63,330 nt of DNA, taken from Thermodesulfobium sp. 4217-1. Lineage in GTDB: Bacteria > Thermodesulfobiota > Thermodesulfobiia > Thermodesulfobiales > Thermodesulfobiaceae. A program made the position numbers and the translations under genes. The DNA is taken from NCBI RefSeq assembly GCF_039822205.1, contig NZ_JBAGBW010000012.1, positions 1 to 63,330 on the forward strand. Reading direction: 5' to 3'. The notes beneath the pieces are model-generated. The model searched no databases and was not told the origin of the DNA. It saw nothing but the letters and a program-made list of their open reading frames with translations. This document shows positions 1-63,330 of the stretch, piece after piece. The number at the start of each line of letters is the position of its first letter. The first letter of the stretch is position 1.

Positions 1-3
1 TTG

Positions 4-11
4 CCTCCTTT
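4..11 (-). promoter_or_regulatory. Ribosome-binding site of a gene beyond the left edge
   Basis: On the minus strand these bases read AAAGGAGG, a near-perfect Shine-Dalgarno sequence. It lies downstream of the stop codon of the DUF169 gene (40-42) and points out of the window. A minus-strand gene should therefore start a few bases beyond position 1, probably in the same transcript as the DUF169 gene. Confidence 0.6.
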
Positions 12-39
12 CTAAGATATTATAAATTTTGATAAAGAA

Positions 40-828
40 CTAATTAGCAACTTCTCCCTTTCTAAATACTATTAATGGACAATTTTTACAAACATCTGAA
101 CCAGGAAATTCATCTCCGGGCTTTACTATAGAAAGGCTCCCATACTTTTCAACTCTTTCCTTGAACCAGGAAACCAAATCTGCTATATCCTCGCCAGGAA
201 TTACTACGTTAGTCTCGCCTCTCTCAGTCTTACCAGAGTTATAACTACCACTGCAAGCGGGATGTGTTGAAGCAAGTTTCGTATTATAAACATAAACATT
301 ACCAGCACAAGCTGCAGAGTTCATCGTAACATTCGGTTTCATTGGATGAATATCTCTTAGTGCCATCCAACCCACGCTAAGTTGATAAGCTTGCATATTA
401 TCACAATAGAAATGAACGACATCTGGGTCAAAATAGGTTTTTCCAAGAGGAGAAACTACAATCGCCTTTAATTTTCCTTCTTCTAATCGTGGCTTAGAAA
501 GAAGAAATTTTTCAGCCTGTTTCATATCTCTTACATACTTTAAATGACTCTTTACCTCTGCCTCATCAAAACCCTTCCACCCAAATACATACGCTGCATT
601 AGAACAACCCAAAGCTTCTTTTTCCTGCAGAACTGTAATCCCTTTCATTCTTGGCCCAATTTCTGCCTGACAAAAGGTAAGAGGCTTATTTGGCACGTAA
701 TAATCCTTTACATTTTTCTTGAAATCTTGTAATTCTTCATCTTTAAAAATAAATTTTACTGCAATTGGCAGGTGCATAAATCTAAACTCTTTCATTAGAA
801 AATCCTGAATCTCAGAATAATTTTGCAT
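40..828 (-). CDS. DUF169 family protein
   Basis: A 262-residue soluble protein with the layout of the DUF169 family, which is found in anaerobic bacteria and archaea and has no settled function. Conserved cysteines are spread along the chain (in TFCQAE, LGCSNAA, AACAGN and HPACSGS), and there is a C-terminal pair DVCKNCP. This suggests metal or Fe-S binding, which is an inference. The ATG is preceded by AGGAGG with good spacing. The gene is divergent from a Crp/Fnr regulator across a 150-bp gap, so control by that regulator is plausible. No signal peptide or membrane segment is seen. Confidence 0.8.
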   Translation of the reverse strand: MQNYSEIQDFLMKEFRFMHLPIAVKFIFKDEELQDFKKNVKDYYVPNKPLTFCQAEIGPRMKGITVLQEKEALGCSNAAYVFGWKGFDEAEVKSHLKYVRDMKQAEKFLLSKPRLEEGKLKAIVVSPLGKTYFDPDVVHFYCDNMQAYQLSVGWMALRDIHPMKPNVTMNSAACAGNVYVYNTKLASTHPACSGSYNSGKTERGETNVVIPGEDIADLVSWFKERVEKYGSLSIVKPGDEFPGSDVCKNCPLIVFRKGEVAN

Positions 829-887
829 AATTCCTCCTTATTTATTAATATATTTGATATATAAATTATTATTTCTTATAAGCACTT

Positions 888-929
888 TGTCAGTCATATC
901 TGTTACTAAAAAATGTCAGCTATGTTACA
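888..929. promoter_or_regulatory. Tandem TGTCAG...GTTAC repeats with a Crp-like box
   Basis: Two direct copies of TGTCAG followed by GTTAC begin at 888 and 914, 26 bases apart. The second copy, TGTCA-GCTATG-TTACA (914-929), matches the Crp/HcpR-type consensus TGTGA-N6-TCACA at 8 of 10 defined positions. A TATACT -10-like box follows at 931. The repeats lie between the divergent DUF169 and Crp/Fnr genes, so autoregulation by the adjacent regulator is the simplest reading. That link is inferred. Confidence 0.4.
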
Positions 930-977
930 CTATACTTATTAAATAAAATATATTTATAAAATTATTAAGAGGTGGAT

Positions 978-1655
978 TTGGATAGCATCTTGCTTTTAGA
1001 TAAAAAGCTTAAAGAATTTACAGAAGAAGAATGGTCTAAACTTTTTGAAAAGGCAGTTAAGATGAAACTGCCAAAGGGATCTACCGTATTTTCTGCAGCA
1101 GAGAGCTCACAGGGGGTATTCATTATCGAATCTGGGTGGGTAAAAATATCAAGAATTTCCAATGAAGGAAGAGAATCTGTGGTTGGCTGCATAAGAAATC
1201 CAAAAGAGATTATAGGATTAGCTGAGGTTCTTTTAGATAAAAACAGAACCTGCAATGCAGTTGCTATAACCGATATAGAAATAGGCTTTTTAAGGCGAGA
1301 AGACTTTTATAATCTGATAAAAGAAGACTTTAATATTTCTCTAAAAATAATGAGGCTCTTGGCTGAACGCATGAGAGAAGCAGAAGAAAACGTACACAAT
1401 CTAAGCTCCAAATATGTTTCAAAGAGGCTTGCATCTTTCTTGTACAAAGCTTCTTTTAAATGGGGGATAGACGATTTTGATGGCATAAAAATTCCTTTAA
1501 ATTTAACGCATGAAGAGATAGCTCAGGTAGTAGGAACAAGCAGACAGACAACTACAAAAGCGCTAAATATGTTACAACAAAGGGGAATTATAAAATTAGA
1601 AAAAAAGCAAATAAAGATTCTGGATATAAAAAAGCTTATAAGTAGCTACAAATGA
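978..1655 (+). CDS. Crp/Fnr family transcriptional regulator
   Basis: The protein is about 225 residues. Its N-terminal cyclic-nucleotide-binding-like beta barrel is seen in KGSTVFSAAESSQGVFIIESGWVKIS, shown here in two parts: KGSTVFSAAESSQ and GVFIIESGWVKIS. A long dimerisation helix (about residues 115-145) follows. The C-terminal winged HTH reads LTHEEIAQVVGTSRQTTTKA, which is Crp-like. No Fnr-type N-terminal cysteine cluster is visible, so an O2-sensing Fe-S cluster is unlikely. The start is ambiguous: GTG at 972 has no upstream SD, while TTG at 978 is preceded by AGAGGTGG, so 978 is preferred. In Desulfovibrio a related regulator, HcpR, controls sulfate reduction and nitrosative stress. 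Equivalence here is only a possibility. Confidence 0.88.
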   Translation: MDSILLLDKKLKEFTEEEWSKLFEKAVKMKLPKGSTVFSAAESSQGVFIIESGWVKISRISNEGRESVVGCIRNPKEIIGLAEVLLDKNRTCNAVAITDIEIGFLRREDFYNLIKEDFNISLKIMRLLAERMREAEENVHNLSSKYVSKRLASFLYKASFKWGIDDFDGIKIPLNLTHEEIAQVVGTSRQTTTKALNMLQQRGIIKLEKKQIKILDIKKLISSYK

Positions 1656-1681
1656 AAAGACCCGGGTTTCCCCGGATCTTT
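1656..1681. terminator. Bidirectional hairpin terminator
   Basis: The hairpin lies between the convergent crp-type and YkgJ-type genes. The arms AAAGACCCGGG and CCCGGATCTTT pair with a single mismatch around a four-base loop. The stem begins directly after the TGA of the regulator. Confidence 0.75.
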
Positions 1682-1692
1682 ATAAAGAAAGT

Positions 1693-2454
1693 TTAAGCTT
1701 TTTTCGGCTCTAAACCCTTTTTAATTTTAAACATAAAAAATAGGTAATCAATGCCGAATTTTAAAAGCTCTTCATCGCTTTCCTTCATAGTACTAATTCT
1801 CTCATCGCTCAAATCAAAATAGTCTAAAAGCTTCGTATCAAAAACAAATTTTCTAAATTTATCCAAATCATAAAGGGCCATAAAGTATAAAGAGGCTTCC
1901 TTTTCGTTAAATGGCTCAACTCCCATTACATTTCTTCTAAGGATAAGTTCAAGCCAATCCTTGTTCTTTTCAATTAAGTCATCAGCCCCTTGATCCTTCA
2001 GCCATTCCCCCACAGTAAATTCTTGGTTCTGTGAAAATCCTTTGCAAAATTTCTCCCTTATAAAAAAGAAAAATTCGTCTTCTGGATTTGCCTCACCTTT
2101 TTTCCTGAGTGCAGCCATCCCAATAGGATAGGTTCTGCAAAGGAGAGGCCTATTTTTATACATGCCGCAACCTTCATCCGAACTAAAGACACATAATCGC
2201 TCATCAGGTTTGAGCATAATTTGAACCATTGGAATGGCAGTTTTTGGATCAATAATAACTTTGGTATTTTTTTCTAAAAACTCCCCTGAGGACTGCCCAA
2301 GCGCAGTCCTCATTTCTAAAACATCGTACGGGGTCAAAAGTATATCTACGTCTCTGCAGCAAAGGTTCCAACAACTTATACCTTTATTACAGCTAAATCT
2401 AAATTTAGAACTTCTATCAAGAGCAACTTTATCAACAGCATCCATATTAGGCAT
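1693..2454 (-). CDS. YkgJ-type zinc/iron-chelating cysteine-cluster protein
   Basis: A 253-residue protein. The N-terminal third has the YkgJ (CxxCxxxxCC-type) signature: C22, C28, C32 and C33, then LLTPYDVLEM, then CVFSSDEGC and YKNRPLLCRTYPI. The roughly 150 C-terminal residues are not recognised. The family is thought to bind a metal or Fe-S cluster; no reaction is established. The gene starts 20 bases after qmoC with its own GAGG ribosome-binding site, so it is probably cotranscribed as the last gene of the sulfate-reduction block. An accessory role for Qmo or Apr is inferred from position only. Confidence 0.75.
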   Translation of the reverse strand: MPNMDAVDKVALDRSSKFRFSCNKGISCWNLCCRDVDILLTPYDVLEMRTALGQSSGEFLEKNTKVIIDPKTAIPMVQIMLKPDERLCVFSSDEGCGMYKNRPLLCRTYPIGMAALRKKGEANPEDEFFFFIREKFCKGFSQNQEFTVGEWLKDQGADDLIEKNKDWLELILRRNVMGVEPFNEKEASLYFMALYDLDKFRKFVFDTKLLDYFDLSDERISTMKESDEELLKFGIDYLFFMFKIKKGLEPKKA

Positions 2455-2474
2455 TGAAAAACCTCATTCCTAGA

Positions 2475-3656
2475 CTATCCCTTAAGGGCATTAGGCTCTC
2501 CGCGATTAGCTAAGTTGGTATAAGCCAGAGCAAGGGTTCTGTAGGCAAGGTGTGCAATCTTGAAAAAAGGTGCATATATAAACAAAAACATTACAAATGT
2601 AAGATGTATAAAATATGTCCAGTATGCAACGCTTGCAAGATTCATGAGTCTAAATATCTCTGCACCCATTCCTGTAAGACCAAGACCAGCTATAATAATT
2701 AGAAGAAGCCAATCAAAACCAGAGTTCGCCCCAACCTTTAGGGTAGATCTTGTATTTATCATCCAAATCGATCCTATAACCAGCGCTATACCTGAAACGT
2801 TACCAAGTATTTTTACAGGATCGTACAAAGGATATGGAGAAGGGTATCTTAAAACCCACTCGTATACCGAAGCAGTAGCAGTTGTAAGAGCTAATCCGAC
2901 AAAAGACCAAAAAACAAGCAAGTGAGTGGTAGACCTGACACTCATTGTGTTACAAAGCTTAAATCTTACAGAAGTAAGTGCCTCCCAAATAACTCCAACA
3001 AACAAACCTATAATACTGCCTTTAAACGTAACTGGATAAGATCTTTCTGAATTCAAAGCCTTCCAGTAACTCGACAAGCCTATCCAAAAACAAACCACAG
3101 CAAATATTGCCGCCGTCATAAAGAAAATATCTATACCAGTGACAGTAGGAAACAATTTTGCAAAAACAATCTTTCCTGCACTTTCAGGCTCACCATTAAT
3201 AGACATGTTAACCAAAGCCTGAGGATCTGCAAGGTATTGTAACTTGCCATTGAACATTAAGTCTATCAAGAGTATAACAACTGGCAAGAGAAAAGCGAAC
3301 GGCCACATTGCAGGTTTGCTTACAAGTTTAGCCAAAAACTTTACAGGAGCATATTCTTCTATTGTAATTTTTCTCAGTGCGCCCAAAACGTCACCCGGTT
3401 TTGCACCCCTTGGGCAATAAGCAGTACAATCTGCACATTGGTGACAAAGCCAAATATCAGCATCTTTTAGCAGCGCATCCTTCATCCCCCACTGTGCCAT
3501 CATCATCTCTTTACGCGGAAACGGTGAATTATCAGGAGAAAGATTACAGACAACTGAACATGTAGCACATTGATAGCATTTGTTTACGCTATCTCCGCCA
3601 TTAGCCATAATTTCCTTAATAAAATCTAAATCTGCTTTAACAATCCTTTTCGCCAT
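2475..3656 (-). CDS. qmoC: Quinone-interacting oxidoreductase subunit QmoC
   Basis: Membrane subunit of the Qmo complex, which moves electrons between menaquinone and APS reductase. The N-terminal HdrC-like part holds two [4Fe-4S] motifs, CX2CX2CX3C at residues 27-37 and 71-81. The C-terminal HdrE/cytochrome-b-like part has six or seven hydrophobic helices. The start is placed at the second ATG (3656) because AGGGGAGG sits six bases upstream. An earlier ATG at 3662 would abut the SD. It follows qmoB after 12 bases. Its length of about 393 residues is usual for the family. Confidence 0.93.
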   Translation of the reverse strand: MAKRIVKADLDFIKEIMANGGDSVNKCYQCATCSVVCNLSPDNSPFPRKEMMMAQWGMKDALLKDADIWLCHQCADCTAYCPRGAKPGDVLGALRKITIEEYAPVKFLAKLVSKPAMWPFAFLLPVVILLIDLMFNGKLQYLADPQALVNMSINGEPESAGKIVFAKLFPTVTGIDIFFMTAAIFAVVCFWIGLSSYWKALNSERSYPVTFKGSIIGLFVGVIWEALTSVRFKLCNTMSVRSTTHLLVFWSFVGLALTTATASVYEWVLRYPSPYPLYDPVKILGNVSGIALVIGSIWMINTRSTLKVGANSGFDWLLLIIIAGLGLTGMGAEIFRLMNLASVAYWTYFIHLTFVMFLFIYAPFFKIAHLAYRTLALAYTNLANRGEPNALKG

Positions 3657-3668
3657 ATTCATCCTCCC

Positions 3669-5816
3669 CTAAAAACCCTTGAATGGGTTAGGACCAATTT
3701 CCTTAACCCTATCGGCATAGTCTTTAAGAGTATCAGCTATATTTACATAGTCGGAGATTTGAACCTGCATCATCTCTACTCTTTCTGATTCCAAACCTAG
3801 CCTATCAAGCGTTTCGCCAATTTTACCGAACCTATAGTTGCAAAGCTCTGAACCCTTAATATAGTGGCATTGATAATTTTCACCAAACTTACAACCTAAG
3901 ACCAAGGCTCCATCAAGGCCATTGCCAAGTCCATCAGCAATCCATACCAGGTTCATATTTCCTGCACATCTAAGAGAAATAAATCTAATACCTGGCGGGA
4001 ATCTGTGTTTTAAGAACGCAGCAGCATCAAGAGCAGGATAGGCATCATTTTCGCAAATAAAAGCCAGATAACGAAGCTTCTCATCGTCATCTTCTGGAAC
4101 TTCTATTTCCTTTATCATAGAGTTAACCATATCAATTGAGAAATCATGGAAAGAGATAATCCTTTCAGGACATGCTCCCATACACGTACCACATCTTCTA
4201 CAACGGTTGAACTTATAAAATGGCGTTCCCTTCTCGTCTTCGTCTATCGCGCCAAAAGGACACTCTTCAGTACAACGCTTGCAAGAAGTACATCTTTGCA
4301 TAAACACCTGAGGATAAGATTTCTCCCATCCTCTTGGATGAACAGCCATTCCTCTTTCGTAGTGCCACATACACTGAATCGCCTTTAAGGCAGCTCCTAT
4401 AGAGTCCTGTATGCTCCCGTATGTCTCCATCGGAGCCCTTATGGTCCCACATGGATATATTCCAGTTCTTCTGCTCTCATAAGGGAAACAAACATAGTTG
4501 GAATCAGGATAATAACCAGTATCGAGCAATGGAAGTTCAAGCCCTTGTCTGTATTGCAGATTTAAAATATCAGGCTTTTCTTGGTTTGCGTTTGATACCA
4601 TGCCGACCACAAGAACAACCAAATCTGCTTCGATAGCTAACTCATCGCCAAGTAACGTGTCAGTTACGTCAACGTTTAAGGAAGAATCTTCACCTAAAGA
4701 GACTTCTTTAATCTCGCACTTTGTTAAGAGAATTCCAGGGTCGTTTTGAAGCTCTTTATAAAACAGTTCAAATTGAGAAGGCGTTCTCATATCCTTATAA
4801 AGCACATAAGCAACTCCATCGTTGATATCTCTGACGTATTTCGCCTGCTTCAATGAAGCAGCACAACAATATCCAGAACAATATGGAAGATGCTCTGGGT
4901 CCCTTGAACCAGCACACAGCACGAAGGCAACTCTTTTAGCAGTCTTACCATCAGATGGCCTCGTTATCTTTCCAGTTTCTCTTACCATTCTCTCAAAATC
5001 TACATTAGAAATTACGTCAGGCGAAACACCAAAACCCAATTTATCAAGTTTTGACGCATCATAAGGAGTAAAGCCAGCAGCAGCTATTATAGTCCCAAAT
5101 CTTTTTACCTGTTCTTGGCCTGATACGTTCAATGTTATATCGAAAAGACCAGGCATACCCTCAGTTTTAACAATAGTAGTATTCAATAAAACTGTAATAT
5201 TGGGATCTGCTTCGACGGTCTTCATCATTTGGAACACGGCAGGTTCTTCTACTGCAGTAAAGGGATATTTTGTAGGAGTAGTCTTATACCACTTTGCAGC
5301 CCAACCTCCAAGCTTGTCCTCTTTTTCAATGACGGTTACTTTAAAACCTGCTTTTGATGATTCGATTGCAGAAGAGAGTCCAGAGGTGCCGCCACCTATG
5401 ACCAGGATTTCTTCTGATAGGTCTTCACCAATCCATGGCTCGGGCAGATTGGTCTTCTCCGCTTTAACAATGCCCATTCGCAGGTAGTCTTGTGCAGCAA
5501 GCTGAGCATCGTCACTTTTTGGCTCCATAACCCAGGCAACAAATTCTCGGATGTTTACACGCTCTACTATGCAGCCAGGGAAGTTAAATACATCAGTCTT
5601 CACTCTTGGGCTGCAAGCAGCGATTACAACAGTATTTACGCCTTCATTTGCAATATCACTCTTTATTTCCTCTACAAAGGCAGGACTGCAAACGCTTGCA
5701 CTTGTTTTAACTAAAGATACGCCTTTTTCCTTAGCAATTTCTACCAGCTTATCAAGGTCAACTGCGTCTCCAATTTCACATCCAGAACAAATATAAACAC
5801 CAATTTTTTTATCCAT
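3669..5816 (-). CDS. qmoB: Quinone-interacting oxidoreductase subunit QmoB (HdrA-MvhD type)
   Basis: A 715-residue flavin/Fe-S subunit of Qmo. An HdrA-like FAD domain shows the dinucleotide motif VIGGGTSGLSSA near residue 135 and the Cys-rich CSGYCCAASLKQAKYVRD. Two ferredoxin motifs follow (CTSCKRCTEECP and CRRCGTCMGACP). The C-terminal MvhD-like [2Fe-2S] domain includes RCAGNMN, GCKFGENYQCHY and LCNYR. This order of HdrA, ferredoxin and MvhD domains is diagnostic of QmoB. It is transcribed directly after qmoA with a two-base gap, so the two are probably translationally coupled. Confidence 0.95.
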   Translation of the reverse strand: MDKKIGVYICSGCEIGDAVDLDKLVEIAKEKGVSLVKTSASVCSPAFVEEIKSDIANEGVNTVVIAACSPRVKTDVFNFPGCIVERVNIREFVAWVMEPKSDDAQLAAQDYLRMGIVKAEKTNLPEPWIGEDLSEEILVIGGGTSGLSSAIESSKAGFKVTVIEKEDKLGGWAAKWYKTTPTKYPFTAVEEPAVFQMMKTVEADPNITVLLNTTIVKTEGMPGLFDITLNVSGQEQVKRFGTIIAAAGFTPYDASKLDKLGFGVSPDVISNVDFERMVRETGKITRPSDGKTAKRVAFVLCAGSRDPEHLPYCSGYCCAASLKQAKYVRDINDGVAYVLYKDMRTPSQFELFYKELQNDPGILLTKCEIKEVSLGEDSSLNVDVTDTLLGDELAIEADLVVLVVGMVSNANQEKPDILNLQYRQGLELPLLDTGYYPDSNYVCFPYESRRTGIYPCGTIRAPMETYGSIQDSIGAALKAIQCMWHYERGMAVHPRGWEKSYPQVFMQRCTSCKRCTEECPFGAIDEDEKGTPFYKFNRCRRCGTCMGACPERIISFHDFSIDMVNSMIKEIEVPEDDDEKLRYLAFICENDAYPALDAAAFLKHRFPPGIRFISLRCAGNMNLVWIADGLGNGLDGALVLGCKFGENYQCHYIKGSELCNYRFGKIGETLDRLGLESERVEMMQVQISDYVNIADTLKDYADRVKEIGPNPFKGF

Positions 5817-5818
5817 TA

Positions 5819-7081
5819 TTAATTCCCCCTTCCTGATATGCTTTGAAGGGCTTTAAGCACCGAACCTGTTGCCGAGTGCAAAGAGCGTATTACGTCAAAA
5901 GGCATAACCGCAGAACCTGCAAGATGAATGCCATCTGGCAAACTATCAGGATCTATAAATCCTTCAGGAGTCTTTTTGGCGCTAAATGGCAAATCCCAGT
6001 TGACACTAGTTGGTTGCATGCCGGTAGCCAAAACCACCATATCAAACCTTTCTTTACTCTTCGAACCAGCCAATATATCCTCTGCTTCAACCCACACATC
6101 GCCAGAAGAATCCGCTTCAATGTTCGCAACCTTCCCTTTTACGAAGGATATATTTGGATTTTCCTTGACATTCCAGTAAAATTGCTCATACCTGCCAGGA
6201 GTTCTAATATCTATATAAAATACTGTAGCTTTTACTTCTGGATCTTGATCTGCCAAATAGGTACACTGTTTTAGAGATGCCATACAGCATATATAGGAGC
6301 AGTATGGAAGATGGTTCTCGTCCCTTGAGCCTGCACACTGGACAAAAGCGACGTTTTTAACAGGTTTGCCATCAGATGGCCTTAAGATCTTTCCACCTGT
6401 AGGTCCTGTTGATGATGCAAGTCTCTCCATCATCATATTTGTAATAACATTTGGGACTATTCCAAATTTCAGATTGTCAATCTTTTCAGCATCGTAAGGC
6501 TGCCATCCAGTAGTTACTATAATTGAGCCAACTGTTATGTCTACAATCTCTTCCTTCATGTTTAAATCAATTGCGCTGTATTTGCAAACATCAAGACATT
6601 TTGAACACTTTTCACCCAAACAAACGCTTGGATCGATAACAGCATAAGGGGGATTGGCAAATTCAAATACGCTGTATATAGCTTTTGACTTATTCATATT
6701 AAAATTAAAGTCATTATCTCTCTCTACCGGACACACGTTAAAGCATTCTCCACAAAGAGTACAATTCTCATTAACAAAGCGAGGCTTCTTCTTAAGAGTA
6801 ACTTTAAAGTTGCCTTTTGAGCCCTCAACTTTTAGAACCTCGGTCTGCGTCATAACTTCAACACCCTTGTTTTCCCTCATACGCCTGAAATTAAGCTCCA
6901 GACCACATGTTGGAGGACAAAGTTTTGGAAAATATTTGGTTAATTGAGCTACCCTACCACCCAAATAAGGATTTTTATCGACAAGGTAAACTTCAACACC
7001 TGTTTCAGCGGCCTCTATAGCTGCAGTAATACCACTAATACCGCCGCCGATAACCAGTACCTTTCCTTGAAATTCTATCAT
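5819..7081 (-). CDS. qmoA: Quinone-interacting oxidoreductase subunit QmoA (HdrA type)
   Basis: A 420-residue HdrA-like flavoprotein. The N-terminal FAD motif VLVIGGGISGITAAIEAAE is followed by the family-typical YLGGRVAQ and CPPTCGLEL. A ferredoxin-like cluster reads CTLCGECFNVCP, a second Cys group reads CLGEKCSKCLDVC, and CSYICCMASLKQ completes the HdrA pattern. It forms the soluble flavin head of Qmo with QmoB. GGAGGTAGGG precedes the ATG. A strong hairpin (7102-7143) separates it from aprA, so qmoABC may have lower or separate expression. Confidence 0.95.
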   Translation of the reverse strand: MIEFQGKVLVIGGGISGITAAIEAAETGVEVYLVDKNPYLGGRVAQLTKYFPKLCPPTCGLELNFRRMRENKGVEVMTQTEVLKVEGSKGNFKVTLKKKPRFVNENCTLCGECFNVCPVERDNDFNFNMNKSKAIYSVFEFANPPYAVIDPSVCLGEKCSKCLDVCKYSAIDLNMKEEIVDITVGSIIVTTGWQPYDAEKIDNLKFGIVPNVITNMMMERLASSTGPTGGKILRPSDGKPVKNVAFVQCAGSRDENHLPYCSYICCMASLKQCTYLADQDPEVKATVFYIDIRTPGRYEQFYWNVKENPNISFVKGKVANIEADSSGDVWVEAEDILAGSKSKERFDMVVLATGMQPTSVNWDLPFSAKKTPEGFIDPDSLPDGIHLAGSAVMPFDVIRSLHSATGSVLKALQSISGRGN

Positions 7082-7101
7082 CTACCCTACCTCCAAAGAA
7101 T

Positions 7102-7143
7102 TTAAAAAATAAGTGCTGTGAGGTTTTTACCCCCACAGCACTT
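7102..7143 (-). terminator. Intercistronic terminator after aprA
   Basis: AAGTGCTGTG (7111-7120) pairs perfectly with CACAGCACTT (7134-7143) around a loop closed further by GG/CC. In the minus-strand direction the stem is followed by a run of T residues (7104-7109). This is a canonical intrinsic terminator inside the apr-qmo gene order and may attenuate readthrough into qmoABC. Confidence 0.8.
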
Positions 7144-7172
7144 AAATATTAATTTATTTATCTATTAATCAA

Positions 7173-9128
7173 TTAGTCTGGAATGAGCTGGACGTAATTT
7201 CTCTTGAACTCTTTGATCTCACCAGTTTTTGGATCCATCTTAGAGTTGACAAAACATCTCCAGTTAGCATCATCAATCAGATTAAAGTCTTCACGATAGT
7301 AGTACCCAGGATAACGTGTTTCTTGACGGAACATAATATGCCTAAGGTGCATACGAGCAGTCAAGAATCTATGATAGTTTTCCCAAACTCTCATAAGCTG
7401 GTGAAGATCCCATGCTGCCATCCTGTAGCTATCCTCTTCAAGCATTTCCATATAATAGAGTCCCTTTGTGAGAAGAGTCTCGGATGTGGAATACCAGCCA
7501 ATGGTTCCAGCAACGTATTCGTCCATAATCTTGTTCAAACGGAAAAGAAACTGCTTAGGGGTAATATACTGTGGGTTGATTGAATATGGAGTAGTTGAAA
7601 CTGTCTTATATTTTTCAAAGAGTTCCATTGGAGCATATATCTCTGCTGCCAATTCCTCTGCAGTCCTATCAACTGATGGTGTATAGTCTTTGTTGTTAAG
7701 AATAAATCTTACTGCCTGTTTTCCAACTATACGTCCCTCTGTGTGTGACCCAGAAGAGAATTTGTGGCCAGAAGCTCCAACGCCGTCTGCACATGTAAAC
7801 AAGCCGTTTACAGTCGTCATACGGTTGTAAGATTTGCCCTTATATTCCCAAATGTAGCCTGCTTCTCTTGTTGCATCGTTCTGTAGATCCTCTGGTCCAC
7901 ATGCCCAAAGTCCGCAGCAACCAGCGTGTGATCCGAGAAGATATGGTTCAGCTGGCATAATTTCGGATGGGATCTTGTCAGGTTCAATGTTGTTTCCAAG
8001 CCATACGCCAACCTGACCAACAGTCATGTCAAGGAAGTCTTCCCATGCCTCTGACTCAAGCTCTTTTGCGTGCTTTGCGTCAATTGTCTTTGCAAGTTCA
8101 GCAAGAGCTTTGTCGGTATTCATATACATAGGGCCAAGACCTTTTTTGTAGTCTTCGATCATCATATGGTTTCTGATGCAAGTACCAAGGTTTTTGTTAT
8201 ATGGAGCATATTTTTCGATATATTCTGTCTTTGCGCAATAGTCTTCGCCTCTTGCGTTTGTAGCAGTAGCTTTGAAGAGCAAGAACCATGTGCCGACAGG
8301 TCCGTAACCATCTTTAAATCTGGCAGGCACGAATCTGTTCTCCATCATTGTCGCCTCTGCGCCAACCTGGAAAGGCATTGCATAAGTAGAGCCAGCATTC
8401 CATACTGGATACCATGCACGTCCGTAACCCTCCAAGACTGAACGTGGACGATATATGTGGACCGCTCCACCACAAGCTATGATAATTGCCTTTGCTTTTA
8501 TGAAATAAACTTTGTTCTCACGAACGCTGAAGCCTGCTGCTGCTGCAATTCTGTTCTCTTCTTTAGAGTCTAACAAAAGTTTAACAATAAATACTCTTTC
8601 AACATATTCTGCTTTGTCATAAGATGCCATAGCTGACTTTGCGGCCTCTGCAACGATACACTTGTATGACTCGCCAGATATTGCAACCTGCCAACGACCT
8701 GTCCTACGTGGCTTGGCGCCCTGCTCTAAGGTCTTACCCTTATCTTCTCCAAAGGCTTTCCAAATTGGAAGTCCCCATTTCTCGAAAAGGTGAACAGAGT
8801 CATCAACAAGACGACCAAGATCGTATACTAAATCTTCACGAATGATGCCCATAAGGTCGGTACGAACCATTCTGACATAGTCAGCTGGATCGTTATCAGT
8901 TCCAATGTAGGTGTTAATTGCAGAAAGGCCCTGAGCTACAGCGCCAGATCTCTCAAGTGCTGCTTTATCTGCTAAAAATATAGACAAGCCATTTGGTTTT
9001 GCCCATTTTACAGCTTCGTATGCTGCGCCGCATGCACCCATTCCACCGCCAATGATTAGAAGATCTACGTTCTTCTCTTCAATGACTGGTTTATCACAAT
9101 ATGAGAATGTACAAGCTTCTCTTTCCAT
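7173..9128 (-). CDS. aprA: Adenylylsulfate (APS) reductase alpha subunit
   Basis: A 651-residue FAD subunit that reduces APS to sulfite and AMP in the cytoplasm. The FAD-binding LLIIGGGMGACGAAYEA lies near residues 24-40. Family-typical segments include NRFVPARFKDGYGPVGTWF, which carries the substrate-contacting arginine, and SHAGCCGLWACG, which carries the conserved histidine. The length matches dissimilatory AprA. It follows aprB by 30 bases and is followed by an intrinsic terminator. Confidence 0.97.
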   Translation of the reverse strand: MEREACTFSYCDKPVIEEKNVDLLIIGGGMGACGAAYEAVKWAKPNGLSIFLADKAALERSGAVAQGLSAINTYIGTDNDPADYVRMVRTDLMGIIREDLVYDLGRLVDDSVHLFEKWGLPIWKAFGEDKGKTLEQGAKPRRTGRWQVAISGESYKCIVAEAAKSAMASYDKAEYVERVFIVKLLLDSKEENRIAAAAGFSVRENKVYFIKAKAIIIACGGAVHIYRPRSVLEGYGRAWYPVWNAGSTYAMPFQVGAEATMMENRFVPARFKDGYGPVGTWFLLFKATATNARGEDYCAKTEYIEKYAPYNKNLGTCIRNHMMIEDYKKGLGPMYMNTDKALAELAKTIDAKHAKELESEAWEDFLDMTVGQVGVWLGNNIEPDKIPSEIMPAEPYLLGSHAGCCGLWACGPEDLQNDATREAGYIWEYKGKSYNRMTTVNGLFTCADGVGASGHKFSSGSHTEGRIVGKQAVRFILNNKDYTPSVDRTAEELAAEIYAPMELFEKYKTVSTTPYSINPQYITPKQFLFRLNKIMDEYVAGTIGWYSTSETLLTKGLYYMEMLEEDSYRMAAWDLHQLMRVWENYHRFLTARMHLRHIMFRQETRYPGYYYREDFNLIDDANWRCFVNSKMDPKTGEIKEFKRNYVQLIPD

Positions 9129-9158
9129 TATTTAACCTCCGCTAAAATTTTTAAATTA

Positions 9159-9596
9159 CTAAAACTTTCTGAGAGAATCTCCACGCATATTGTGCGTAAA
9201 GAAACCTGGTTTTTCGAGATCGGCCATATCTGGATCGGCCTCAAAGCCTTCATATGGCTTAATCGAACCTTCTGCAACCGTGCGGATTGGGAACTTAAAT
9301 CTTTTTACTTTTCCGTTACGATACTTACAGGTCCACATAATGTTGTCAGAGCCACGTAGTGGGATTGCGTTTCCACCAAGTGGTACGAAGTCTGCATATC
9401 CTCTTACCTCAATTGCCTGCTGTGGACAAATTTTTACACAGCTATAGCACTCCCAACAATACTCTGGCTCCTGGTTATAAGCCTTCATAATCTCTCTGTT
9501 CAGTGCCATAAGATCGTTTGGACAAATATACTGGCAAGCTGTCTTATCTTGCGCCTTACAACCATCACATTTTTCGGGATTTACCCAACTTGGCAT
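9159..9596 (-). CDS. aprB: Adenylylsulfate reductase beta subunit (ferredoxin-like)
   Basis: A 145-residue subunit with two [4Fe-4S] clusters. The first group reads CDGCKAQDKTACQYICP with the long insert typical of AprB, and the second reads CWECYSCVKICP. The C-terminal tail wraps around AprA in known structures. It passes electrons, presumably from Qmo, to the AprA flavin. An SD reading AGGAGG precedes the ATG. A terminator-like hairpin lies just upstream, after the 105-residue gene. Confidence 0.96.
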   Translation of the reverse strand: MPSWVNPEKCDGCKAQDKTACQYICPNDLMALNREIMKAYNQEPEYCWECYSCVKICPQQAIEVRGYADFVPLGGNAIPLRGSDNIMWTCKYRNGKVKRFKFPIRTVAEGSIKPYEGFEADPDMADLEKPGFFTHNMRGDSLRKF

Positions 9597-9646
9597 ACTC
9601 TTTTCCTCCTTGTTAAATTTCTTAAATTATTGAAAATTTTTGTTGC

Positions 9647-9678
9647 AAAAAAACGCTTGAGGCTTCCCACCTCCTCAA
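9647..9678 (-). terminator. Terminator-like hairpin between the 105-aa gene and aprB
   Basis: TTGAGG (9657-9662) pairs with CCTCAA (9673-9678). In the minus direction the stem is followed within four bases by seven T residues (9647-9653). It sits inside the sat-apr gene order, so it is either a partial terminator or it marks a separate aprBA promoter downstream. Confidence 0.6.
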
Positions 9679-9704
9679 ATCAGTCTAAAAAGTATTTCGA
9701 TAGA

Positions 9705-10022
9705 TTACTTTCCTAAAGACTTAAGTAAATCTGGTATTACTGCTACATTCTTTTTCTCAATTACCATAGCGAATATCTTGTCAAGACACTCTTTTGGAAG
9801 TAGTTCTACTGTTTGAGTAGAAGAAGTATCTATCTTTGCAGCTGGATAAACTTCTTTAAGATTCTGAGCCTGTTCATAAGAGATAGGCACTCTTAATCTC
9901 TTTAGACCAGCAAATGCCTCTTGAAGTTCGGGAATTTCAAGCATATTGGCCTTTTTTAAAGCTTCTTCTCTTTCTGGACCAACCCAAAGCGATATTGTAA
10001 GTTTTACATCACCGTTACTCAT
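9705..10022 (-). CDS. Small conserved-position protein between sat and aprBA
   Basis: A 105-residue acidic/basic soluble protein without cysteines, signal peptide or membrane helices. I do not recognise a named domain. It has a beta-alpha start (VKLTISLWVGPEREEALKKA), then several amphipathic helices and a lysine-rich end. It lies five bases after sat, so the two are almost certainly cotranscribed. A small gene of unknown function at this same place between sat and aprBA has also been described in Archaeoglobus fulgidus. Whether the two are homologous cannot be judged here. Confidence 0.8.
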   Translation of the reverse strand: MSNGDVKLTISLWVGPEREEALKKANMLEIPELQEAFAGLKRLRVPISYEQAQNLKEVYPAAKIDTSSTQTVELLPKECLDKIFAMVIEKKNVAVIPDLLKSLGK

Positions 10023-10027
10023 TGTGA

Positions 10028-11287
10028 TTACACCTCCATTGGGGGAATCGTGAATACAGGATTACGATTCTCAAGATAATTGTCATTTACGAAAGGTGAA
10101 CCAAAACCATATTTCTCAGCACACATCATAACGGTGTCAAATACCTCTGGCCTAAATATAAGTCTTGTTGGTTTAACGCCTTGTTGAATGATGGAACGAA
10201 TTACTGTGCCAGAAAACTTTTGCTTTTGCTTTTTGTGACCGTCAAACCCTTCATAAACAATTCCTGCGCACACAGGACAATAATACCATTCCTTTGTCAA
10301 AACTGACTTGATACCAAGATTTGGAAGTCCATCAAATATCTCATGAGCACCATAAGTTGGATAATAGTCACCAACACCTGCGTGATCGCGACCAAACATG
10401 TGGTGAGTACATCCAAGGTTTTTACGAACTATTGCGTGGAATACTGCCTCTCTTGGACCAGCATATCTCATATCCCAGAGTATCATTGAAGTCATATGAA
10501 CATCTTCTCTGAAATACCCATTTTCTCTGAGTGCAGCCTGACCGAGAACTATACACTCATCAATATAATCGCCTTTTCTCTTTTCGCCGACAACACAAGA
10601 AACCAGAACTGCATCTGCATTGGCAGCAAACCATGCGCCCTTCATAAGCCATTCATGGCCTGTGTGAGGTACGTTTCTGGTTTGATGAGCAACTACTTTA
10701 GTCCAGCCATTCTTCATAAATTGCATTCTTGACTCTGCTGGTGGAAACCAGAAGCGATCAAAAGGTTCATTAAATACTGGTGGATTTATAAGTGTAATCT
10801 TGCCACCTAAAAACTTAGCTTTGTAATCGTAGGTACGCTTTACGCCAGGATGCTTTTCATCATCTGTGCCATATACGTTCTTGGCCATAGTAATCTTGTC
10901 ATAAACAAACATCTCTTCAATGTCAAAGACTGCCAATGGCTGATCTTTGTAGGTAAAAAGAACGCTATCACCGTTAGCTATGCCATATTTTTCGATCTCA
11001 TCTTCTGACATATCGAAGACGATTGGTATAGACCAAACGTATCCATTTGCTAATGTCATATTGTGAACTACACTGTCCACGTCCTTTGCACCCATAAAGC
11101 CTTCAAGAGGAGAGAAAAATCCATAAGCTAAGCTTATACACTCTCTCGCGATCTGCCCACGAACTGGGATTCTTACCTTAGTCTTCTTTACAAGTTCCTT
11201 CGCTTTTTCCTTATCTTCGACAACCCTATATACGAGTTTGCCGCCATGAGGAGAAAGCGTGTTATCCACTGCTACATGTTGACTCAA
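10028..11287 (-). CDS. sat: Sulfate adenylyltransferase (ATP sulfurylase)
   Basis: A 419-residue homo-oligomeric type enzyme that forms APS and pyrophosphate from sulfate and ATP, the first step of sulfate reduction. HQTRNVPHTGH (residues 201-211) holds the QTRN and HxGH nucleotide motifs, and GRDHAGVGDYY is the second active-site signature. The PUA-like N-terminal domain covers residues 1-170. There is no APS-kinase extension. Zinc-site-like cysteines occur in WYYCPVCAGIVY, as in other dissimilatory Sat proteins. It sits 37 bases downstream of adk. Confidence 0.96.
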   Translation of the reverse strand: MSQHVAVDNTLSPHGGKLVYRVVEDKEKAKELVKKTKVRIPVRGQIARECISLAYGFFSPLEGFMGAKDVDSVVHNMTLANGYVWSIPIVFDMSEDEIEKYGIANGDSVLFTYKDQPLAVFDIEEMFVYDKITMAKNVYGTDDEKHPGVKRTYDYKAKFLGGKITLINPPVFNEPFDRFWFPPAESRMQFMKNGWTKVVAHQTRNVPHTGHEWLMKGAWFAANADAVLVSCVVGEKRKGDYIDECIVLGQAALRENGYFREDVHMTSMILWDMRYAGPREAVFHAIVRKNLGCTHHMFGRDHAGVGDYYPTYGAHEIFDGLPNLGIKSVLTKEWYYCPVCAGIVYEGFDGHKKQKQKFSGTVIRSIIQQGVKPTRLIFRPEVFDTVMMCAEKYGFGSPFVNDNYLENRNPVFTIPPMEV

Positions 11288-11324
11288 TGCCTTTTACCCC
11301 CTTTAGAGTAATTTATATAAATTT

Positions 11325-11975
11325 TTAAACAGCTGGATTAAGTTGAACAAGAATTTTCCTATAGATTGCATCAATATCGCCAGTACCCTGAACAACCTTT
11401 AATATGCCCTTGTTCTTGTAATAGTCAATCAATGGTTCGGTTGAGCTCTGATACACATCAAGCCTTTTCTTTATAGTCTCTTCGTTGTCATCTGCACGCT
11501 GATATAGCTCCCCGCCACAAACATCACACTTGCCCTCAACTTTGGGTGGAGAAAAATACACGTTATACATCTGACCGCATGCTTTACACGTTCGTCTTCC
11601 TGTCAAACGCTTCATAAGATCGTCAAGCGGAACATCTAATACGAGAGCCACGTCAAGAGGCTTGCCTAAATCGCCAAGAAGAGAGTCCAATTCCTTTGCC
11701 TGAGAAACGTTCCTCGGGAAACCGTCTAAGATAAAACCGTTTTCTGTGTCTCCCTCTTGAATTCTTTCCTTGATAAGTCCAATTACTACGCTGTCTGGAA
11801 CGAGCTCACCCTTATCCATATAGCTTTTTGCTTCCTTGCCGAGCGAAGTGCCATCTGATACTGCTTTTCTCAACATATCTCCTGTAGAAATCTGAGGTAT
11901 CTTAAGCTGATCTACCAATCTCTTTGCCTGTGTTCCTTTTCCTGCCCCTGGTGCACCTAAAAATACCAATCTCAT
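11325..11975 (-). CDS. adk: Adenylate kinase
   Basis: A 216-residue enzyme that converts AMP plus ATP to two ADP. The P-loop GAPGAGKGTQ (residues 7-16) is followed by ILDGFPRN. The lid is of the long, zinc-binding kind with C130, C133, C150 and C153, typical of Gram-positive and thermophilic enzymes. Its place at the head of the sat-apr-qmo block fits its role in recycling the AMP released by APS reductase. AAGGAG lies 12 bases before the ATG. Confidence 0.97.
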   Translation of the reverse strand: MRLVFLGAPGAGKGTQAKRLVDQLKIPQISTGDMLRKAVSDGTSLGKEAKSYMDKGELVPDSVVIGLIKERIQEGDTENGFILDGFPRNVSQAKELDSLLGDLGKPLDVALVLDVPLDDLMKRLTGRRTCKACGQMYNVYFSPPKVEGKCDVCGGELYQRADDNEETIKKRLDVYQSSTEPLIDYYKNKGILKVVQGTGDIDAIYRKILVQLNPAV

Positions 11976-12353
11976 TAAAAGACCCCACTCCTTTCGAGTA
12001 TTGTAAACCCAAGATTTTTGTTAAACTCTATCTTGTTACCTATAGATTTTTCTAATAGATTCATACACATCATTTATATCTTACTTTATAAAATTATTTT
12101 TTACAATACCATTAATTATTTTTTTATATAAGTTTTATTTATATAATCATAAGTAAAATTTATATCAATTGTACTTTTTTCAACTCCCACCTTCATTTCC
12201 TCACAAATAAATTATATATTCAAAATAGTGAAAAAGTTCAAAATTATCAGATAACTCTTTAAAAATATTAAATCAGACTATTTTATTTATTTAAATAAAT
12301 TGTAAAGTTATAAAAAAAATTTATATGTTTTATGCACTATACATTATGAGTCA
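11976..12353. other. 378-bp AT-rich intergenic region upstream of the sulfate-reduction block
   Basis: No gene is seen. It holds the leader and candidate promoter of adk-sat-apr (next entry). It also holds a 16-bp AT palindrome, ATTTATTTAAATAAAT (12285-12300), downstream of the phenylacetate-CoA ligase gene. No strong terminator for that ligase gene was found. Confidence 0.6.
12140..12168 (-). promoter_or_regulatory. Candidate sigma-70-type promoter for adk-sat-apr
   Basis: On the minus strand TTGATA (12168-12163) is separated by 17 bases from TATATA (12145-12140). Transcription would begin near 12133 and give a leader of about 155 bases before adk. In such AT-rich sequence chance matches are common, so confidence is moderate. 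Confidence 0.35.
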
Positions 12354-13616
12354 TTAAGCCTCATTTCTGAAGTCAAAGACCCTTTTTGTCTTTTTTTCGC
12401 TTCTTGGAAGGCCCCCAATTGCCAATAATTCAACTTCGAACGTAGCCCCAACCCTATCTTTGATCCTTCTTGATATTCTTTTTGACAGGTCTATATTATC
12501 CGGCTCTTTTGACTCAACCTTCAAAACTGCTCTATCTTTGCCATTGATCCTATCTAATACTATCTGGTATTCAGAAAATAACTCATTATATTCTTTTAAA
12601 ACTCTATCTACCTGAGCGGGGAAACAATTTACCCCCTTGATCTTAAACATATCGTCAGACCTGCCCATAAGTCTCTCTATTCTGGGGTATTGTAAACCAC
12701 ACTCACATATTTTATGGTTTATAGAAGTAATATCCCTTGTTCTAAACCTTAGAAGGGGAGCGCCTTCTTTTTTAAAGGTGGTAATTACCAGCTCTCCTCT
12801 CACTCCATCTGGCAAAACCTCTAAGGTATCGGGATCTACTATCTCGAAGTACATAAAATCATCAAAAAGATGTATTCCATTGTGATATTTACAATCAAGC
12901 CCGATACCAGGACCATAAATCTCGGTAAGACCATATATGTCAAAGGCTTCAATATTCAATAGATCTTCGATTCTCTTTCTCATACGGTCTCCCCATCTCT
13001 CAGAACCAATTATTCCAATCTTAAGAGATATATCATTTTGCAATCCCCTTTTCTCAATCTCCTCACCAAGTAGCAGAGCATAAGATGATGTAGATGTGAG
13101 AACGGTAGACTTTAAGTTCAGCAGCATTTCTATCTGTCTATCGGTATTTCCTGGCCCTGTGGGAATTGTCATAGCACCCAACAACTCTGCACCAAGCTGG
13201 AATCCAATACCAGCAGTCCAAAGACCATATCCAGGTGTAATCTGGACTCTATCAGAAGGCTTTATTCCTGCAATTTCATAACATCTTTTCATCATAAATT
13301 TCCAATCGTCAATGTCTTTCTGAGTATATGGCATTATGACAGGCTTTCCAGTAGTGCCAGATGAAGAATGTATTCTGACTACATTTTCCTCTGGACAAGC
13401 AAGCATGCCCATTGGATATGAATCCCTAAGATCGTCTTTGGTAGTAAATGGCAGTTTAGAAAAGTCATCCATCGACCTAAAGTCATTTATATCAAAATCC
13501 AATTCCCTAAATCTTTTTCTGTAAAAAGGGCTATTCTTAGAAATGTTCTGCAGAAAACCTCTAATACGCAGATAGTTTACGTCTTCAATACTCTTCTCTT
13601 TTTCTTCTGTCCTCAT
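12354..13616 (-). CDS. paaK: Phenylacetate-CoA ligase family protein
   Basis: A 420-residue ANL-superfamily adenylate-forming enzyme of the PaaK type, expected to activate an aryl or alkyl carboxylate with ATP and CoA. The P-loop HSSSGTTGKPVIMPY lies near residues 83-97. YGLTEIYGPG is the A5-like motif, and the compact C-terminal domain ends KKTKRVFDFR. Archaea and anaerobes carry many PaaK-like paralogues with other or unknown substrates, so the exact acid is uncertain. GAGGAGG precedes the ATG. It is a single gene with a long AT-rich downstream region. Confidence 0.85.
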   Translation of the reverse strand: MRTEEKEKSIEDVNYLRIRGFLQNISKNSPFYRKRFRELDFDINDFRSMDDFSKLPFTTKDDLRDSYPMGMLACPEENVVRIHSSSGTTGKPVIMPYTQKDIDDWKFMMKRCYEIAGIKPSDRVQITPGYGLWTAGIGFQLGAELLGAMTIPTGPGNTDRQIEMLLNLKSTVLTSTSSYALLLGEEIEKRGLQNDISLKIGIIGSERWGDRMRKRIEDLLNIEAFDIYGLTEIYGPGIGLDCKYHNGIHLFDDFMYFEIVDPDTLEVLPDGVRGELVITTFKKEGAPLLRFRTRDITSINHKICECGLQYPRIERLMGRSDDMFKIKGVNCFPAQVDRVLKEYNELFSEYQIVLDRINGKDRAVLKVESKEPDNIDLSKRISRRIKDRVGATFEVELLAIGGLPRSEKKTKRVFDFRNEA

Positions 13617-13710
13617 GTTGCCTCCTCTTTCTAATCTAAGGTTAATGATAGAATTTAAAGATATTTATAAAGATATGTCAATAGAATAAAATCTCAAGGA
13701 GGTAACAGGT

Positions 13711-15501
13711 TTGAAGAATAAAACAATTGAAATACTGGAAAGAAACAAGATTGATAAAGAATTTAAATGGTCTATCGAAGACCTTTATCATTCAAGTGAA
13801 GCGCTTGACTTAGATTTTGAAATAGCAAAAAAACAAATTCAAGAATTTAGAAGTTTTCAGGGAGCTCTAAAGGATAAAGAAACAATCTTACAGTGCCTAA
13901 AACTCAGAGATAAAACCTCTAAGATTATAGATAGAATATATACCTATTCACATATGAAATTCGATGAAGACTCGTCCTTAGAGGAATCTCAAATATTAAT
14001 CTCTAATGCCCAATGGCTCTTTCAAAGCTTTGATGAATCAATTTCTTTTATTGATCCAGAATTAGTATCTCTTGGCAAAGAATTTTTAAATGAGATTTCC
14101 TTAGATCCAAAATTTGAAGATTATAGCTTTGAAATAAATGATTTAATTAGACAATTCCCCCACATTTTAACTCAGGACGAAGAAAGATTGATTTCCAAAA
14201 CGTCCCTTCTCTCATTTTCCCCTTCAAATATCTATCATCACTTGACTATCAGCGATTTCGAATTTCCTGACGCCCTTGATTCAAAAAGCAGATCCCATCC
14301 TGTCACCCAAAGCACATATTCAATCTATGCTCACAACAAAGACAGAATATTAAGAGAAAATGCATATAAATCTCTTTTTGGAACATATAAAAAGCATCAA
14401 AATATGCTCTCTTCCAACCTTGATATGGCTTTTAAATTTATCAATTTCTACTCTTCTGTGAGAAAGTACTCTTCATCGATAGAGTACTCTCTCTTTTCTG
14501 ACAATGTAAGCAAAGATTTTTATAAAAACCTAATAAACACAGTAAAATCAGATTTAAATCCGCTCCACTCTTATATAAAATTTAAGTCAAAAATTCTTGA
14601 TCAAAAGAGCATAAAACTATTCGACCTAAATGCCCCATTGTTTAACTCAGAAAAAGAAATTAGTTACCAGGATTCAAAAGACATTGTCTTAAAATCTCTT
14701 TCGCCGCTTGGTGAAAAATATATAAGTCTTGTTCTAAAAGCCTTTGATGAAAGATGGATAGACGTCTATGAAAACAAAAATAAAACCTCAGGGGCATATT
14801 CTACCTCATGTTACGATGTACACCCATATATACTCCTCAATTATCAGGGAAGGCTGGAAGATGTGTTCACTCTTGCCCATGAAATGGGTCACGCAATTCA
14901 CAGCGCACTATCAAATAGTGCTCAACCATACCCAAAGTCATCATATAGCATTATTTCTGCAGAGATAGCATCCATCACTAATGAGATGTTGCTTTTAGAA
15001 TATCTATTAAAAAATGCTGTAGATACTGTTGACAAAAACTCTCTGATAAATAAATTCCTGGAGAACGCAAGAACGACTCTATACAGGCAAATACAGTTTG
15101 CAGAATTTGAAATGAAGTTATCTGAAATTATAGATAACTTTCAGCCCCTAACGTCACAAAACCTTAACAATATCTATGACAATCTAAATAAAGAGTACTA
15201 TGGAGAATATTTTGAAACTGATGAATATTCTGGAGTTGAGTGGGCAAGGATACCGCATTTTTATAGCCCATTTTATGTGTATAAATATTCGACAGGTTTT
15301 TCTTGTGCAAACTACTTTGCGCAGAGAATATTAAGTGGAGATACAGAAAGTTACATAAAATTTTTGAAATCTGGAGGGGCAAATTTCCCATTTTATCTCT
15401 TGAGAACTGCAGGTTTAAATTTAGAAAACTTAGAGCCAGTACAACTTACAATAAAGAAATTTTCAGAAAAGCTAAAAGAAATAGATAAAACTAAAGATTG
15501 A
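13711..15501 (+). CDS. pepF: Oligoendopeptidase F (M3 metallopeptidase)
   Basis: A 596-residue cytoplasmic M3B zinc peptidase that trims oligopeptides. The zinc motif HEMGH is at residues 390-394, with a downstream conserved ISAEIASITNEMLLLEYLL carrying the third ligand glutamate. The start is TTG, eight bases after AGGAGG. It is divergent from the PaaK-like gene and ends before a strong bidirectional terminator. No signal peptide is seen. Confidence 0.93.
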   Translation: MKNKTIEILERNKIDKEFKWSIEDLYHSSEALDLDFEIAKKQIQEFRSFQGALKDKETILQCLKLRDKTSKIIDRIYTYSHMKFDEDSSLEESQILISNAQWLFQSFDESISFIDPELVSLGKEFLNEISLDPKFEDYSFEINDLIRQFPHILTQDEERLISKTSLLSFSPSNIYHHLTISDFEFPDALDSKSRSHPVTQSTYSIYAHNKDRILRENAYKSLFGTYKKHQNMLSSNLDMAFKFINFYSSVRKYSSSIEYSLFSDNVSKDFYKNLINTVKSDLNPLHSYIKFKSKILDQKSIKLFDLNAPLFNSEKEISYQDSKDIVLKSLSPLGEKYISLVLKAFDERWIDVYENKNKTSGAYSTSCYDVHPYILLNYQGRLEDVFTLAHEMGHAIHSALSNSAQPYPKSSYSIISAEIASITNEMLLLEYLLKNAVDTVDKNSLINKFLENARTTLYRQIQFAEFEMKLSEIIDNFQPLTSQNLNNIYDNLNKEYYGEYFETDEYSGVEWARIPHFYSPFYVYKYSTGFSCANYFAQRILSGDTESYIKFLKSGGANFPFYLLRTAGLNLENLEPVQLTIKKFSEKLKEIDKTKD

Positions 15502-15558
15502 GTGAGCTAGCATATTTATAAAAAAAAGAAAGTAGTTAGATAGATATCTCTTCCCAAT

Positions 15559-15594
15559 AATATAAATGGCGGCTACATCGCCGCCATTTATATT
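15559..15594. terminator. Perfect bidirectional terminator
   Basis: A perfect 15-bp stem has the arms AATATAAATGGCGGC and GCCGCCATTTATATT, with the six-base loop TACATC. It lies between pepF and the convergent fumarase beta gene, with AT-rich flanks on both sides, so it can end transcripts from either direction. Confidence 0.9.
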
Positions 15595-15619
15595 TAGCTT
15601 AAATATACGTTTGAACTCT

Positions 15620-16171
15620 CTACGCAATCCTATATTTCTTTATACCCTCTTCATAGAGATTGTTGCCAAAGGTATCTATTACTACAATAGCTGGAAAATT
15701 CTTAACCTCAAGCCTTCTTATAGCCTCAGGGCCTAATTCCTCAAATGCTATAACCTCTGACTTTACGATACACTTCGAGATAAGGGCTCCGACGCCACCC
15801 GTCGCAGCAAAGTATACCGCTTTATTCTTTACAATAGAATTTATAACATCATCAGATCTATTTCCCTTGCCTATCATCCCCTTAAGCCCTAAATCCAATA
15901 ATCTTGGAGCATATTTGTCCATCCTATAGCTTGTAGTTGGACCAGCAGACCCTATGACTTTTCCTGGTCTGGCAGGGGTAGGACCGACATAATATATGAC
16001 GCTTCCAGCAATCTCAAAGGGCATATCCCTGCCCTCATCAAGAGCATCTATCAATCTCTTATGAGCTGAGTCTCTTGCCGTATAGATGACGCCGTTTAAA
16101 TAAACTCTATCGCCAATATTTAATTTCTCCAAAGAGTTGTCTTTTATTGGGGCATTTAAATTAAATTCCAT
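15620..16171 (-). CDS. Fumarate hydratase class I, beta subunit (C-terminal domain)
   Basis: A 183-residue subunit of the Fe-S-dependent two-subunit fumarase (or tartrate dehydratase) family. Family motifs are LNGVIYTARDSAHKRL, YVGPTPARPGKVIGSAGPTT, GMIGKG and AATGGVGALI. The catalytic [4Fe-4S] cluster sits on the alpha subunit, which is not next to this gene and must be elsewhere. It is transcribed one base after the hemerythrin gene, without a clear SD, so translation is probably coupled. The pairing of an O2-labile Fe-S enzyme subunit with an O2-binding protein is unusual. Confidence 0.9.
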   Translation of the reverse strand: MEFNLNAPIKDNSLEKLNIGDRVYLNGVIYTARDSAHKRLIDALDEGRDMPFEIAGSVIYYVGPTPARPGKVIGSAGPTTSYRMDKYAPRLLDLGLKGMIGKGNRSDDVINSIVKNKAVYFAATGGVGALISKCIVKSEVIAFEELGPEAIRRLEVKNFPAIVVIDTFGNNLYEEGIKKYRIA

Positions 16172-16172
16172 A

Positions 16173-16583
16173 TTAATGAGCCTTATCTTTCAAAAATGCT
16201 CCAGCTTTTTTATCAATCTTCATTATATGATTCACCAGCCATTCGACAAGGTTTTTGCTTAATTTCATAGTAAGTGAAATGGAGGGTCCATTTTTATCAA
16301 ATTCGTTCTTCAATTCTCCCACATAACCAACAAAGTATTTATGCTGTTCAATTTGTTCATTTAAACCTGGATAATTATACTGCTTCATATATTTTTCTTC
16401 AGAGTTAAAGTGTTCTACGACGTAATCAGCCAAGAAATTTAAGGTATCCCCAATTTCTTGTCTTCCCTTACCAGAATTACATGCGTCCAAAAGTTTGTTA
16501 ACTCTGTTTATAAGCTCTTTGTGTTGATCGTCAATCTCTTTAAACCCAGAGCTTAGATCCTCACTCCACTGAACTGCTGACAT
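16173..16583 (-). CDS. Bacteriohemerythrin with one substituted iron ligand
   Basis: A 136-residue four-helix hemerythrin expected to bind O2 at a di-iron site. The ligand pattern reads H21, H58, E62, position 77, H81, H119 and D124, spaced as in canonical hemerythrins. Position 77 is glutamine (NEQIEQHKYF) where the family has the first histidine of HxxxH, so one ligand is missing or replaced. There is no fused MCP or EAL domain. GGGGTGA precedes the ATG. It heads a two-gene unit with the fumarase beta subunit. Confidence 0.9.
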   Translation of the reverse strand: MSAVQWSEDLSSGFKEIDDQHKELINRVNKLLDACNSGKGRQEIGDTLNFLADYVVEHFNSEEKYMKQYNYPGLNEQIEQHKYFVGYVGELKNEFDKNGPSISLTMKLSKNLVEWLVNHIMKIDKKAGAFLKDKAH

Positions 16584-16652
16584 ACTATCACCCCTAAGAT
16601 AAAAAAATAATAATCAATCTATTATACACCTTTTCTAAAGCTAAGATCAAAC

Positions 16653-16692
16653 AAAAAAATAGAGCTTATGATGTAAAACATTCACAAGCTCT
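16653..16692 (-). terminator. Terminator of the DUF134-MrpORP-NifX operon
   Basis: AGAGCTTATGATG (16661-16673) pairs imperfectly with CATTCACAAGCTCT (16679-16692). On the minus strand it is followed by a run of seven T residues (16653-16659). It ends the minus-strand operon whose last gene stops at 16723. Confidence 0.75.
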
Positions 16693-16722
16693 AAGTCATA
16701 AAAACTAATAAATTTACTAAAT

Positions 16723-17079
16723 TTATCCCATACCAAACTGATTCGGATTTTCCATCTTTGTAAGCTTGCCATCTAAAAATAAATTTAAAGCTAATTTTAC
16801 GTCTTTTTCATCGGTAGAATAAGTTTTTACATTTTGCGATATCAAGAGAGTAAATGCCTTGGGTCCTATATTTTTTGAAATGAGCACGTCTACGTTGGCA
16901 TTTATGACTGTTTGGGCTGCCTGCAAGCCTGCGCCTTGAGAAGCCTTAATGTTTTGGGAGTTTTCATATTGCTCCCATTTGTCCTTCTCGGTGTCATAGA
17001 CCAGAAATAGCTTGGCTCTCCCAAAGCTCTCATCTATAATCATCTTTTCTTTATCAAGAACAGTAAATGCTATTCTCAT
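16723..17079 (-). CDS. NifX/orange-protein-like dinitrogenase iron-molybdenum cofactor family protein
   Basis: A 118-residue single-domain protein of the NifX/NifB-C (Fe-Mo-co binding) family. It begins MRIAFTVLDKEKMIIDESFGRAKLFLVYD and contains QGAGLQAAQTV and the core ISKNIGPKAFTLL. In Desulfovibrio the family member ORP carries a Mo-Cu sulfide cluster and belongs to a complex with Mrp/MinD ATPases. This gene follows the Mrp-ORP fusion by six bases, as expected for such a complex. The cofactor bound here is unknown. Confidence 0.85.
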   Translation of the reverse strand: MRIAFTVLDKEKMIIDESFGRAKLFLVYDTEKDKWEQYENSQNIKASQGAGLQAAQTVINANVDVLISKNIGPKAFTLLISQNVKTYSTDEKDVKLALNLFLDGKLTKMENPNQFGMG

Positions 17080-17085
17080 TATCGG

Positions 17086-18276
17086 CTAATGTTTACAAAC
17101 GTGATCGCTGCCATGTTCGTGATCACATGAATTATTGCCGGTGACTAATTCATTTTTTAAATAGGCGTTAATTACACTACTTAAACTTCCACCAGAAACG
17201 CCAGTAATTACCTCGATGCCATTCTGCCTCATCAAATTTTGAGCCATTGGGCCCATTCCGCCAGTAAGAACAACATTTACCTTTTGCTCAGCAAGCCAGT
17301 TTGGTATTACACCTGGAGCATGAGGTGGAGGCGTGAGAAATTCTTCTTTTACGACTTTTCCACCCTCTACGTCTACTACTCCAAAAACCTCGCAGTGACC
17401 GAAATGTGAGCAAAGCTCTCCTTGTGCCATAGGAACTGCAATCTTCATAATTTTTATTTCCTCCTTATTTATACTCAGTTTGTTAACAATCTTATCGACT
17501 ATTTCGTTTATAATGTCTTTTATCTCTCCATCGTACTTGTCTAACAAGTTACCATCATCGCTTTCTTCTACTATCTTTGGATCAATAGGAATCTTGCCAA
17601 GGAAGTCAATCTGGTACTGCTTCGCAAGCTCACTTCCTCCGCCAGATTTAAATATATTGTGAACAGCACCACAATTAGGGCATACAAAACCACTCATGTT
17701 TTCAATAATGCCAAGAACATCAATGTTTACCTCTTTACAAAATGTAAGAGATTTTCTCACATCTGCAAGAGATACGCCCTGAGGAGTGGTTACAATCAAG
17801 GCCTTGCAATCTGGTATAGTTTGGGCAATAGTCAAAGGTTCATCGCCAGTGCCAGGAGGGCTATCGATTATCAAAAAGTCTAATTCTCCCCAATCTACAT
17901 CAGACAAAAATTGCTTTATTATTCCCATTTTTACAGGACCTCTCCATATAATCGCATCATCTGGATTTTCAAGTAAGAATTGAACAGATACTATCTTAAG
18001 GTTTCTGCTCCAAAGAACTGGTTTTAGCATCTCTCCTGAGGGATAAATTTTTTGCCAGACTATGCCCATTATTGTACCTATACTTGGTCCATGTACGTCC
18101 ACATCCAGAAGTCCAACCTTGTAACCCCTATTGGAGAGGAAAACTGCCAAATTAGCAGCTACTGTACTCTTTCCTACTCCACCTTTTCCACTCATTACCA
18201 TAATTTTATAGGGAACCTTTTTTAAAAAGTCCTCCATTCTCTCAAGTTTTTCATCATTTTTGTCTTTATCTGCCAA
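17086..18276 (-). CDS. Mrp/NBP35 ATPase fused to an orange-protein (NifX) domain, MrpORP type
   Basis: A 396-residue two-domain protein. Residues 25-265 are a Mrp/ApbC P-loop ATPase with deviant Walker A SGKGGVGKST (29-38), IDSPPGTGDE and the cluster-bridging CPNC. Residues 277-396 are a NifX-like domain starting MKIAVPMAQGE and ending in a His/Cys-rich tail (CDHEHGSDHVCKH). The same fusion exists in Desulfovibrio as MrpORP and is thought to carry or insert metal clusters. The DUF134 gene lies just upstream and a NifX gene just downstream. An SD-ATG pair at the domain junction may allow separate production of the NifX part. Confidence 0.93.
   Translation of the reverse strand: MADKDKNDEKLERMEDFLKKVPYKIMVMSGKGGVGKSTVAANLAVFLSNRGYKVGLLDVDVHGPSIGTIMGIVWQKIYPSGEMLKPVLWSRNLKIVSVQFLLENPDDAIIWRGPVKMGIIKQFLSDVDWGELDFLIIDSPPGTGDEPLTIAQTIPDCKALIVTTPQGVSLADVRKSLTFCKEVNIDVLGIIENMSGFVCPNCGAVHNIFKSGGGSELAKQYQIDFLGKIPIDPKIVEESDDGNLLDKYDGEIKDIINEIVDKIVNKLSINKEEIKIMKIAVPMAQGELCSHFGHCEVFGVVDVEGGKVVKEEFLTPPPHAPGVIPNWLAEQKVNVVLTGGMGPMAQNLMRQNGIEVITGVSGGSLSSVINAYLKNELVTGNNSCDHEHGSDHVCKH
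17446..17466 (-). promoter_or_regulatory. Internal ribosome-binding site at the MrpORP domain junction
   Basis: Minus-strand AAGGAGG (17466-17460) lies 11 bases before an in-frame ATG (17448-17446), which encodes residue 277, the first residue of the NifX-like domain. Initiation here would give a free 120-residue NifX protein (17089-17448). The spacing is a little long, but the SD is strong. Confidence 0.5.
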
Positions 18277-18279
18277 AGC

Positions 18280-18669
18280 TCAATCATCCCTTTCATTGTT
18301 TTTATGCTTAATGCAGTTTTTGATTTCTTTTTTCCAACACATCTTGCATCTTTTTTCACAAACTTCTCCTGGATCAGCTGTTTTATAATTACCGCCAGAT
18401 ATAACGAATGGCTTGCCAAACCATATAGATTGGGAGATCTTAAATCTCGCAGACTTCAATATCCTGCAAAAAGTGGACGCTGATATCTGCATGCTTTCAG
18501 AAGCTTCTTGAAAATCGCAATTTTCTAAGTCTACCAATCTCAGAGCTTCTATCTCTTCAAAACTTAATACATTCGCACCCTCAACACAAGATAAAACGCA
18601 ATCTACAGGCTTGAAACATTTTATGGCAGGCAAACAAAATAGCCTTCTCTCTTTCAATGGTCTTGCTAT
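18280..18669 (-). CDS. DUF134 family HTH protein with a probable AUA start
   Basis: A roughly 129-residue DUF134 protein with a C-terminal-type sigma-like HTH (VLSFEEIEALRLVDLENCDF, ASESMQISASTFCRIL) and cysteine-rich ends (CFKPVDC; CEKRCKMCW). DUF134 proteins commonly begin M-A-R-P; here the matching codons are AUA-GCA-AGA-CCA. AGGAGG (18682-18677) stands seven bases before that AUA. The only upstream in-frame start, TTG at 18714, lies upstream of the predicted -10 box. The protein probably regulates this operon, but that is inferred. Three bases separate its stop from the Mrp-ORP start. Confidence 0.82.
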   Translation of the reverse strand: MARPLKERRLFCLPAIKCFKPVDCVLSCVEGANVLSFEEIEALRLVDLENCDFQEASESMQISASTFCRILKSARFKISQSIWFGKPFVISGGNYKTADPGEVCEKRCKMCWKKEIKNCIKHKNNERDD

Positions 18670-18681
18670 TTTTGCTCCTCC

Positions 18682-18711
18682 TATTATTATGAAATATATT
18701 TCATAATAATA
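18682..18711. promoter_or_regulatory. 30-bp perfect palindrome (operator) upstream of DUF134
   Basis: The half-site TATTATTATGAAATA (18682-18696) is followed directly by its exact reverse complement (18697-18711). On the minus strand it covers the -10 box and the expected transcription start and ends at the SD. This is the arrangement of a repressor operator. Confidence 0.75.
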
Positions 18712-18730
18712 CAAAAAAAAATTATGTCAA
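18703..18730 (-). promoter_or_regulatory. Promoter of the DUF134-MrpORP-NifX operon
   Basis: Minus-strand TTGACA (18730-18725), a 16-base spacer rich in T, then TATTAT (18708-18703). The start of transcription would be near 18696, giving a leader of about 27 bases to the AUA start. The -10 box is inside the 30-bp palindrome. Confidence 0.6.
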
Positions 18731-18762
18731 GTATTTAGAAAAGAAGAATCGATATAGGATTG

Positions 18763-19986
18763 TTACAGGGTCATGAGTTGAGATGACCAGTTAACAGCCT
18801 CCAAATACGCTTTGATAACGTCATCAAATTTTAAATTCAATTTTTCCAACAATTTATAGAACTTATCAACTTCTGTCTTTTCATAAGAGACAATAAATTC
18901 ACAAACGTCAAAATAAATATTTTCTATCCCCAAAAGCGCATCTTTAACATAAGAATTTATAGGCAATTCACTAATTGCTTCTTCCCTGGGCCTATCAAGG
19001 AGCGCATCAATAGAAGAAAAAAGACCTGTCAAGAAAAAATTAGACAAATCTTCCTGTTTCTTGCCTAAAATTTGACCAATATTTTCGCACATCTTCGCTC
19101 TGAGAATCGACAAGGTAACCAACTCTTCAGGCTTATCGTCAGCAAGCTCTCCCAAGGCTATCAAACTTAGCCATTTTAGAAATTCGTTTTTTCCAAGTAA
19201 GACTATAGCTTGCTTTATAGAATTTATCTTATTTCTAAAACCAAAATATACGCTATTCATAAATTTCAAAAGTCTTAGAGACAGAGAAAGGTCTTTTTTT
19301 ATCATATCTTCTAATACAGCTGGTCTCCAATCTTCTTTGTAAGCTTCATCCAATAGATTGAGAATAAACTGCTTTCTAATAGAGAAGCTCTTTCTTGACA
19401 CAGAAGAGGGCTTGCTAAAAAAATAGCCCTGAAAGAGTGAATATCCGCTTTCTTTTGCAAGCAAAAAGTCATCATTTGTCTCAACCTTCTCTGCCAAATA
19501 AATTAAATTGCTTTTTATAGAGCTAATTATCTTCGGATATTCTCTTTTTTCATCATCGTTTAGCTGAAGGAAATCAACCTTTATATAATCAGCGCTTTCA
19601 ATTAGATTGTCATATTCGGTTTTGTATAAAAAGTCATCAAGGGCAATTTTATATCCTTTTTTCTTCAAGTCTTTAACTATATCTGATATACCCTCATCAT
19701 CATAGGAAGTCTCAAGCACTTCTATTACAACCTTATCTGGAGGCAATAAGTTAGGGACTTCATCTCTCAAAAGTTTTCCCGTAAAATTTATAAATGCAGG
19801 CAAATGGTTTGTCAGGATATCTAAGCCTATTACAGAGAGGCTTGACTTTAAAAGCTCAATTGTTGAGCTCTCGCCATCAAATGCATCGTATGAAGTCGAG
19901 TTCATGCTCCTTCTAAAAAGGAGCTCGTATGCCTTAACTTTTTCAGACCTATTGAATATTGGCTGCCTTGCTACAACTACATCCAT
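18763..19986 (-). CDS. EAL-HDOD domain signalling protein (YuxH-like)
   Basis: A 407-residue cytoplasmic protein. Residues 1-195 are an EAL domain with YELLFR, NFTGKLL, IEVLET, ALDDF, IKVDF, AEKVE and FQGYFFSKP, so most c-di-GMP phosphodiesterase ligands are present. Loop 6, normally DFGxGxSS, is degenerate (DDFLYKTEYDNL). Residues 200-390 are an HDOD domain (LSLRLLKFMNSVYFG, IKQAIVLLGKNEFLKWLSL). Such proteins link second-messenger or motility signals to other outputs, and activity cannot be predicted. SD AGGAG lies close to the ATG. No operon partner is evident. Confidence 0.9.
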   Translation of the reverse strand: MDVVVARQPIFNRSEKVKAYELLFRRSMNSTSYDAFDGESSTIELLKSSLSVIGLDILTNHLPAFINFTGKLLRDEVPNLLPPDKVVIEVLETSYDDEGISDIVKDLKKKGYKIALDDFLYKTEYDNLIESADYIKVDFLQLNDDEKREYPKIISSIKSNLIYLAEKVETNDDFLLAKESGYSLFQGYFFSKPSSVSRKSFSIRKQFILNLLDEAYKEDWRPAVLEDMIKKDLSLSLRLLKFMNSVYFGFRNKINSIKQAIVLLGKNEFLKWLSLIALGELADDKPEELVTLSILRAKMCENIGQILGKKQEDLSNFFLTGLFSSIDALLDRPREEAISELPINSYVKDALLGIENIYFDVCEFIVSYEKTEVDKFYKLLEKLNLKFDDVIKAYLEAVNWSSQLMTL

Positions 19987-20077
19987 TTTTCCCTCTCCTA
20001 TTGGATTGCATTTTATACATTATATACCTTAAAAAGTATGATAATTATTTTGAAATTTTAACTTTAAAAAGGTGGTA

Positions 20078-21268
20078 TTAATATAGGTGGAAAAAGCCAA
20101 ACAAAAGAAAGGAGCCAAAAATAGCAGCTAAAATAAGCAAAACAATATTTACCTTTTTGTGTAATCCTACAAGGAAAACCAATAGAAAGAGAAACGAAAG
20201 TGGATCTTTGACTGCCATTGGAAAATAGTTAACTGACATGGATGCCAAAAGTCCAGTAAGTGCTACTAAGAGACCAAATATCCCACCTCTAATCCACGAG
20301 AGATGAGATATCCTATCATAGAAGGGCGACACCACAATTGTAAATACTATTGAAGGCATAAACGTAAACAAAAAAGAAAACATTGCAGCAACAAATGAGC
20401 CAATAAAAAAGCCAATAAATGATGTAACACACAGTATTGGGCCAGGAGTCACCTGACTCAGAACTATCGCGTCCAAAAAGTTTTCCTGGCTAATTATCTT
20501 CATAGAATCAACAAAAGCGTGTTGGTAGAGAGGCAGGGCAACTTGAGCGCCGCCAAAAGCAAGGAAGCTTATCTGCGTAATCTTGAAATAAAAAGAAGTA
20601 AGGTTTGGTGTAATAAAATATGCAGAAGCTATAAGTATAGAAACAGCAACAAAGCCTATGATAAATTCAACTTTCGGGATATAGAGTTTTTTTTCAGAAA
20701 TAGCATCGCTAAGAACGCTTCTCTTTGGAAGGAAACCTTTACAAAATATAGAAATAAAAAAAGAAAGCAAGAAAACTAAAAAGATATTTATGCCAATCAT
20801 ATAGCACACAAAGCATAACAGCAACAATATCCTTCCAAAATTAACATTTATATACCTTTTATAAAAATTTAAAAAAGCTGAAATAAAAAATGCTACGACA
20901 AACGGCTTCAACCCATGGAATAAGACGTCTATAGTAGCGATATTAATTGATTTATAAAAGTAAGCAAGAATAGATATAAGGATTGTTGAGGGAAAAACAA
21001 GGGCAAGAGCACCTATTAAACCTGTCAAAAACCCAAACCTTCTATACCCAACATAACCTACCAAATTTATCATAATAGGACCTGGCAAAAGCTGTGTTAA
21101 TGCAATTCCTTTAAGGAAATCATCTTCAGTAGTATAACCTTTTTTCGATACAAATTCTTCTTTTAAATAGGAAATCATAGCAAGACCGCCAAATACCGTC
21201 GAGCCAATAATAAGGCAACGAAAAATAAAATCAAGATTAAAAGAGAGATTTTTTGACAGATTAGACAT
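20078..21268 (-). CDS. chrA: Chromate transporter (CHR family, two-domain)
   Basis: A 396-residue inner-membrane protein with two homologous CHR halves. The first has FGGLAMISYLKEEF and ALTQLLPGPIMINL; the second has FGGAQVALPLYQHAF and VLSQVTPGPILCV. There are about ten hydrophobic segments. The family exports chromate by proton antiport; in a sulfate reducer a sulfate-analogue substrate is possible but unproven. The start ATG has no good SD and lies 14 bases after the HEPN gene, so translational coupling is likely. Confidence 0.9.
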   Translation of the reverse strand: MSNLSKNLSFNLDFIFRCLIIGSTVFGGLAMISYLKEEFVSKKGYTTEDDFLKGIALTQLLPGPIMINLVGYVGYRRFGFLTGLIGALALVFPSTILISILAYFYKSINIATIDVLFHGLKPFVVAFFISAFLNFYKRYINVNFGRILLLLCFVCYMIGINIFLVFLLSFFISIFCKGFLPKRSVLSDAISEKKLYIPKVEFIIGFVAVSILIASAYFITPNLTSFYFKITQISFLAFGGAQVALPLYQHAFVDSMKIISQENFLDAIVLSQVTPGPILCVTSFIGFFIGSFVAAMFSFLFTFMPSIVFTIVVSPFYDRISHLSWIRGGIFGLLVALTGLLASMSVNYFPMAVKDPLSFLFLLVFLVGLHKKVNIVLLILAAIFGSFLLFGFFHLY

Positions 21269-21282
21269 TAAAAAGCAATTTT

Positions 21283-21666
21283 TTATTGCGCCAGTTGTTC
21301 AGAAGCGTCAAGAAAATCTATAACTTTTGGGTAAAGATATTGAACTTGTTCCAGAGTAGGCTCAGGCACCAATTCACAGCTTGAGTCGTCATCGCACTTG
21401 TGCCTAAAGGTCTTGGCAAATTTTAGGGCATCAAAAAGTTCTTCTGGAAACTTCTTCTTCTTTACAAGCTTTTCATCAAAGAGCTCAAAAATCTTATCAT
21501 GCGTGTAGCCCGAAAAGTCATCTATGTCTAAAACTGCCAATACCGAATTAAACATAGAGTAATAGAGAGCATTCATTATATAATGACTCTCTGCGCCAAA
21601 GGAAATCAGCTCCTTTGCTTCTTTTGCATAGTCTTGTGAGGCTTTCAATCTCTCATGTTTGTTCAT
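21283..21666 (-). CDS. HEPN domain protein
   Basis: A 127-residue helical protein that matches the HEPN pattern: AKEAKELISFGAESHYIMNALYYSMFNSV (in parts AKELISFGAE and NALYYSMFNSVLAVL), a middle GYTHDKIFELFDEK, and FAKTFRHKCDD near the C-terminus. HEPN proteins are often RNases or toxin partners of MNT nucleotidyltransferases. No MNT gene is adjacent; instead it precedes chrA. Its role is therefore unclear, and it may simply be a substrate- or nucleotide-binding HEPN. Confidence 0.75.
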   Translation of the reverse strand: MNKHERLKASQDYAKEAKELISFGAESHYIMNALYYSMFNSVLAVLDIDDFSGYTHDKIFELFDEKLVKKKKFPEELFDALKFAKTFRHKCDDDSSCELVPEPTLEQVQYLYPKVIDFLDASEQLAQ

Positions 21667-21798
21667 AAGTAATTATTTTATCATAATTCAAAATATCTAA
21701 CATAAAAATATAAAACTCAATTAAGTGCATATTCCAATTTTATTTAAATAAAAAAGCTTTGATATAATAAACTAAAATAAACTTTTTAGGAGGAAAAT

Positions 21799-22383
21799 AT
21801 GTTTGAACTCGATTGCAGGGGAATGGTGTGCCCAAAACCAGTAGTACTAACAAGACAGGCATTAAAAGATCATCAAGAAATAATTGTAATAGTTGATAAT
21901 AAAACTTCAAGAGATAATCTTAACAACCTTGCTAAAGACAAAAATATGTATTTTGAAGTAGAAGAAAAAGATAATTTATATTACTGCAAAATCAACAAGA
22001 GAGAAACTGAGAATATAGCCGAGACAAAATTAGAATATCTTCCCGAAAATGCCCCCTGGAGCATCTTTGTAAAGACAAACACATTAGGACACGGGAGTGA
22101 TGAGCTTGGTAAGAATCTTATGAATGCCTTTTTTGACGCGCTCTTATACTTTGAGAATCACCCAAAAACCATTGCATTCATGAATGCTGGCGTTTACTTA
22201 ACTTTGGAAGATTCTGAATGCCTCAAAGAAATTAAAATGCTAAATGAAAAAGGTTCCGAAGTGCTAGTATGCGGAACCTGCCTGAATTATTTCAACGTAA
22301 TAGAGAAGCTTGCAGTAGGCAAGGTCTCAAATATGTTTTCTATATTAGAGTCCCTAAAAGGGTCCTTTATAATAGAACCCTAA
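21799..22383 (+). CDS. yedF: Sulfurtransferase-like protein YedF (TusA + DsrE-like)
   Basis: A 194-residue protein of the selenium-metabolism-associated YedF type. The N-terminal TusA domain holds DCRGMVCPKPVV with the nucleophile C11. The C-terminal DsrE/F-like domain carries FVKTNTLGHGSDELG and CGTCLNYF. The family is believed to relay sulfur or selenium as persulfide or perselenide. AGGAGG stands close to the ATG. It converges exactly on the globin-sensor gene, with no bases between the two stop codons. Confidence 0.9.
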   Translation: MFELDCRGMVCPKPVVLTRQALKDHQEIIVIVDNKTSRDNLNNLAKDKNMYFEVEEKDNLYYCKINKRETENIAETKLEYLPENAPWSIFVKTNTLGHGSDELGKNLMNAFFDALLYFENHPKTIAFMNAGVYLTLEDSECLKEIKMLNEKGSEVLVCGTCLNYFNVIEKLAVGKVSNMFSILESLKGSFIIEP

Positions 22384-23133
22384 TTAAGAGGTCTCTTCTT
22401 GATATTTTATCTGTCTAATTTCGTGCATATTTTTGTCTATCATCTCCATTATCTTTTTTGATGACCTTGAAGAGTCTTCTGCAAGCTTTCTAACCTCTTT
22501 GGCGACCACTGCAAAAGTTCTGCCAGCCTCACCTGCTCGAGCCGCTTCAATGCTAGCGTTCAAAGAAAGTATGTTTGTTCTGCCAGCAATACTTTCTACA
22601 ACCTTTACGGCCTCTCCAACCTGCTCTTGGGTTTTAATTATGTGTTCAAGCTGCTCAGCAAAGTAATTATCAATAATTAACTGGATGTCAAGTATTATTC
22701 TCTTAACAAATGCGCTAAAAGATTTTACGAATTCAGCCTCATCTTTCTCTACTTCATGAACAATAGATGAAATCTCCTCAAAATAAAGCCTGTAAGCTCC
22801 CAGATACCATGAGGGATAAAGACCTATAAGCTGGTGCCTCTTGCCTACGAAAAGCCTTCTTTGAAAATACTCTTCGTCTATTGTAGGACTTGTAAGAGAT
22901 ACAAAATAGTCCCTCATAGTCTTGCCAAGCCTTTCTACTGTAGAGTTTTTATCAATTATTTCCTTTAAATTTGAAAAATTAGCTATGTGATCGTAGAATT
23001 TCTTGACGAAACCATCCGCCCTTTTTTCAAAATAGGGTCTAAACTTTGCCATTCTCTGTAAATCTTCAACAGAGAGCCCTAAATAACGAAATCTTTGCTG
23101 ATATTTAGAATCATTAGTTAAATTTTCTTCCAT
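22384..23133 (-). CDS. Globin-coupled sensor with a minimal MCP signalling tip
   Basis: A 249-residue soluble protein. Residues 10-165 form a protoglobin-type heme domain with F-helix histidine H100 ([10 protein letters not shown]) and distal Y47. Residues 175-240 are an MCP-like hairpin tip ([33 protein letters not shown]). It lacks membrane helices and the long coiled-coil and methylation helices of a full receptor. It may sense O2 or redox gases in the cytoplasm. GGTGGTG precedes the ATG, and the gene is divergent from a DMT transporter. Confidence 0.88.
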
Positions 23134-23227
23134 CCTACACCACCTTCAATTTTTTATTTCTATAATTATATATCAATATTAGTTAATTTTTAATATCCAT
23201 TTTTTGTGTTAGAATTTTAAAGTTAAG

Positions 23228-24118
23228 TTGAAGATAAATTTTGTCACTAACAATTTAACAGGCTATCTCTTTACAATAGGGGCCGCATCGCTTTGGGGTT
23301 TTGGCGGTTGTGTAGCAAAGTTTGCATTTAATAGTGCTATCGACCCCCTGTTATTCGTAAAAATAAGGCTTGCAATGTCTTTTATTTTGCTTTTTGTATA
23401 TCTCTCTATATTTAATAAAAAACATATATTTATAGCCAAAACTGACATACTTTATTTTTCAATCTTAGGCATATTTGGTATGACCACAATGCAACTATTT
23501 TATCTGTTTGCCATAAAATATACAAACGTATCAACCGCTGTGTTTTTACAATACACGTCGCCTATCTTAATGGCTTTGTATTTATATTTTTTTGAAAGCG
23601 CTCCCATTTCAGTATCGAAGATGCTCGCAATAGCTCTCTCTCTAATCGGGGGCTCATGCTTTGTAATTAGTATGGCAGAAACGTCTTTAAACTTTCAAGG
23701 TCTTTTTTATGGAATTTTTGCTGCATTAGGAATGGCATTTATAAGCGTATACGGTAGAAAATCCCTGAAAAGCTATAGCCCATTAACTCTTATACTTTAT
23801 TCTACAGGGTTTGCAGCAATATTTATTAATATCGTTACACCTTTGAATTTGGCAATTTTTTCTTTGCCAACCTCGACATGGCTTATTTTACTTTATTTTT
23901 CTATATTTTCCACATTAATACCGTATTTTTTATACTTTAAGGGGGTCTCAATAATATCGCCTACAAATGCAGGCATTACAGCCTGTTTAGAGCCATTTAT
24001 AGCCTCTATCGTCGCTTTTTTCTGGCTTAGAGAAGGCCTTTCTATTCTTCAAATTGTTGGAGGAATATTAATCGTATCGGGCGTCGTAATTTTACAAAAA
24101 TTTGATAATTTAGTATGA
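23228..24118 (+). CDS. EamA/DMT superfamily transporter
   Basis: A 296-residue membrane protein with ten hydrophobic helices arranged as two EamA repeats (first begins ASLWGFGGCVAKFAF; second includes PTNAGITACLEPFIASIVAFFW). The substrate cannot be predicted. The start chosen is TTG because the first helix begins within ten residues of it. No SD is visible, so a leaderless transcript or a different start is possible. The next gene overlaps its stop in an ATGA arrangement, so the two are coupled. Confidence 0.88.
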   Translation: MKINFVTNNLTGYLFTIGAASLWGFGGCVAKFAFNSAIDPLLFVKIRLAMSFILLFVYLSIFNKKHIFIAKTDILYFSILGIFGMTTMQLFYLFAIKYTNVSTAVFLQYTSPILMALYLYFFESAPISVSKMLAIALSLIGGSCFVISMAETSLNFQGLFYGIFAALGMAFISVYGRKSLKSYSPLTLILYSTGFAAIFINIVTPLNLAIFSLPTSTWLILLYFSIFSTLIPYFLYFKGVSIISPTNAGITACLEPFIASIVAFFWLREGLSILQIVGGILIVSGVVILQKFDNLV

Positions 24119-24963
24119 ACTTAATATTCGGCCCAGCCGGCAATGAAGAGCTTTTCTACAATTCCGGGTTTAAATCAACTGTTGACTCTGCAAAGTATAT
24201 TACTAAAATGGGACTATTTGCGTTCGAATATCCATTTACACATGGGATAAGATTAAGCGATGAAACTGCGATGAAAATAGGTGAATCCTTTTCGAAAGAG
24301 AGGGTTAGGCTCAGCATTCATGCACCATATTATATAAATATAACAAGCCCTAATCCAGAAATATTGGAAAGATCTGAAAAATATCTCATAAGAAGCCTAC
24401 AAATGGGGAAGTTGATGAATGCTGACAGGATAATATTCCATCCTGGAAGTTCAAAAAAAGAAGATAGAAAAGTATTATTAGATAGATCTATAGCTTTCTT
24501 AGAAAATTTTATCTATAACAACATAAATATAATAAACGGCATTAAGCTCTGTCCAGAAACTCACGGCAAAAAAGTCAGCATAGGAGACATTGATGAAATA
24601 TTAAAGATGTGCAAAGTGTACCCAGATATCTTCCTACCGACTATAGATTTCGCACATATATATGCTGTAAATGGGGGACAGTTAAATAATGAAGACGATT
24701 TTACCAGAATTTTTGAAAAATTGCCTCATGAAAAATTGCACATTCATTTTAGTCAGATTGAGTTCAGCGATATGGGGGAGATAAGACACAGATCTCTAAA
24801 CTCTGGCTTTGGACCTCCAATTGATGCCTTTTTATCGAGTCTTATCACAAATCATATAAAAGCAAGGGTGATAGTAGAAACGCCTGGCACTCAATCAAAA
24901 GATGCTAAAATACTGTTAGATAGATATTTAGAGCTGGAGGGAAAAAATGGTAAATCCTTATGA
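24115..24963 (+). CDS. Endonuclease IV-like TIM-barrel protein
   Basis: A 282-residue AP-endonuclease family 2 protein. Metal-ligand-like segments of endonuclease IV are visible: LSIHAPYYINITSP, IIFHPGSS, LCPETHGK, PTIDFAHIYA, LHIHFSQIEF and ARVIVETPG. This suggests a trinuclear zinc site and repair of abasic DNA. The spacing differs somewhat from Nfo, so a related sugar-isomerase fold function cannot be excluded. It overlaps the DMT gene upstream and the ylbF-like gene downstream, forming a tight three-gene unit. Confidence 0.85.
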   Translation: MNLIFGPAGNEELFYNSGFKSTVDSAKYITKMGLFAFEYPFTHGIRLSDETAMKIGESFSKERVRLSIHAPYYINITSPNPEILERSEKYLIRSLQMGKLMNADRIIFHPGSSKKEDRKVLLDRSIAFLENFIYNNINIINGIKLCPETHGKKVSIGDIDEILKMCKVYPDIFLPTIDFAHIYAVNGGQLNNEDDFTRIFEKLPHEKLHIHFSQIEFSDMGEIRHRSLNSGFGPPIDAFLSSLITNHIKARVIVETPGTQSKDAKILLDRYLELEGKNGKSL

Positions 24964-25312
24964 TAAGGCACACGAGCTTGCAAAATCAATTAAAGACTCA
25001 GATGAGTATATCGATCTAATAAAATCAACTGAGCTAGTAAAAAAAGATGACGGTTTATACAAAATGGTAAAGAATCTATTTACGCTAAGAACTCAGATAG
25101 AAATAGATGCGCTCTCAGGCAAAGAAGAAAATAAAGACAAAAAAGCAGATCTCAAGAGACTCCACGATCTGGTGTCAGCAATTCCAGAAGGAAGAAGACT
25201 CATAGAATCACACTATAGGTTTCAGGTATTAATGGGCGACATATATAAGATAATCGGAGAAGGTATAAATGAAGGAATGGAATTTTTCAACTTTCTCCAA
25301 GAAAAAGATTAG
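24947..25312 (+). CDS. YlbF/YmcA family regulator
   Basis: A 121-residue, wholly helical protein of the YlbF/YmcA (RicF/RicA) family: YDKAHELAKSIKDSDEYIDL, then a coiled-coil middle and FQVLMGDIYKIIGEGI. In Bacillus the family forms a complex that tunes RNase Y and development. Only one member is seen here, so its partner is unknown. It has SD GGAGGG and overlaps the preceding gene by 17 bases. It overlaps the convergent queuosine-transporter gene by four bases. Confidence 0.85.
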   Translation: MVNPYDKAHELAKSIKDSDEYIDLIKSTELVKKDDGLYKMVKNLFTLRTQIEIDALSGKEENKDKKADLKRLHDLVSAIPEGRRLIESHYRFQVLMGDIYKIIGEGINEGMEFFNFLQEKD

Positions 25313-25989
25313 TCCCAGATCTTTAACCCAAAGGGATTATATCTAACCCCATAATCAAAAATATCAATTCCTTCTGATCTTTTGATTAGATTTACGATCT
25401 TGTATGTAATTGGAGTAGCGAATATCTCATAGGTAACTTTTATAACATATTCGACAAAAATCATGCCAAGAATTGCTTCAAATGGGATGATATTAAGAAA
25501 GGCTATTATCATAAATAAGAATGTATCTATAAACTGCCCTGTCATTGTAGAGCCTATAGTCCTAATCCAAAGGTACCTTCCACCCGTAATCTTTTTCATT
25601 GCAGATAAGGAAACAGAATTGACAAACTCACCTACAAAATAGGCTACCATTGAAGCAAGAACCAACCTAGGAGTCATTCCAAGAACAATTTCATAAGAAG
25701 CCTGATCTTTGAAAAAATCAGGATGCGGTAATTTTACAACAAGAGAAAAAAAAGATATCATCAAAAAATTGCAAAAAAAACCCATCCATATAATTAGTCT
25801 TGAACCCTTGAATCCATAAACCTCAGTCAAAATATCGCTAAAAACATAAGTTAAGGGAAACAACAAGATTGCAGCAGTAAAATTCAGACCGCAAAAACTA
25901 ACAATCTTGCCAGCGCTAATGTTCGATATCATCAAAGAGGCCACAAACAAACACCCAATAATAACGTAAATTTGACTAAGCCCTCTCAC
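25309..25989 (-). CDS. Queuosine precursor transporter (YhhQ/VUT family)
   Basis: A 226-residue membrane protein with about six helices. Family-typical stretches are FPLTYVFSDILTEVYGFKGS, VAYFVGEFVNS and RTIGSTMTGQFIDTFLFMIIAF (quoted in part). These match YhhQ/VUT proteins that import the queuosine precursors preQ0 or preQ1. No SD of note is seen. It lies downstream of the ferredoxin-thioredoxin reductase unit with a weak hairpin between them (26019-26038). Confidence 0.9.
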   Translation of the reverse strand: MRGLSQIYVIIGCLFVASLMISNISAGKIVSFCGLNFTAAILLFPLTYVFSDILTEVYGFKGSRLIIWMGFFCNFLMISFFSLVVKLPHPDFFKDQASYEIVLGMTPRLVLASMVAYFVGEFVNSVSLSAMKKITGGRYLWIRTIGSTMTGQFIDTFLFMIIAFLNIIPFEAILGMIFVEYVIKVTYEIFATPITYKIVNLIKRSEGIDIFDYGVRYNPFGLKIWD

Positions 25990-26026
25990 TGGCCCTCCAA
26001 ATATTTATAATCTATAAAAAGCTTTA

Positions 26027-26365
26027 TTAAAAGAGCTTGTCAAACGGCCTTCTTTCGGGTACAGTCACCCTCTTATCTGGATTCTGATTCCACTCGTGAC
26101 TTACGTACAGACCACAGTAGCAAGATCCATATTCCTCTACATCTTTGTCCTTATAAGCACAAGGGCATATTATATCTCTATCTTTTTGTTTATCGCCTGA
26201 ATTCAACCTACAAGGGCAGCCTCTATAACCATTTCTTTGTTCGTTTTCAAGTATGCCCTTAATTATTGACATGGTGTGATCGAGATCGTTGTTTAATTCC
26301 TGACCTCTTGAATGAGCAAATTTTGTCAATATTTCAAAAAGTTTTTCAGGGGTTGGTGGAGTCAT
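26027..26365 (-). CDS. ftrB: Ferredoxin-thioredoxin reductase catalytic-subunit-like protein
   Basis: A 112-residue protein with the three Cys pairs of the FTR catalytic chain: CPC at 50-52, CPC at 67-69 and CYC at 82-84. These hold the [4Fe-4S] cluster and redox-active disulfide that pass ferredoxin electrons to thiol proteins. The variable subunit of plant FTR is absent, as in other anaerobes. Two CPYC glutaredoxin-like proteins lie directly upstream and are its likely partners. Confidence 0.92.
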   Translation of the reverse strand: MTPPTPEKLFEILTKFAHSRGQELNNDLDHTMSIIKGILENEQRNGYRGCPCRLNSGDKQKDRDIICPCAYKDKDVEEYGSCYCGLYVSHEWNQNPDKRVTVPERRPFDKLF

Positions 26366-26389
26366 ATCGTCACCTTCTTAAATTTTAAA

Positions 26390-26689
26390 TTATTTAAAAC
26401 CGGAAAAAAAGTTAGATGGTTGAGGCATAAAAGCTAATTTTTTTATTCTTGTTTCATTAAAACCGATTATAATGTCTTTGTTTTTTAATATTACAGGAAA
26501 AACTGGATTAACTTTTGGTTTGCATTTGTCAGCAAGCTGTCCTACAGTTTCAAGAATTGTATTCTGTTCATCCTTTGGCAAAAGGTCTACGTCTACGGCC
26601 TCAAAAGTTACACCAAATTCCCTTAGAAGGGATTTAGCCTTTTTGCAATACGGGCAGGTACTTAAAGCATAGACCTTTATATCTGCCAT
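26390..26689 (-). CDS. Glutaredoxin-like CPYC protein, copy 1
   Basis: A 99-residue thioredoxin-fold protein with active site CPYC (STCPYCKKAK) and the cis-Pro region NPVFPVILKNKD. The start is set at ATG 26689 because AGGAGG lies six bases upstream. An in-frame ATG at 26707 has no SD. It is about 75 percent identical over most of its length to copy 2 and shares a 63-base exact nucleotide stretch with it, so the pair is a recent duplication or gene conversion. It probably receives electrons from the adjacent FtrB. Confidence 0.9.
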   Translation of the reverse strand: MADIKVYALSTCPYCKKAKSLLREFGVTFEAVDVDLLPKDEQNTILETVGQLADKCKPKVNPVFPVILKNKDIIIGFNETRIKKLAFMPQPSNFFSGFK

Positions 26690-26803
26690 TATATCCTCCT
26701 GTGACAACCAAGCTCATTATAAATAGCAAATGAATAACAATTAATTAATTAATTGAAAACACCATATTTAAATTTAAACTTTAAACTTATAAACGTTAAA
26801 TTC

Positions 26804-27088
26804 TTAAAGGTTGGTAAGGTGTGGAATAAACACCATCTCTCTTATCTTTGATTCGTTAAAGCCTACAATAATATGATCGTCTTTTACAATAGTAGGAAAT
26901 CCTGGGTTAACCTTAGGCTTACATTTGTCAGCAAGCTGTTTGACAGTTTCAAGAATTGTATTCTGTTCATCCTTTGGCAAAAGGTCTACGTCTACGGCCT
27001 CAAAATCGGCGCCAAGATCCTTCAGAAGAGCTTTAGCCTTTTTACAATATGGACAGGTACTTAAAGCATAGACCTTTATATTAGCCAT
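26804..27088 (-). CDS. Glutaredoxin-like CPYC protein, copy 2
   Basis: A 94-residue paralogue of the gene next to it, with CPYC active site, DLLPKDEQNTILETV and NPGFPTIVKDDHIIVGF. It has its own SD (GGAGG). Differences between the copies cluster after the cis-Pro loop, which suggests altered target choice. A 114-base spacer separates the two copies. Confidence 0.9.
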   Translation of the reverse strand: MANIKVYALSTCPYCKKAKALLKDLGADFEAVDVDLLPKDEQNTILETVKQLADKCKPKVNPGFPTIVKDDHIIVGFNESKIREMVFIPHLTNL

Positions 27089-27102
27089 TGTAACCTCCTA
27101 AT

Positions 27103-27396
27103 TTAAGCTGAATTTTTTTCTATTTCTCTTAGAAGTTTATATATAACTTTAAAAGTTAGAGCCCTTGATGTTCTTGCAATAGCATGAGATAGATCTTCTG
27201 CTGAATACACATCACAATCTTGTAGGTATGACGAATCACCTACACTAAAGTTGTTCTCTTCCATAAAAATTTTTGGGTCAAATGCCAACATTCCATCCTG
27301 TTCCCCGTAGTAAATTTTCAAAAGAGAAGAAAGCAGTTCAGTAGCAGAAATATAACTTCCTATTTGACTCGATGAATCTACAGTCTGATAAAACAC
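27103..27396 (-). CDS. Hypothetical protein in the FTR-glutaredoxin unit
   Basis: A 97-residue acidic, mostly helical protein with one cysteine and no membrane segment. I do not recognise it. It has a strong SD (AAGGAGGTG, seven bases before GTG) and ends 14 bases before the copy 2 glutaredoxin gene, so it is real and cotranscribed with the thiol-redox genes. Confidence 0.7.
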   Translation of the reverse strand: MFYQTVDSSSQIGSYISATELLSSLLKIYYGEQDGMLAFDPKIFMEENNFSVGDSSYLQDCDVYSAEDLSHAIARTSRALTFKVIYKLLREIEKNSA

Positions 27397-27480
27397 TACG
27401 GTTCACCTCCTTAAATTTTAAAACTCATGCATATTCCATAATTATAACAAAAATTATAATTAAATTACTCAAGAACTAAA

Positions 27481-27642
27481 TTAATCTGATAATTCCTCTT
27501 CGTTTTCTCCGAAGATTGACAGATAGAGCTTTACAATGTCTTTATCGATCTCAAGTTCTAGTGCTGAAAGCTCCTCGTCTAACTTTGCAAGCTCTTTTTT
27601 TGCATCATCCTTCAAGATATCTATCTTATCGTCGTAATTCAT
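27481..27642 (-). CDS. Small acidic coiled-coil protein (53 aa)
   Basis: A short open frame with ATG at 27642 and TAA at 27481. It encodes 53 residues rich in Asp, Glu, Lys and Leu with heptad-like spacing (LAKLDEELSALELEI), ending GENEEELSD. GAGGT lies 12 bases upstream. Its composition is protein-like and codon use matches its neighbours. It precedes the 97-residue gene on the same strand. Function is unknown. Confidence 0.55.
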   Translation of the reverse strand: MNYDDKIDILKDDAKKELAKLDEELSALELEIDKDIVKLYLSIFGENEEELSD

Positions 27643-27755
27643 TTATATTTACAAACCTCGGTTCAGAATACTTTATAAGCATTATATTATATTTTCGTTA
27701 TTTGTGGTATATAATAAATTATAAGGAATAACAAAAATTCTTCAGGAGGGGCAAG

Positions 27756-28217
27756 ATGAGAATTCTTGTTTGCGTTGATGGCTCAAAAGACTCTCAAGAG
27801 GCCTTTGCATGGTCTAAAAGACTCTCTCAATGCTCTGCAGAAAATGAGATTTTACTTTTATATGTTTTTCACATGCCCAGCTCTATGGAAGTGGTACCGC
27901 TAAGCGATATCGAATTGGCCTCGATAGCGAATAATAGTGCTGAATCAATATTTTCTGAGCTCTTAACTCAAGAGGTTCCAAATACCAAAATCGTTAAAAT
28001 CATTAAAATAGGCGATCCTGCCCAGACAATTCTCGATATAGCAGACGAACACAGTGTAGATTTTATATGCATGGGCTCAAGGGGATTGTCTGGCATAAAA
28101 AAATTGCTGATCGGTTCAGTCTCAGATAAAGTTTTGACATATTCGTCAAGACCAGTATTTTTGACAAAGCTCCCAAGAAAGACAAATATTTTAGAAGAGG
28201 TGGTAGAGCTTCCATGA
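27756..28217 (+). CDS. Universal stress protein (UspA family)
   Basis: A 153-residue Usp protein. It starts MRILVCVDGSKDSQEAF and carries the ATP-binding signature GSRGLSGIKKLLIGSVSDKV near residues 108-127, so it is of the nucleotide-binding kind. AGGAGGGG precedes the ATG. It overlaps the following quinone-reductase-like gene by four bases. The gene is divergent from the thiol-redox unit. Confidence 0.93.
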   Translation: MRILVCVDGSKDSQEAFAWSKRLSQCSAENEILLLYVFHMPSSMEVVPLSDIELASIANNSAESIFSELLTQEVPNTKIVKIIKIGDPAQTILDIADEHSVDFICMGSRGLSGIKKLLIGSVSDKVLTYSSRPVFLTKLPRKTNILEEVVELP

Positions 28218-29176
28218 AAACAATCTATGTTGAAAATTTTGGAGGTCCTGAGGTATTAACTATAAAAGACTTAGATCTGCCAAAGATAAAAGACGACGAA
28301 ATACTTATAAAAACTATGGCCATTGGAGTAAACCCTGTCGACACCTACATCAGATCTGGTTGGTATTCAGGCTCAAAAATTCCTTATGTCCCAGGCTTTG
28401 ACGCCTCAGGAATAGTCGTTGAAAAAGGCTCTAAGATAAACGATTTTGAAATAGAGGATCGAGTATACTGCTTCAAAAGCGTTTCGGGAGCCTACGCAGA
28501 AAAGATCATAGTTAAACAGGGGCAGCTATACAAACTTCCAGACAACCTTAGTTTCGAAGAGGGAGCAGCTATTGGCACGCCATATGGAGCAGCATATAGA
28601 GCCCTTTTTCATAAGGGGCATGCAAAAAACGGTCAAAGAGTGCTAATACATGGAGGAAGCGGCAACGTTGGCCTTGCTGCAATAAAGCTTGCAAAATCAT
28701 TAAATATGTCTGTAGTTGCAACTGCAGGCTCTGAAGAGGGAGGAAGACTTTGTAAAGAAGCCGGCGCCGATCTTGTAGTCGGTCATAATATAGAAGATTT
28801 TAAGGAAGAAGTGCTTAAACTTGCAAGGGATGGATTCGACATAATAATAGAAATGTCAGCTCACAACAACCTAAAAACTGATCTTGAATTTATGGCTATG
28901 TATTCTGCAATAGTCGTTGTCGGAAGCAAAGGAGAAGTACAAATAAATCCAAGAAATCTAATGTCAAAAGATGCAAGAATAATGGGCTTCGTATTGTTTA
29001 ATGCGAAAAGCGATGAGCTATTAGATATACACAGCAATCTCTTCAAGCTATTTTCCTCAAAAAAGGTGCTACCTCCAGTAATAGGTAAAACGTTCAACTT
29101 AAGAGATGCAAAGGAGGCACATGCCTTAGTCGAGAGGGGATCGTACGGAAAAGTAATACTAAAACCAGATAGTTAA
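28214..29176 (+). CDS. NADPH:quinone oxidoreductase-like (zinc-free MDR family)
   Basis: A 320-residue medium-chain dehydrogenase/reductase with MAIGVNPVDTYIRSG at the N-terminus and the nucleotide motif VLIHGGSGNVGLAAIKLA near residues 146-163. It lacks zinc-ligand cysteines, which fits the quinone reductase/zeta-crystallin branch. It is coupled to the upstream uspA gene by an ATGA overlap, suggesting a stress role. Its electron acceptor is unknown. Confidence 0.88.
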   Translation: MKTIYVENFGGPEVLTIKDLDLPKIKDDEILIKTMAIGVNPVDTYIRSGWYSGSKIPYVPGFDASGIVVEKGSKINDFEIEDRVYCFKSVSGAYAEKIIVKQGQLYKLPDNLSFEEGAAIGTPYGAAYRALFHKGHAKNGQRVLIHGGSGNVGLAAIKLAKSLNMSVVATAGSEEGGRLCKEAGADLVVGHNIEDFKEEVLKLARDGFDIIIEMSAHNNLKTDLEFMAMYSAIVVVGSKGEVQINPRNLMSKDARIMGFVLFNAKSDELLDIHSNLFKLFSSKKVLPPVIGKTFNLRDAKEAHALVERGSYGKVILKPDS

Positions 29177-29196
29177 AAGATAGACTATCTTTTTTT
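29167..29196 (+). terminator. Intrinsic terminator after the quinone reductase gene
   Basis: AGATAGT (29167-29173) pairs with ACTATCT (29184-29190), followed by a run of T residues to 29196. The stem overlaps the end of the coding sequence and its stop codon. Confidence 0.75.
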
Positions 29197-29222
29197 GTCA
29201 AATTCATTATAAAATATATCAA

Positions 29223-31772
29223 ATGGAATTAGATTTTTATTATGAAAAAGATAAAAAAGAAAGAGAAAATTTTGTAGTCTATCATCTACGCGATCGACTT
29301 CTTTACGGTCGCAAGATTTTGTTTGAAAGAACAATATCAGGTCTTATTGATCCTCTTCAGGTAGAAAACTATCTAAACAGGTTGTACAGAGAGGTTTGTT
29401 CTGACATTCTAAAGATTTGCATAATCGAGTCCAAAGAAGAAGATTTTACTGAAGAGGATATATGCATAGCTGCTGTTGGTGGATTTGGCAGGTGTGAAAT
29501 GGCACCCTATTCAGATATAGATCTGGTTTTCTTATCCCAGAATGAAGAGGGCCCATTTTTAGACAACGTTTTGAAAAGAGGCTATAGGCTTTTATCAGAC
29601 ATTTTTTTTGGCATAGCTTTAGAAGTTGGATACAGTTTTAGAACTACAGAGATAAGACACATCGACCACATCACTAGAACAAGCTTTCTTGATTCGAACA
29701 TCATATCGGGCGATAACAACACGTTTCAGGAATTTAAAAGAAATTTTTGGAACAGGCTGAATCTTACCGAGTTTATATTTGCAAAATTATCAGAAAGGGA
29801 AATAGCCTCCTATAAATTTGGCGACAACCCATATCTTCTAAGCCCCAACTTAAAAGAATGCAAAGGAGGCCTTAGGGATTATCATACGTTTAAGTGGATT
29901 TTTCAGAGCAGATTCGCTCTGTCTCACTGTTCTATAGCAAAAGATATCGAAAATACTTCTATTTTAGATAAAAATGACATAAACGAACTTGAATCAAGTT
30001 ATCGCTTTCTTCGGAAAATAAGGATTTTATTGCACATAGTAGCAAGGAAGAGGCAGGATTACCTTTCAAAAAATTATCAGCCAAGAATAGCAGAATTTTT
30101 AGGGTATGAAAACTCGGTTGAGTTTATGAAAGAACTTATACATTGCCTACAAAATATATCTGAAATATCCACAAGGGGGATAAAAAAGATACTCCAGGAA
30201 GGATTTCAAATTACAAGTTGTTTTTCAATAAAGGGAAATTATATTACATATCAGTACAATGCGCCTATTCAGATTTTTAAATTTGATTTTCTAAGAGCTT
30301 TTGAATACAAATCGCTTTATGACCTTGAGCTATCAATAGATCTCGAAGAGGAAATTATCAAACAGCGCCATAGGTTAAAACCAAACAACGAAACTATGAA
30401 TCTATTTCTCAAAATTCTTAAAAATGGCAGAAATAAAGCATCTATATTAAGGAAAATGCAATCTTTAGGATTATTTGAAATATTAATACCAGAATCAAAA
30501 GAGATTTTTTTCACACTACCAAAAGACCCTATGCATGAATTTACAATTGGCGAACACACAATGGTAATGATCGAAACCCTTGAGATGTTCGAAAGAGGAG
30601 ATTTTGGTCAGGAAATATCTGAAATATTTAACTCTCTATCGGATCCACTCGCCCTGTATCTTGCTGCCCTATTTCATGATATAGCCAAATTGAAGGCATC
30701 CGAAAATCACGACGTTGAAGGGGCAAAAATATTTTCTAATTGGGCTAAGAAGACGAGATTAGATAAAAATATTATTAGCAATATTAACTTTATTATTGCC
30801 AATCATCTTCAGATGGTTAGAATTTCAAGATTAAGAGATCTCCATAGACAAGAAACTATAGACGAGTTCACACAACTTGTATCAGACAGCGAAAGACTAA
30901 AAAATTTATATCTTATTTCTTGTGCCGATTTGTACTCATTGTCGAAAAAGAAACCGAGCCCGATATCTATTTATCAATTAAATGAGCTATTTAAAAAGAG
31001 CCAAGCAAGTCTGCTCAAACCGACATCAAATGAAAATTTTGGGGATTTGTTTAAGAAAAATATAAGAAAGAACCTGTTAAACAAAGAAGAGATCAATCTC
31101 TTCATTGACAATATACCAGCCACATATCTAATGAACTTGCCTCAGGAGACTATAGCATTCCACCTGGATCTAATTTCCAAGTTAAAAGAGGCTACCCCCC
31201 AGGTATATTTTGAAGAATCTTTAAACAAGGATTTTTCTAAAGTTACGATTGCTGCGCACGAAATAGACGGGCTTCTCTGGAAAATTGCAGCAGTATTTTA
31301 TGCGCACAATCTCGATATTCACACAGCCGAGCTATACAGGTTTACGACAAACCCCCCTGTGATTATTAACGAAATATGGACGACTTTTAAAAGCCGACCA
31401 GTGCCAGAATACCTTGCACAAACAATACAAAAAGATTTAAAGGATACGCTTAGTTTAAAAAAAGAAATTTTCGAACTTCTCAAACAGAAAAATAAAGATA
31501 TAGAATTTCCAGTAAAATTATTTAACGTTAATTGTCTAAACAACATATCTCCAAAGTCGACTGTCATAGAAATAGTTGCCGAAGACAGACATGGGCTTCT
31601 ATATAGGATCACACAAACTTTGACTTCTTTAGGGCTCTATATCCAAACAGCAAAAATCTCCACATGGGAAGGAAGAGCAGAAGATGCATTTTATATTACG
31701 AAAGAAAACAATCTAAGACTTAGCGAGCAAGAATGTCAGGAATATATAAAGAAGATAACACACCACATATAG
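29223..31772 (+). CDS. glnD: [Protein-PII] uridylyltransferase/uridylyl-removing enzyme
   Basis: An 849-residue four-part GlnD that adds or removes UMP on PII in response to glutamine. The nucleotidyltransferase motif GGFGRCEMAPYSDID is at residues 86-100. An HD domain follows (IGEHTMVMIETLEMF, LAALFHDIAKLKASENHD) near residues 435-500. Two ACT domains lie at about 690-770 and 780-849 (STVIEIVAEDRHGLLYRI). No SD is seen before the ATG. No glnB or glnA lies next to it. Confidence 0.95.
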   Translation: MELDFYYEKDKKERENFVVYHLRDRLLYGRKILFERTISGLIDPLQVENYLNRLYREVCSDILKICIIESKEEDFTEEDICIAAVGGFGRCEMAPYSDIDLVFLSQNEEGPFLDNVLKRGYRLLSDIFFGIALEVGYSFRTTEIRHIDHITRTSFLDSNIISGDNNTFQEFKRNFWNRLNLTEFIFAKLSEREIASYKFGDNPYLLSPNLKECKGGLRDYHTFKWIFQSRFALSHCSIAKDIENTSILDKNDINELESSYRFLRKIRILLHIVARKRQDYLSKNYQPRIAEFLGYENSVEFMKELIHCLQNISEISTRGIKKILQEGFQITSCFSIKGNYITYQYNAPIQIFKFDFLRAFEYKSLYDLELSIDLEEEIIKQRHRLKPNNETMNLFLKILKNGRNKASILRKMQSLGLFEILIPESKEIFFTLPKDPMHEFTIGEHTMVMIETLEMFERGDFGQEISEIFNSLSDPLALYLAALFHDIAKLKASENHDVEGAKIFSNWAKKTRLDKNIISNINFIIANHLQMVRISRLRDLHRQETIDEFTQLVSDSERLKNLYLISCADLYSLSKKKPSPISIYQLNELFKKSQASLLKPTSNENFGDLFKKNIRKNLLNKEEINLFIDNIPATYLMNLPQETIAFHLDLISKLKEATPQVYFEESLNKDFSKVTIAAHEIDGLLWKIAAVFYAHNLDIHTAELYRFTTNPPVIINEIWTTFKSRPVPEYLAQTIQKDLKDTLSLKKEIFELLKQKNKDIEFPVKLFNVNCLNNISPKSTVIEIVAEDRHGLLYRITQTLTSLGLYIQTAKISTWEGRAEDAFYITKENNLRLSEQECQEYIKKITHHI

Positions 31773-31839
31773 CTTTTCACTGCTTAAAGCCGACAGAGCC
31801 ATACACTGTGAGGAGGAAAATACAATAGAGATAAAGAAA

Positions 31840-33024
31840 ATGATTGAAGATTTTTCAGAAATTAGTTTAAAAAAAGATGAAATTTTTCGTTCTGGATATT
31901 CAGAAGAAGAGGATCTCGCTATAAGATTTGTTTCAAATTTGCTTCCAAAGGAATTTGAGATTAAAACCGACAACATAGGTAACCTAATAGCAATATACAA
32001 TCAAGATCCATTGACCCCAAAGGTTCTTTTAGGAATACACCTTGATACCATGCCATTTAGCGGCAAATATTCATCATCGCTACCAACAATTATTGCAATT
32101 GAATCAATAAATAAATTATTTGAAGAGGATTTTCACCCAAAAAGGCCACTTGGATTAATAATCTTCAGAGGAACATCTCCAATCAGGTTCTCGCGCGGAT
32201 GCATTGGCTCAAGAGGAGCTGTGGGCGAATTAAACGAAAAAGATTTATATCTTTCTGACAAGGATGGAGTCTTATTGCAGGATGAAATCCTAAAAAGAAG
32301 TTTGGGCCTTTCAAGCAGTTTCCCCACTTTTTTCAAGGACGATATACATACATTTTTAGAACTTGAGAGCGACTTCTCAGGCATATTAGAAGAAAAAGGT
32401 ACTCCTATCTGCACGGTAAAAAATCAACAAGGTCCTGTAATTTTAAAATTATCTATTATTGGAGGAGTGCAATATACATGCTGCACCCCATTTGGCTTAA
32501 TTAAGGGCCCCTTAAACGCCTTTACAAAAATTTTAGACTTCCTTTACAAGACACTTAAAGAAAATAATTTGTTTGGAGGGATGTACGATATCAATATGGA
32601 ACCAAAAGTTATGGGCGTATTTCCGACGAGAATAAATTTTACACTCGATCTTAGATCTCCAGATCTAAAGCTAAGAAGCGAACTTCTCAACAAGGTAAAA
32701 TCTGAGATTAACAGGATCTCAGAAGATGAAAACTGTCAAATCGATATCTTAAGTCAAAATTCAAATTCACCGCATATATTTTCAGATAGTTTTATTGATA
32801 TTTCAAATAAAATATTTTTAAAAAACGATATTAAACCAATAATGATTGACACGGGGATACTTTCAAATGCAAGGTGGATGAGCCTTGTAAGTCAACAAAC
32901 AGGGATGTTGTTATTAAAGTACAAAAGAGGAAATTCGCCGAAAAAAGAGGAAGTAGATGAAAATGATATAATCCTAAGTATCGATATAGTTAGTGAAATT
33001 CTAAAGGAGTTGATTTGCTTATGA
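31840..33024 (+). CDS. M20-family amidohydrolase homologue lacking metal ligands (pseudoenzyme)
   Basis: A 394-residue protein that aligns along its length with M20 N-carbamoyl amino acid/allantoate amidohydrolases (HLDT at 67-70, RPLGLIIF, ILEEKGTPICTVKNQQGP, NFTLDLRSPD). The metal and catalytic residues are largely gone. YSS (77-79) replaces the YDG aspartate, TSPIRF (112-117) replaces EEGxRF, ESDFS (176-180) replaces HIEQG, and YTCCTP (212-217) replaces HxGxxP. It is probably a non-catalytic binding or regulatory protein. The ATG at 31840 is 23 bases from AGGAGG; an in-frame ATA at 31825 has ideal spacing and may be the true start. Confidence 0.8.
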   Translation: MIEDFSEISLKKDEIFRSGYSEEEDLAIRFVSNLLPKEFEIKTDNIGNLIAIYNQDPLTPKVLLGIHLDTMPFSGKYSSSLPTIIAIESINKLFEEDFHPKRPLGLIIFRGTSPIRFSRGCIGSRGAVGELNEKDLYLSDKDGVLLQDEILKRSLGLSSSFPTFFKDDIHTFLELESDFSGILEEKGTPICTVKNQQGPVILKLSIIGGVQYTCCTPFGLIKGPLNAFTKILDFLYKTLKENNLFGGMYDINMEPKVMGVFPTRINFTLDLRSPDLKLRSELLNKVKSEINRISEDENCQIDILSQNSNSPHIFSDSFIDISNKIFLKNDIKPIMIDTGILSNARWMSLVSQQTGMLLLKYKRGNSPKKEEVDENDIILSIDIVSEILKELICL

Positions 33025-33899
33025 ACGTTGGACCATGGTTGATAATACTGACTGGTCTTTCAGGAGCTGGCAAATCTCAGGCATTGCATGCGCTCGAAGA
33101 CTTAGGCTTCTTTTGTATAGACAATTTGCCACCTTTTTTGCTGCCCGAACTTACAAGATTTTCTTTTTCACCAAAGTTCCCAATTTCTCGTATGGCAGTT
33201 GTTATTGATATCAGAGGAAAGACTCTTTTCCCTGACTTACAAAATATCTTAAATAAAATAAAAGAACAACCGATAAATATCACCACTCTTTTTTTAGAAG
33301 CTAGTGATGAAGTACTCATCAGAAGATTTTCAGAAACAAGAAGGCGCCATCCACTATCACAAGAGGGAGGTTATCTCTCGGCTGGAATAATAAAAGAGAG
33401 AGAGATGCTCTCTCCTATTAGAGAGATGTCTGACATAGTAATAGACACTTCTTATATGAGAGTAAATCAACTGAAAGAAAGGCTAAGAACATACTTTACA
33501 TCTGAGGAAGAGCAGATTTTCAATACAACCCTTCTTTCATTCGGCTTTAAATACGGTATACCAATGGATGCGGATATGATTATTGATGTAAGATTTTTAC
33601 CAAATCCATTTTATGAAGAACATCTTAAAAATTTGACAGGCATGGACGCATCTGTCGAAGACTTTATATTATCAAAGGATGTCACAAAAAATTTCCTAAA
33701 GGTGCTAGACCCATACCTTCTCTTTTTCCTTCCAAAGTGCATGGAAGAAGGCAAAAGTAACGTAACTATCGCAATAGGCTGTACGGGCGGCGAACACAGA
33801 TCTGTTACAATAGTCCGTGAAATAGCAAGAAAATACAGGAATTTGGGTTTCAAGATCTTTGAATGGCACAGAGATTTGAAAATTGGGGGAAACAACTAA
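33015..33899 (+). CDS. rapZ: RNase adapter/nucleotide-binding protein RapZ (YvcJ)
   Basis: A 294-residue protein with Walker A GLSGAGKSQ and the family-typical GFFCIDNLPPFLLPEL near residue 32. Other signatures are FLEASDEVLIRRFSETRRRHPL and, at the C-terminus, IAIGCTGGEHRSV. It binds nucleotides and modulates RNA turnover or cell-wall precursor signalling. The start is TTG 33015 (SD AAGGAG five bases upstream) or ATG 33021. It overlaps the M20-like gene and leads into yvcK, an arrangement shared with Firmicutes. Confidence 0.94.
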   Translation: MLMNVGPWLIILTGLSGAGKSQALHALEDLGFFCIDNLPPFLLPELTRFSFSPKFPISRMAVVIDIRGKTLFPDLQNILNKIKEQPINITTLFLEASDEVLIRRFSETRRRHPLSQEGGYLSAGIIKEREMLSPIREMSDIVIDTSYMRVNQLKERLRTYFTSEEEQIFNTTLLSFGFKYGIPMDADMIIDVRFLPNPFYEEHLKNLTGMDASVEDFILSKDVTKNFLKVLDPYLLFFLPKCMEEGKSNVTIAIGCTGGEHRSVTIVREIARKYRNLGFKIFEWHRDLKIGGNN

Positions 33900-33903
33900 A
33901 AAT

Positions 33904-35205
33904 ATGAGTTTTAGACCATTAAAATGGCTCAGGTGGCTAACCCCTGGCCTAAAAATTAAAAGATGGATTTTTCTTGGCTCGTTCTCATTATTATTAATTG
34001 TTACAAGCCTTATACTCTCACTTGAATCCATTCCAATAACGAGAACATTTGTAAAGAGTTTGTCATACTTTATCCATGACATATCTTCAAAGATACCAAT
34101 TCAAATAATCGCATTATTGCTATTCTTAATAGGTTTCGTGGCCTTAATATATTCTATTAGAGGGCTTGTAAAACAAATTGTTAAACCTATGCAGATTGGA
34201 GCAAGAAGGGATGTAGTAGATCTCCTTTGGCTCGAGAGGCAGGTAAAAAAGAGGCCGCATGTGGTTGTAGTTGGAGGAGGGACGGGCCAATCCACAGTTC
34301 TTAGAGGCCTAAAATATTATCCGATAAATTTAACTGCCATAGTTACACCGTTTGATGATGGTGGCTCTTCTGGGTTTATCAGAAGAGAGTTGGGGTTTCT
34401 CCCTCCAGGAGATATAAGAAATTGTTTGGCAGCGTTGTCACTTCAAGAAGACCTGCTTGGCGCTGTTCTGCAATACAGGTTCAAAGGGATACCAGGTCTG
34501 GAAGGGCACCCAGTAGGTAACATCTTATTGGCTGCTGCAACTGAAATAACTGGAGATTTTCTGAAGGCCATTAATATGGTTGAAAAAATAATCTCAGCAA
34601 GAGGGCATGTTATACCGTCAACATTCTTTAATACAAAACTTTGTGCAAAATTAAAGAATGGCTCAATCGTAGAAGGGGAATCAAACATCTCAAAAAGCAT
34701 TTATCCAATTGAAAATGTATTCCTTGATCCTGAACCTCCAAGCGCTTATCCTGAGGCAATAAAGAAAATCAATGAAGCCGACGCAATAGTAATTGGGCCA
34801 GGAAGCCTTTTTACGAGTATATTGCCGAACTTACTCATGAAAGACCTTTTAGATGCCATAAGAAATTCAAAAGCGATAAAAATTTATGTTTGCAACATAA
34901 TGACACAGCCAGGAGAAACGGGAGCATTTAAAGCATCAGACCATATAAAAGCATTTATAAACAATCTGGGCTTTCTGCCATTCGACATTGCCCTGTTAAA
35001 CAACAAAAAGCCAGAAAGATTGGTCGAGTATTATGAACAAAAAGGTTCCGAAATAGTCATAAATGACACTGTTGAACTCGAAAAATTTAAAATCAAAGCT
35101 GTTTACGAAGATCTTTTATATGAAGAAAACCATATAAGGCACGACCACAAGAAATTAGCAAAGATTTTATTTGATAACATTTTCAAGAATACCAAAGGAA
35201 ATTAA
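33904..35205 (+). CDS. yvcK: YvcK/CofD-like gluconeogenesis factor with N-terminal membrane anchor
   Basis: A 433-residue protein. Two N-terminal hydrophobic helices (about residues 20-40 and 60-85) precede a CofD-like Rossmann domain beginning HVVVVGGGTGQSTVLRGL and containing VTPFDDGGSSG and PPGDIRNCLAAL. YvcK binds UDP-sugars and supports cell envelope and carbon metabolism. Bacillus YvcK lacks the membrane part, so this is the longer anchored form. The ATG at 33904 is preferred over an in-frame TTG at 33883 that lies inside rapZ. Confidence 0.9.
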   Translation: MSFRPLKWLRWLTPGLKIKRWIFLGSFSLLLIVTSLILSLESIPITRTFVKSLSYFIHDISSKIPIQIIALLLFLIGFVALIYSIRGLVKQIVKPMQIGARRDVVDLLWLERQVKKRPHVVVVGGGTGQSTVLRGLKYYPINLTAIVTPFDDGGSSGFIRRELGFLPPGDIRNCLAALSLQEDLLGAVLQYRFKGIPGLEGHPVGNILLAAATEITGDFLKAINMVEKIISARGHVIPSTFFNTKLCAKLKNGSIVEGESNISKSIYPIENVFLDPEPPSAYPEAIKKINEADAIVIGPGSLFTSILPNLLMKDLLDAIRNSKAIKIYVCNIMTQPGETGAFKASDHIKAFINNLGFLPFDIALLNNKKPERLVEYYEQKGSEIVINDTVELEKFKIKAVYEDLLYEENHIRHDHKKLAKILFDNIFKNTKGN

Positions 35206-35353
35206 TTTGAAAAACAAAACGCATATCAAAGCTAATTTAATACAAAAATTGTGATATCATAAAGATATATATCATTTCTAATAACTTGTTTAAGTATATG
35301 TATAATTTTATTTTTAATTTAGGTTTTAGTTTCACTAATGAATATTTGGACGG

Positions 35354-36238
35354 GTGGACAAAATGATGAAAGTGAAAAATGATGAAAGTGGAATAATCAG
35401 AGGTGAAATAGCTTCAATACCAATTGAAAACAAGAGGCTGTCAAGATATGAGCTAAAGGGAATAATGGTTTCCCACTCAAAAGTTATTGAAAAAAACGTT
35501 TTTATAAAATGTAAAGACTTAAAGGTAGCAAAAAGAATAATTATGTTAGCTCACTTTTTAGACATAAAAACACAATTGCACCAAAAACAAAGACTTAATA
35601 AAGAATTCGATGATACAAAAATATTACAAGAAAATCAGAAAACTACGATAGTTAGCCTGCAAAAACTTGTACTGCCAAGCCCGCCAGAGACTTTTCCCTC
35701 CCAGAAATCTATCCAAAGTTTTTTGAGAGGATTATTTCTTAACTCTGGGTACTTAAGTACAAAAAACGGTTACCATCTTGAAATTATCACAAACAATGAA
35801 ATATTTGGATTCTTATCGACACTCTTAGAAGAAATAGGTTTTAATTTCAAGGTAAGGAAAACGAATAGCTACAGCCTCTTCCTAAAAAGTTTTAGAGAAA
35901 TTGCCTCTTTTCTGGCATATATACAAGTGTATAATTTTTGTGCACGCCTGGAGGCAGAGGCAATAAAAAAGGAGGCAAACAGAGATATCACAAGGGAAGT
36001 AAATTACGAAACTGCCAACATAAAAAGACAGATAAAGGCATCTCTTGAAATACTAGAATCAATAGATATATTGGAATCATCTGAAAATTTTTATAAACTG
36101 CCATTTCGTTGGAGAAAGATGATTATCTTGAAAAAGAGCCAGCCTATGCTTTCTATGAGAGAGATCGGTGAATGCCTTGGGATGTCAAAAAATCAAGTTT
36201 CTTCAATTTTTAGACAGATAAGAAAGTTAGCAATTTAA
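35354..36238 (+). CDS. whiA: WhiA-type DNA-binding regulator
   Basis: A 294-residue protein with an N-terminal LAGLIDADG-like fold (SFLRGLFLNSGYLSTKNGYH) and a C-terminal HTH (MREIGECLGMSKNQVSSIFR). WhiA influences cell division and metabolism in Gram-positive bacteria. It completes the rapZ-yvcK-whiA order. A 148-base AT-rich gap separates it from yvcK; GGGTGG lies five bases before the ATG. It leads into the glycolytic genes. Confidence 0.92.
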   Translation: MDKMMKVKNDESGIIRGEIASIPIENKRLSRYELKGIMVSHSKVIEKNVFIKCKDLKVAKRIIMLAHFLDIKTQLHQKQRLNKEFDDTKILQENQKTTIVSLQKLVLPSPPETFPSQKSIQSFLRGLFLNSGYLSTKNGYHLEIITNNEIFGFLSTLLEEIGFNFKVRKTNSYSLFLKSFREIASFLAYIQVYNFCARLEAEAIKKEANRDITREVNYETANIKRQIKASLEILESIDILESSENFYKLPFRWRKMIILKKSQPMLSMREIGECLGMSKNQVSSIFRQIRKLAI

Positions 36239-36261
36239 ACTAATTTTTTAGGAGGAAAAAC

Positions 36262-37269
36262 ATGAGAGTTGCAATTAATGGTTTTGGAAGAATTGGACGT
36301 TTGTTTGTTAGGCTTGCATTCTCACTACCAGACGTTGAAATAGTTGCAATTAATAGCTCAAGAAAGATTCCGCAATTAGCTCATCTTCTTCAATACGACT
36401 CTACTTATAGGACCTGGGACAAAGAAGTAAGCTTTGATGATGACAACTTGATAGTCGAAGGCAAAAAGATAAGAATCCTTGAAGAAAGAAAGGACACAAC
36501 GAAACTTCCTTGGAAAGACTTAGCAATTGATTTGGTAATAGAATCAACAGGAGAACTCACAAAAAGAGAGTTGGCAGAAAATCACATAACAGCAGGCGCT
36601 AAAAAAGTGCTGATTACTGCTCCAGGCAAAGACGTAGACGCCTTTATAGTTATGGGAGTAAACGATCAAATACTGGATTTACAGAAGCACAATATAATTT
36701 CTGCTGCGTCGTGCACAACTAACTGTCTTGCACCCGCTGTAAAAGTTTTATTTGATAGATTTGGAATTGTATCAGGATTTATGACTACTGTTCACGCCTA
36801 TACTATGGATCAAAGGCTCTTAGATGGCACACACAAAAAAGATTTTAGAAGAGCACGTTCTGCTGCGATAAATATTGTCCCCACATCCACTGGAGCAGCA
36901 AAATCAATTGGGAAGGTTATACCAGAGCTAAATGGCAAGATGGACGGCGTAGCGCTTAGGGTTCCAGTCCAGACAGGCTCTATGGTAGATCTTAGCGTAA
37001 TCCTGGAAAAACAGCCTTCAATCGATGATATAAAGTCAGCCTATAAAGAAGCTCAGTCAGGTGGACCCCTTAAGGGAATCTTAAAATATACAGAAGTCCC
37101 ATTGGTGTCATCAGACTACATTGGAACTTTTTATTCATCAATTATTGATGGGCTAATGTTAAATAAAACAGGAGACATATACAAAATATTCGCATGGTAT
37201 GACAACGAACACGGGTATGCTTCAAGAGTCGTAGATCTGGCCAAAAAACTTATACCTGCCTTTAAATAA
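36262..37269 (+). CDS. gap: Glyceraldehyde-3-phosphate dehydrogenase, type I
   Basis: A 335-residue NAD(P)-dependent enzyme. It starts MRVAINGFGRIGRLFVRLAF, has the catalytic cysteine in SAASCTTNCLAP, and ends WYDNEHGYASRVVDLA. It catalyses the reversible oxidation of glyceraldehyde 3-phosphate and begins the lower glycolytic block. An SD reading AGGAGG precedes the ATG. The rapZ-yvcK-whiA genes upstream suggest joint control with central metabolism. Confidence 0.97.
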   Translation: MRVAINGFGRIGRLFVRLAFSLPDVEIVAINSSRKIPQLAHLLQYDSTYRTWDKEVSFDDDNLIVEGKKIRILEERKDTTKLPWKDLAIDLVIESTGELTKRELAENHITAGAKKVLITAPGKDVDAFIVMGVNDQILDLQKHNIISAASCTTNCLAPAVKVLFDRFGIVSGFMTTVHAYTMDQRLLDGTHKKDFRRARSAAINIVPTSTGAAKSIGKVIPELNGKMDGVALRVPVQTGSMVDLSVILEKQPSIDDIKSAYKEAQSGGPLKGILKYTEVPLVSSDYIGTFYSSIIDGLMLNKTGDIYKIFAWYDNEHGYASRVVDLAKKLIPAFK

Positions 37270-37350
37270 AATTATAAAAACTATTTTGACTTAATCAAGA
37301 ATTAATTTAACTTATAAAGATTCGCGATCATCCACATTTAGGAGGAGTGT

Positions 37351-38541
37351 ATGGAATTTAACAAGAAATTGCTTATTGATTTTCCTGTCTATCAACTGGA
37401 GGGAAAAAGAGTTTTCGTAAGAGCAGATCTAAATGATCCTGCAGACTCAGAAGGAAATCTTACAGGTGATATGAGAATAAGGGCGGTATTGCCTACCATT
37501 GGGTATTTAGTAAATGCCAGGGCAAAAGTAATACTTGCTTCCCATTTTGGGCGTCCGAAAAATAGAGAAAAAGAATTTTCTCTAAGGGGCGTGAAAAAGA
37601 GATTTGAAGAATTATCAAGCTTTAGAATTCATCTGGCTCCTGACTGTCAAGGTGAAGATGTCGTAAAGATGTCAAAAGAATTAAAAAATGGTGAAGTTTT
37701 GCTACTTGAAAATCTAAGATTCTGCCCAGGAGAAACAAAAAACGATCCAGAATATGCAAGGTTCTTAGCTTCACTTGGAGATATATATGTAGCAGAAGCA
37801 TTTGGCGCATGTCATAGAGAGCATGCATCGATCGCCTCAGTACCAAAAATAATACCATCTATGGCAGGATTTCTATTAGCAAAAGAGATAAACACCTTAA
37901 ATAAACTTTTACACAATCCAGAACAGCCACTGGTAGTAGTCGCAGGAGGCAAAAAGGTCTCTGATAAGATAAAGGTCATAGGCAACCTAATAGATAAGGT
38001 AGACAGCATATGTGTAGGCGGAGGAATGAGCTTCGCATTCCTCAAAGCAAAGGGATATGAAATAGGAAAATCTTATGTAGAAGACAATATGGACAATGTG
38101 GCAAAAGATATACTTGGCAACAATGGTAAAAAAATATTATTACCAGTAGATGTAATGGTAGCGAAAGAATTAAAATCTGCATCCGAATCAAAAGTGGTAA
38201 ATGTAGACGAGATACCCCCAGATTGGTATGGAGTTGATATAGGGCCAAAAACTATAGAAATGTTTAAAGCTCAAATCTCAAAAGCAAAAACCATATTCTG
38301 GAATGGACCTCTTGGGATATTTGAGATACCAGATTTTTCATACGGCACTAGAATAGTGGGCTTGTATATTGCTCTTTCATCTGCAATTACCGTTTCAGGC
38401 GGAGGCGACACGGCCGAGGCAGTAAGGATGATGAACCTTGATCAACATTTTACTCACGTGTCAACTGGAGGAGGCGCTGCGTTAAAATTCCTTGAAGGCG
38501 ATGATCTGCCAGGCATTTCTGCTCTTCCTGAAAGGAGCTAA
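37351..38541 (+). CDS. pgk: Phosphoglycerate kinase
   Basis: A 396-residue enzyme converting 1,3-bisphosphoglycerate and ADP to 3-phosphoglycerate and ATP. Signatures are KRVFVRADLNDPADSEGNLT (the usual N-P-x motif reads NDPAD here), ASHFGRPKN, LLLENLRF and the C-terminal SGGGDTAEAV and HVSTGGGAALKFLEG. AGGAGG precedes the ATG. It is one base upstream of tpiA and surely cotranscribed. Confidence 0.97.
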   Translation: MEFNKKLLIDFPVYQLEGKRVFVRADLNDPADSEGNLTGDMRIRAVLPTIGYLVNARAKVILASHFGRPKNREKEFSLRGVKKRFEELSSFRIHLAPDCQGEDVVKMSKELKNGEVLLLENLRFCPGETKNDPEYARFLASLGDIYVAEAFGACHREHASIASVPKIIPSMAGFLLAKEINTLNKLLHNPEQPLVVVAGGKKVSDKIKVIGNLIDKVDSICVGGGMSFAFLKAKGYEIGKSYVEDNMDNVAKDILGNNGKKILLPVDVMVAKELKSASESKVVNVDEIPPDWYGVDIGPKTIEMFKAQISKAKTIFWNGPLGIFEIPDFSYGTRIVGLYIALSSAITVSGGGDTAEAVRMMNLDQHFTHVSTGGGAALKFLEGDDLPGISALPERS

Positions 38542-38542
38542 A

Positions 38543-39241
38543 ATGAACTACGCTGTCGCAAACTTTAAGATGAACAAAACCTCGAATGAAGTAAATGAAT
38601 ATATATGTGAAATAAGACAATGCCTGCAGAATAATGTAAAAACTATAATTTGCCCAACCTTTGTTTCTCTTGAAAGATCTGTACAATCATCTTTTGGGTC
38701 TCTAATTGACATCGGAGCGCAAAACCTATTCTTTGAAGAAAAGGGGGCATTCACAGGAGAAATATCTGTAAAAATACTCGTAGATATCGGGGTGAAATAT
38801 GCGATAATAGGTCACTCTGAGAGAAGACATTACTTCAAAGAATCGGATGATTTGTTGTTAAAAAAAGTTGAAGCTGCCTCCAGCAGGTTAAAAGTAATAT
38901 ATTGCTTTGGAGAAACAGAGGAAGAAAGAAATTCTGGCAAATCGGTTGACGTTACTTTTGACCAGTTAAATTTGGTAAAAAAATTTTTTGGCAATATAAT
39001 TTTAGCCTATGAGCCAGTGTGGGCAATTGGAACGGGCAAAACCGCCGATGCTGAAGAATCCTTCAGTCTTATTAAGGTATTGGAATCAAAATTGGGAGAA
39101 CTCCCAGAGTGCCTTTATGGAGGTTCGGTAAATCACAAAAACGCGAAATCCTTTATGGACTCAGGGTTCAAAGGCGTGCTCGTTGGTTCTGCAAGTCTTG
39201 ATGTAAAAGAATTTTCAAAAATTATTAAAGAGTTGGGCTAA
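38543..39241 (+). CDS. tpiA: Triosephosphate isomerase
   Basis: A 232-residue TIM barrel, slightly shorter than the usual 250. Active-site residues are seen in NFKMNK, GHSERR and AYEPVWAIGTGK, and the phosphate-binding end in YGGSVNHKNA. The start is ATG 38543, preceded by AAAGGAG at the end of pgk. A longer in-frame extension back into pgk is not needed. Confidence 0.97.
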   Translation: MNYAVANFKMNKTSNEVNEYICEIRQCLQNNVKTIICPTFVSLERSVQSSFGSLIDIGAQNLFFEEKGAFTGEISVKILVDIGVKYAIIGHSERRHYFKESDDLLLKKVEAASSRLKVIYCFGETEEERNSGKSVDVTFDQLNLVKKFFGNIILAYEPVWAIGTGKTADAEESFSLIKVLESKLGELPECLYGGSVNHKNAKSFMDSGFKGVLVGSASLDVKEFSKIIKELG

Positions 39242-39281
39242 AAAAACAGATGCTTAGAAGCTTCTGATATAGGAGGAAAAA

Positions 39282-40787
39282 GTGAATAAAACTTTGCTCA
39301 TAATTTTGGATGGGTTTGGATTTAGAGAAGAAACTTATGGCAATGCAGTTGCAGCATCCCATATGCCAAATTTTAGAAGAATTATGAGCACATACCCCAA
39401 TACCCTCCTCACAGCATCAGGCGAAAAGGTTGGCCTTCCAGATGGGCAGATGGGAAATTCTGAAGTAGGACACCTAAATCTTGGTTCAGGCAGAATTATA
39501 TATCAGGAGCTCACAAGAATAAACAAAGATATCAAAGAAGGAGAGTTTTTCAACAACAGAGAAATTAAAGATGTTATGAACGTGGCAAGGAATGGTGTTC
39601 TTCATCTAATTGGTCTTCTTTCTGACGGTGGGGTACACAGCCACATTGAACATCTAAAAGCCCTGATTACAATGGCAAAAAATGAGGGGCTAAGAAGGGT
39701 TTATATTCATGCAATAACTGATGGCAGAGATACACAGCCAGGAACAGCAATTAACTTTCTAAAGGATGTAGAAAATCACATAGAGCAAGTTGGCGTAGGG
39801 GAGATAGTTTCTGTTTCGGGCAGATATTATGCAATGGATAGGGACAATAGATGGGATAGGGTAAAAAAGGCATACGATGTCTTCACGGGAAGAGATAAAA
39901 CAAATTTTGCAACATACGAAGAGGGAATAGTTTATTTGTCTGGCAAGGGCGAGACAGATGAATTCTTTACTCCATTCTCGGTAGGGATAGATTCAAAAGA
40001 CACAAGGATAAAAGAGAAAGATTCGATTATATTTTTCAACTTTAGGGCAGACAGGATGAGGCAGATTACCAGAGCCATTTTAGACCCAGAATTCAAAGAG
40101 TTTGAAACCATAAAGCTAAAGCTCTCTTCTCTAACTTTTACAGAATACGATAAGGAATTTCCTTTAAAAGTGGCGTTTAAAAATACGGTACCAAAAAACG
40201 TCTTAGCAGAGGTGATTTCAAATCAAGGTCTGTCTCAACTTCATACAGCTGAAACAGAAAAATATGCACATGTAACCTTCTTCTTCAACGGAGGAAGAGA
40301 AGAACCATTTGAGGGAGAAGACAGAATATTAGTTCATTCTCCAAAAGTAGCCACATATGATTTAAAGCCTGAAATGAGCGCTTTTGAGCTTACAGAGAAT
40401 CTCTTAAAATCTTTGTTCGATAAAAATTATAGTTTTACAGTAATAAACTTTGCAAATCCCGATATGGTTGGACACACCGGCAATTTTGAGGCAGTTAAAA
40501 AAGCTCTAAATACAGTAGATATTTGTTTAGGAAAAATATTTGACTTATTTGAAAACAAATTTCCCATTTTGATAACAGCAGATCATGGAAATTGTGAAGA
40601 AATGCTTGATAAAGACACTGGAGAGCCTATGACATCCCATACGGCCAATCCGGTTCCATTTATAATAGTTGGGAATAAAAAGTCTTTAAGAGATGATGGT
40701 ATCTTAGCAGACGTAGCACCAACCATACTTGACCTTATGAAAATACCCAAGCCAGAAGAGATGACAGGAAAATCTATTTTAATTTAG
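39282..40787 (+). CDS. gpmI: 2,3-bisphosphoglycerate-independent phosphoglycerate mutase
   Basis: A 501-residue dimanganese enzyme of the alkaline phosphatase superfamily that interconverts 3- and 2-phosphoglycerate. The nucleophile serine is in GQMGNSEVGHLNLGSGR, and metal ligands appear in ILDGFG, NFANPDMVGHTG and ITADHGNCEEM. GTG start with AGGAGG six bases upstream. Enolase and pyruvate kinase are not in the window. Confidence 0.97.
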   Translation: MNKTLLIILDGFGFREETYGNAVAASHMPNFRRIMSTYPNTLLTASGEKVGLPDGQMGNSEVGHLNLGSGRIIYQELTRINKDIKEGEFFNNREIKDVMNVARNGVLHLIGLLSDGGVHSHIEHLKALITMAKNEGLRRVYIHAITDGRDTQPGTAINFLKDVENHIEQVGVGEIVSVSGRYYAMDRDNRWDRVKKAYDVFTGRDKTNFATYEEGIVYLSGKGETDEFFTPFSVGIDSKDTRIKEKDSIIFFNFRADRMRQITRAILDPEFKEFETIKLKLSSLTFTEYDKEFPLKVAFKNTVPKNVLAEVISNQGLSQLHTAETEKYAHVTFFFNGGREEPFEGEDRILVHSPKVATYDLKPEMSAFELTENLLKSLFDKNYSFTVINFANPDMVGHTGNFEAVKKALNTVDICLGKIFDLFENKFPILITADHGNCEEMLDKDTGEPMTSHTANPVPFIIVGNKKSLRDDGILADVAPTILDLMKIPKPEEMTGKSILI

Positions 40788-40862
40788 AAAATTTGAGAAC
40801 AAAATTGATATTGATAGAAAACAGCAAAAAAACAGATAACTATGTCTTAAAAAAAGTCTAAA

Positions 40863-41783
40863 ATGAACTCGAAAGTTTTTAAAAGCCTTTTAAGCATAAT
40901 AATATCTATATTACTAATTTATTTATTAGTAATTAACATTAACTTAAAAAAAGTCTTAGATATAATTTTAAGCTTTAATAGGGAATTTATAGCAATTTTT
41001 TTTCTTCTATTTTTTATTGTATTAAATCTTAGAGCTTTCATATGGAAAACCTTATTGGCCAACATATCAAATGAATTGCACTTTAGACATCTAATCGCTG
41101 GCGAAGGATTAGGATTTGCAATTAATTCTTTTTTGCCACTAAGATCAGGAGATCTGCTTAGATGTCTCTACATATCCAGAATATCTAACTTGCCTTTCCC
41201 GTCAGTTTTGGTTAGCATAGCTACCGAACAGCTTTTAGATTTTTTTACTGTTTTAACTCTTGGCCTTTTTTGTTTGTGTGTGGGAGTTAAGATTGCTATA
41301 AACATTCTCCTTTTGCCGATAGCAATGACTATTGTCTTTCTAACGTTATTTTTTGTATCGGTATTTATAAGAAAGAGATTCGAACACCTTAAAATTAAAT
41401 TTCCGAAATTTTGGCTATTAATTCATCCTTTTCTAAGCTTAACAAGAAGTGGCGTATTTAAGAAAGTTTTTACGGCGAATATTCTATGCTTGCTGCTAGT
41501 TTCATTGGGGATACTTCTTCTTTACTTTAACTTGTTAGGCAAAATTTTAGTTATAGAGTCTTTAATCTCAACCTTCTTTATCAACATAGGTCTTTTAAGT
41601 TTCGGAATATGGATCGCATCAAAACAATATGGAATTGATTTTGATGACGCAACAGGAATATTTTTTATATATCAAATAACAATAATATTGGTTAGCCTAT
41701 CGACTTTTCTTCTCGTGACCTTGTATGACATCTTTGCAACAATAAAAGCAAAAATAACTTCAAATTTTTCTAATAAAAAGTAA
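40863..41783 (+). CDS. UPF0104/YbhN-like flippase-type membrane protein
   Basis: A 306-residue membrane protein with about eight helices, of the lysylphosphatidylglycerol-synthase TM-region (YbhN/AglD) family. The family motif is seen as GEGLGFAINSFLPLRSGDLLR near residues 80-100 (quoted without the final residue: GEGLGFAINSFLPLRSGDLL), followed by a typical TEQLLDF. It may move a lipid or glycolipid across the membrane; the substrate is unknown. No SD is seen. It follows gpmI by 75 bases and ends before a strong terminator. Confidence 0.85.
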   Translation: MNSKVFKSLLSIIISILLIYLLVININLKKVLDIILSFNREFIAIFFLLFFIVLNLRAFIWKTLLANISNELHFRHLIAGEGLGFAINSFLPLRSGDLLRCLYISRISNLPFPSVLVSIATEQLLDFFTVLTLGLFCLCVGVKIAINILLLPIAMTIVFLTLFFVSVFIRKRFEHLKIKFPKFWLLIHPFLSLTRSGVFKKVFTANILCLLLVSLGILLLYFNLLGKILVIESLISTFFINIGLLSFGIWIASKQYGIDFDDATGIFFIYQITIILVSLSTFLLVTLYDIFATIKAKITSNFSNKK

Positions 41784-41854
41784 CAATAACTTCCAAAAGA
41801 TAGAATAAAAATAATACTATTTAAATTTATATAATGGTTTTAGGCCTTGAAGAT

Positions 41855-41880
41855 ATTTAGGGGGGAATTCCCCCCTAAAT
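41855..41880. terminator. Perfect 26-bp palindromic terminator
   Basis: ATTTAGGGGGGAA (41855-41867) is followed directly by its exact reverse complement (41868-41880). It sits between the convergent YbhN-like and hydroxyacid dehydrogenase genes. The six-G/six-C core makes it very stable, and both genes end within about 100 bases of it. Confidence 0.85.
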
Positions 41881-41884
41881 TATA

Positions 41885-42904
41885 TTATTTCTCAAAGACT
41901 ATCCTTGAGTCTATGTCCAATATATTTTTGCATCCTGTAAGAATCATTGCAACATACAATTCTTGAGTGTATTTTTCAATCATAAACTTTACCCCGTCAG
42001 ACATTGCTCCAAATGCTCCAGTTATCAAAGGTCTTCCTATAAGCACTCCCTTTGCGCCAAGTGCCATTAACTTTAAAGCATCAGTACCAGACCTAATACC
42101 TCCATCGGCAAGAACTATGGCATCTTTTCCAACCGCTTTTATTATTCCAGGAAGCACTTCAGCTACGCCAGGAGTAAAGTCAAGAACTCTCCCGCCATGA
42201 TTGGAAACTACAATTGCGCTAGCTCCAGCATCAAAACAAGCAACAGCCTCATCTGGAGTCATAATTCCCTTTACTATAAAGGGTACATTTACAGAATTAA
42301 TTAATTCTCTAATTTTATTTACGCTTTTCGGTCCCACAGCCTGTCCCTTAAGCTTCATGGTAACAAGCCCTGCTCCATCGATATCAATGCCCACAGCTAT
42401 TGCGCCTGCCTGAATAGCATCTTCAAACCTTTTTGTAATTTCTTTTTGATCTACCCTTGGCTTAATAATAGCGACTCCTCTTCCAGCCAGCTTAATAGAT
42501 TCCAAACCATCAGCAAACATACTTGGAACTGCAGGATCTCCTATCCACCCCAAGCTCCCCGCATCGTGACAGCCCTTTACAAGTGAAGAAACTAACTCAA
42601 ATTCAGTAATTCCACCGCCACAATTAAGCGTCGCATTTGTTATAGGGGCACCCATTATTGGAGTCAAAAGGTCTATCCCAAAAAGTTTTGTCGAGGTATC
42701 AGGATCTAACACATCGTGCACCACTCTGAGATTGAGCCTCATATCGGATAGGGCTCTGACGTTTTGTTTAAAAGATTCACCCGTCCCTGTCCCTCCCATA
42801 CCAGGAACTTCTCCTGCACAAGCCCTCCCATCGCAAACAGGGCAAACTCTACAAAAATTGTTAAATTTCTTTCGCGCTTCATCTCTAATTGTCTTGAGAT
42901 CCAT
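41885..42904 (-). CDS. FMN-dependent alpha-hydroxy-acid dehydrogenase/oxidase family protein
   Basis: A 339-residue LldD-like TIM barrel. The N-terminal cysteine group FCRVCPVCDGRACAG is typical of the anaerobe branch of this family. FMN and substrate motifs include GGGITEFEL, VGIDIDGAGL, IVVSNHGGRVLDFTPGV and VLADGGIRSGTDALKLMALG, with the catalytic histidine in SNHGGR. Lactate or another 2-hydroxyacid is the likely substrate. AGGAGGG precedes the ATG. The acetate genes lie upstream on the same strand. Confidence 0.88.
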   Translation of the reverse strand: MDLKTIRDEARKKFNNFCRVCPVCDGRACAGEVPGMGGTGTGESFKQNVRALSDMRLNLRVVHDVLDPDTSTKLFGIDLLTPIMGAPITNATLNCGGGITEFELVSSLVKGCHDAGSLGWIGDPAVPSMFADGLESIKLAGRGVAIIKPRVDQKEITKRFEDAIQAGAIAVGIDIDGAGLVTMKLKGQAVGPKSVNKIRELINSVNVPFIVKGIMTPDEAVACFDAGASAIVVSNHGGRVLDFTPGVAEVLPGIIKAVGKDAIVLADGGIRSGTDALKLMALGAKGVLIGRPLITGAFGAMSDGVKFMIEKYTQELYVAMILTGCKNILDIDSRIVFEK

Positions 42905-43035
42905 TTTTTACCCTCCTATAAAGGCATAATAATTTCATAATATTAAATTATATATTGTTTACCTAAAAAATATCATAACGATGAATATTGGTATTTTTCT
43001 GACAATTTAATTTTAATACAATTTAAGTATTATGA

Positions 43036-44331
43036 CTATTTTTGAAGTTTTGAAATAATTATTATAACCATAAAGGATGCCGTCATTGAGATCAGAGTTG
43101 AATCAACAAATGGATAGATTGGCGTACTATAATGAAAAACATCCACCCATACAGTTGGACCAAGTATTGTGAAAATTATAGACAAAGCTGCGCCTATTAA
43201 ACTTCCAAATATAACTGCAACCTTAGAAATATTATTCAAATATATTGAACAGAAAAGTGCAGGAAAGTTAGCGCTTGCAGCAAGCGAATAAGACAGTCCA
43301 ACCATAAAAGCAACGTTTTGTCCCTTGAATGCCATAGCCAACAAAAAAGCAAGAATTCCAATTGTAATAACAGAAAAAGCCCAAATATAAGATTTTTTGC
43401 TGTTAATAACGTCTTCTTTTAGAGTCGTAGCCCCTGCTACAAAAAGCCCGCTCACAACAGCAAAGATCGTAATAAAAGTTATTATTGCAGTTACATAAAA
43501 TAATAAATCTTGCCCCAGGTACCTTGTAAGATGAAGTAAGACCATATTAGCGCCATCGCTTAGCGCCTTCTTGTCAAGAATAAATCTGGATTCAACACCA
43601 AAGAAGAAAACAATTAGATAGAATATACTAATTAGCACGGTAGCAAAAAAAACTGATACCCTTGCCGATCTCCTATCTGGCACGGTAAAAAATCTTATTA
43701 AAATATTGGGAAGCCCTGCTGTTCCAAAAAGAAGAGCGAAAGATAAGGAAAAGTAATCGAAAGGAGAGCGAAAGATAGTTTGAGGCAAAAATAGATTAGT
43801 TGACACACCATTTGTCAAAAAAACGTTGTTCGAGTTCATTTTATAAAAAATTAGAAATAATATTATCAAAGCAAGAGAGAATAATATCACAGTCTTATAA
43901 ATTTGAAACCATGTAGTTGCAAACATTCCACCCAATAAGACAAAGAAAACAGAAATCAACGTAACTATAAAGATAGACAAGTTATAACCGATTCCGGTAA
44001 CTAAAGAGAGCAACAAAGCAGCACCAATTAACTCTGCAACCAGGAAAATAAGTATACACAATAACCCTGTTAAGCTAAGAACAACTTTGATGTCTTTACC
44101 ACTAAATCTGAGAGCAATCAAGTCTATATATGTTGATACCCCCCTTCTTGACATTGGTTCTGCAACCAAAAAAAGCATTATGGGCCAACCAACTATCCAG
44201 CCAACAGCATAAAAAAGACCATCAAAACCCTTAGTAGCCGTCAGACCAACAATCCCAAGAAAAGATGCCGCACCGATATAATCACCAAAAAGTGCTAAGG
44301 CATTTTGAAAAGCATTAAACTTATTTTGCAT
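43036..44331 (-). CDS. Sodium:solute symporter (ActP/SSS family), N-terminally short
   Basis: A 431-residue membrane protein with about eleven helices. It begins at FQNALALFGDYIGAASFLGI, which corresponds to the first core helix in acetate permease ActP (QNGLAIAGDYMSAASFLG). The preceding helix and linker of ActP, about 60-70 residues, are missing, and no matching sequence lies upstream in any frame. Acetate or a related monocarboxylate is the expected substrate because of the DUF485 neighbour and the nearby Acs and SatP. No SD is visible. It follows the DUF485 gene by 29 bases. Confidence 0.85.
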   Translation of the reverse strand: MQNKFNAFQNALALFGDYIGAASFLGIVGLTATKGFDGLFYAVGWIVGWPIMLFLVAEPMSRRGVSTYIDLIALRFSGKDIKVVLSLTGLLCILIFLVAELIGAALLLSLVTGIGYNLSIFIVTLISVFFVLLGGMFATTWFQIYKTVILFSLALIILFLIFYKMNSNNVFLTNGVSTNLFLPQTIFRSPFDYFSLSFALLFGTAGLPNILIRFFTVPDRRSARVSVFFATVLISIFYLIVFFFGVESRFILDKKALSDGANMVLLHLTRYLGQDLLFYVTAIITFITIFAVVSGLFVAGATTLKEDVINSKKSYIWAFSVITIGILAFLLAMAFKGQNVAFMVGLSYSLAASANFPALFCSIYLNNISKVAVIFGSLIGAALSIIFTILGPTVWVDVFHYSTPIYPFVDSTLISMTASFMVIIIISKLQK

Positions 44332-44360
44332 ACAAGATATTATAAATTAATCAATCGACA

Positions 44361-44630
44361 TTATTCGATCTTTTTAATCTTACTTAGCTCTTTTTCGTAA
44401 AAGCTGTTGTTCCACCAAACATAGATCCCTGTGATAGATAGACACAAAATTATAACGATAAAACTACAAAATAGACCGTTATTTAAGTTAAACAGAGAAT
44501 TATTTGAGAGGAAACCTATATCAAATGCAACCAGATAAATAAAACTAAAATAGATAAAAAAAACAATAATAGAAAATAAAAAAGATATTTTTTTATGAAG
44601 ACTATTAAGTTTTTTTAAATCTTCATTCAT
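44361..44630 (-). CDS. DUF485 (YjcH-like) small membrane protein
   Basis: An 89-residue protein with two hydrophobic helices (about residues 15-37 and 50-70) and a C-terminal VWWNNSFYEKELSKIKK. The DUF485/YjcH family is regularly encoded before acetate-type SSS symporters, as here. A stop codon lies directly before the ATG, so the start is fixed. It is probably an accessory subunit of the adjacent symporter. Confidence 0.75.
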   Translation of the reverse strand: MNEDLKKLNSLHKKISFLFSIIVFFIYFSFIYLVAFDIGFLSNNSLFNLNNGLFCSFIVIILCLSITGIYVWWNNSFYEKELSKIKKIE

Positions 44631-44763
44631 TTATATTTCTCAAGATATTTGTACTCCTCACAGTTTCAAGTTACAAAATGAATTCACCCTGTAATTAGAT
44701 TTTACACGAAAAACTTAGAAAGAGTAAATTACTTTGCAAAATGTTTAAATAAAATTTATGAGT

Positions 44764-45102
44764 TTATTTGGATAAATTGTCTAAGGCATTTTGAACGTAT
44801 TGCATATACATTAGTGCTGGGCCTCCACCCATCAAAACAGCTACCCATGCAGCCTCCATAACCTCCTCTTTGGTTGCCCCATTGTCCAGGGCAGAATTCA
44901 CATGAGAATTGATACACCATTCACATCTTAGAGCAACCGAAAGGCTCACAGCAATAAGCTCCTTGGTTTTTGTAGACAGCGCACCCTCTGCCTTTATAGA
45001 TTTTGATAAATTAAAAAAGGCAGATGATTGCTTTCCCCATTCTTTTGAAAAGCGAGCTAAATTTTTATTTATTAAATCTAATTGTTCATTTGGATTGTCC
45101 AC
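44764..45102 (-). CDS. Carboxymuconolactone decarboxylase/AhpD-like protein
   Basis: A 112-residue helical protein with the AhpD active site CEWCINSH (CxxCxxxH), here expected to act as a thiol peroxidase or disulfide reductase rather than a decarboxylase. GAT-KEEVMEAAWVAVLMGGGP matches the family core. It stands alone, with AT-rich flanks, between the DUF485-symporter pair and satP. A role in oxidative stress defence is inferred. Confidence 0.88.
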   Translation of the reverse strand: MDNPNEQLDLINKNLARFSKEWGKQSSAFFNLSKSIKAEGALSTKTKELIAVSLSVALRCEWCINSHVNSALDNGATKEEVMEAAWVAVLMGGGPALMYMQYVQNALDNLSK

Positions 45103-45324
45103 AATTTGCCTCCTTATAAAATCTTTTGAATTTTCTAAAAGTTATTTTTATAATTCGATATACTTTTTCTATATTCCATTTATCAGCGACCTCTTCATTA
45201 TAAAATCAACCTTTAAAAATATAATAAATAAATTATATAACATAAAATAATTTTGTTCAACTATGCAAATTGTTTCAGTAATAAGAAAAATTCTTTTTAG
45301 ATTATTATTTAGGAGTCAAAAATA

Positions 45325-45355
45325 AGAGAGATGCCCATTAACAGAGCATCTCTCT
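45325..45355 (-). terminator. Terminator of the acs-satP unit
   Basis: AGAGAGATGC (45325-45334) pairs perfectly with GCATCTCTCT (45346-45355) around an 11-base loop. On the minus strand it is followed by TATTTTTG. It begins 18 bases after the satP stop codon. The 220 bases to its left (to 45103) are AT-rich and carry only the promoter region of the AhpD-like gene. Confidence 0.85.
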
Positions 45356-45372
45356 ATTCGCAAGTCATTTAT

Positions 45373-45927
45373 TTATTTATCGCTAAATTGACCTTTAATT
45401 ATCTCAAACATACCATACCAGGCTGAAATTGCAGTAACAATCCCTTCATATCCTGCAAACACCCTAATTGCAGTGCTTTCAGTATAGTGCGCGATAACCA
45501 ACAATATGAATAACAGAGAAAGGAGGACGAAGATTGTTTGTACAGTCCTATTCTTGGTCATAAAAGATAGATATGTCATAATAACAGTAAAGATTGTCCA
45601 TGCGATTAATGTCACCCCAAGAGCAGCACCTAAGGCCTCTTTTGGCATCCAACCCCATGCAGGCGAATAGACAAGGGCCGCCAGGGCCATCCAAAAAGAT
45701 CCATATCCAGTAAAAGCAACCATGCCAAATGTATTGCCCGTTTTGAACTCTAACATGCCCGCCACAAACTGTGCGAGCCCACCATAAAACAGACCAAGCG
45801 GCAGGGCAGCAAGAAGCGCTGCAGGTACGAGCCCCGCATTTGCAACGTTTAGAACAAAAGTAGTTAAAGCAAAACCAGCCAGACCTACAGCCCCAGGATT
45901 TGCCATTTTTAATTCTGAATTAGACAT
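45373..45927 (-). CDS. satP: Acetate/succinate transporter (GPR1/FUN34/YaaH, SatP)
   Basis: A 184-residue membrane protein with six helices. The family signature NPGAVGLAGFALTTFVLN appears near the N-terminus as NPGAVGLAGFALTTF, followed by LFYGGLAQFVAGMLEFKTGN and AFTGYGSFW. It is a channel-like acetate uptake system. AAGGAGG precedes the ATG. It lies 36 bases after acs, and a strong terminator follows, so acs and satP form a two-gene acetate assimilation unit. Confidence 0.94.
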   Translation of the reverse strand: MSNSELKMANPGAVGLAGFALTTFVLNVANAGLVPAALLAALPLGLFYGGLAQFVAGMLEFKTGNTFGMVAFTGYGSFWMALAALVYSPAWGWMPKEALGAALGVTLIAWTIFTVIMTYLSFMTKNRTVQTIFVLLSLLFILLVIAHYTESTAIRVFAGYEGIVTAISAWYGMFEIIKGQFSDK

Positions 45928-45963
45928 TGTAGCCTCCTTTTAAATAAGTTTTTTATCAGTTTT

Positions 45964-48006
45964 TTATTCCCCTCTTACAGTATTGCGAACCTCTTCTACA
46001 ATAGTTGGATTAACAAGGGTTGTAATATCACCATAGTCTTCACGATTGTTTGAAATTGCTGCAAGTATTCTTCTCATGATCTTTCCAGACCTTGTCTTTG
46101 GCATATCAGAAACAATGTAAATATTTGCTGGTCTAGCAATAGGTCCAATTATTAAAGAAATAGATTGTTTTATCTTGTCTTCCAGGTGTTTGCTTTGTTC
46201 AAAACCAGATTTTAAAGAGACGTATAGATCGGGCACGTGACCTCTCAATTCATCACTTTTTGGCACCACTGCTGCTTCTGCAACCTCTTCACAAGTTAGT
46301 GCTGCTGATTCAATTTCTTTTGTCCCCAATCTATGGCCTGCAACGTTTATAACGTCATCAACTCTGCCCAAAACCCTGACATAGCCATCTTTTGCCATCA
46401 TTGCAGCATCCCCTGAAAAGTATGGCCAATCGCGCCAATCTTTGCTTTCTTTATCTTTACAGTATTTTTCATAATACTGTTTCACAAGCCTTTCGTGATC
46501 TCCCCAAATTGTGAGCATTCTCCCAGGCCAGGGGTTTCTTATACATAAATTGCCAGCCTTGCCCGAACCAACAGGTAGTTCGTTGCCAAGCTCATCATAT
46601 ATAACGGGATATATACCTAAAGCCCCAGGGCCTGCACTTCCAGGCTTCATTGGCATGATACTAGGGATAGTAGTGCACAGCCAACCTCCAGTTTCTGTTT
46701 GCCACCAGGTATCCAGAACAACGGCATTCTTTTTTCCTACTACCTTGTAATACCATCTCCACACCTCAGGCTCTATAGGCTCTCCAACGGTAACCAACAA
46801 TCTAAATTTACAACTATATTGTGTAGGATTTGAACCTGCTCTCATTAACATTCGAATTGCTGTAGGAGCCGTGTGTAATATAGTTACGCCCAATCTTTCA
46901 GCTATACGCCAGATTCTATTTATATTCGGATAAAGAGGCACTCCTTCATACATTACAGAGGTCGCAGCGTTAGCCAGAGGCCCATAAACAATATAGCTAT
47001 GCCCCGTTATCCAGCCAATATCAGCCATACACCAGTAAACATCTTCAGGATGAATGTCATGGATAAACTTGCTCGTCCCAGCCACATAGGACAAGTATCC
47101 ACCTGTACTATGTGCGCATCCTTTAGGCTTTCCAGTAGAACCGCTGGTATACATCAAAAATAATACTGCTTCTGAAGGCATTGGTAGATAGTCAACCCTC
47201 TTGCCCCTGTGTTGTTTCATCAGATCATCTAAAACCAAATCCCTTCCCTCTATCAAGGGCGTTTTGGAAGAGTAAGTTCCAGGGTGTCTCGTCCAAATAA
47301 GAACTTTGTCAACCTTTTGACCAAGTTTATCCGCAGTAGCAACTGCAATATCAGCATTTATTTTATGATCTATAAACTTGCCATTTCTATAATATCCATC
47401 TATAGTTACAAGAATTTTGCTCTTAGAATCGGCGATCCTCTCACCGCATGCCTGACCGCTAAATCCTCCAAAAACCTCAGAATGAATTATGCCCAGCCTT
47501 GCACAAGCCAGGATTGAAATAGGCAATTCGGGCACCATTGGTAAATGAAAAGTTACGGTATCTCCAGCTTTCAATCCCATCTCAAGAAGCAAGGACGCAA
47601 ATTCGTTAACTTTCACATACAATTCTTGATAAGTTAGGACCCTATCGGGCTCATCTACCGATTCTGAAACCCAGATTATAGCAGCCTTGTTTTTGTAATT
47701 TTCAAGATGTCTGTCGACGCAATTGTAGCAAGCATTTAATCTGCCTCCGACAAACCACTTCCAAAAAGGAGGGTTTGAACTATCAAGAGTAGTAGTCCAA
47801 TATCTATCCCAGCTAAGCAAATTCGCATATTCGTGAAAACATTCAGGAAAATTTTCTTCTTTAAATTTATTTATAAATGGCTGGTTTTGAATATAAGCCT
47901 TTCTTACAAATTCCTCAGTAGGATAAATATAGTCTTCTTCAAGCCAATAAGCCCCTATCTCGGCCTCCGAAACTCCTGTCCCATTGATTTGGGTTGTCTC
48001 TTTCAC
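45964..48006 (-). CDS. acs: Acetyl-CoA synthetase, AMP-forming
   Basis: A 680-residue enzyme that makes acetyl-CoA from acetate, ATP and CoA. The P-loop YTSGSTGKPKGCAHSTGGYL and WWQTETGGW are present. The catalytic, acetylation-regulated lysine is in KTRSGKIMRRIL. The length is normal. The start is GTG with AAGGAGG six bases upstream. It is preceded by a good promoter (48098-48126) overlapped by an inverted repeat, so expression is probably regulated. Confidence 0.97.
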   Translation of the reverse strand: MKETTQINGTGVSEAEIGAYWLEEDYIYPTEEFVRKAYIQNQPFINKFKEENFPECFHEYANLLSWDRYWTTTLDSSNPPFWKWFVGGRLNACYNCVDRHLENYKNKAAIIWVSESVDEPDRVLTYQELYVKVNEFASLLLEMGLKAGDTVTFHLPMVPELPISILACARLGIIHSEVFGGFSGQACGERIADSKSKILVTIDGYYRNGKFIDHKINADIAVATADKLGQKVDKVLIWTRHPGTYSSKTPLIEGRDLVLDDLMKQHRGKRVDYLPMPSEAVLFLMYTSGSTGKPKGCAHSTGGYLSYVAGTSKFIHDIHPEDVYWCMADIGWITGHSYIVYGPLANAATSVMYEGVPLYPNINRIWRIAERLGVTILHTAPTAIRMLMRAGSNPTQYSCKFRLLVTVGEPIEPEVWRWYYKVVGKKNAVVLDTWWQTETGGWLCTTIPSIMPMKPGSAGPGALGIYPVIYDELGNELPVGSGKAGNLCIRNPWPGRMLTIWGDHERLVKQYYEKYCKDKESKDWRDWPYFSGDAAMMAKDGYVRVLGRVDDVINVAGHRLGTKEIESAALTCEEVAEAAVVPKSDELRGHVPDLYVSLKSGFEQSKHLEDKIKQSISLIIGPIARPANIYIVSDMPKTRSGKIMRRILAAISNNREDYGDITTLVNPTIVEEVRNTVRGE

Positions 48007-48097
48007 ACTCTTCCTCCTTCTTAGCCAAATTTAAAAACAAATATCTTTGAAAACTAGATCTTATCTATTCCCTCCTTACATCTGAAATTACAAAACA

Positions 48098-48126
48098 ATT
48101 TTAAAATGAATTATCAGAATTGTCAA
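48098..48126 (-). promoter_or_regulatory. acs promoter
   Basis: On the minus strand TTGACA (48126-48121), a 17-base spacer, then TAAAAT (48103-48098). This is the best -35/-10 pair in the region. Transcription would start near 48091. Confidence 0.65.
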
Positions 48127-48141
48127 TATTATCAGACAATT
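48118..48141. promoter_or_regulatory. Inverted repeat over the acs -35 box
   Basis: AATTGTC (48118-48124) and GACAATT (48135-48141) form a perfect 7-bp inverted repeat with a 10-base spacer. One arm overlaps the -35 hexamer, so binding there should block polymerase. Confidence 0.6.
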
Positions 48142-48170
48142 AATTTTACAATATTATTTATAAATTGTTT

Positions 48171-48198
48171 ATATGAGTTTTTAAATTGTTAGACAATT
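48171..48198. promoter_or_regulatory. Second group of AATTGT half-sites upstream of acs
   Basis: TAAATTGTT occurs at 48171-48179 and again at 48182-48190, one helical turn apart. The second copy is part of the dyad AATTGT-TAG-ACAATT (48184-48198). The group lies about 60 bases upstream of the acs -35 box and shares half-sites with the repeat there. Confidence 0.45.
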
Positions 48199-48323
48199 AT
48201 TGGCAGGATTTTAAAGCCTGTCATTTGGATAAAATATAATCTTGTGCAGAAATTTTAAACAAGCAGAAATAAAACTAAACAATTAGGATTTCAATTGAAA
48301 AGTCAGGCTTTACTTTTAAGAAT

Positions 48324-49382
48324 TTAGTAGGTAATCTTTTTTATGATGCCCTCTTCGATGACAAAATCATCCTCAATTCTTATACCGCCCCAACCAGGAT
48401 AATACAGTCCAGGTTCAACAGTAAAAACATCCCCCTCAGAAAAATGCTTTGAACGGTTCGCTTCGCCAACAGAAGTTAAGATAGGCTTTTCATGAATCTC
48501 AAGACCCAACCCATGTCCAAGGCTATGAATAAAATATTTTTCTTCTTCTCCAAGATGTTCCCTAACAATTTTCTCAGGCAAGGATAGCTCAACTCCTTCT
48601 GATATAGATCTTATAGCTTTTTCTCTCGCATCAGAAAGGAGCTGATATCTTTCAGAAAATAAATTGTCTTCTCCGTTGAAGATAAAGGTTCTTGTTATGT
48701 CGCCACAATATCCCATAAACCTTATCCCCATATCAATTAGTACTATATCTTTTTCTTTTAGTTTGACGTCTTGCGGCTTATAGTGAGGCAAGGACGAATT
48801 GGCACCAAATGCTACTATAGAGTCAAACGACACTCCATCGCCTACTTTAGAAGCCTCTAAATTAATAAATGCTGCTATTTCCTTTTCTGTAACGCCAATC
48901 TTAAGCAAATCTTTAACTTTATAAAATACTTCACAGGAGAGCTCTCCTGCTTTTTTTAAAATAGATATCTCTTCTTTAGATTTAGTCCTTCTTATTACTT
49001 GAGACATCAAGTCATTTCCATCGATAAGCCTAAAAGGTGAATGTCTCCTGATATATTCAGCATCCCTAAATGAAAAATCCTTGCCGCAAAGAATAGATAT
49101 CGGTCTATCAATCAGCATACAAAAAGTCTTGATATAACCATCGCCTGGCTTAATCTGAACTAATTTTATGTCTTTTAATCTCATAGCCTCTTCAACATAT
49201 CTTCCATCGGTAATGATATAAGGCTTCTCGTCTGGCAAATAAAAGACGAGCCCCTCTCCTGAAAAACCAGCAAGGTATATCATATCTATCCCTGAACTGC
49301 TAAGAAAGGCGTCTGCCTCTCTTTTTTTTATCTCATCAGATAGCCTTACCTGTCTATCCTTATAATGAGAAGTCGTTGCCAA
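48324..49382 (-). CDS. pepP: Xaa-Pro peptidase (M24 family)
   Basis: A 352-residue aminopeptidase P/proline dipeptidase. An N-terminal creatinase-like domain is followed by the M24 pita-bread fold with metal ligands in DMGIRFMGYCGDITRTF, HSLGHGLGLEIHE and FTVEPGLY. It cleaves X-Pro bonds in small peptides. The start is uncertain; TTG 49382 lies within the end of lptB, so translation is probably coupled. Last gene of the pheA-to-pepP unit. Confidence 0.9.
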   Translation of the reverse strand: MATTSHYKDRQVRLSDEIKKREADAFLSSSGIDMIYLAGFSGEGLVFYLPDEKPYIITDGRYVEEAMRLKDIKLVQIKPGDGYIKTFCMLIDRPISILCGKDFSFRDAEYIRRHSPFRLIDGNDLMSQVIRRTKSKEEISILKKAGELSCEVFYKVKDLLKIGVTEKEIAAFINLEASKVGDGVSFDSIVAFGANSSLPHYKPQDVKLKEKDIVLIDMGIRFMGYCGDITRTFIFNGEDNLFSERYQLLSDAREKAIRSISEGVELSLPEKIVREHLGEEEKYFIHSLGHGLGLEIHEKPILTSVGEANRSKHFSEGDVFTVEPGLYYPGWGGIRIEDDFVIEEGIIKKITY

Positions 49383-50070
49383 GAAATTCCTTTCTTACGT
49401 CCATATGTTCGGTCATCTCTCTGGGGCTTCCCGAAAACAATATGCTTCCTTTAGAAATAATATATGCTCTATCTATAATCTTTAGCGAATCGCGAACATT
49501 GTGGTCTGTCAGGAGAACTCCGATGCCTATCTTCTTTAAATTAAAAATCATCTCTATCATCTCTGAAACAGATTTGGGGTCTATACCAGAAAACGGTTCA
49601 TCAAGGAGCAAAAAATCAGGATCCAAGATAACACTTCTCGCAATCTCGACCTTTCTTGCCTCTCCACCAGACAATAGCTCACATCGCTTTCTTGCAATAT
49701 TAGATATGCCAAACTCATCTAGCATTTTCCTTATCTTATTTTTATCAACCTTTTTACCAGATACGCTTAATATTAAAGCCAGGTTTTCGTATACGTTAAG
49801 CTTCCTAAAAACTGAGGGCTCTTGTGCAAGATAACCAATCCCCAAACTTGCTCTTTTGTGAATAGGAAATCTTGTAATATTTATATCGTCTTTATAAATT
49901 GAACCAGAAGTAGGTTTGGTCAAGCCCACTATCATGTAAAAAGTTGTGGTCTTGCCTGCACCATTGGGACCAAGGAGCCCAACAACTTCGCCCTTTTCTA
50001 TCTTTAAGCTAATATCATTAACGGCAAGCAGCTTATTATATTTTTTTACAAGATTTTCTGCCTTAATCAA
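49360..50070 (-). CDS. lptB: LPS export ABC transporter ATPase LptB
   Basis: A 236-residue ABC ATPase. Walker A GPNGAGKTT, signature LSGGEARKVEIARS (LSGGE), and Walker B LLLDEPFSGIDP are intact. Family-typical are YLAQEPSVFRKLNVYENL and the C-terminal FLGNDFSL. LptB drives lipopolysaccharide transport, so the cell should have an outer membrane. The start is TTG with AGGAGGG four bases upstream, overlapping the rnc stop (TTGA). Confidence 0.93.
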   Translation of the reverse strand: MIKAENLVKKYNKLLAVNDISLKIEKGEVVGLLGPNGAGKTTTFYMIVGLTKPTSGSIYKDDINITRFPIHKRASLGIGYLAQEPSVFRKLNVYENLALILSVSGKKVDKNKIRKMLDEFGISNIARKRCELLSGGEARKVEIARSVILDPDFLLLDEPFSGIDPKSVSEMIEMIFNLKKIGIGVLLTDHNVRDSLKIIDRAYIISKGSILFSGSPREMTEHMDVRKEFLGNDFSL

Positions 50071-50747
50071 GTGTCCCTCCTAATAGATCTTAATTCTTTT
50101 AATGCCTCTTTGGCAGCCTCTGACTGAGCTTGTTTTTTTGAATTTCCTGTAGCAGTATAGAAAAATTTATTATTTATCGATAATTGGATCTCAAAAATAG
50201 GAGAATGTGAAGGGCCTCTAACTCCTAAAACCTTGTACTCAGGCAAAACCCCAAATAGGCTTTGGGTAAGTTCTTGTAATACAGTTTTTGAGTCCTCTTC
50301 ATATTCTTCCGTTTTTATAATCATCAGTTTATTAATTATTTTATAACAGTCCTTAAGTTCTCCATCCATAAAAACTGCTCCCAATATAGCCTCAAAAGAA
50401 GCTGACAAAATGGAATCTTTAATTGCGTGTTCACTTGAGCCTATTAAAAGATAATCTTGAAGGCTTATCTTTCTGGCAATCTTCGTCAAATGCCTATCAG
50501 AAATCAAATAAGCTCTTAGTTTTGACATATCGCCCTCATTCATATTGGGATACAAAACGAAAAGCTCATGGCTTACCACAAGTTTTAAAACAGCATCTCC
50601 CAAAAATTCAAGCCTTTCAAAATCATTTGCCTCCGGATGATTATATGAATAAGAAGAGTGTGTAAGAGATGTGATAAGCCACTTTTTATCTACAAAAACA
50701 TATCCCAAATCTTCTTCTAACCTTGCAAGAGTAACCTTTGTCTTCAT
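50067..50747 (-). CDS. rnc: Ribonuclease III
   Basis: A 226-residue double-strand-specific RNase. The catalytic signature NDFERLEFLGDAVL lies near residue 40, with the second acidic cluster in SASFEAILGAVFMDG. A C-terminal dsRNA-binding domain (TVLQELTQSLFG to KKQAQSEAAKEAL) completes it. SD GAGGATGAG precedes the ATG. It lies 46 bases after pxpC and overlaps lptB. Confidence 0.95.
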   Translation of the reverse strand: MKTKVTLARLEEDLGYVFVDKKWLITSLTHSSYSYNHPEANDFERLEFLGDAVLKLVVSHELFVLYPNMNEGDMSKLRAYLISDRHLTKIARKISLQDYLLIGSSEHAIKDSILSASFEAILGAVFMDGELKDCYKIINKLMIIKTEEYEEDSKTVLQELTQSLFGVLPEYKVLGVRGPSHSPIFEIQLSINNKFFYTATGNSKKQAQSEAAKEALKELRSIRRDT

Positions 50748-50793
50748 TTCTCATCCTCAGCTTTTATTAAATTTTATAACATACAAATTAAAA

Positions 50794-51867
50794 CTAACGC
50801 TTAATTAAAAAATTAAAATTTTCTGTACAAAGACTGAAATGGGCAAGATTATACTTTTTCGACAGTTCGATATAGTCCTTTATAAAGCCCGTGTTTATTT
50901 CAATTATCGACTTTGCCAGTAAGCTTAATATATTATAATATTCTTTGATTGCATCTTCTACGCTTATCAATTTAAAGGTTATTAATTGATTTGGTTTTAA
51001 CTGGGCAACCTTTATAAGATCGGCTTTAATTACAGTTGCAATCTTTGGATAACCCCCTACTGTTCCTCGATCTTGTAAAAGAATTATAGGGCTGCCATCA
51101 GTCGTAATCTGAACTGCGCCAAGAGGACTTGGATCTGAGAGTATGTTAAACCCTTTAATAGGTCTTGTTTCTTTTTCAGAGCAAGAGAGCCTGATTCCTA
51201 TTCTATTGCTATTAGAAAGAACCCTGTATGAATTTTGAAAAAAGACTTCTATGTCATCCTTTGAAAATTCATCATACTGCGATCCCCTTGTGACCCTCAG
51301 ACAAACTGCTCTATCATTATCAAGATTCAACAATGGCAATAAAATTTTATTTCCTGGCTGAGTATTATTTATAATCTCGAATACGTCTCCCTTTAATAAA
51401 CGTCTGCCAAATATCCCTCCTAAATTTGAAGTCTCAAGAGTAGATGTGCTTGAAAGCACTGAAGGAACTTTGATCCCACCACTGAATGCACACCAACATC
51501 TAAAACCATTGTTGGAACCATTGAACTTAACTCTATCCCCATCTCGAAGTTCAATCGAGGTTCCGACTGATATTTTTTTAAAATCCTCTCCTCTACAAAG
51601 AACGGCATTTAAATCGGCTCCCGATATAGCAATATAAGTATCTCCATGAGACATAAATTCAAGAGAGCCCTGGGTAATCTCCAACAGTGGATCAAAGGGT
51701 TTGTTCTCCAACAATAAATTTGCAAGAGTCGAGGTGAATGGATCTACAGGACCACTCTCTGGCACGCCAAATGATTTGAAACCTATTCTCTGATTCCCTT
51801 GTATGATTGAATGAAAGCCAGCGTTCAAAACTTCTATATTAGCTGTCAACTCTAATAAACCTCGCAT
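50794..51867 (-). CDS. pxpC: 5-oxoprolinase subunit C (biotin-dependent carboxyltransferase-like)
   Basis: A 357-residue PxpC/KipA-type protein. Signatures are GFKSFGVPESGPVDPF near residue 32, ISGADLNAVL, CWCAFSGGI and the C-terminal ILLQDRGTVGGYPKIATVI (quoted in part). With PxpA and PxpB it hydrolyses 5-oxoproline to glutamate using ATP. The listed ATG overlaps the end of pxpB by 29 bases. A later start near the end of pxpB is possible, since homologues begin close to residue 9. Confidence 0.92.
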   Translation of the reverse strand: MRGLLELTANIEVLNAGFHSIIQGNQRIGFKSFGVPESGPVDPFTSTLANLLLENKPFDPLLEITQGSLEFMSHGDTYIAISGADLNAVLCRGEDFKKISVGTSIELRDGDRVKFNGSNNGFRCWCAFSGGIKVPSVLSSTSTLETSNLGGIFGRRLLKGDVFEIINNTQPGNKILLPLLNLDNDRAVCLRVTRGSQYDEFSKDDIEVFFQNSYRVLSNSNRIGIRLSCSEKETRPIKGFNILSDPSPLGAVQITTDGSPIILLQDRGTVGGYPKIATVIKADLIKVAQLKPNQLITFKLISVEDAIKEYYNILSLLAKSIIEINTGFIKDYIELSKKYNLAHFSLCTENFNFLIKR

Positions 51868-52498
51868 AATCTGATGGCTTTAGGAAAAATGGATCTTCGT
51901 TCTCAGGAGAAAACATTGCCTGCTCTGTTCTACCGATGATCTGCCAACCACCAGGCGATCTGGTGGGATATATTCCTGTTTGATTGCCAGCAATACCCAC
52001 AGAACCTGCTTCTACGGACAATCTTGGAGTTGACAGCCTGGGCGTAGCAATGCGATCAGACAATATTCCCATATAGGCAAAGCCAGGAGTAAACCCTAAC
52101 ATAAAAACTTTATAGATCTTTGATGTAAATTCTCTTATTACCTCTTCTTCTGATATATTGTGAAACCCTGCTACATATTTAAGATCTGGCCCATATTGTC
52201 CGCCAAACTTCACAAATACATCTCGAATAATTGTGTCCTCTTCTCTTTTTGAGAAGGTTGACATTACAACATCAAAAATATTTTTCACATCTAATAAAAA
52301 TTCGTCTAAGTTATATTTAAGAGGATCAAAATCGATCAATAAGCTACCATAGGAAACAGTAATGTCTAAAATATCGAGCTTTTTTAATGCTAAAGAAAGA
52401 GATTGTACCCTATCAGATACCTCATAATCTAAAATATTTCCAATCTCAATAAGCAAAGAGCCCTCAGAAACAAAAGAAAATCTTGAGCTTATGCCCAA
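51839..52498 (-). CDS. pxpB: 5-oxoprolinase subunit B (KipI-like)
   Basis: A 219-residue PxpB/KipI protein. It begins near SEGSLLIEIGN and has the typical LGFTPGFAYMGILSDRIATP, AGSVGIAGNQTGIYP and SPGGWQIIGRT. The start is TTG 52498, overlapping the pxpA stop. An ATA codon two codons later fits the weak SD equally well. It is the central gene of pxpABC. Confidence 0.93.
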   Translation of the reverse strand: MGISSRFSFVSEGSLLIEIGNILDYEVSDRVQSLSLALKKLDILDITVSYGSLLIDFDPLKYNLDEFLLDVKNIFDVVMSTFSKREEDTIIRDVFVKFGGQYGPDLKYVAGFHNISEEEVIREFTSKIYKVFMLGFTPGFAYMGILSDRIATPRLSTPRLSVEAGSVGIAGNQTGIYPTRSPGGWQIIGRTEQAMFSPENEDPFFLKPSDYARFIRVDS

Positions 52499-53250
52499 TC
52501 TCTTACGCTCTTGATAGAAATATTGTTATCTGAAAATTCTTTTAACAATCTTTTTACAAAATTTTGAGCGCCAGGGGTATCTGAATGAACACAGAATGTC
52601 TGAAAATCAACATTTATCAATTTGTTATCAAATGTTTCCAGAGATTTATTCAAGATCATTTTTACAGCTCTTTTTACTATAAAATCTTCATCTTTTAAGA
52701 CTGAACCTGGAATGCTTCTTGATACAAGGCTTCCATCAGAATTGTATGCCCTATCTAAAAATCCCTCTCTTACAACCTTTAAACCAATTTCTAATGCAAC
52801 CTCCTCAGACTTTGAGCCAGGAGGCAGAAAGACAAACAAGTCTTTTGAGAAGTCTCTCACTGCAGAGAGGAATGCATAAGCCTCATCCTTATCTTTGGCT
52901 ATCTTGTTATAAAGAGAGCCATGTGGTTTTACGTGCTGCATATCCAGATTCTTTGAACGCAAAAAAGAGTAAAGAGATCCAATCTGATATAGAGTATAGG
53001 CGTATAACTCATCCTTTGACATGTGAAAATCTCTTCTTCCAAAACCAATTAAATCAGGATAGCCAGGATGTGCTCCTATTGCTACATTGTTCTCTTTTGC
53101 CATCTCAACAGTCCTTAGCATCACCATTGGATCTCCCGCGTGCATGCCACATGCAATATTAACAGAGCTGACGAAATTTATAACATCAGAGCTACCATAC
53201 TTGTATACCCCAAAACTCTCGCCAACATCGCTGTTCAAGTCTAAAAACAT
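52489..53250 (-). CDS. pxpA: 5-oxoprolinase subunit A (LamB/YcsF family)
   Basis: A 253-residue LamB/YcsF protein. It begins DLNSDVGESFGVYKYG and contains NIACGMHAGDP, IGAHPGYPDL, HVKPHGSLYN and CVHSDTPGA, all typical of PxpA. It overlaps the serS end by ten bases, so the pxp genes are part of the pheA-serS transcript. Confidence 0.95.
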   Translation of the reverse strand: MFLDLNSDVGESFGVYKYGSSDVINFVSSVNIACGMHAGDPMVMLRTVEMAKENNVAIGAHPGYPDLIGFGRRDFHMSKDELYAYTLYQIGSLYSFLRSKNLDMQHVKPHGSLYNKIAKDKDEAYAFLSAVRDFSKDLFVFLPPGSKSEEVALEIGLKVVREGFLDRAYNSDGSLVSRSIPGSVLKDEDFIVKRAVKMILNKSLETFDNKLINVDFQTFCVHSDTPGAQNFVKRLLKEFSDNNISIKSVRDWA

Positions 53251-54524
53251 GTCGTCAGTCCAATCCTTTCAGTCCCAACGTATGGGATAAGAACATCCGG
53301 GACATTCAGGTAGCCTTCTTCATCCTGATAATATTCGTAAATTGCCGCTAAAGTCCTGCCAATTGCAAGACCAGAACCGTTTAAGGTATGAACGTATCTG
53401 CTTTTGCTATCTTTTGGTTTGTAGCGTATATTAGCCCTTCTCGCTTGAAAATCAGTAAAGTTGCTGCAAGAAGATATTTCTCTATAATTTTTCGAAGACG
53501 CCATGTACACCTCTATATCATACGTCTTTGCAGAACTAAATCCTAAATCGCCACTGCAAAGCTCAATCACTCTATATGGCAGCTTTAACTTTTTCAAAAC
53601 CTTTTGCGCCTGCTCAGTTATAAACTGAAGTTCATTTAAAGACTCTTCTGGCCTACAAAAAACAACCATTTCCACCTTGTCGAACTGGTGTTGTCTTATT
53701 ATCCCCCTAACGTCTTTGCCATAAGAACCAGCTTCCCTCCTAAAACATGCCGAATATGCGCAAAATCTTACAGGCAAAGAAGTATCCATCAACACTTCGT
53801 CTCTAAAAAAGTTAGTTACTGGAACCTCTGCGGTGGGTATAAGAAAATATGGATCATCTGCACACTTAAACAACTCGTCTCTAAACTTCGGTAGTTGCCC
53901 TGTCCCATACATTGAGGCCTCGTTAACCAAATAAGGGGGCCATAGCTCAACAAACCCATCAGTTCTGTGCATATCCATCATAAAGTTCAATAAAGCTCTT
54001 ACCAGCCTTGCACCAAAGCCAATATGGAAAGAAAATCTGGATCCCGTAACCTTACCAGCTCTCTCAATGTCAAGTAGGCCAATTTTCTTACCAAGATCCC
54101 AATGAGGCATTACCTCAAAACCAAAATCCTTAGGTTCTCCACAATAGTTAACCGCAACGTTTTGAGATTCGTCAGTGCCAAATGGAACATCAGGCAATAA
54201 AATGTTCGGCAATTGATACCACAAGGTTTTGAATTGAGAGTCCAAACCTCTCTCGTTTTCTGCCAATCTTGAAATTTCATCGCCAATATTTCTCGATTTT
54301 TCGACAAGCTCAGTCGCATCTTTTTTGTCCTTTTTTAAAACAGAAATTTCCTTAGACAATTTATTCTGGTTTTCTCTAAGATTGGATATCTCAGTTCTCA
54401 GATTTTTTAGTTTTTGATCGAGATCTTTAAGATCCTGTAAACTAAAATTTAATTTTGTTCCCCTGTTCTTCAAAGAATCTTCTAAAATTTCAAAATCTTC
54501 TCTCAAACATTTAATATCAAGCAT
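53241..54524 (-). CDS. serS: Seryl-tRNA synthetase
   Basis: A 427-residue class II synthetase. An N-terminal antiparallel coiled coil (about residues 25-100) precedes the catalytic core, with PTAEVPVTNFF, CFRREAGSYGKDVRGI (motif 2) and NGSGLAIGRTLAAIYEYY (motif 3). The start is ATG 54524 because AAGGAG lies six bases upstream. An earlier in-frame start at 54572 lies inside pheA. It overlaps pheA by eight bases. Confidence 0.96.
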   Translation of the reverse strand: MLDIKCLREDFEILEDSLKNRGTKLNFSLQDLKDLDQKLKNLRTEISNLRENQNKLSKEISVLKKDKKDATELVEKSRNIGDEISRLAENERGLDSQFKTLWYQLPNILLPDVPFGTDESQNVAVNYCGEPKDFGFEVMPHWDLGKKIGLLDIERAGKVTGSRFSFHIGFGARLVRALLNFMMDMHRTDGFVELWPPYLVNEASMYGTGQLPKFRDELFKCADDPYFLIPTAEVPVTNFFRDEVLMDTSLPVRFCAYSACFRREAGSYGKDVRGIIRQHQFDKVEMVVFCRPEESLNELQFITEQAQKVLKKLKLPYRVIELCSGDLGFSSAKTYDIEVYMASSKNYREISSCSNFTDFQARRANIRYKPKDSKSRYVHTLNGSGLAIGRTLAAIYEYYQDEEGYLNVPDVLIPYVGTERIGLTTCF

Positions 54525-55365
54525 TCTTATCTCCTTGAGTAATTTTTTCATTGAACGCAGGATAGCTACCAAAAATCTTTATAAAAGAGGTCTTGTCAAC
54601 GAGCGCTGCAAGGGCTTCTTTTATGTGTGCGTCTTCCCTGTGACCTATCATATCAATAAAAAATATGTAGTCTCCAAGAACCCTTTTACTAGGCCTTGAT
54701 TCGATTTTCGTAAGATTTATCTTCCTAAATGCAAATTCAGAAAGTATTGAAAATAGTGCTCCAGGCCTATCCCTGTAAGTAGAGCAGGCGATACTGGTTT
54801 TATCATGCCCAGTTTTTGAAGGGTTAGTGCTACCCAACAAAAAAAATCTTGTAAAGTTATATTCTTCGTCTGAGACACTGTTTAAGATAATCTCAAGTTT
54901 GTATAGATCTGCGTTTTTTGGTGAACCTATTGCAGCAGATTTGGGATCAAGCGATGCCATTTTTGCTGCCTGAGCCGTTGATGGACAGCTAATTAATTTT
55001 GCGTATGGCAACAGCCTTGCTATCATATTCTTGCACTGCAAAAGGGGTTGTGGGTGAGAAAGAACCCTTTCAATAGAATTAAGCCTAACTTCAGGAAGGG
55101 CCATAAGTGAATTTTGAATTTGCAGCACCGTTTCTTCTTGAACAACAAAGTCATGCTTTAGCATAAGCTCAAGAACTATTCCAACAGGACCCTCGATAGA
55201 GTTTTCCACAGGGACAATTGCACAGTCGAGCTTCTTCTTTTGGAGCGAATCGAATATAGAAGCAAAATCAGACATCTCGACAGCCTCAAAATCAATTGAC
55301 AGGTTAAGCTTAAACAAAGCCTCGCCTGAATAAGAACCTTTTGGACCTAAATATCCTACTTTCAT
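54517..55365 (-). CDS. pheA: Prephenate dehydratase
   Basis: A 282-residue monofunctional enzyme of phenylalanine synthesis. The N-terminal catalytic domain begins KVGYLGPKGSYSGEA and contains VPVENSIEGPVG and NFTRFFLLG, the latter with the key threonine. A C-terminal ACT domain (SIACSTYRDRPGALFSILSE, ESRPSK) gives phenylalanine feedback. No chorismate mutase domain is fused. It heads the minus-strand unit pheA-serS-pxpABC-rnc-lptB-pepP. Confidence 0.95.
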   Translation of the reverse strand: MKVGYLGPKGSYSGEALFKLNLSIDFEAVEMSDFASIFDSLQKKKLDCAIVPVENSIEGPVGIVLELMLKHDFVVQEETVLQIQNSLMALPEVRLNSIERVLSHPQPLLQCKNMIARLLPYAKLISCPSTAQAAKMASLDPKSAAIGSPKNADLYKLEIILNSVSDEEYNFTRFFLLGSTNPSKTGHDKTSIACSTYRDRPGALFSILSEFAFRKINLTKIESRPSKRVLGDYIFFIDMIGHREDAHIKEALAALVDKTSFIKIFGSYPAFNEKITQGDKNA

Positions 55366-55663
55366 TGTCCGTTACATCCCGAAAAGATTAGCAAAAATAT
55401 CTCCCCTTGATTGATTTTTTACACTGATTTATTTTAGCACAATAATACATTAAACTATAAAAAATATATTTTTTTATAAGCCTAAACCAATAAATTAAGT
55501 TGCTAAAATTATAATACAAGTTTTTTTAATAAAAAGTTGCTAAAATATACTTAGTAAAATAATTTCTGGAGTTGATAAAAAATTGATTATCATTTTTGCA
55601 ATATCTTTTAAAAAACGTCTTAATTTTAAAACTTTTTTAAATAAATTTTCTGTTTAAATTTTC
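55366..55663. other. 298-bp divergent regulatory region between pheA and the MFS gene
   Basis: No gene is seen. A direct repeat AAGTTGCTAAAAT occurs at 55497 and 55534, 37 bases apart; the first copy runs into a TATAAT (55510-55515). Further right is a Fur-like sequence (next entry). The rest is AT-rich sequence without other structure that I can support. Confidence 0.5.
55579..55597. promoter_or_regulatory. Fur-box-like sequence upstream of the MFS exporter
   Basis: The 19 bases AAAATTGATTATCATTTTT... region aligned on GATTATCATT matches the classical 19-bp Fur consensus at about 13 positions. It lies about 70 bases before the MFS start codon. The AT-rich background makes chance similarity possible. 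Confidence 0.25.
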
Positions 55664-56860
55664 ATGAAAGAGATGAATTTTTCGAATCTAATACCAAATC
55701 CCCTAAAACAGCTTAATTTTAGCTTATATTTTTGGGGACAAGGAATATCTTTAATCGGCAGTTGGGTTCAAAGCGCTGCCCTATCCTGGTTGGTTTATAA
55801 AATAACTTCATCAACATCAGCCCTTGGTCTCTTGACCTTCTCTGCCCAGATCCCAATGGCAATATTTACACTTTTTGGTGGAGATATTGCCGATAATTTC
55901 CCAAAAAAGAGAATATTATACATAACCCAAACAGCCTTTACATTTGTAGCCCTCTTTATGTTTGCGGCTACCATTGAAAATGCTAACTTTTGGATTTTTA
56001 TTGCACTTACAAGCGTATCAGGCTTCATAGCAGCCTTTGACATGCCCACCAGACAGGCTTTTGTTATAGACCTTGTAAACGACAAAAGAGATCTCCCTCA
56101 AGCCATAGCGCTAAACTCTGGAATATTTAACGCTGCAAGGGTAATAGGACCAACGGTAGCAGGCTTTTTGGTTGCGTTTTTTGGAGAGGCAATTTGCTTT
56201 TTGATAAATGCTATATCTTTTCTGGCAGTACTTGCATCGCTCTTTTTTATAAAAACAGAAAAGACTTTAGATTTATCTACTAAGAAGAGAGCAAGATTCA
56301 AAGAAGCGTATGATTTTACAATTAGTAGCAAAGAAATACTCATAGCGATCATCATGCTCTCTATGGGAGGATTTCTTGGAATATCCTATATGGTGCTGCT
56401 GCCTGCTATTGCGAAATTAATATTACACACCGACGTTAAGGGTTATGGCTTGCTAATGGCTTCTTCTGGCATAGGCTCTCTTATAGCAGCATTCTTCCTT
56501 GGAACAAGAAAAGAGTCCTCTAACCTGGTAAATATAATAAAGCGATCTTCAATACTTCTATCGGTCAGCCTGATAGGCATAGCGATATTTCAAAACTTTA
56601 TCGTTTGTATGATATTTCTTTTTTTGTCAGGATTTGGATTGATATCTTTAGCTGTTACTACAAATACATTGATTCAAGTAAAAACGCCAAACAATATACG
56701 TGGAAAGATGATGAGCATTTATGCGCTTTCTTTTATCGGGCTTTCTCCCTTTGGGGCACTTTTAATTGGTTTTCTCTCAAACCTAATCGGAATAGAACCT
56801 ACACTAATAATCTGTGGATCAGTTCTCTTTTTAGCTAATATCTTTGTTATGAAGATGTAG
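55664..56860 (+). CDS. MFS transporter (EntS/MFS_3-like)
   Basis: A 398-residue transporter with twelve hydrophobic helices. The first loop is seen in LIGSWVQSAALSWLVYKITS, and the MFS loop motif in GGDIADNFPKKRIL. The closest subgroup by pattern is MFS_3, which includes siderophore exporters, but the substrate is not determined. The ATG has no SD. A possible Fur box upstream would fit iron control. Confidence 0.88.
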   Translation: MKEMNFSNLIPNPLKQLNFSLYFWGQGISLIGSWVQSAALSWLVYKITSSTSALGLLTFSAQIPMAIFTLFGGDIADNFPKKRILYITQTAFTFVALFMFAATIENANFWIFIALTSVSGFIAAFDMPTRQAFVIDLVNDKRDLPQAIALNSGIFNAARVIGPTVAGFLVAFFGEAICFLINAISFLAVLASLFFIKTEKTLDLSTKKRARFKEAYDFTISSKEILIAIIMLSMGGFLGISYMVLLPAIAKLILHTDVKGYGLLMASSGIGSLIAAFFLGTRKESSNLVNIIKRSSILLSVSLIGIAIFQNFIVCMIFLFLSGFGLISLAVTTNTLIQVKTPNNIRGKMMSIYALSFIGLSPFGALLIGFLSNLIGIEPTLIICGSVLFLANIFVMKM

Positions 56861-56901
56861 GCAGGGCTCTCAACACCAAACCTCTTTTTTTTATTTTATT
56901 T

Positions 56902-56953
56902 AGTGTCATTATTGACACTTTATGATATAATGTATAGTGTAATAAATGATACT
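56902..56953 (+). promoter_or_regulatory. Extended -10 promoter flanked by two 18-bp dyads
   Basis: AGTGTCATTATTGACACT (56902-56919) is a perfect 7-4-7 inverted repeat. AGTGTAATAAATGATACT (56936-56953) is a second copy with 14 of 18 identical bases. Between them lies TGATATAAT (56923-56931), an exact extended -10 element, with a 4/6 -35 match (GTGTCA, 56903-56908). The first dyad covers the -35 and the second covers the start site, an arrangement expected of a repressor pair. Confidence 0.7.
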
Positions 56954-56980
56954 AAAATTTTTATTGAAAGGAAGATAAAC

Positions 56981-57562
56981 TTGAAGATTGCGTTATCTAT
57001 ATATAAAGAAATCATTGCTCCAGTTTTCGATTCATCAAACGATATAGAAATTGTCGAGATAACTGAAGGCGAAATAACTGGTAGGAAAGTTTATAAAGTC
57101 GATTTGTTAAATATCTTTGATTTCTTTCTTAAAAACAGCGTTGACCTGGTTATCTGTGGTGCAGTTAGCAGACAGCTTGAATCTCAGATATCTGCATATA
57201 CTAAAGTAAATTCTTTTATTTCTGGAAATAAAGAAGATGTTCTTTTAGCATTTATAAAGGGGCACAACCTAAACAGCCTTCTAATGCCAGGCTGCAAACA
57301 AAACAGGTTTAGAAAGGGCTGTCTTGCAAAAAATATTATCTTAAAAGGAGTGATACAAATGCCAAGAGGCGATGGAACAGGACCGATGGGATCTGGTCAA
57401 GCAGGTCAGGGTATGAGAAAAGGTCGCATGGGAGGACAGGGCTTTGGCCCTGGAGGTGAATGTCTGTGCCCAAATTGCGGTACAAGGATTCCTCACAAAC
57501 CAGGAGTGCCTTGCGTCCAGGAAAAATGTCCAAAATGCCAAACGATGATGATTAGAGGTTAA
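56981..57562 (+). CDS. NifX-like domain fused in frame to a Gly-rich zinc-ribbon protein
   Basis: A 193-residue product. Residues 1-110 are NifX-like ([33 protein letters not shown]), then a basic Cys-containing linker. Residues 127-193 resemble the small MPRGDGTGP proteins, with zinc-ribbon pairs CPNC and CPKC. The start is TTG 56981, six bases after AAAGGAAG. No stop separates the parts, yet AAGGAG stands eight bases before the ATG of the second part (57359), so a separate 67-residue protein is probably also made. First gene of the second ORP-type locus. Confidence 0.8.
57345..57361 (+). promoter_or_regulatory. Internal ribosome-binding site at the NifX/zinc-ribbon junction
   Basis: AAGGAG (57345-57350), an eight-base spacer and ATG (57359-57361) in the same frame as the upstream domain. 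Initiation here yields the 67-residue MPRGDGTGP-type zinc-ribbon protein alone. Confidence 0.6.
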
Positions 57563-57594
57563 GAGTCTGCGGATATCATAAGGAGTAGAAAATT

Positions 57595-57804
57595 ATGAGA
57601 GGTATTAGAAGATGTAATCCTCGCTGGGTTGGAGGACAAAGGAGTTTTTATGGCAGCGCTATTACAAGCAGCAGGTCGTCGGTACTGTTTTTAATATTCT
57701 TTTTAGGGCTTATTGTCTCTCTAATAATGGGCAGGGTTGAACTAGTGCTTGGATGGACTGCAGTTTTCTTACTTTTGTGGTTTTTAGGATTTTTAAGAAT
57801 ATAA
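57595..57804 (+). CDS. Small two-helix membrane protein of the ORP-type locus
   Basis: A 69-residue protein with a basic N-terminus (RGIRRCNPRW) and two hydrophobic helices (about residues 30-46 and 50-67). AAGGAG precedes the ATG. I do not recognise a family. It lies between the NifX fusion and the DUF5320 gene in one transcript and could anchor the complex to the membrane, which is speculation. Confidence 0.7.
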   Translation: MRGIRRCNPRWVGGQRSFYGSAITSSRSSVLFLIFFLGLIVSLIMGRVELVLGWTAVFLLLWFLGFLRI

Positions 57805-57825
57805 CTATGAAAGGAGGTGACAGAA

Positions 57826-58131
57826 ATGCCAAGAGGTGATGGAACAGGACCGATGGGACAAGGACCAATGACTGGCAGAGGATTCGGATACTGCTCTGGA
57901 AATGCGCAGCCTGGTTTTGTAGGCTCAGGCTTTAGAATGGGCAGAGGATTCGCTCGATGCATGGGCAGAGGATTTTCTGGTTTTGGCAGAGGGTTTGGCT
58001 TGATGAGAGCTTCAATATATAACGATCCGCAAGCTGAAAAAAATATATTGCAAAATCAGCTTAATGCCCTTGAATCTGCTGTCGCAGCAATAAAAAACAG
58101 GCTGGGGTCTATTGGAAAAGAAACCGAATAG
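57826..58131 (+). CDS. DUF5320 family protein
   Basis: A 101-residue protein. It begins [19 protein letters not shown] and continues with Gly/Met/Phe/Arg repeats (MGRGF, FGRGFG). It ends in a short coiled coil (NILQNQLNALESAVAAIKNR). DUF5320 proteins accompany NifX and MinD genes in anaerobes; their function is unknown. AAGGAGGTGA lies five bases before the ATG. The first residues equal those of the zinc-ribbon part of the gene two places upstream. Confidence 0.85.
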   Translation: MPRGDGTGPMGQGPMTGRGFGYCSGNAQPGFVGSGFRMGRGFARCMGRGFSGFGRGFGLMRASIYNDPQAEKNILQNQLNALESAVAAIKNRLGSIGKETE

Positions 58132-58138
58132 GGTGTAG

Positions 58139-58166
58139 TTAAGGGGAGGCTTAGGCCTTCCCTTAA
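58139..58166 (+). other. Intercistronic stem-loop
   Basis: TTAAGGGGAGGC (58139-58150) pairs with GCCTTCCCTTAA (58155-58166), 12 bp with one G-U pair and a TTAG loop. No T-run follows, so it is more likely a processing or stability element than a terminator between DUF5320 and the NifX gene. Confidence 0.6.
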
Positions 58167-58191
58167 AGATCATATATTATAGGAGGTAAGT

Positions 58192-58554
58192 ATGAAAGTA
58201 GCGTTTACATCACAAGGAGATAATTTAGATTCAGAATTTGACCAGAGATTTGGAAGGGCAATGTATTTTATAATTTATGATACAGAAACCAATGAATCTC
58301 AGACATTGGAAAATATGGCGGGCGTAGAGTCTGCTCACGGAGCAGGAATTAGCGCTGCAAAAAAATTAGTTGATGCCAAAGTAGAGGCATTGGTTACGGG
58401 AAACTGTGGACCAAATGCATTTAATGTTCTTGCTGGAAACGATATAAAAATATATCTTTCAAATTCTAAAACCGTTAGAGAGGCTATTGAAGAGCTTAAT
58501 GGAGGAAGACTACAGATATCAAATTCACCAACTAAAGGTGGGCATTGGAGATGA
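58192..58554 (+). CDS. NifX/orange-protein-like protein
   Basis: A 120-residue NifX-family protein. It begins MKVAFTSQGDNLDSEFDQRF and contains ESAHGAGISAAKKLVD and VTGNCGPNAFNVLAG, the canonical form of the family core. It probably carries a metal cluster with the MinD-type ATPases that follow. GGAGG precedes the ATG and its stop overlaps the next start (ATGA). Confidence 0.9.
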   Translation: MKVAFTSQGDNLDSEFDQRFGRAMYFIIYDTETNESQTLENMAGVESAHGAGISAAKKLVDAKVEALVTGNCGPNAFNVLAGNDIKIYLSNSKTVREAIEELNGGRLQISNSPTKGGHWR

Positions 58555-59405
58555 CTTTAGCTGTTGCATCAGGAAAGGGCGGCACAGGCAAGACTACCAT
58601 CGCTACCAACCTTGCAATGGTAGCAGCCGAAAAATATGGACAGGTAACTTTGTTAGATTGTGACGTAGAAGAACCAAATTCTCACATATTTATAAAAGGG
58701 ACAAAGATTAAAGAGGAAATTGTAAACATAAAAATTCCAGAGGTTGACGAAAGCATCTGTACAGAGTGCGGAGCATGCAGTAATTTCTGTCAATACAATG
58801 CAATAATGTCCCTTAAAGGAAAGCCTGTTGTGTTTAAAGAAATGTGCCACTCGTGTGGAGGTTGTACTCTTGTATGTCAACCAAAAGCCATTCACGAAGT
58901 GGACCACAGGATTGGATTAATCAATTTTTACAGCTTAGGAAAAATAAACCTGATTGATGGCCTTTTAGACGTTGGAAGTCCGCTGAGTCCCCCATTAATT
59001 GGAGCAGTAAAAAAGCTTGAGGGAAAAGACACTTTAAACATAATAGATGCACCCCCAGGAACCTCTTGCCCTGTGATAGAAGCAATAAAAGATGCAGACT
59101 ATATAATTCTTGTAACCGAGCCAACTCCATTTGGGTTAAACGATTTGGTCTTAGCGGTTGAAGTGTCGCGAAAGCTCAATAAAAAATTCGCCGTTGCAAT
59201 AAACAGAGTGGGCTCAGGCGACGACAGGGTGCACAGATATTGTAAAGATGAAAATATCCCTATTATTTTAGAGATCCCTGATGACAGAAGGATAGCAGAA
59301 TTGTATTCAAACGGCAAAACAATCTTGGACAATCTGCCAGAATATAGAAAAAGTTTTGAAGAAGTTTTGACAAAGATTGGTGTGGTGATTCAAAATGGAC
59401 AATAG
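58551..59405 (+). CDS. MinD-family ATPase with inserted ferredoxin domain, copy 1
   Basis: A 284-residue P-loop ATPase with deviant Walker A ASGKGGTGKTT (residues 6-16). A two-cluster ferredoxin insert has CX2CX2CX3C at 70-80 and 99-109. DAPPGTSCP is the switch region. Two adjacent genes of this kind belong to the ORP complex loci of Desulfovibrio. The start is ATG 58551, with AAGGTGG nine bases upstream, rather than TTG 58545. Confidence 0.92.
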   Translation: MTLAVASGKGGTGKTTIATNLAMVAAEKYGQVTLLDCDVEEPNSHIFIKGTKIKEEIVNIKIPEVDESICTECGACSNFCQYNAIMSLKGKPVVFKEMCHSCGGCTLVCQPKAIHEVDHRIGLINFYSLGKINLIDGLLDVGSPLSPPLIGAVKKLEGKDTLNIIDAPPGTSCPVIEAIKDADYIILVTEPTPFGLNDLVLAVEVSRKLNKKFAVAINRVGSGDDRVHRYCKDENIPIILEIPDDRRIAELYSNGKTILDNLPEYRKSFEEVLTKIGVVIQNGQ

Positions 59406-60270
59406 GCCAAGAGAGATTGTGGTAATTAGCGGCAAAGGCGGAACTGGCAAGACGAGCATCAGCGCTTCTCTTGCATACCTATCGCAAGATTGTATAGTTG
59501 CGGATTGCGACGTAGATGCAGCAGATTTATATCTCTTGCTAAAGCCAATTTCAATTGAAAGACAGGACTTTTATAGTGGCCACATTGCTGAAATAAATCA
59601 AGAAAAGTGTGCAGGATGTGGAATATGTAAAGATTTGTGTAGATTTGATGCTATAAAGGCGAACAATAACGCTAAATTTAGCGTAGAACCATCATCCTGT
59701 GAGGGTTGCAAAGTATGTGTCGAATTTTGCCCTGAAAAGGCGATAGATTTCCCAGAAAGACTTTGTGGAGAATGGATGAAATCAGAGACAAGAGTTGGGT
59801 TTATGGTACACGCAAAATTAGGTATTGCAGCAGAAAATTCTGGAAAACTCGTCGCTTTAATCAGAAGCGAAGCAAAAAAGCTTGCGCAAGAAAAGGACAA
59901 AAAATTGATTATCATTGATGGACCTCCTGGAATAGGATGCCCTGTAATAGCGTCTATTACAGGGGCCACAGACGTTTTAGTAGTTACCGAACCTACGCTC
60001 TCTGGCATTCACGATCTTGAAAGGGTATTGTCCCTTGCAAATCACTTCAGGATAAAACCTTATATCTGTATAAACAAATTTGATCTCAATCTGGATATGT
60101 CAGAAAAAATTGAGAGCGTTGCAAAAGAGTTAGGTGCGAAGGTTATAGGAAAGATTAGATATGATAAATTAGTAACCAAAGCTCAAATAGAAGCAAAAAC
60201 AATTGTAGAATCAAATATACCATCAGCACAGGATATAATTGATATGTGGGAAAGATTAAAAGTTAATTAA
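59395..60270 (+). CDS. MinD-family ATPase with inserted ferredoxin domain, copy 2
   Basis: A 291-residue paralogue of the preceding gene, with ISGKGGTGKTS (residues 11-21), ferredoxin cysteines at 72-82 and 102-112, and IDGPPGIGCPV. It overlaps copy 1 by 11 bases. The two presumably form a heterodimer that couples ATP hydrolysis to a redox or metal-transfer step. Confidence 0.92.
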   Translation: MDNRPREIVVISGKGGTGKTSISASLAYLSQDCIVADCDVDAADLYLLLKPISIERQDFYSGHIAEINQEKCAGCGICKDLCRFDAIKANNNAKFSVEPSSCEGCKVCVEFCPEKAIDFPERLCGEWMKSETRVGFMVHAKLGIAAENSGKLVALIRSEAKKLAQEKDKKLIIIDGPPGIGCPVIASITGATDVLVVTEPTLSGIHDLERVLSLANHFRIKPYICINKFDLNLDMSEKIESVAKELGAKVIGKIRYDKLVTKAQIEAKTIVESNIPSAQDIIDMWERLKVN

Positions 60271-60282
60271 TAAGGAGTCATA

Positions 60283-61536
60283 TTGAAAAACGTCATAGCC
60301 CTTTTTGATATTCAAAATATAAGCTCACCTGACATTGGCTCTCTTTTGCTAAACAGTGTAAGCGATGGCATATATGCGGTTGATATGGATTTCAAGATAA
60401 TTTTTTTCAATAAAGCAGCCGAACATATCACGGGGGTGTCAGAAAAAGAAGCAATGGGCAAAAAGTGCTATGACGTTTTCAGATCAAACATGTGCATAAA
60501 CAACTGCCCCATAAGGGAGACGCTTGAAAAAAATGAATGCACAAAAAGACACGGCTATATAATAGATTCTTCAGGGAACAAGGTTTTTATCAGCGTGTCA
60601 AACGTCTTGATAAAAAATTTATCAAATGAAATAGTAAGCGTAGCACAAGTATTTAGAGATCAATCTGAAATAATGGCATTAAGAGAAGAAATCCTAAAAG
60701 TTGAAGAAGATTTTTGTTTTAAGAGCAAAAATCTGATGATGCAAAAAAGCTTTTCGTTTTTAAAAAGTGCCCTGCCAAATACAAACAAACTCTATATTAT
60801 CGGCGAGCAAGGAACAGGTAAGAGCGCCCTTTTCAAATGGATACTGAAGAGCAAAGGCATCAAGAATTTTGCAGAATTTTCTTTGAAGACTGTTAAAGAC
60901 TTAAACCTTGAAAGGATATTTTCTGATTTTAACGCTGTACACATAATGGATATGGATTACATAACAAAAGACTTTAAGGAAAAATTGTCTAATTTTCTGA
61001 AAAAGCTGGGCAATCTTGATGAAAATAACAAATTAATAATTTTTTCATCGTCAGAAGATTGTCTTCCAAGAGATGAGTTTTATTTTATTATAAATGAATT
61101 CAGATTCGAAATAATACCTTTAAGATTTCGAAAGGAAGACATTATTTTTTGTGCAGAAAGCTTCCTCTTTCACTTCAGTAAAATCTATGACAAAAAAATA
61201 TCTGGTTTTACTCAAAATGCCATAAATGCGCTCAATAGCTATGATTATCCAGAAAATATAGAAGAGTTAAGAAATATTATTGAAAGGGCCATCCTTATGT
61301 GCTCAGAAGAAATTATTGACGTAGCTCACCTGCCAGAATATATACAAAAGGATTTTAATATAAAAGAGGGGGTAAATCATAAAGAAAAAGAGATTATCCT
61401 AAACGCTCTCAAAAAAAATGGCTTTAATAGAGACTTGGCAGCAAAGGACCTTGGTTTGACAAGGAGCACTTTTTTTAGAAAGCTAAAAAAATTAGAAATT
61501 GTCGTACCTCGGTCAAATAGATCGATAAAAGATTAA
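60283..61536 (+). CDS. PAS-AAA-Fis regulator with a degenerate AAA domain
   Basis: A 417-residue protein built like a sigma-54 activator. A PAS domain (20-125) has a cysteine group C62, C71, C75 and C86. An AAA region and a Fis-type HTH (365-403, FNRDLAAKDLGLTRSTFFRK) follow. Walker A GEQGTGKS (174-181) is intact. The GAFTGA segment is absent, and Walker B reads IMDMD (221-225) instead of hhhDE. Only about 36 residues separate the two motifs, about half the usual number. It probably cannot activate sigma-54 and may act as a repressor or a redox-responsive switch. TTG start with AAGGAG five bases upstream. Confidence 0.88.
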   Translation: MKNVIALFDIQNISSPDIGSLLLNSVSDGIYAVDMDFKIIFFNKAAEHITGVSEKEAMGKKCYDVFRSNMCINNCPIRETLEKNECTKRHGYIIDSSGNKVFISVSNVLIKNLSNEIVSVAQVFRDQSEIMALREEILKVEEDFCFKSKNLMMQKSFSFLKSALPNTNKLYIIGEQGTGKSALFKWILKSKGIKNFAEFSLKTVKDLNLERIFSDFNAVHIMDMDYITKDFKEKLSNFLKKLGNLDENNKLIIFSSSEDCLPRDEFYFIINEFRFEIIPLRFRKEDIIFCAESFLFHFSKIYDKKISGFTQNAINALNSYDYPENIEELRNIIERAILMCSEEIIDVAHLPEYIQKDFNIKEGVNHKEKEIILNALKKNGFNRDLAAKDLGLTRSTFFRKLKKLEIVVPRSNRSIKD

Positions 61537-61583
61537 TATGGCTGAGTTTTATGTTAATAATTTTTGTGATAAAATAATTAATC

Positions 61584-62039
61584 ATGAGAAAAGTGATCTT
61601 TTTGATGGTATTTCTTTTAACGCTAATTCAAACAAATGCCATGGCGGCATCTATAAGTGTCAGTCAAGGCGATCCTATTAGTTCGTATGTAATACCATAC
61701 AGCACTTATCCATTTACGCAATCGCTTTTCTTCCACACTATCCAAAATCTAACACCAAATCAGATAAGAGTATACATATACCTTAAATATTCATCAGGCG
61801 TAAAAGCTATAGCCACCACCACCAACAATCAGCCTCTTCCAAAAGACAAAGGATTCTATTACGTGGATATCCCTGCAAACCTTTCGGCAATTATAAGAAT
61901 AAAAGTTGACTCCACCGGTTTAATGAACGAATACGAAATAGAATCTGCTTACGCAACAGATATCGATCAGGGAGTCATTAGACAAACAGATTATCTTCTA
62001 GTAGAAAAGCCATCTGAATTAGACAGCGGTATGTGGTAG
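61584..62039 (+). CDS. Secreted hypothetical protein
   Basis: A 151-residue protein with a clear signal peptide (MRKVIFLMVFLLTLIQTNAM, cleavage probably after AMA at residue 21-22). The mature part is predicted mostly beta (RVYIYLKYSSG, RIKVDSTG). No family is recognised. No SD is visible. Its stop codon directly precedes the TTG of the LpxB-like gene, so the two are coupled. Confidence 0.75.
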   Translation: MRKVIFLMVFLLTLIQTNAMAASISVSQGDPISSYVIPYSTYPFTQSLFFHTIQNLTPNQIRVYIYLKYSSGVKAIATTTNNQPLPKDKGFYYVDIPANLSAIIRIKVDSTGLMNEYEIESAYATDIDQGVIRQTDYLLVEKPSELDSGMW

Positions 62040-63179
62040 TTGCTCAAGATTGCACTTTTTACAGCAGAGCGATCAGCAGAAGAAATATCTTTAAGCTTAC
62101 TTAAATCAATCGAGAAAATCCAACCCTTCAAGCTTTATGCTGCCTCGTCAAACTTTCTTACAGAAAAAATAGATTGCGAGATTCTTTACGACACAAGCAA
62201 ACTTAGCGCTATAGGATTGGTAAAATCCATCCAAAAGGCTTTAGCAGTTACAAATTACATCAGAGCAGTTAGTGAAAAGATTAAAGATATAAACCCTGAT
62301 ATTCTGATATTTGTAGATTTTGGGGGGACAAACGTTAGATTGGCAAAAAAATTAAGATCTATTGGAATAAAATCGCCTTTTATATATCTTTTCCCACCGG
62401 GGCCATGGGGCAAGACTCAAGATGAGATGAATAATATGTCAGAACCGTTTGATCTTTTCCTCGTGCCTTACAAGTTCTACCTAAGCGCATACGAAAACAC
62501 AAGGAAAAAGACTTTTCTAATTAAAAATCCAATACTCGACGATGAAAACAGACTCTTTCCAACTAGGGCTCTTACTTTTGGCAAGGGGAAAACCAATATT
62601 GGCATATTTCCAGGAAGTAGATCGCAGGAGGTAGATTGGATTATGCCCTTTGTTTTAGATGAGTGCATAAACAAACAGAAGGACTTTACCTTTAACATAT
62701 TTCCATTTGGGCCTCTCGAAAAAAATATATTTAAAATATTGATATCAAAGAATATTAGCGTAGAAGAGAGAACAGTAAAGAGAGTTGACGCATCGATAGC
62801 AACATCAGGGACAATGGTATTAAGATTGGTAAATGAAAAAATGCCATTTGTAGGGGTATATAGAATACATCCGTGGGATTTCTGGTTTTACAAGAAAAAA
62901 CTTGAAAAATCAAATCAGGTATTCATCCCTCCGAAATACAACGAAAAGAGGATATGCTTTCTCCTTCCAAACATCTTACTTGGAGAAAATATATTTCCTG
63001 AAGTGCTATTCCCATACGAAAATATGTGGGACAAGGTAGAGTACGTTCTTAAAAATCAGCAACTTTTAATTGAGGCGTCTGAAAAAATAATAAATAAACT
63101 AAACGATGAATCCTATCAAAAAGATTTGGGCAATTTAATATTCTCAAACATACACGTTAAGCCTCAGCCATTATTTTAG
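62040..63179 (+). CDS. Divergent LpxB-like lipid-A-disaccharide synthase family protein
   Basis: A 379-residue GT-B glycosyltransferase-like protein. Parts match LpxB: an N-terminal ALFTAERSAEE where LpxB has AGExSGD, then DINPDILIFVDFGGTNVRLA, YLFPPGPWGK in place of the WAWR segment, GIFPGSRSQEV, ATSGTMVLRLV and LPNILLGENIFPEVL. The catalytic N-terminal motifs are altered, so acceptor or donor may differ from lipid A. The start is TTG at 62040. Together with lptB it points to an outer membrane. Confidence 0.75.
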   Translation: MLKIALFTAERSAEEISLSLLKSIEKIQPFKLYAASSNFLTEKIDCEILYDTSKLSAIGLVKSIQKALAVTNYIRAVSEKIKDINPDILIFVDFGGTNVRLAKKLRSIGIKSPFIYLFPPGPWGKTQDEMNNMSEPFDLFLVPYKFYLSAYENTRKKTFLIKNPILDDENRLFPTRALTFGKGKTNIGIFPGSRSQEVDWIMPFVLDECINKQKDFTFNIFPFGPLEKNIFKILISKNISVEERTVKRVDASIATSGTMVLRLVNEKMPFVGVYRIHPWDFWFYKKKLEKSNQVFIPPKYNEKRICFLLPNILLGENIFPEVLFPYENMWDKVEYVLKNQQLLIEASEKIINKLNDESYQKDLGNLIFSNIHVKPQPLF

Positions 63180-63330
63180 AAAGCTTATCTGCAATCTTCA
63201 GAGGCTCGGGTATCCTTGAAAATGAACATTTTAGAGTTATCTCTATTGCGCTTGTCAAATCAATCATATTGCCCACAGAAATATATAAGGCAGATGTATT
63301 GTCTTTTGTTCTCAGAACTGCGCCTATGGT
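63157..63330 (-). CDS. nfi: Endonuclease V, C-terminal part (cut by window edge)
   Basis: The last 57 codons and stop of a minus-strand gene that enters from the right edge. The translated end reads TIGAVLRTKDNT, then LYISVGNMIDLTSAIEITLK and PEPLKIADKLSKI. This matches the C-terminus of endonuclease V (deoxyinosine 3' endonuclease), where GAVLRT, VSxGHxIDL and LPEPxRxAD are typical. The usual histidine of GHxID is asparagine (GNMID) here. The 3' end overlaps the lpxB-like gene by 23 bases in convergent orientation. Confidence 0.8.
   Translation of the reverse strand, partial: TIGAVLRTKDNTSALYISVGNMIDLTSAIEITLKCSFSRIPEPLKIADKLSKIMAEA

Follow-up and report, generated by a model that had tools for sequence, protein, structure and literature searches.

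A degenerate bEBP, probably a repressor of its own ORP operon, in the rpoN-less genus Thermodesulfobium

The last gene of an ORP ("orange protein", an iron-sulfur/molybdenum protein) operon in Thermodesulfobium sp. 4217-1 encodes what is probably a former activator of ORP operons, surviving as a repressor of this operon and of itself that responds to a ligand or to redox state. The gene lies in a 63,330-nt stretch of DNA (contig NZ_JBAGBW010000012.1, positions 1 to 63,330; hereafter, the window). We found no paper on this regulator protein among open-licence papers. An initial annotation of the window had suggested a switch from sigma-54 activation to repression or ligand-gated control; the evidence presented below supports such a switch, with repression argued from the overlap of putative operators and promoter.

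The 417-aa regulator has the layout of a bEBP, comprising a PAS domain, an AAA core, an AAA lid and a Fis-type helix-turn-helix (HTH). Its gene and recognizable elements are as follows.

60283-61536, forward strand: ORP-operon regulator, degenerate bEBP, 417 aa, TTG start, last gene of the operon (from the ORF and comparison)
60349-60669, forward strand: PAS domain, residues 23-129 (Pfam)
60466-60507, forward strand: PAS cysteine motif C62-x8-C71-x3-C75
60802-60825, forward strand: Walker A, GEQGTGKS, intact, residues 174-181 (alignment)
60937-60954, forward strand: Walker B remnant, HIMDMD, residues 219-224, lacking the Glu, with the GAFTGA segment missing directly upstream
61069-61353, forward strand: AAA lid, residues 263-357, in which arginine finger R263 is kept, I269 marks the lost second finger, and the sensor II Arg is E327
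61384-61494, forward strand: Fis-type HTH, residues 368-404 (Pfam)

Pfam models recognized the PAS domain (PAS_9, 1e-13), the lid (AAA_lid_14, 2.8e-21, residues 281-357) and the HTH (HTH_8, 8e-11) with scores comfortably over their cut-offs, whereas Sigma54_activat reached an E-value of only 0.15 and failed its cut-off. Searches of NCBIfam and of PDB sequences likewise returned bEBPs, matched mostly through the lid and HTH. To define the state of the motifs, we aligned the regulator with 43 intact relatives. The GAFTGA segment is deleted, and the spacing from the Walker A Lys to the Walker B Asp is 42 residues, compared with 65 in the relative from G033. The Walker B sequence FLDEIG of the relatives is replaced by HIMDMD, or by HIKDLD in two species of the genus, so the catalytic Glu is gone. 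The second arginine finger is changed from R to I or N, sensor I from N to S or C, and sensor II from R to E in the regulators of the genus. All 43 relatives, in contrast, keep the Walker A Lys, the Walker B Asp-Glu pair, both arginine fingers and the sensor II Arg, and their loop motif is of the GAFT type in 42 and GVFTGA in one. Thus, among the hallmarks of a functional sigma-54 EBP, Walker A is present, and the GAFTGA loop, the Walker B Glu, the second arginine finger and the sensor II Arg are missing. The motifs predict a protein that binds ATP without hydrolyzing it.

We modeled residues 123-417 with AlphaFold (mean pLDDT 86.7, pTM 0.73) and recovered the AAA core strands, the lid and the HTH. 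Just two residues connect the helix preceding Walker B to the Walker B strand, and the model therefore indicates that the L1 loop is absent. The closest solved folds are bEBPs (ZraR, NtrC1, VpsR and NtrX), at TM-scores of ~0.6 that are partly accounted for by domain orientation. Alignment and model together bear out the initial annotation in its claims that the sigma-54-contacting segment and the catalytic glutamate are lost while Walker A, PAS and HTH remain; neither revealed a GAFTGA-type loop. The changes in the second arginine finger, sensor I and sensor II are additional to those named in that annotation. The bEBPs used for structure alignment came from a second scan of viral contigs; a first such scan found no relatives of the regulator. 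Both the GAFTGA segment and the Walker B Glu are likewise missing from a bEBP-like protein encoded by an IMG/VR contig (L170:484-1281).

We next placed the regulator among its relatives. A search of 336 genomes yielded many close bEBPs, of which 43 were examined together with their surroundings, and ~30 of these adjoin NifX- and Mrp-type ORP genes. In a tree built without the AAA core, the regulator falls inside the ORP-regulator clade (20-row set; bootstrap/SH-aLRT 100/99), on a long branch that makes its exact sister uncertain. DVU2106 itself was left out of this tree, and the outgroup row out_O022 was dropped for its end branch of 10. Three PAS cysteines (C62, C71 and C75) are kept in the regulator and in 43/43 ORP-type relatives, a pattern suggestive of metal or Fe-S sensing. 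Nesting in the tree, NifX- and Mrp-type neighbors, the three cysteines and paired dyads are all found for the regulator; tree, neighborhood and PAS cysteines support its membership in the lineage of ORP-operon activators. The ancestry that the initial annotation had read from the layout is thus upheld by phylogeny and synteny.

The cognate sigma factor is missing from the genus. Searches with the Sigma54_DBD and Sigma54_CBD models found no rpoN in 4/4 genomes, two of them single contigs; both models match in G033 and G027. By comparison, rpoN is present in 37 of 38 genomes of relatives with intact regulators, the exception being a draft of ~180 contigs whose congener G316 has the gene. A strict −24/−12 promoter match adjoins the regulator gene in ~14 of the intact loci; we found none near the ORP locus of the window. 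These searches answered two checks proposed in the initial annotation, namely for rpoN in the genome and for a −24/−12 promoter that would have counted against it. No protein of the window's genome other than the regulator scores above the cut-off for a bEBP-type lid. Three other PF00158 matches proved to be two ClpC-like proteins and one ComM/Mg-chelatase-like protein, not bEBPs.

The regulator gene closes an operon that begins downstream of two dyads and a promoter.

56902-56919, no strand: putative operator 1, AGTGTCATTATTGACACT, overlapping the −35 position
56903-56931, forward strand: sigma-70-type promoter, GTGTCA-17-TATAAT, with an extended −10 (TGATATAAT, 56923-56931)
56936-56953, no strand: putative operator 2, AGTGTAATAAATGATACT, spaced 34 bp from operator 1 and lying over the inferred transcription start
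56981-57562, forward strand: first gene, an in-frame fusion of a NifX/ORP-like domain with a tail that is glycine-rich and has a zinc ribbon
57595-57804, forward strand: small hydrophobic protein, 69 aa, probably a membrane protein
57817-58131, forward strand: DUF5320 protein (Pfam)
58192-58554, forward strand: NifX/dinitrogenase FeMo-Co domain protein, ORP-type
58545-59405, forward strand: MinD/Mrp-type ATPase with ferredoxin insert, ORP cluster (Mrp1)
59395-60270, forward strand: MinD/Mrp-type ATPase with ferredoxin insert, ORP cluster (Mrp2)

Within the first gene, an internal ATG near 57361, preceded by a strong Shine–Dalgarno sequence (AAAAGGAGTGA), begins the tail (MPRGDGTGP). This start is conserved in the two congeners with sequence for the region, so that the gene may yield two products.

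The dyads, of the type GTRTCA-N4-TGAYAC, bracket the extended −10 promoter. In the three upstream regions that could be aligned, all from one genus, the dyads and the sequence TTTATGATATAAT between them are conserved, their flanks diverge, and the −10 is invariant; for the fourth genome, the site pair alone was seen. The dyads and sigma-70-type promoter already noticed in the initial annotation are therefore shared by three species. The pair occurs once in each of the four genomes, at the ORP operon, and its spacing is always 34 bp. The paired motif GTNNCA-N4-TGNNAC was found once in the window and in 0/30 Markov-shuffled windows. A general scan for paired palindromes returned three other pairs in the window (mean 0.6, maximum 3 in shuffles), within the shuffle range, so that only the family-specific motif discriminates. 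Promoter-like matches as a class are no commoner than in shuffles, and the case for this promoter thus rests on its conservation and layout.

Because the putative operators sit on the promoter, we prefer repression to activation with sigma-70. It is unlikely, on this evidence, that the regulator activates the ORP operon in a sigma-70-dependent manner, in the way of VpsR or Rhodobacter NtrC, recruiting RNA polymerase upon binding ATP or another ligand: relative to the inferred start, the dyad centers lie at about −28 and +6 rather than upstream of where the polymerase sits, and a promoter with an extended −10 element usually needs no activator. Such a role would nonetheless suit the retained Walker A and PAS domain and the presence of VpsR among the closest solved folds, as well as the precedent of Rhodobacter capsulatus NtrC, which requires ATP binding but not hydrolysis (PMC10274813). 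As VpsR and Rhodobacter NtrC do activate with sigma-70, the promoter overlap favors repression without proving it.

The ORP regulators of other genera (L096-L135) appear to share a site, GTYGCA-N4-TGCRAC, often paired 32 bp apart. In 26/43 loci, this site occurs no more than 500 bp from the regulator gene, and in that interval it is 6.5-fold denser than in the rest of the loci, an enrichment that is descriptive since the pattern was derived from the same loci. The usual distance between successive sites is 32 bp (29-34), although longer gaps also occur, and a number of copies are found upstream of the gene for the regulator itself. The window sites have GTnnCA-N4-TGnnAC in common with the family sites (with one mismatch in operator 2), at a similar pair spacing, whereas 2 of the 6 half-site positions differ, and the recognition helix of the regulator differs from that of its relatives. 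These last two differences could mean that the dyads belong to another repressor, with the regulator acting at other sites or solely as a partner of other proteins in a PAS-dependent way. We consider this quite unlikely, given that dyad geometry and pair spacing agree with the family sites near the relatives' genes, that the pair is confined to the regulator's own operon, and that the genome has no second bEBP-type protein.

The regulator is present in three further species of the genus (98, 80 and 80% identity); the motif losses are common to all four, and in the two congeners with full context it is the last gene of the same operon. We estimated dN/dS at ~0.1 for the whole protein and for every domain that allowed an estimate of dS, among them the degenerate AAA core (0.11, G001 versus G003). 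An intact reading frame in four species and purifying selection show that the gene is neither a pseudogene nor an assembly error. It is thus highly improbable that a decaying remnant is being kept by operon position alone, as the loss of every ATP-hydrolysis motif and the long tree branch might suggest.

The preferred reading, a repressor derived from an activator, would run as follows. The regulator descends from a sigma-54 activator of ORP operons of the DVU2106 type. The genus lost sigma-54, and the regulator its sigma-54-contacting loop and ATP-hydrolysis residues; it retained its PAS sensor, a Walker A motif for nucleotide binding, and both the AAA/lid scaffold and the Fis HTH. Regulator dimers would bind the two dyads 34 bp apart, covering the −35 position and the start region, and so shut RNA polymerase out of the operon's single sigma-70 promoter. 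The lost motifs and their fixation under selection, the missing rpoN, the ancestry and the layout of dyads and promoter are read directly from sequence; beyond these, we infer binding of the regulator to the dyads, repression by that binding, redox or metal sensing by the PAS cysteines, and ATP binding without hydrolysis. On the simplest reading, only the repression arm would have outlived sigma-54 and would now govern the whole ORP operon, the regulator included; the position of its gene at the end of the operon implies autoregulation. We give about an even chance to a fuller version, in which evolution, once rpoN was lost, turned a sigma-54 activator entirely into a repressor dedicated to sigma-70. 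The ancestral enhancer pair would then have moved onto a sigma-70 promoter with its spacing almost unchanged, half-site and recognition helix would have changed together, and the catalytically dead AAA part would have been retained as a ligand-responsive scaffold joining the two operators.

This reading has a precedent in Desulfovibrio, where DVU2106 activates the orp promoters that depend on sigma-54 and, by way of an overlapping site, represses the sigma-70 promoter of its own gene (PMC3897727). By description, the D. vulgaris protein resembles the window's regulator as an ORP-cluster regulator with palindromic sites and autorepression by promoter overlap (PMC3897727, PMC4641369). It differs in having GAFTDA and in driving two sigma-54 promoters with IHF; the loop, the ATP-hydrolysis residues, sigma-54 and the −24/−12 promoter are all missing here.

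bEBPs without GAFTGA that work at sigma-70 promoters are established, among them TyrR, DhaR, HupR, VpsR and Rhodobacter/Caulobacter NtrC (PMC3162934, PMC10274813), and Fusobacterium and Jannaschia retain a bEBP despite having no sigma-54 (PMC3162934). VpsR of Vibrio cholerae, a bEBP with a defective GAFTGA that acts at sigma-70 promoters, comes from a different lineage and is an activator that binds c-di-GMP. The NtrC proteins of Rhodobacter capsulatus and Caulobacter share the L1/GAFTGA deletion and the regulation of sigma-70 promoters, and the one of Caulobacter also represses, but they are two-component response regulators, with ATP binding required in R. capsulatus and hydrolysis predicted to matter in Caulobacter (PMC10274813). 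TyrR, PhhR, DhaR and HupR are bEBP paralogs without sigma-54 contact (PMC3162934); they belong to other families with other ligands and are unlinked to ORP loci. The parallel with TyrR drawn in the initial annotation accordingly holds as an analogy but not as kinship, TyrR being of a different lineage, and VpsR and alphaproteobacterial NtrC serve equally well. What is new here is the ORP lineage, the joint loss of all hydrolysis motifs and the family-type operator pair on a sigma-70 promoter.

Together, these data offer a comparative snapshot of the fate of a sigma-54 regulator whose sigma factor is gone: the sensor, the DNA-binding domain and the operator pair are retained, the motor is dead, and the putative operators sit on a sigma-70 promoter. 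GTYGCA-N4-TGCRAC is in turn a predicted binding site for the ORP regulators of many anaerobes. As DVU2106 both activates with sigma-54 and represses its own sigma-70 promoter, the proposed passage from activator to repressor would be directly testable.
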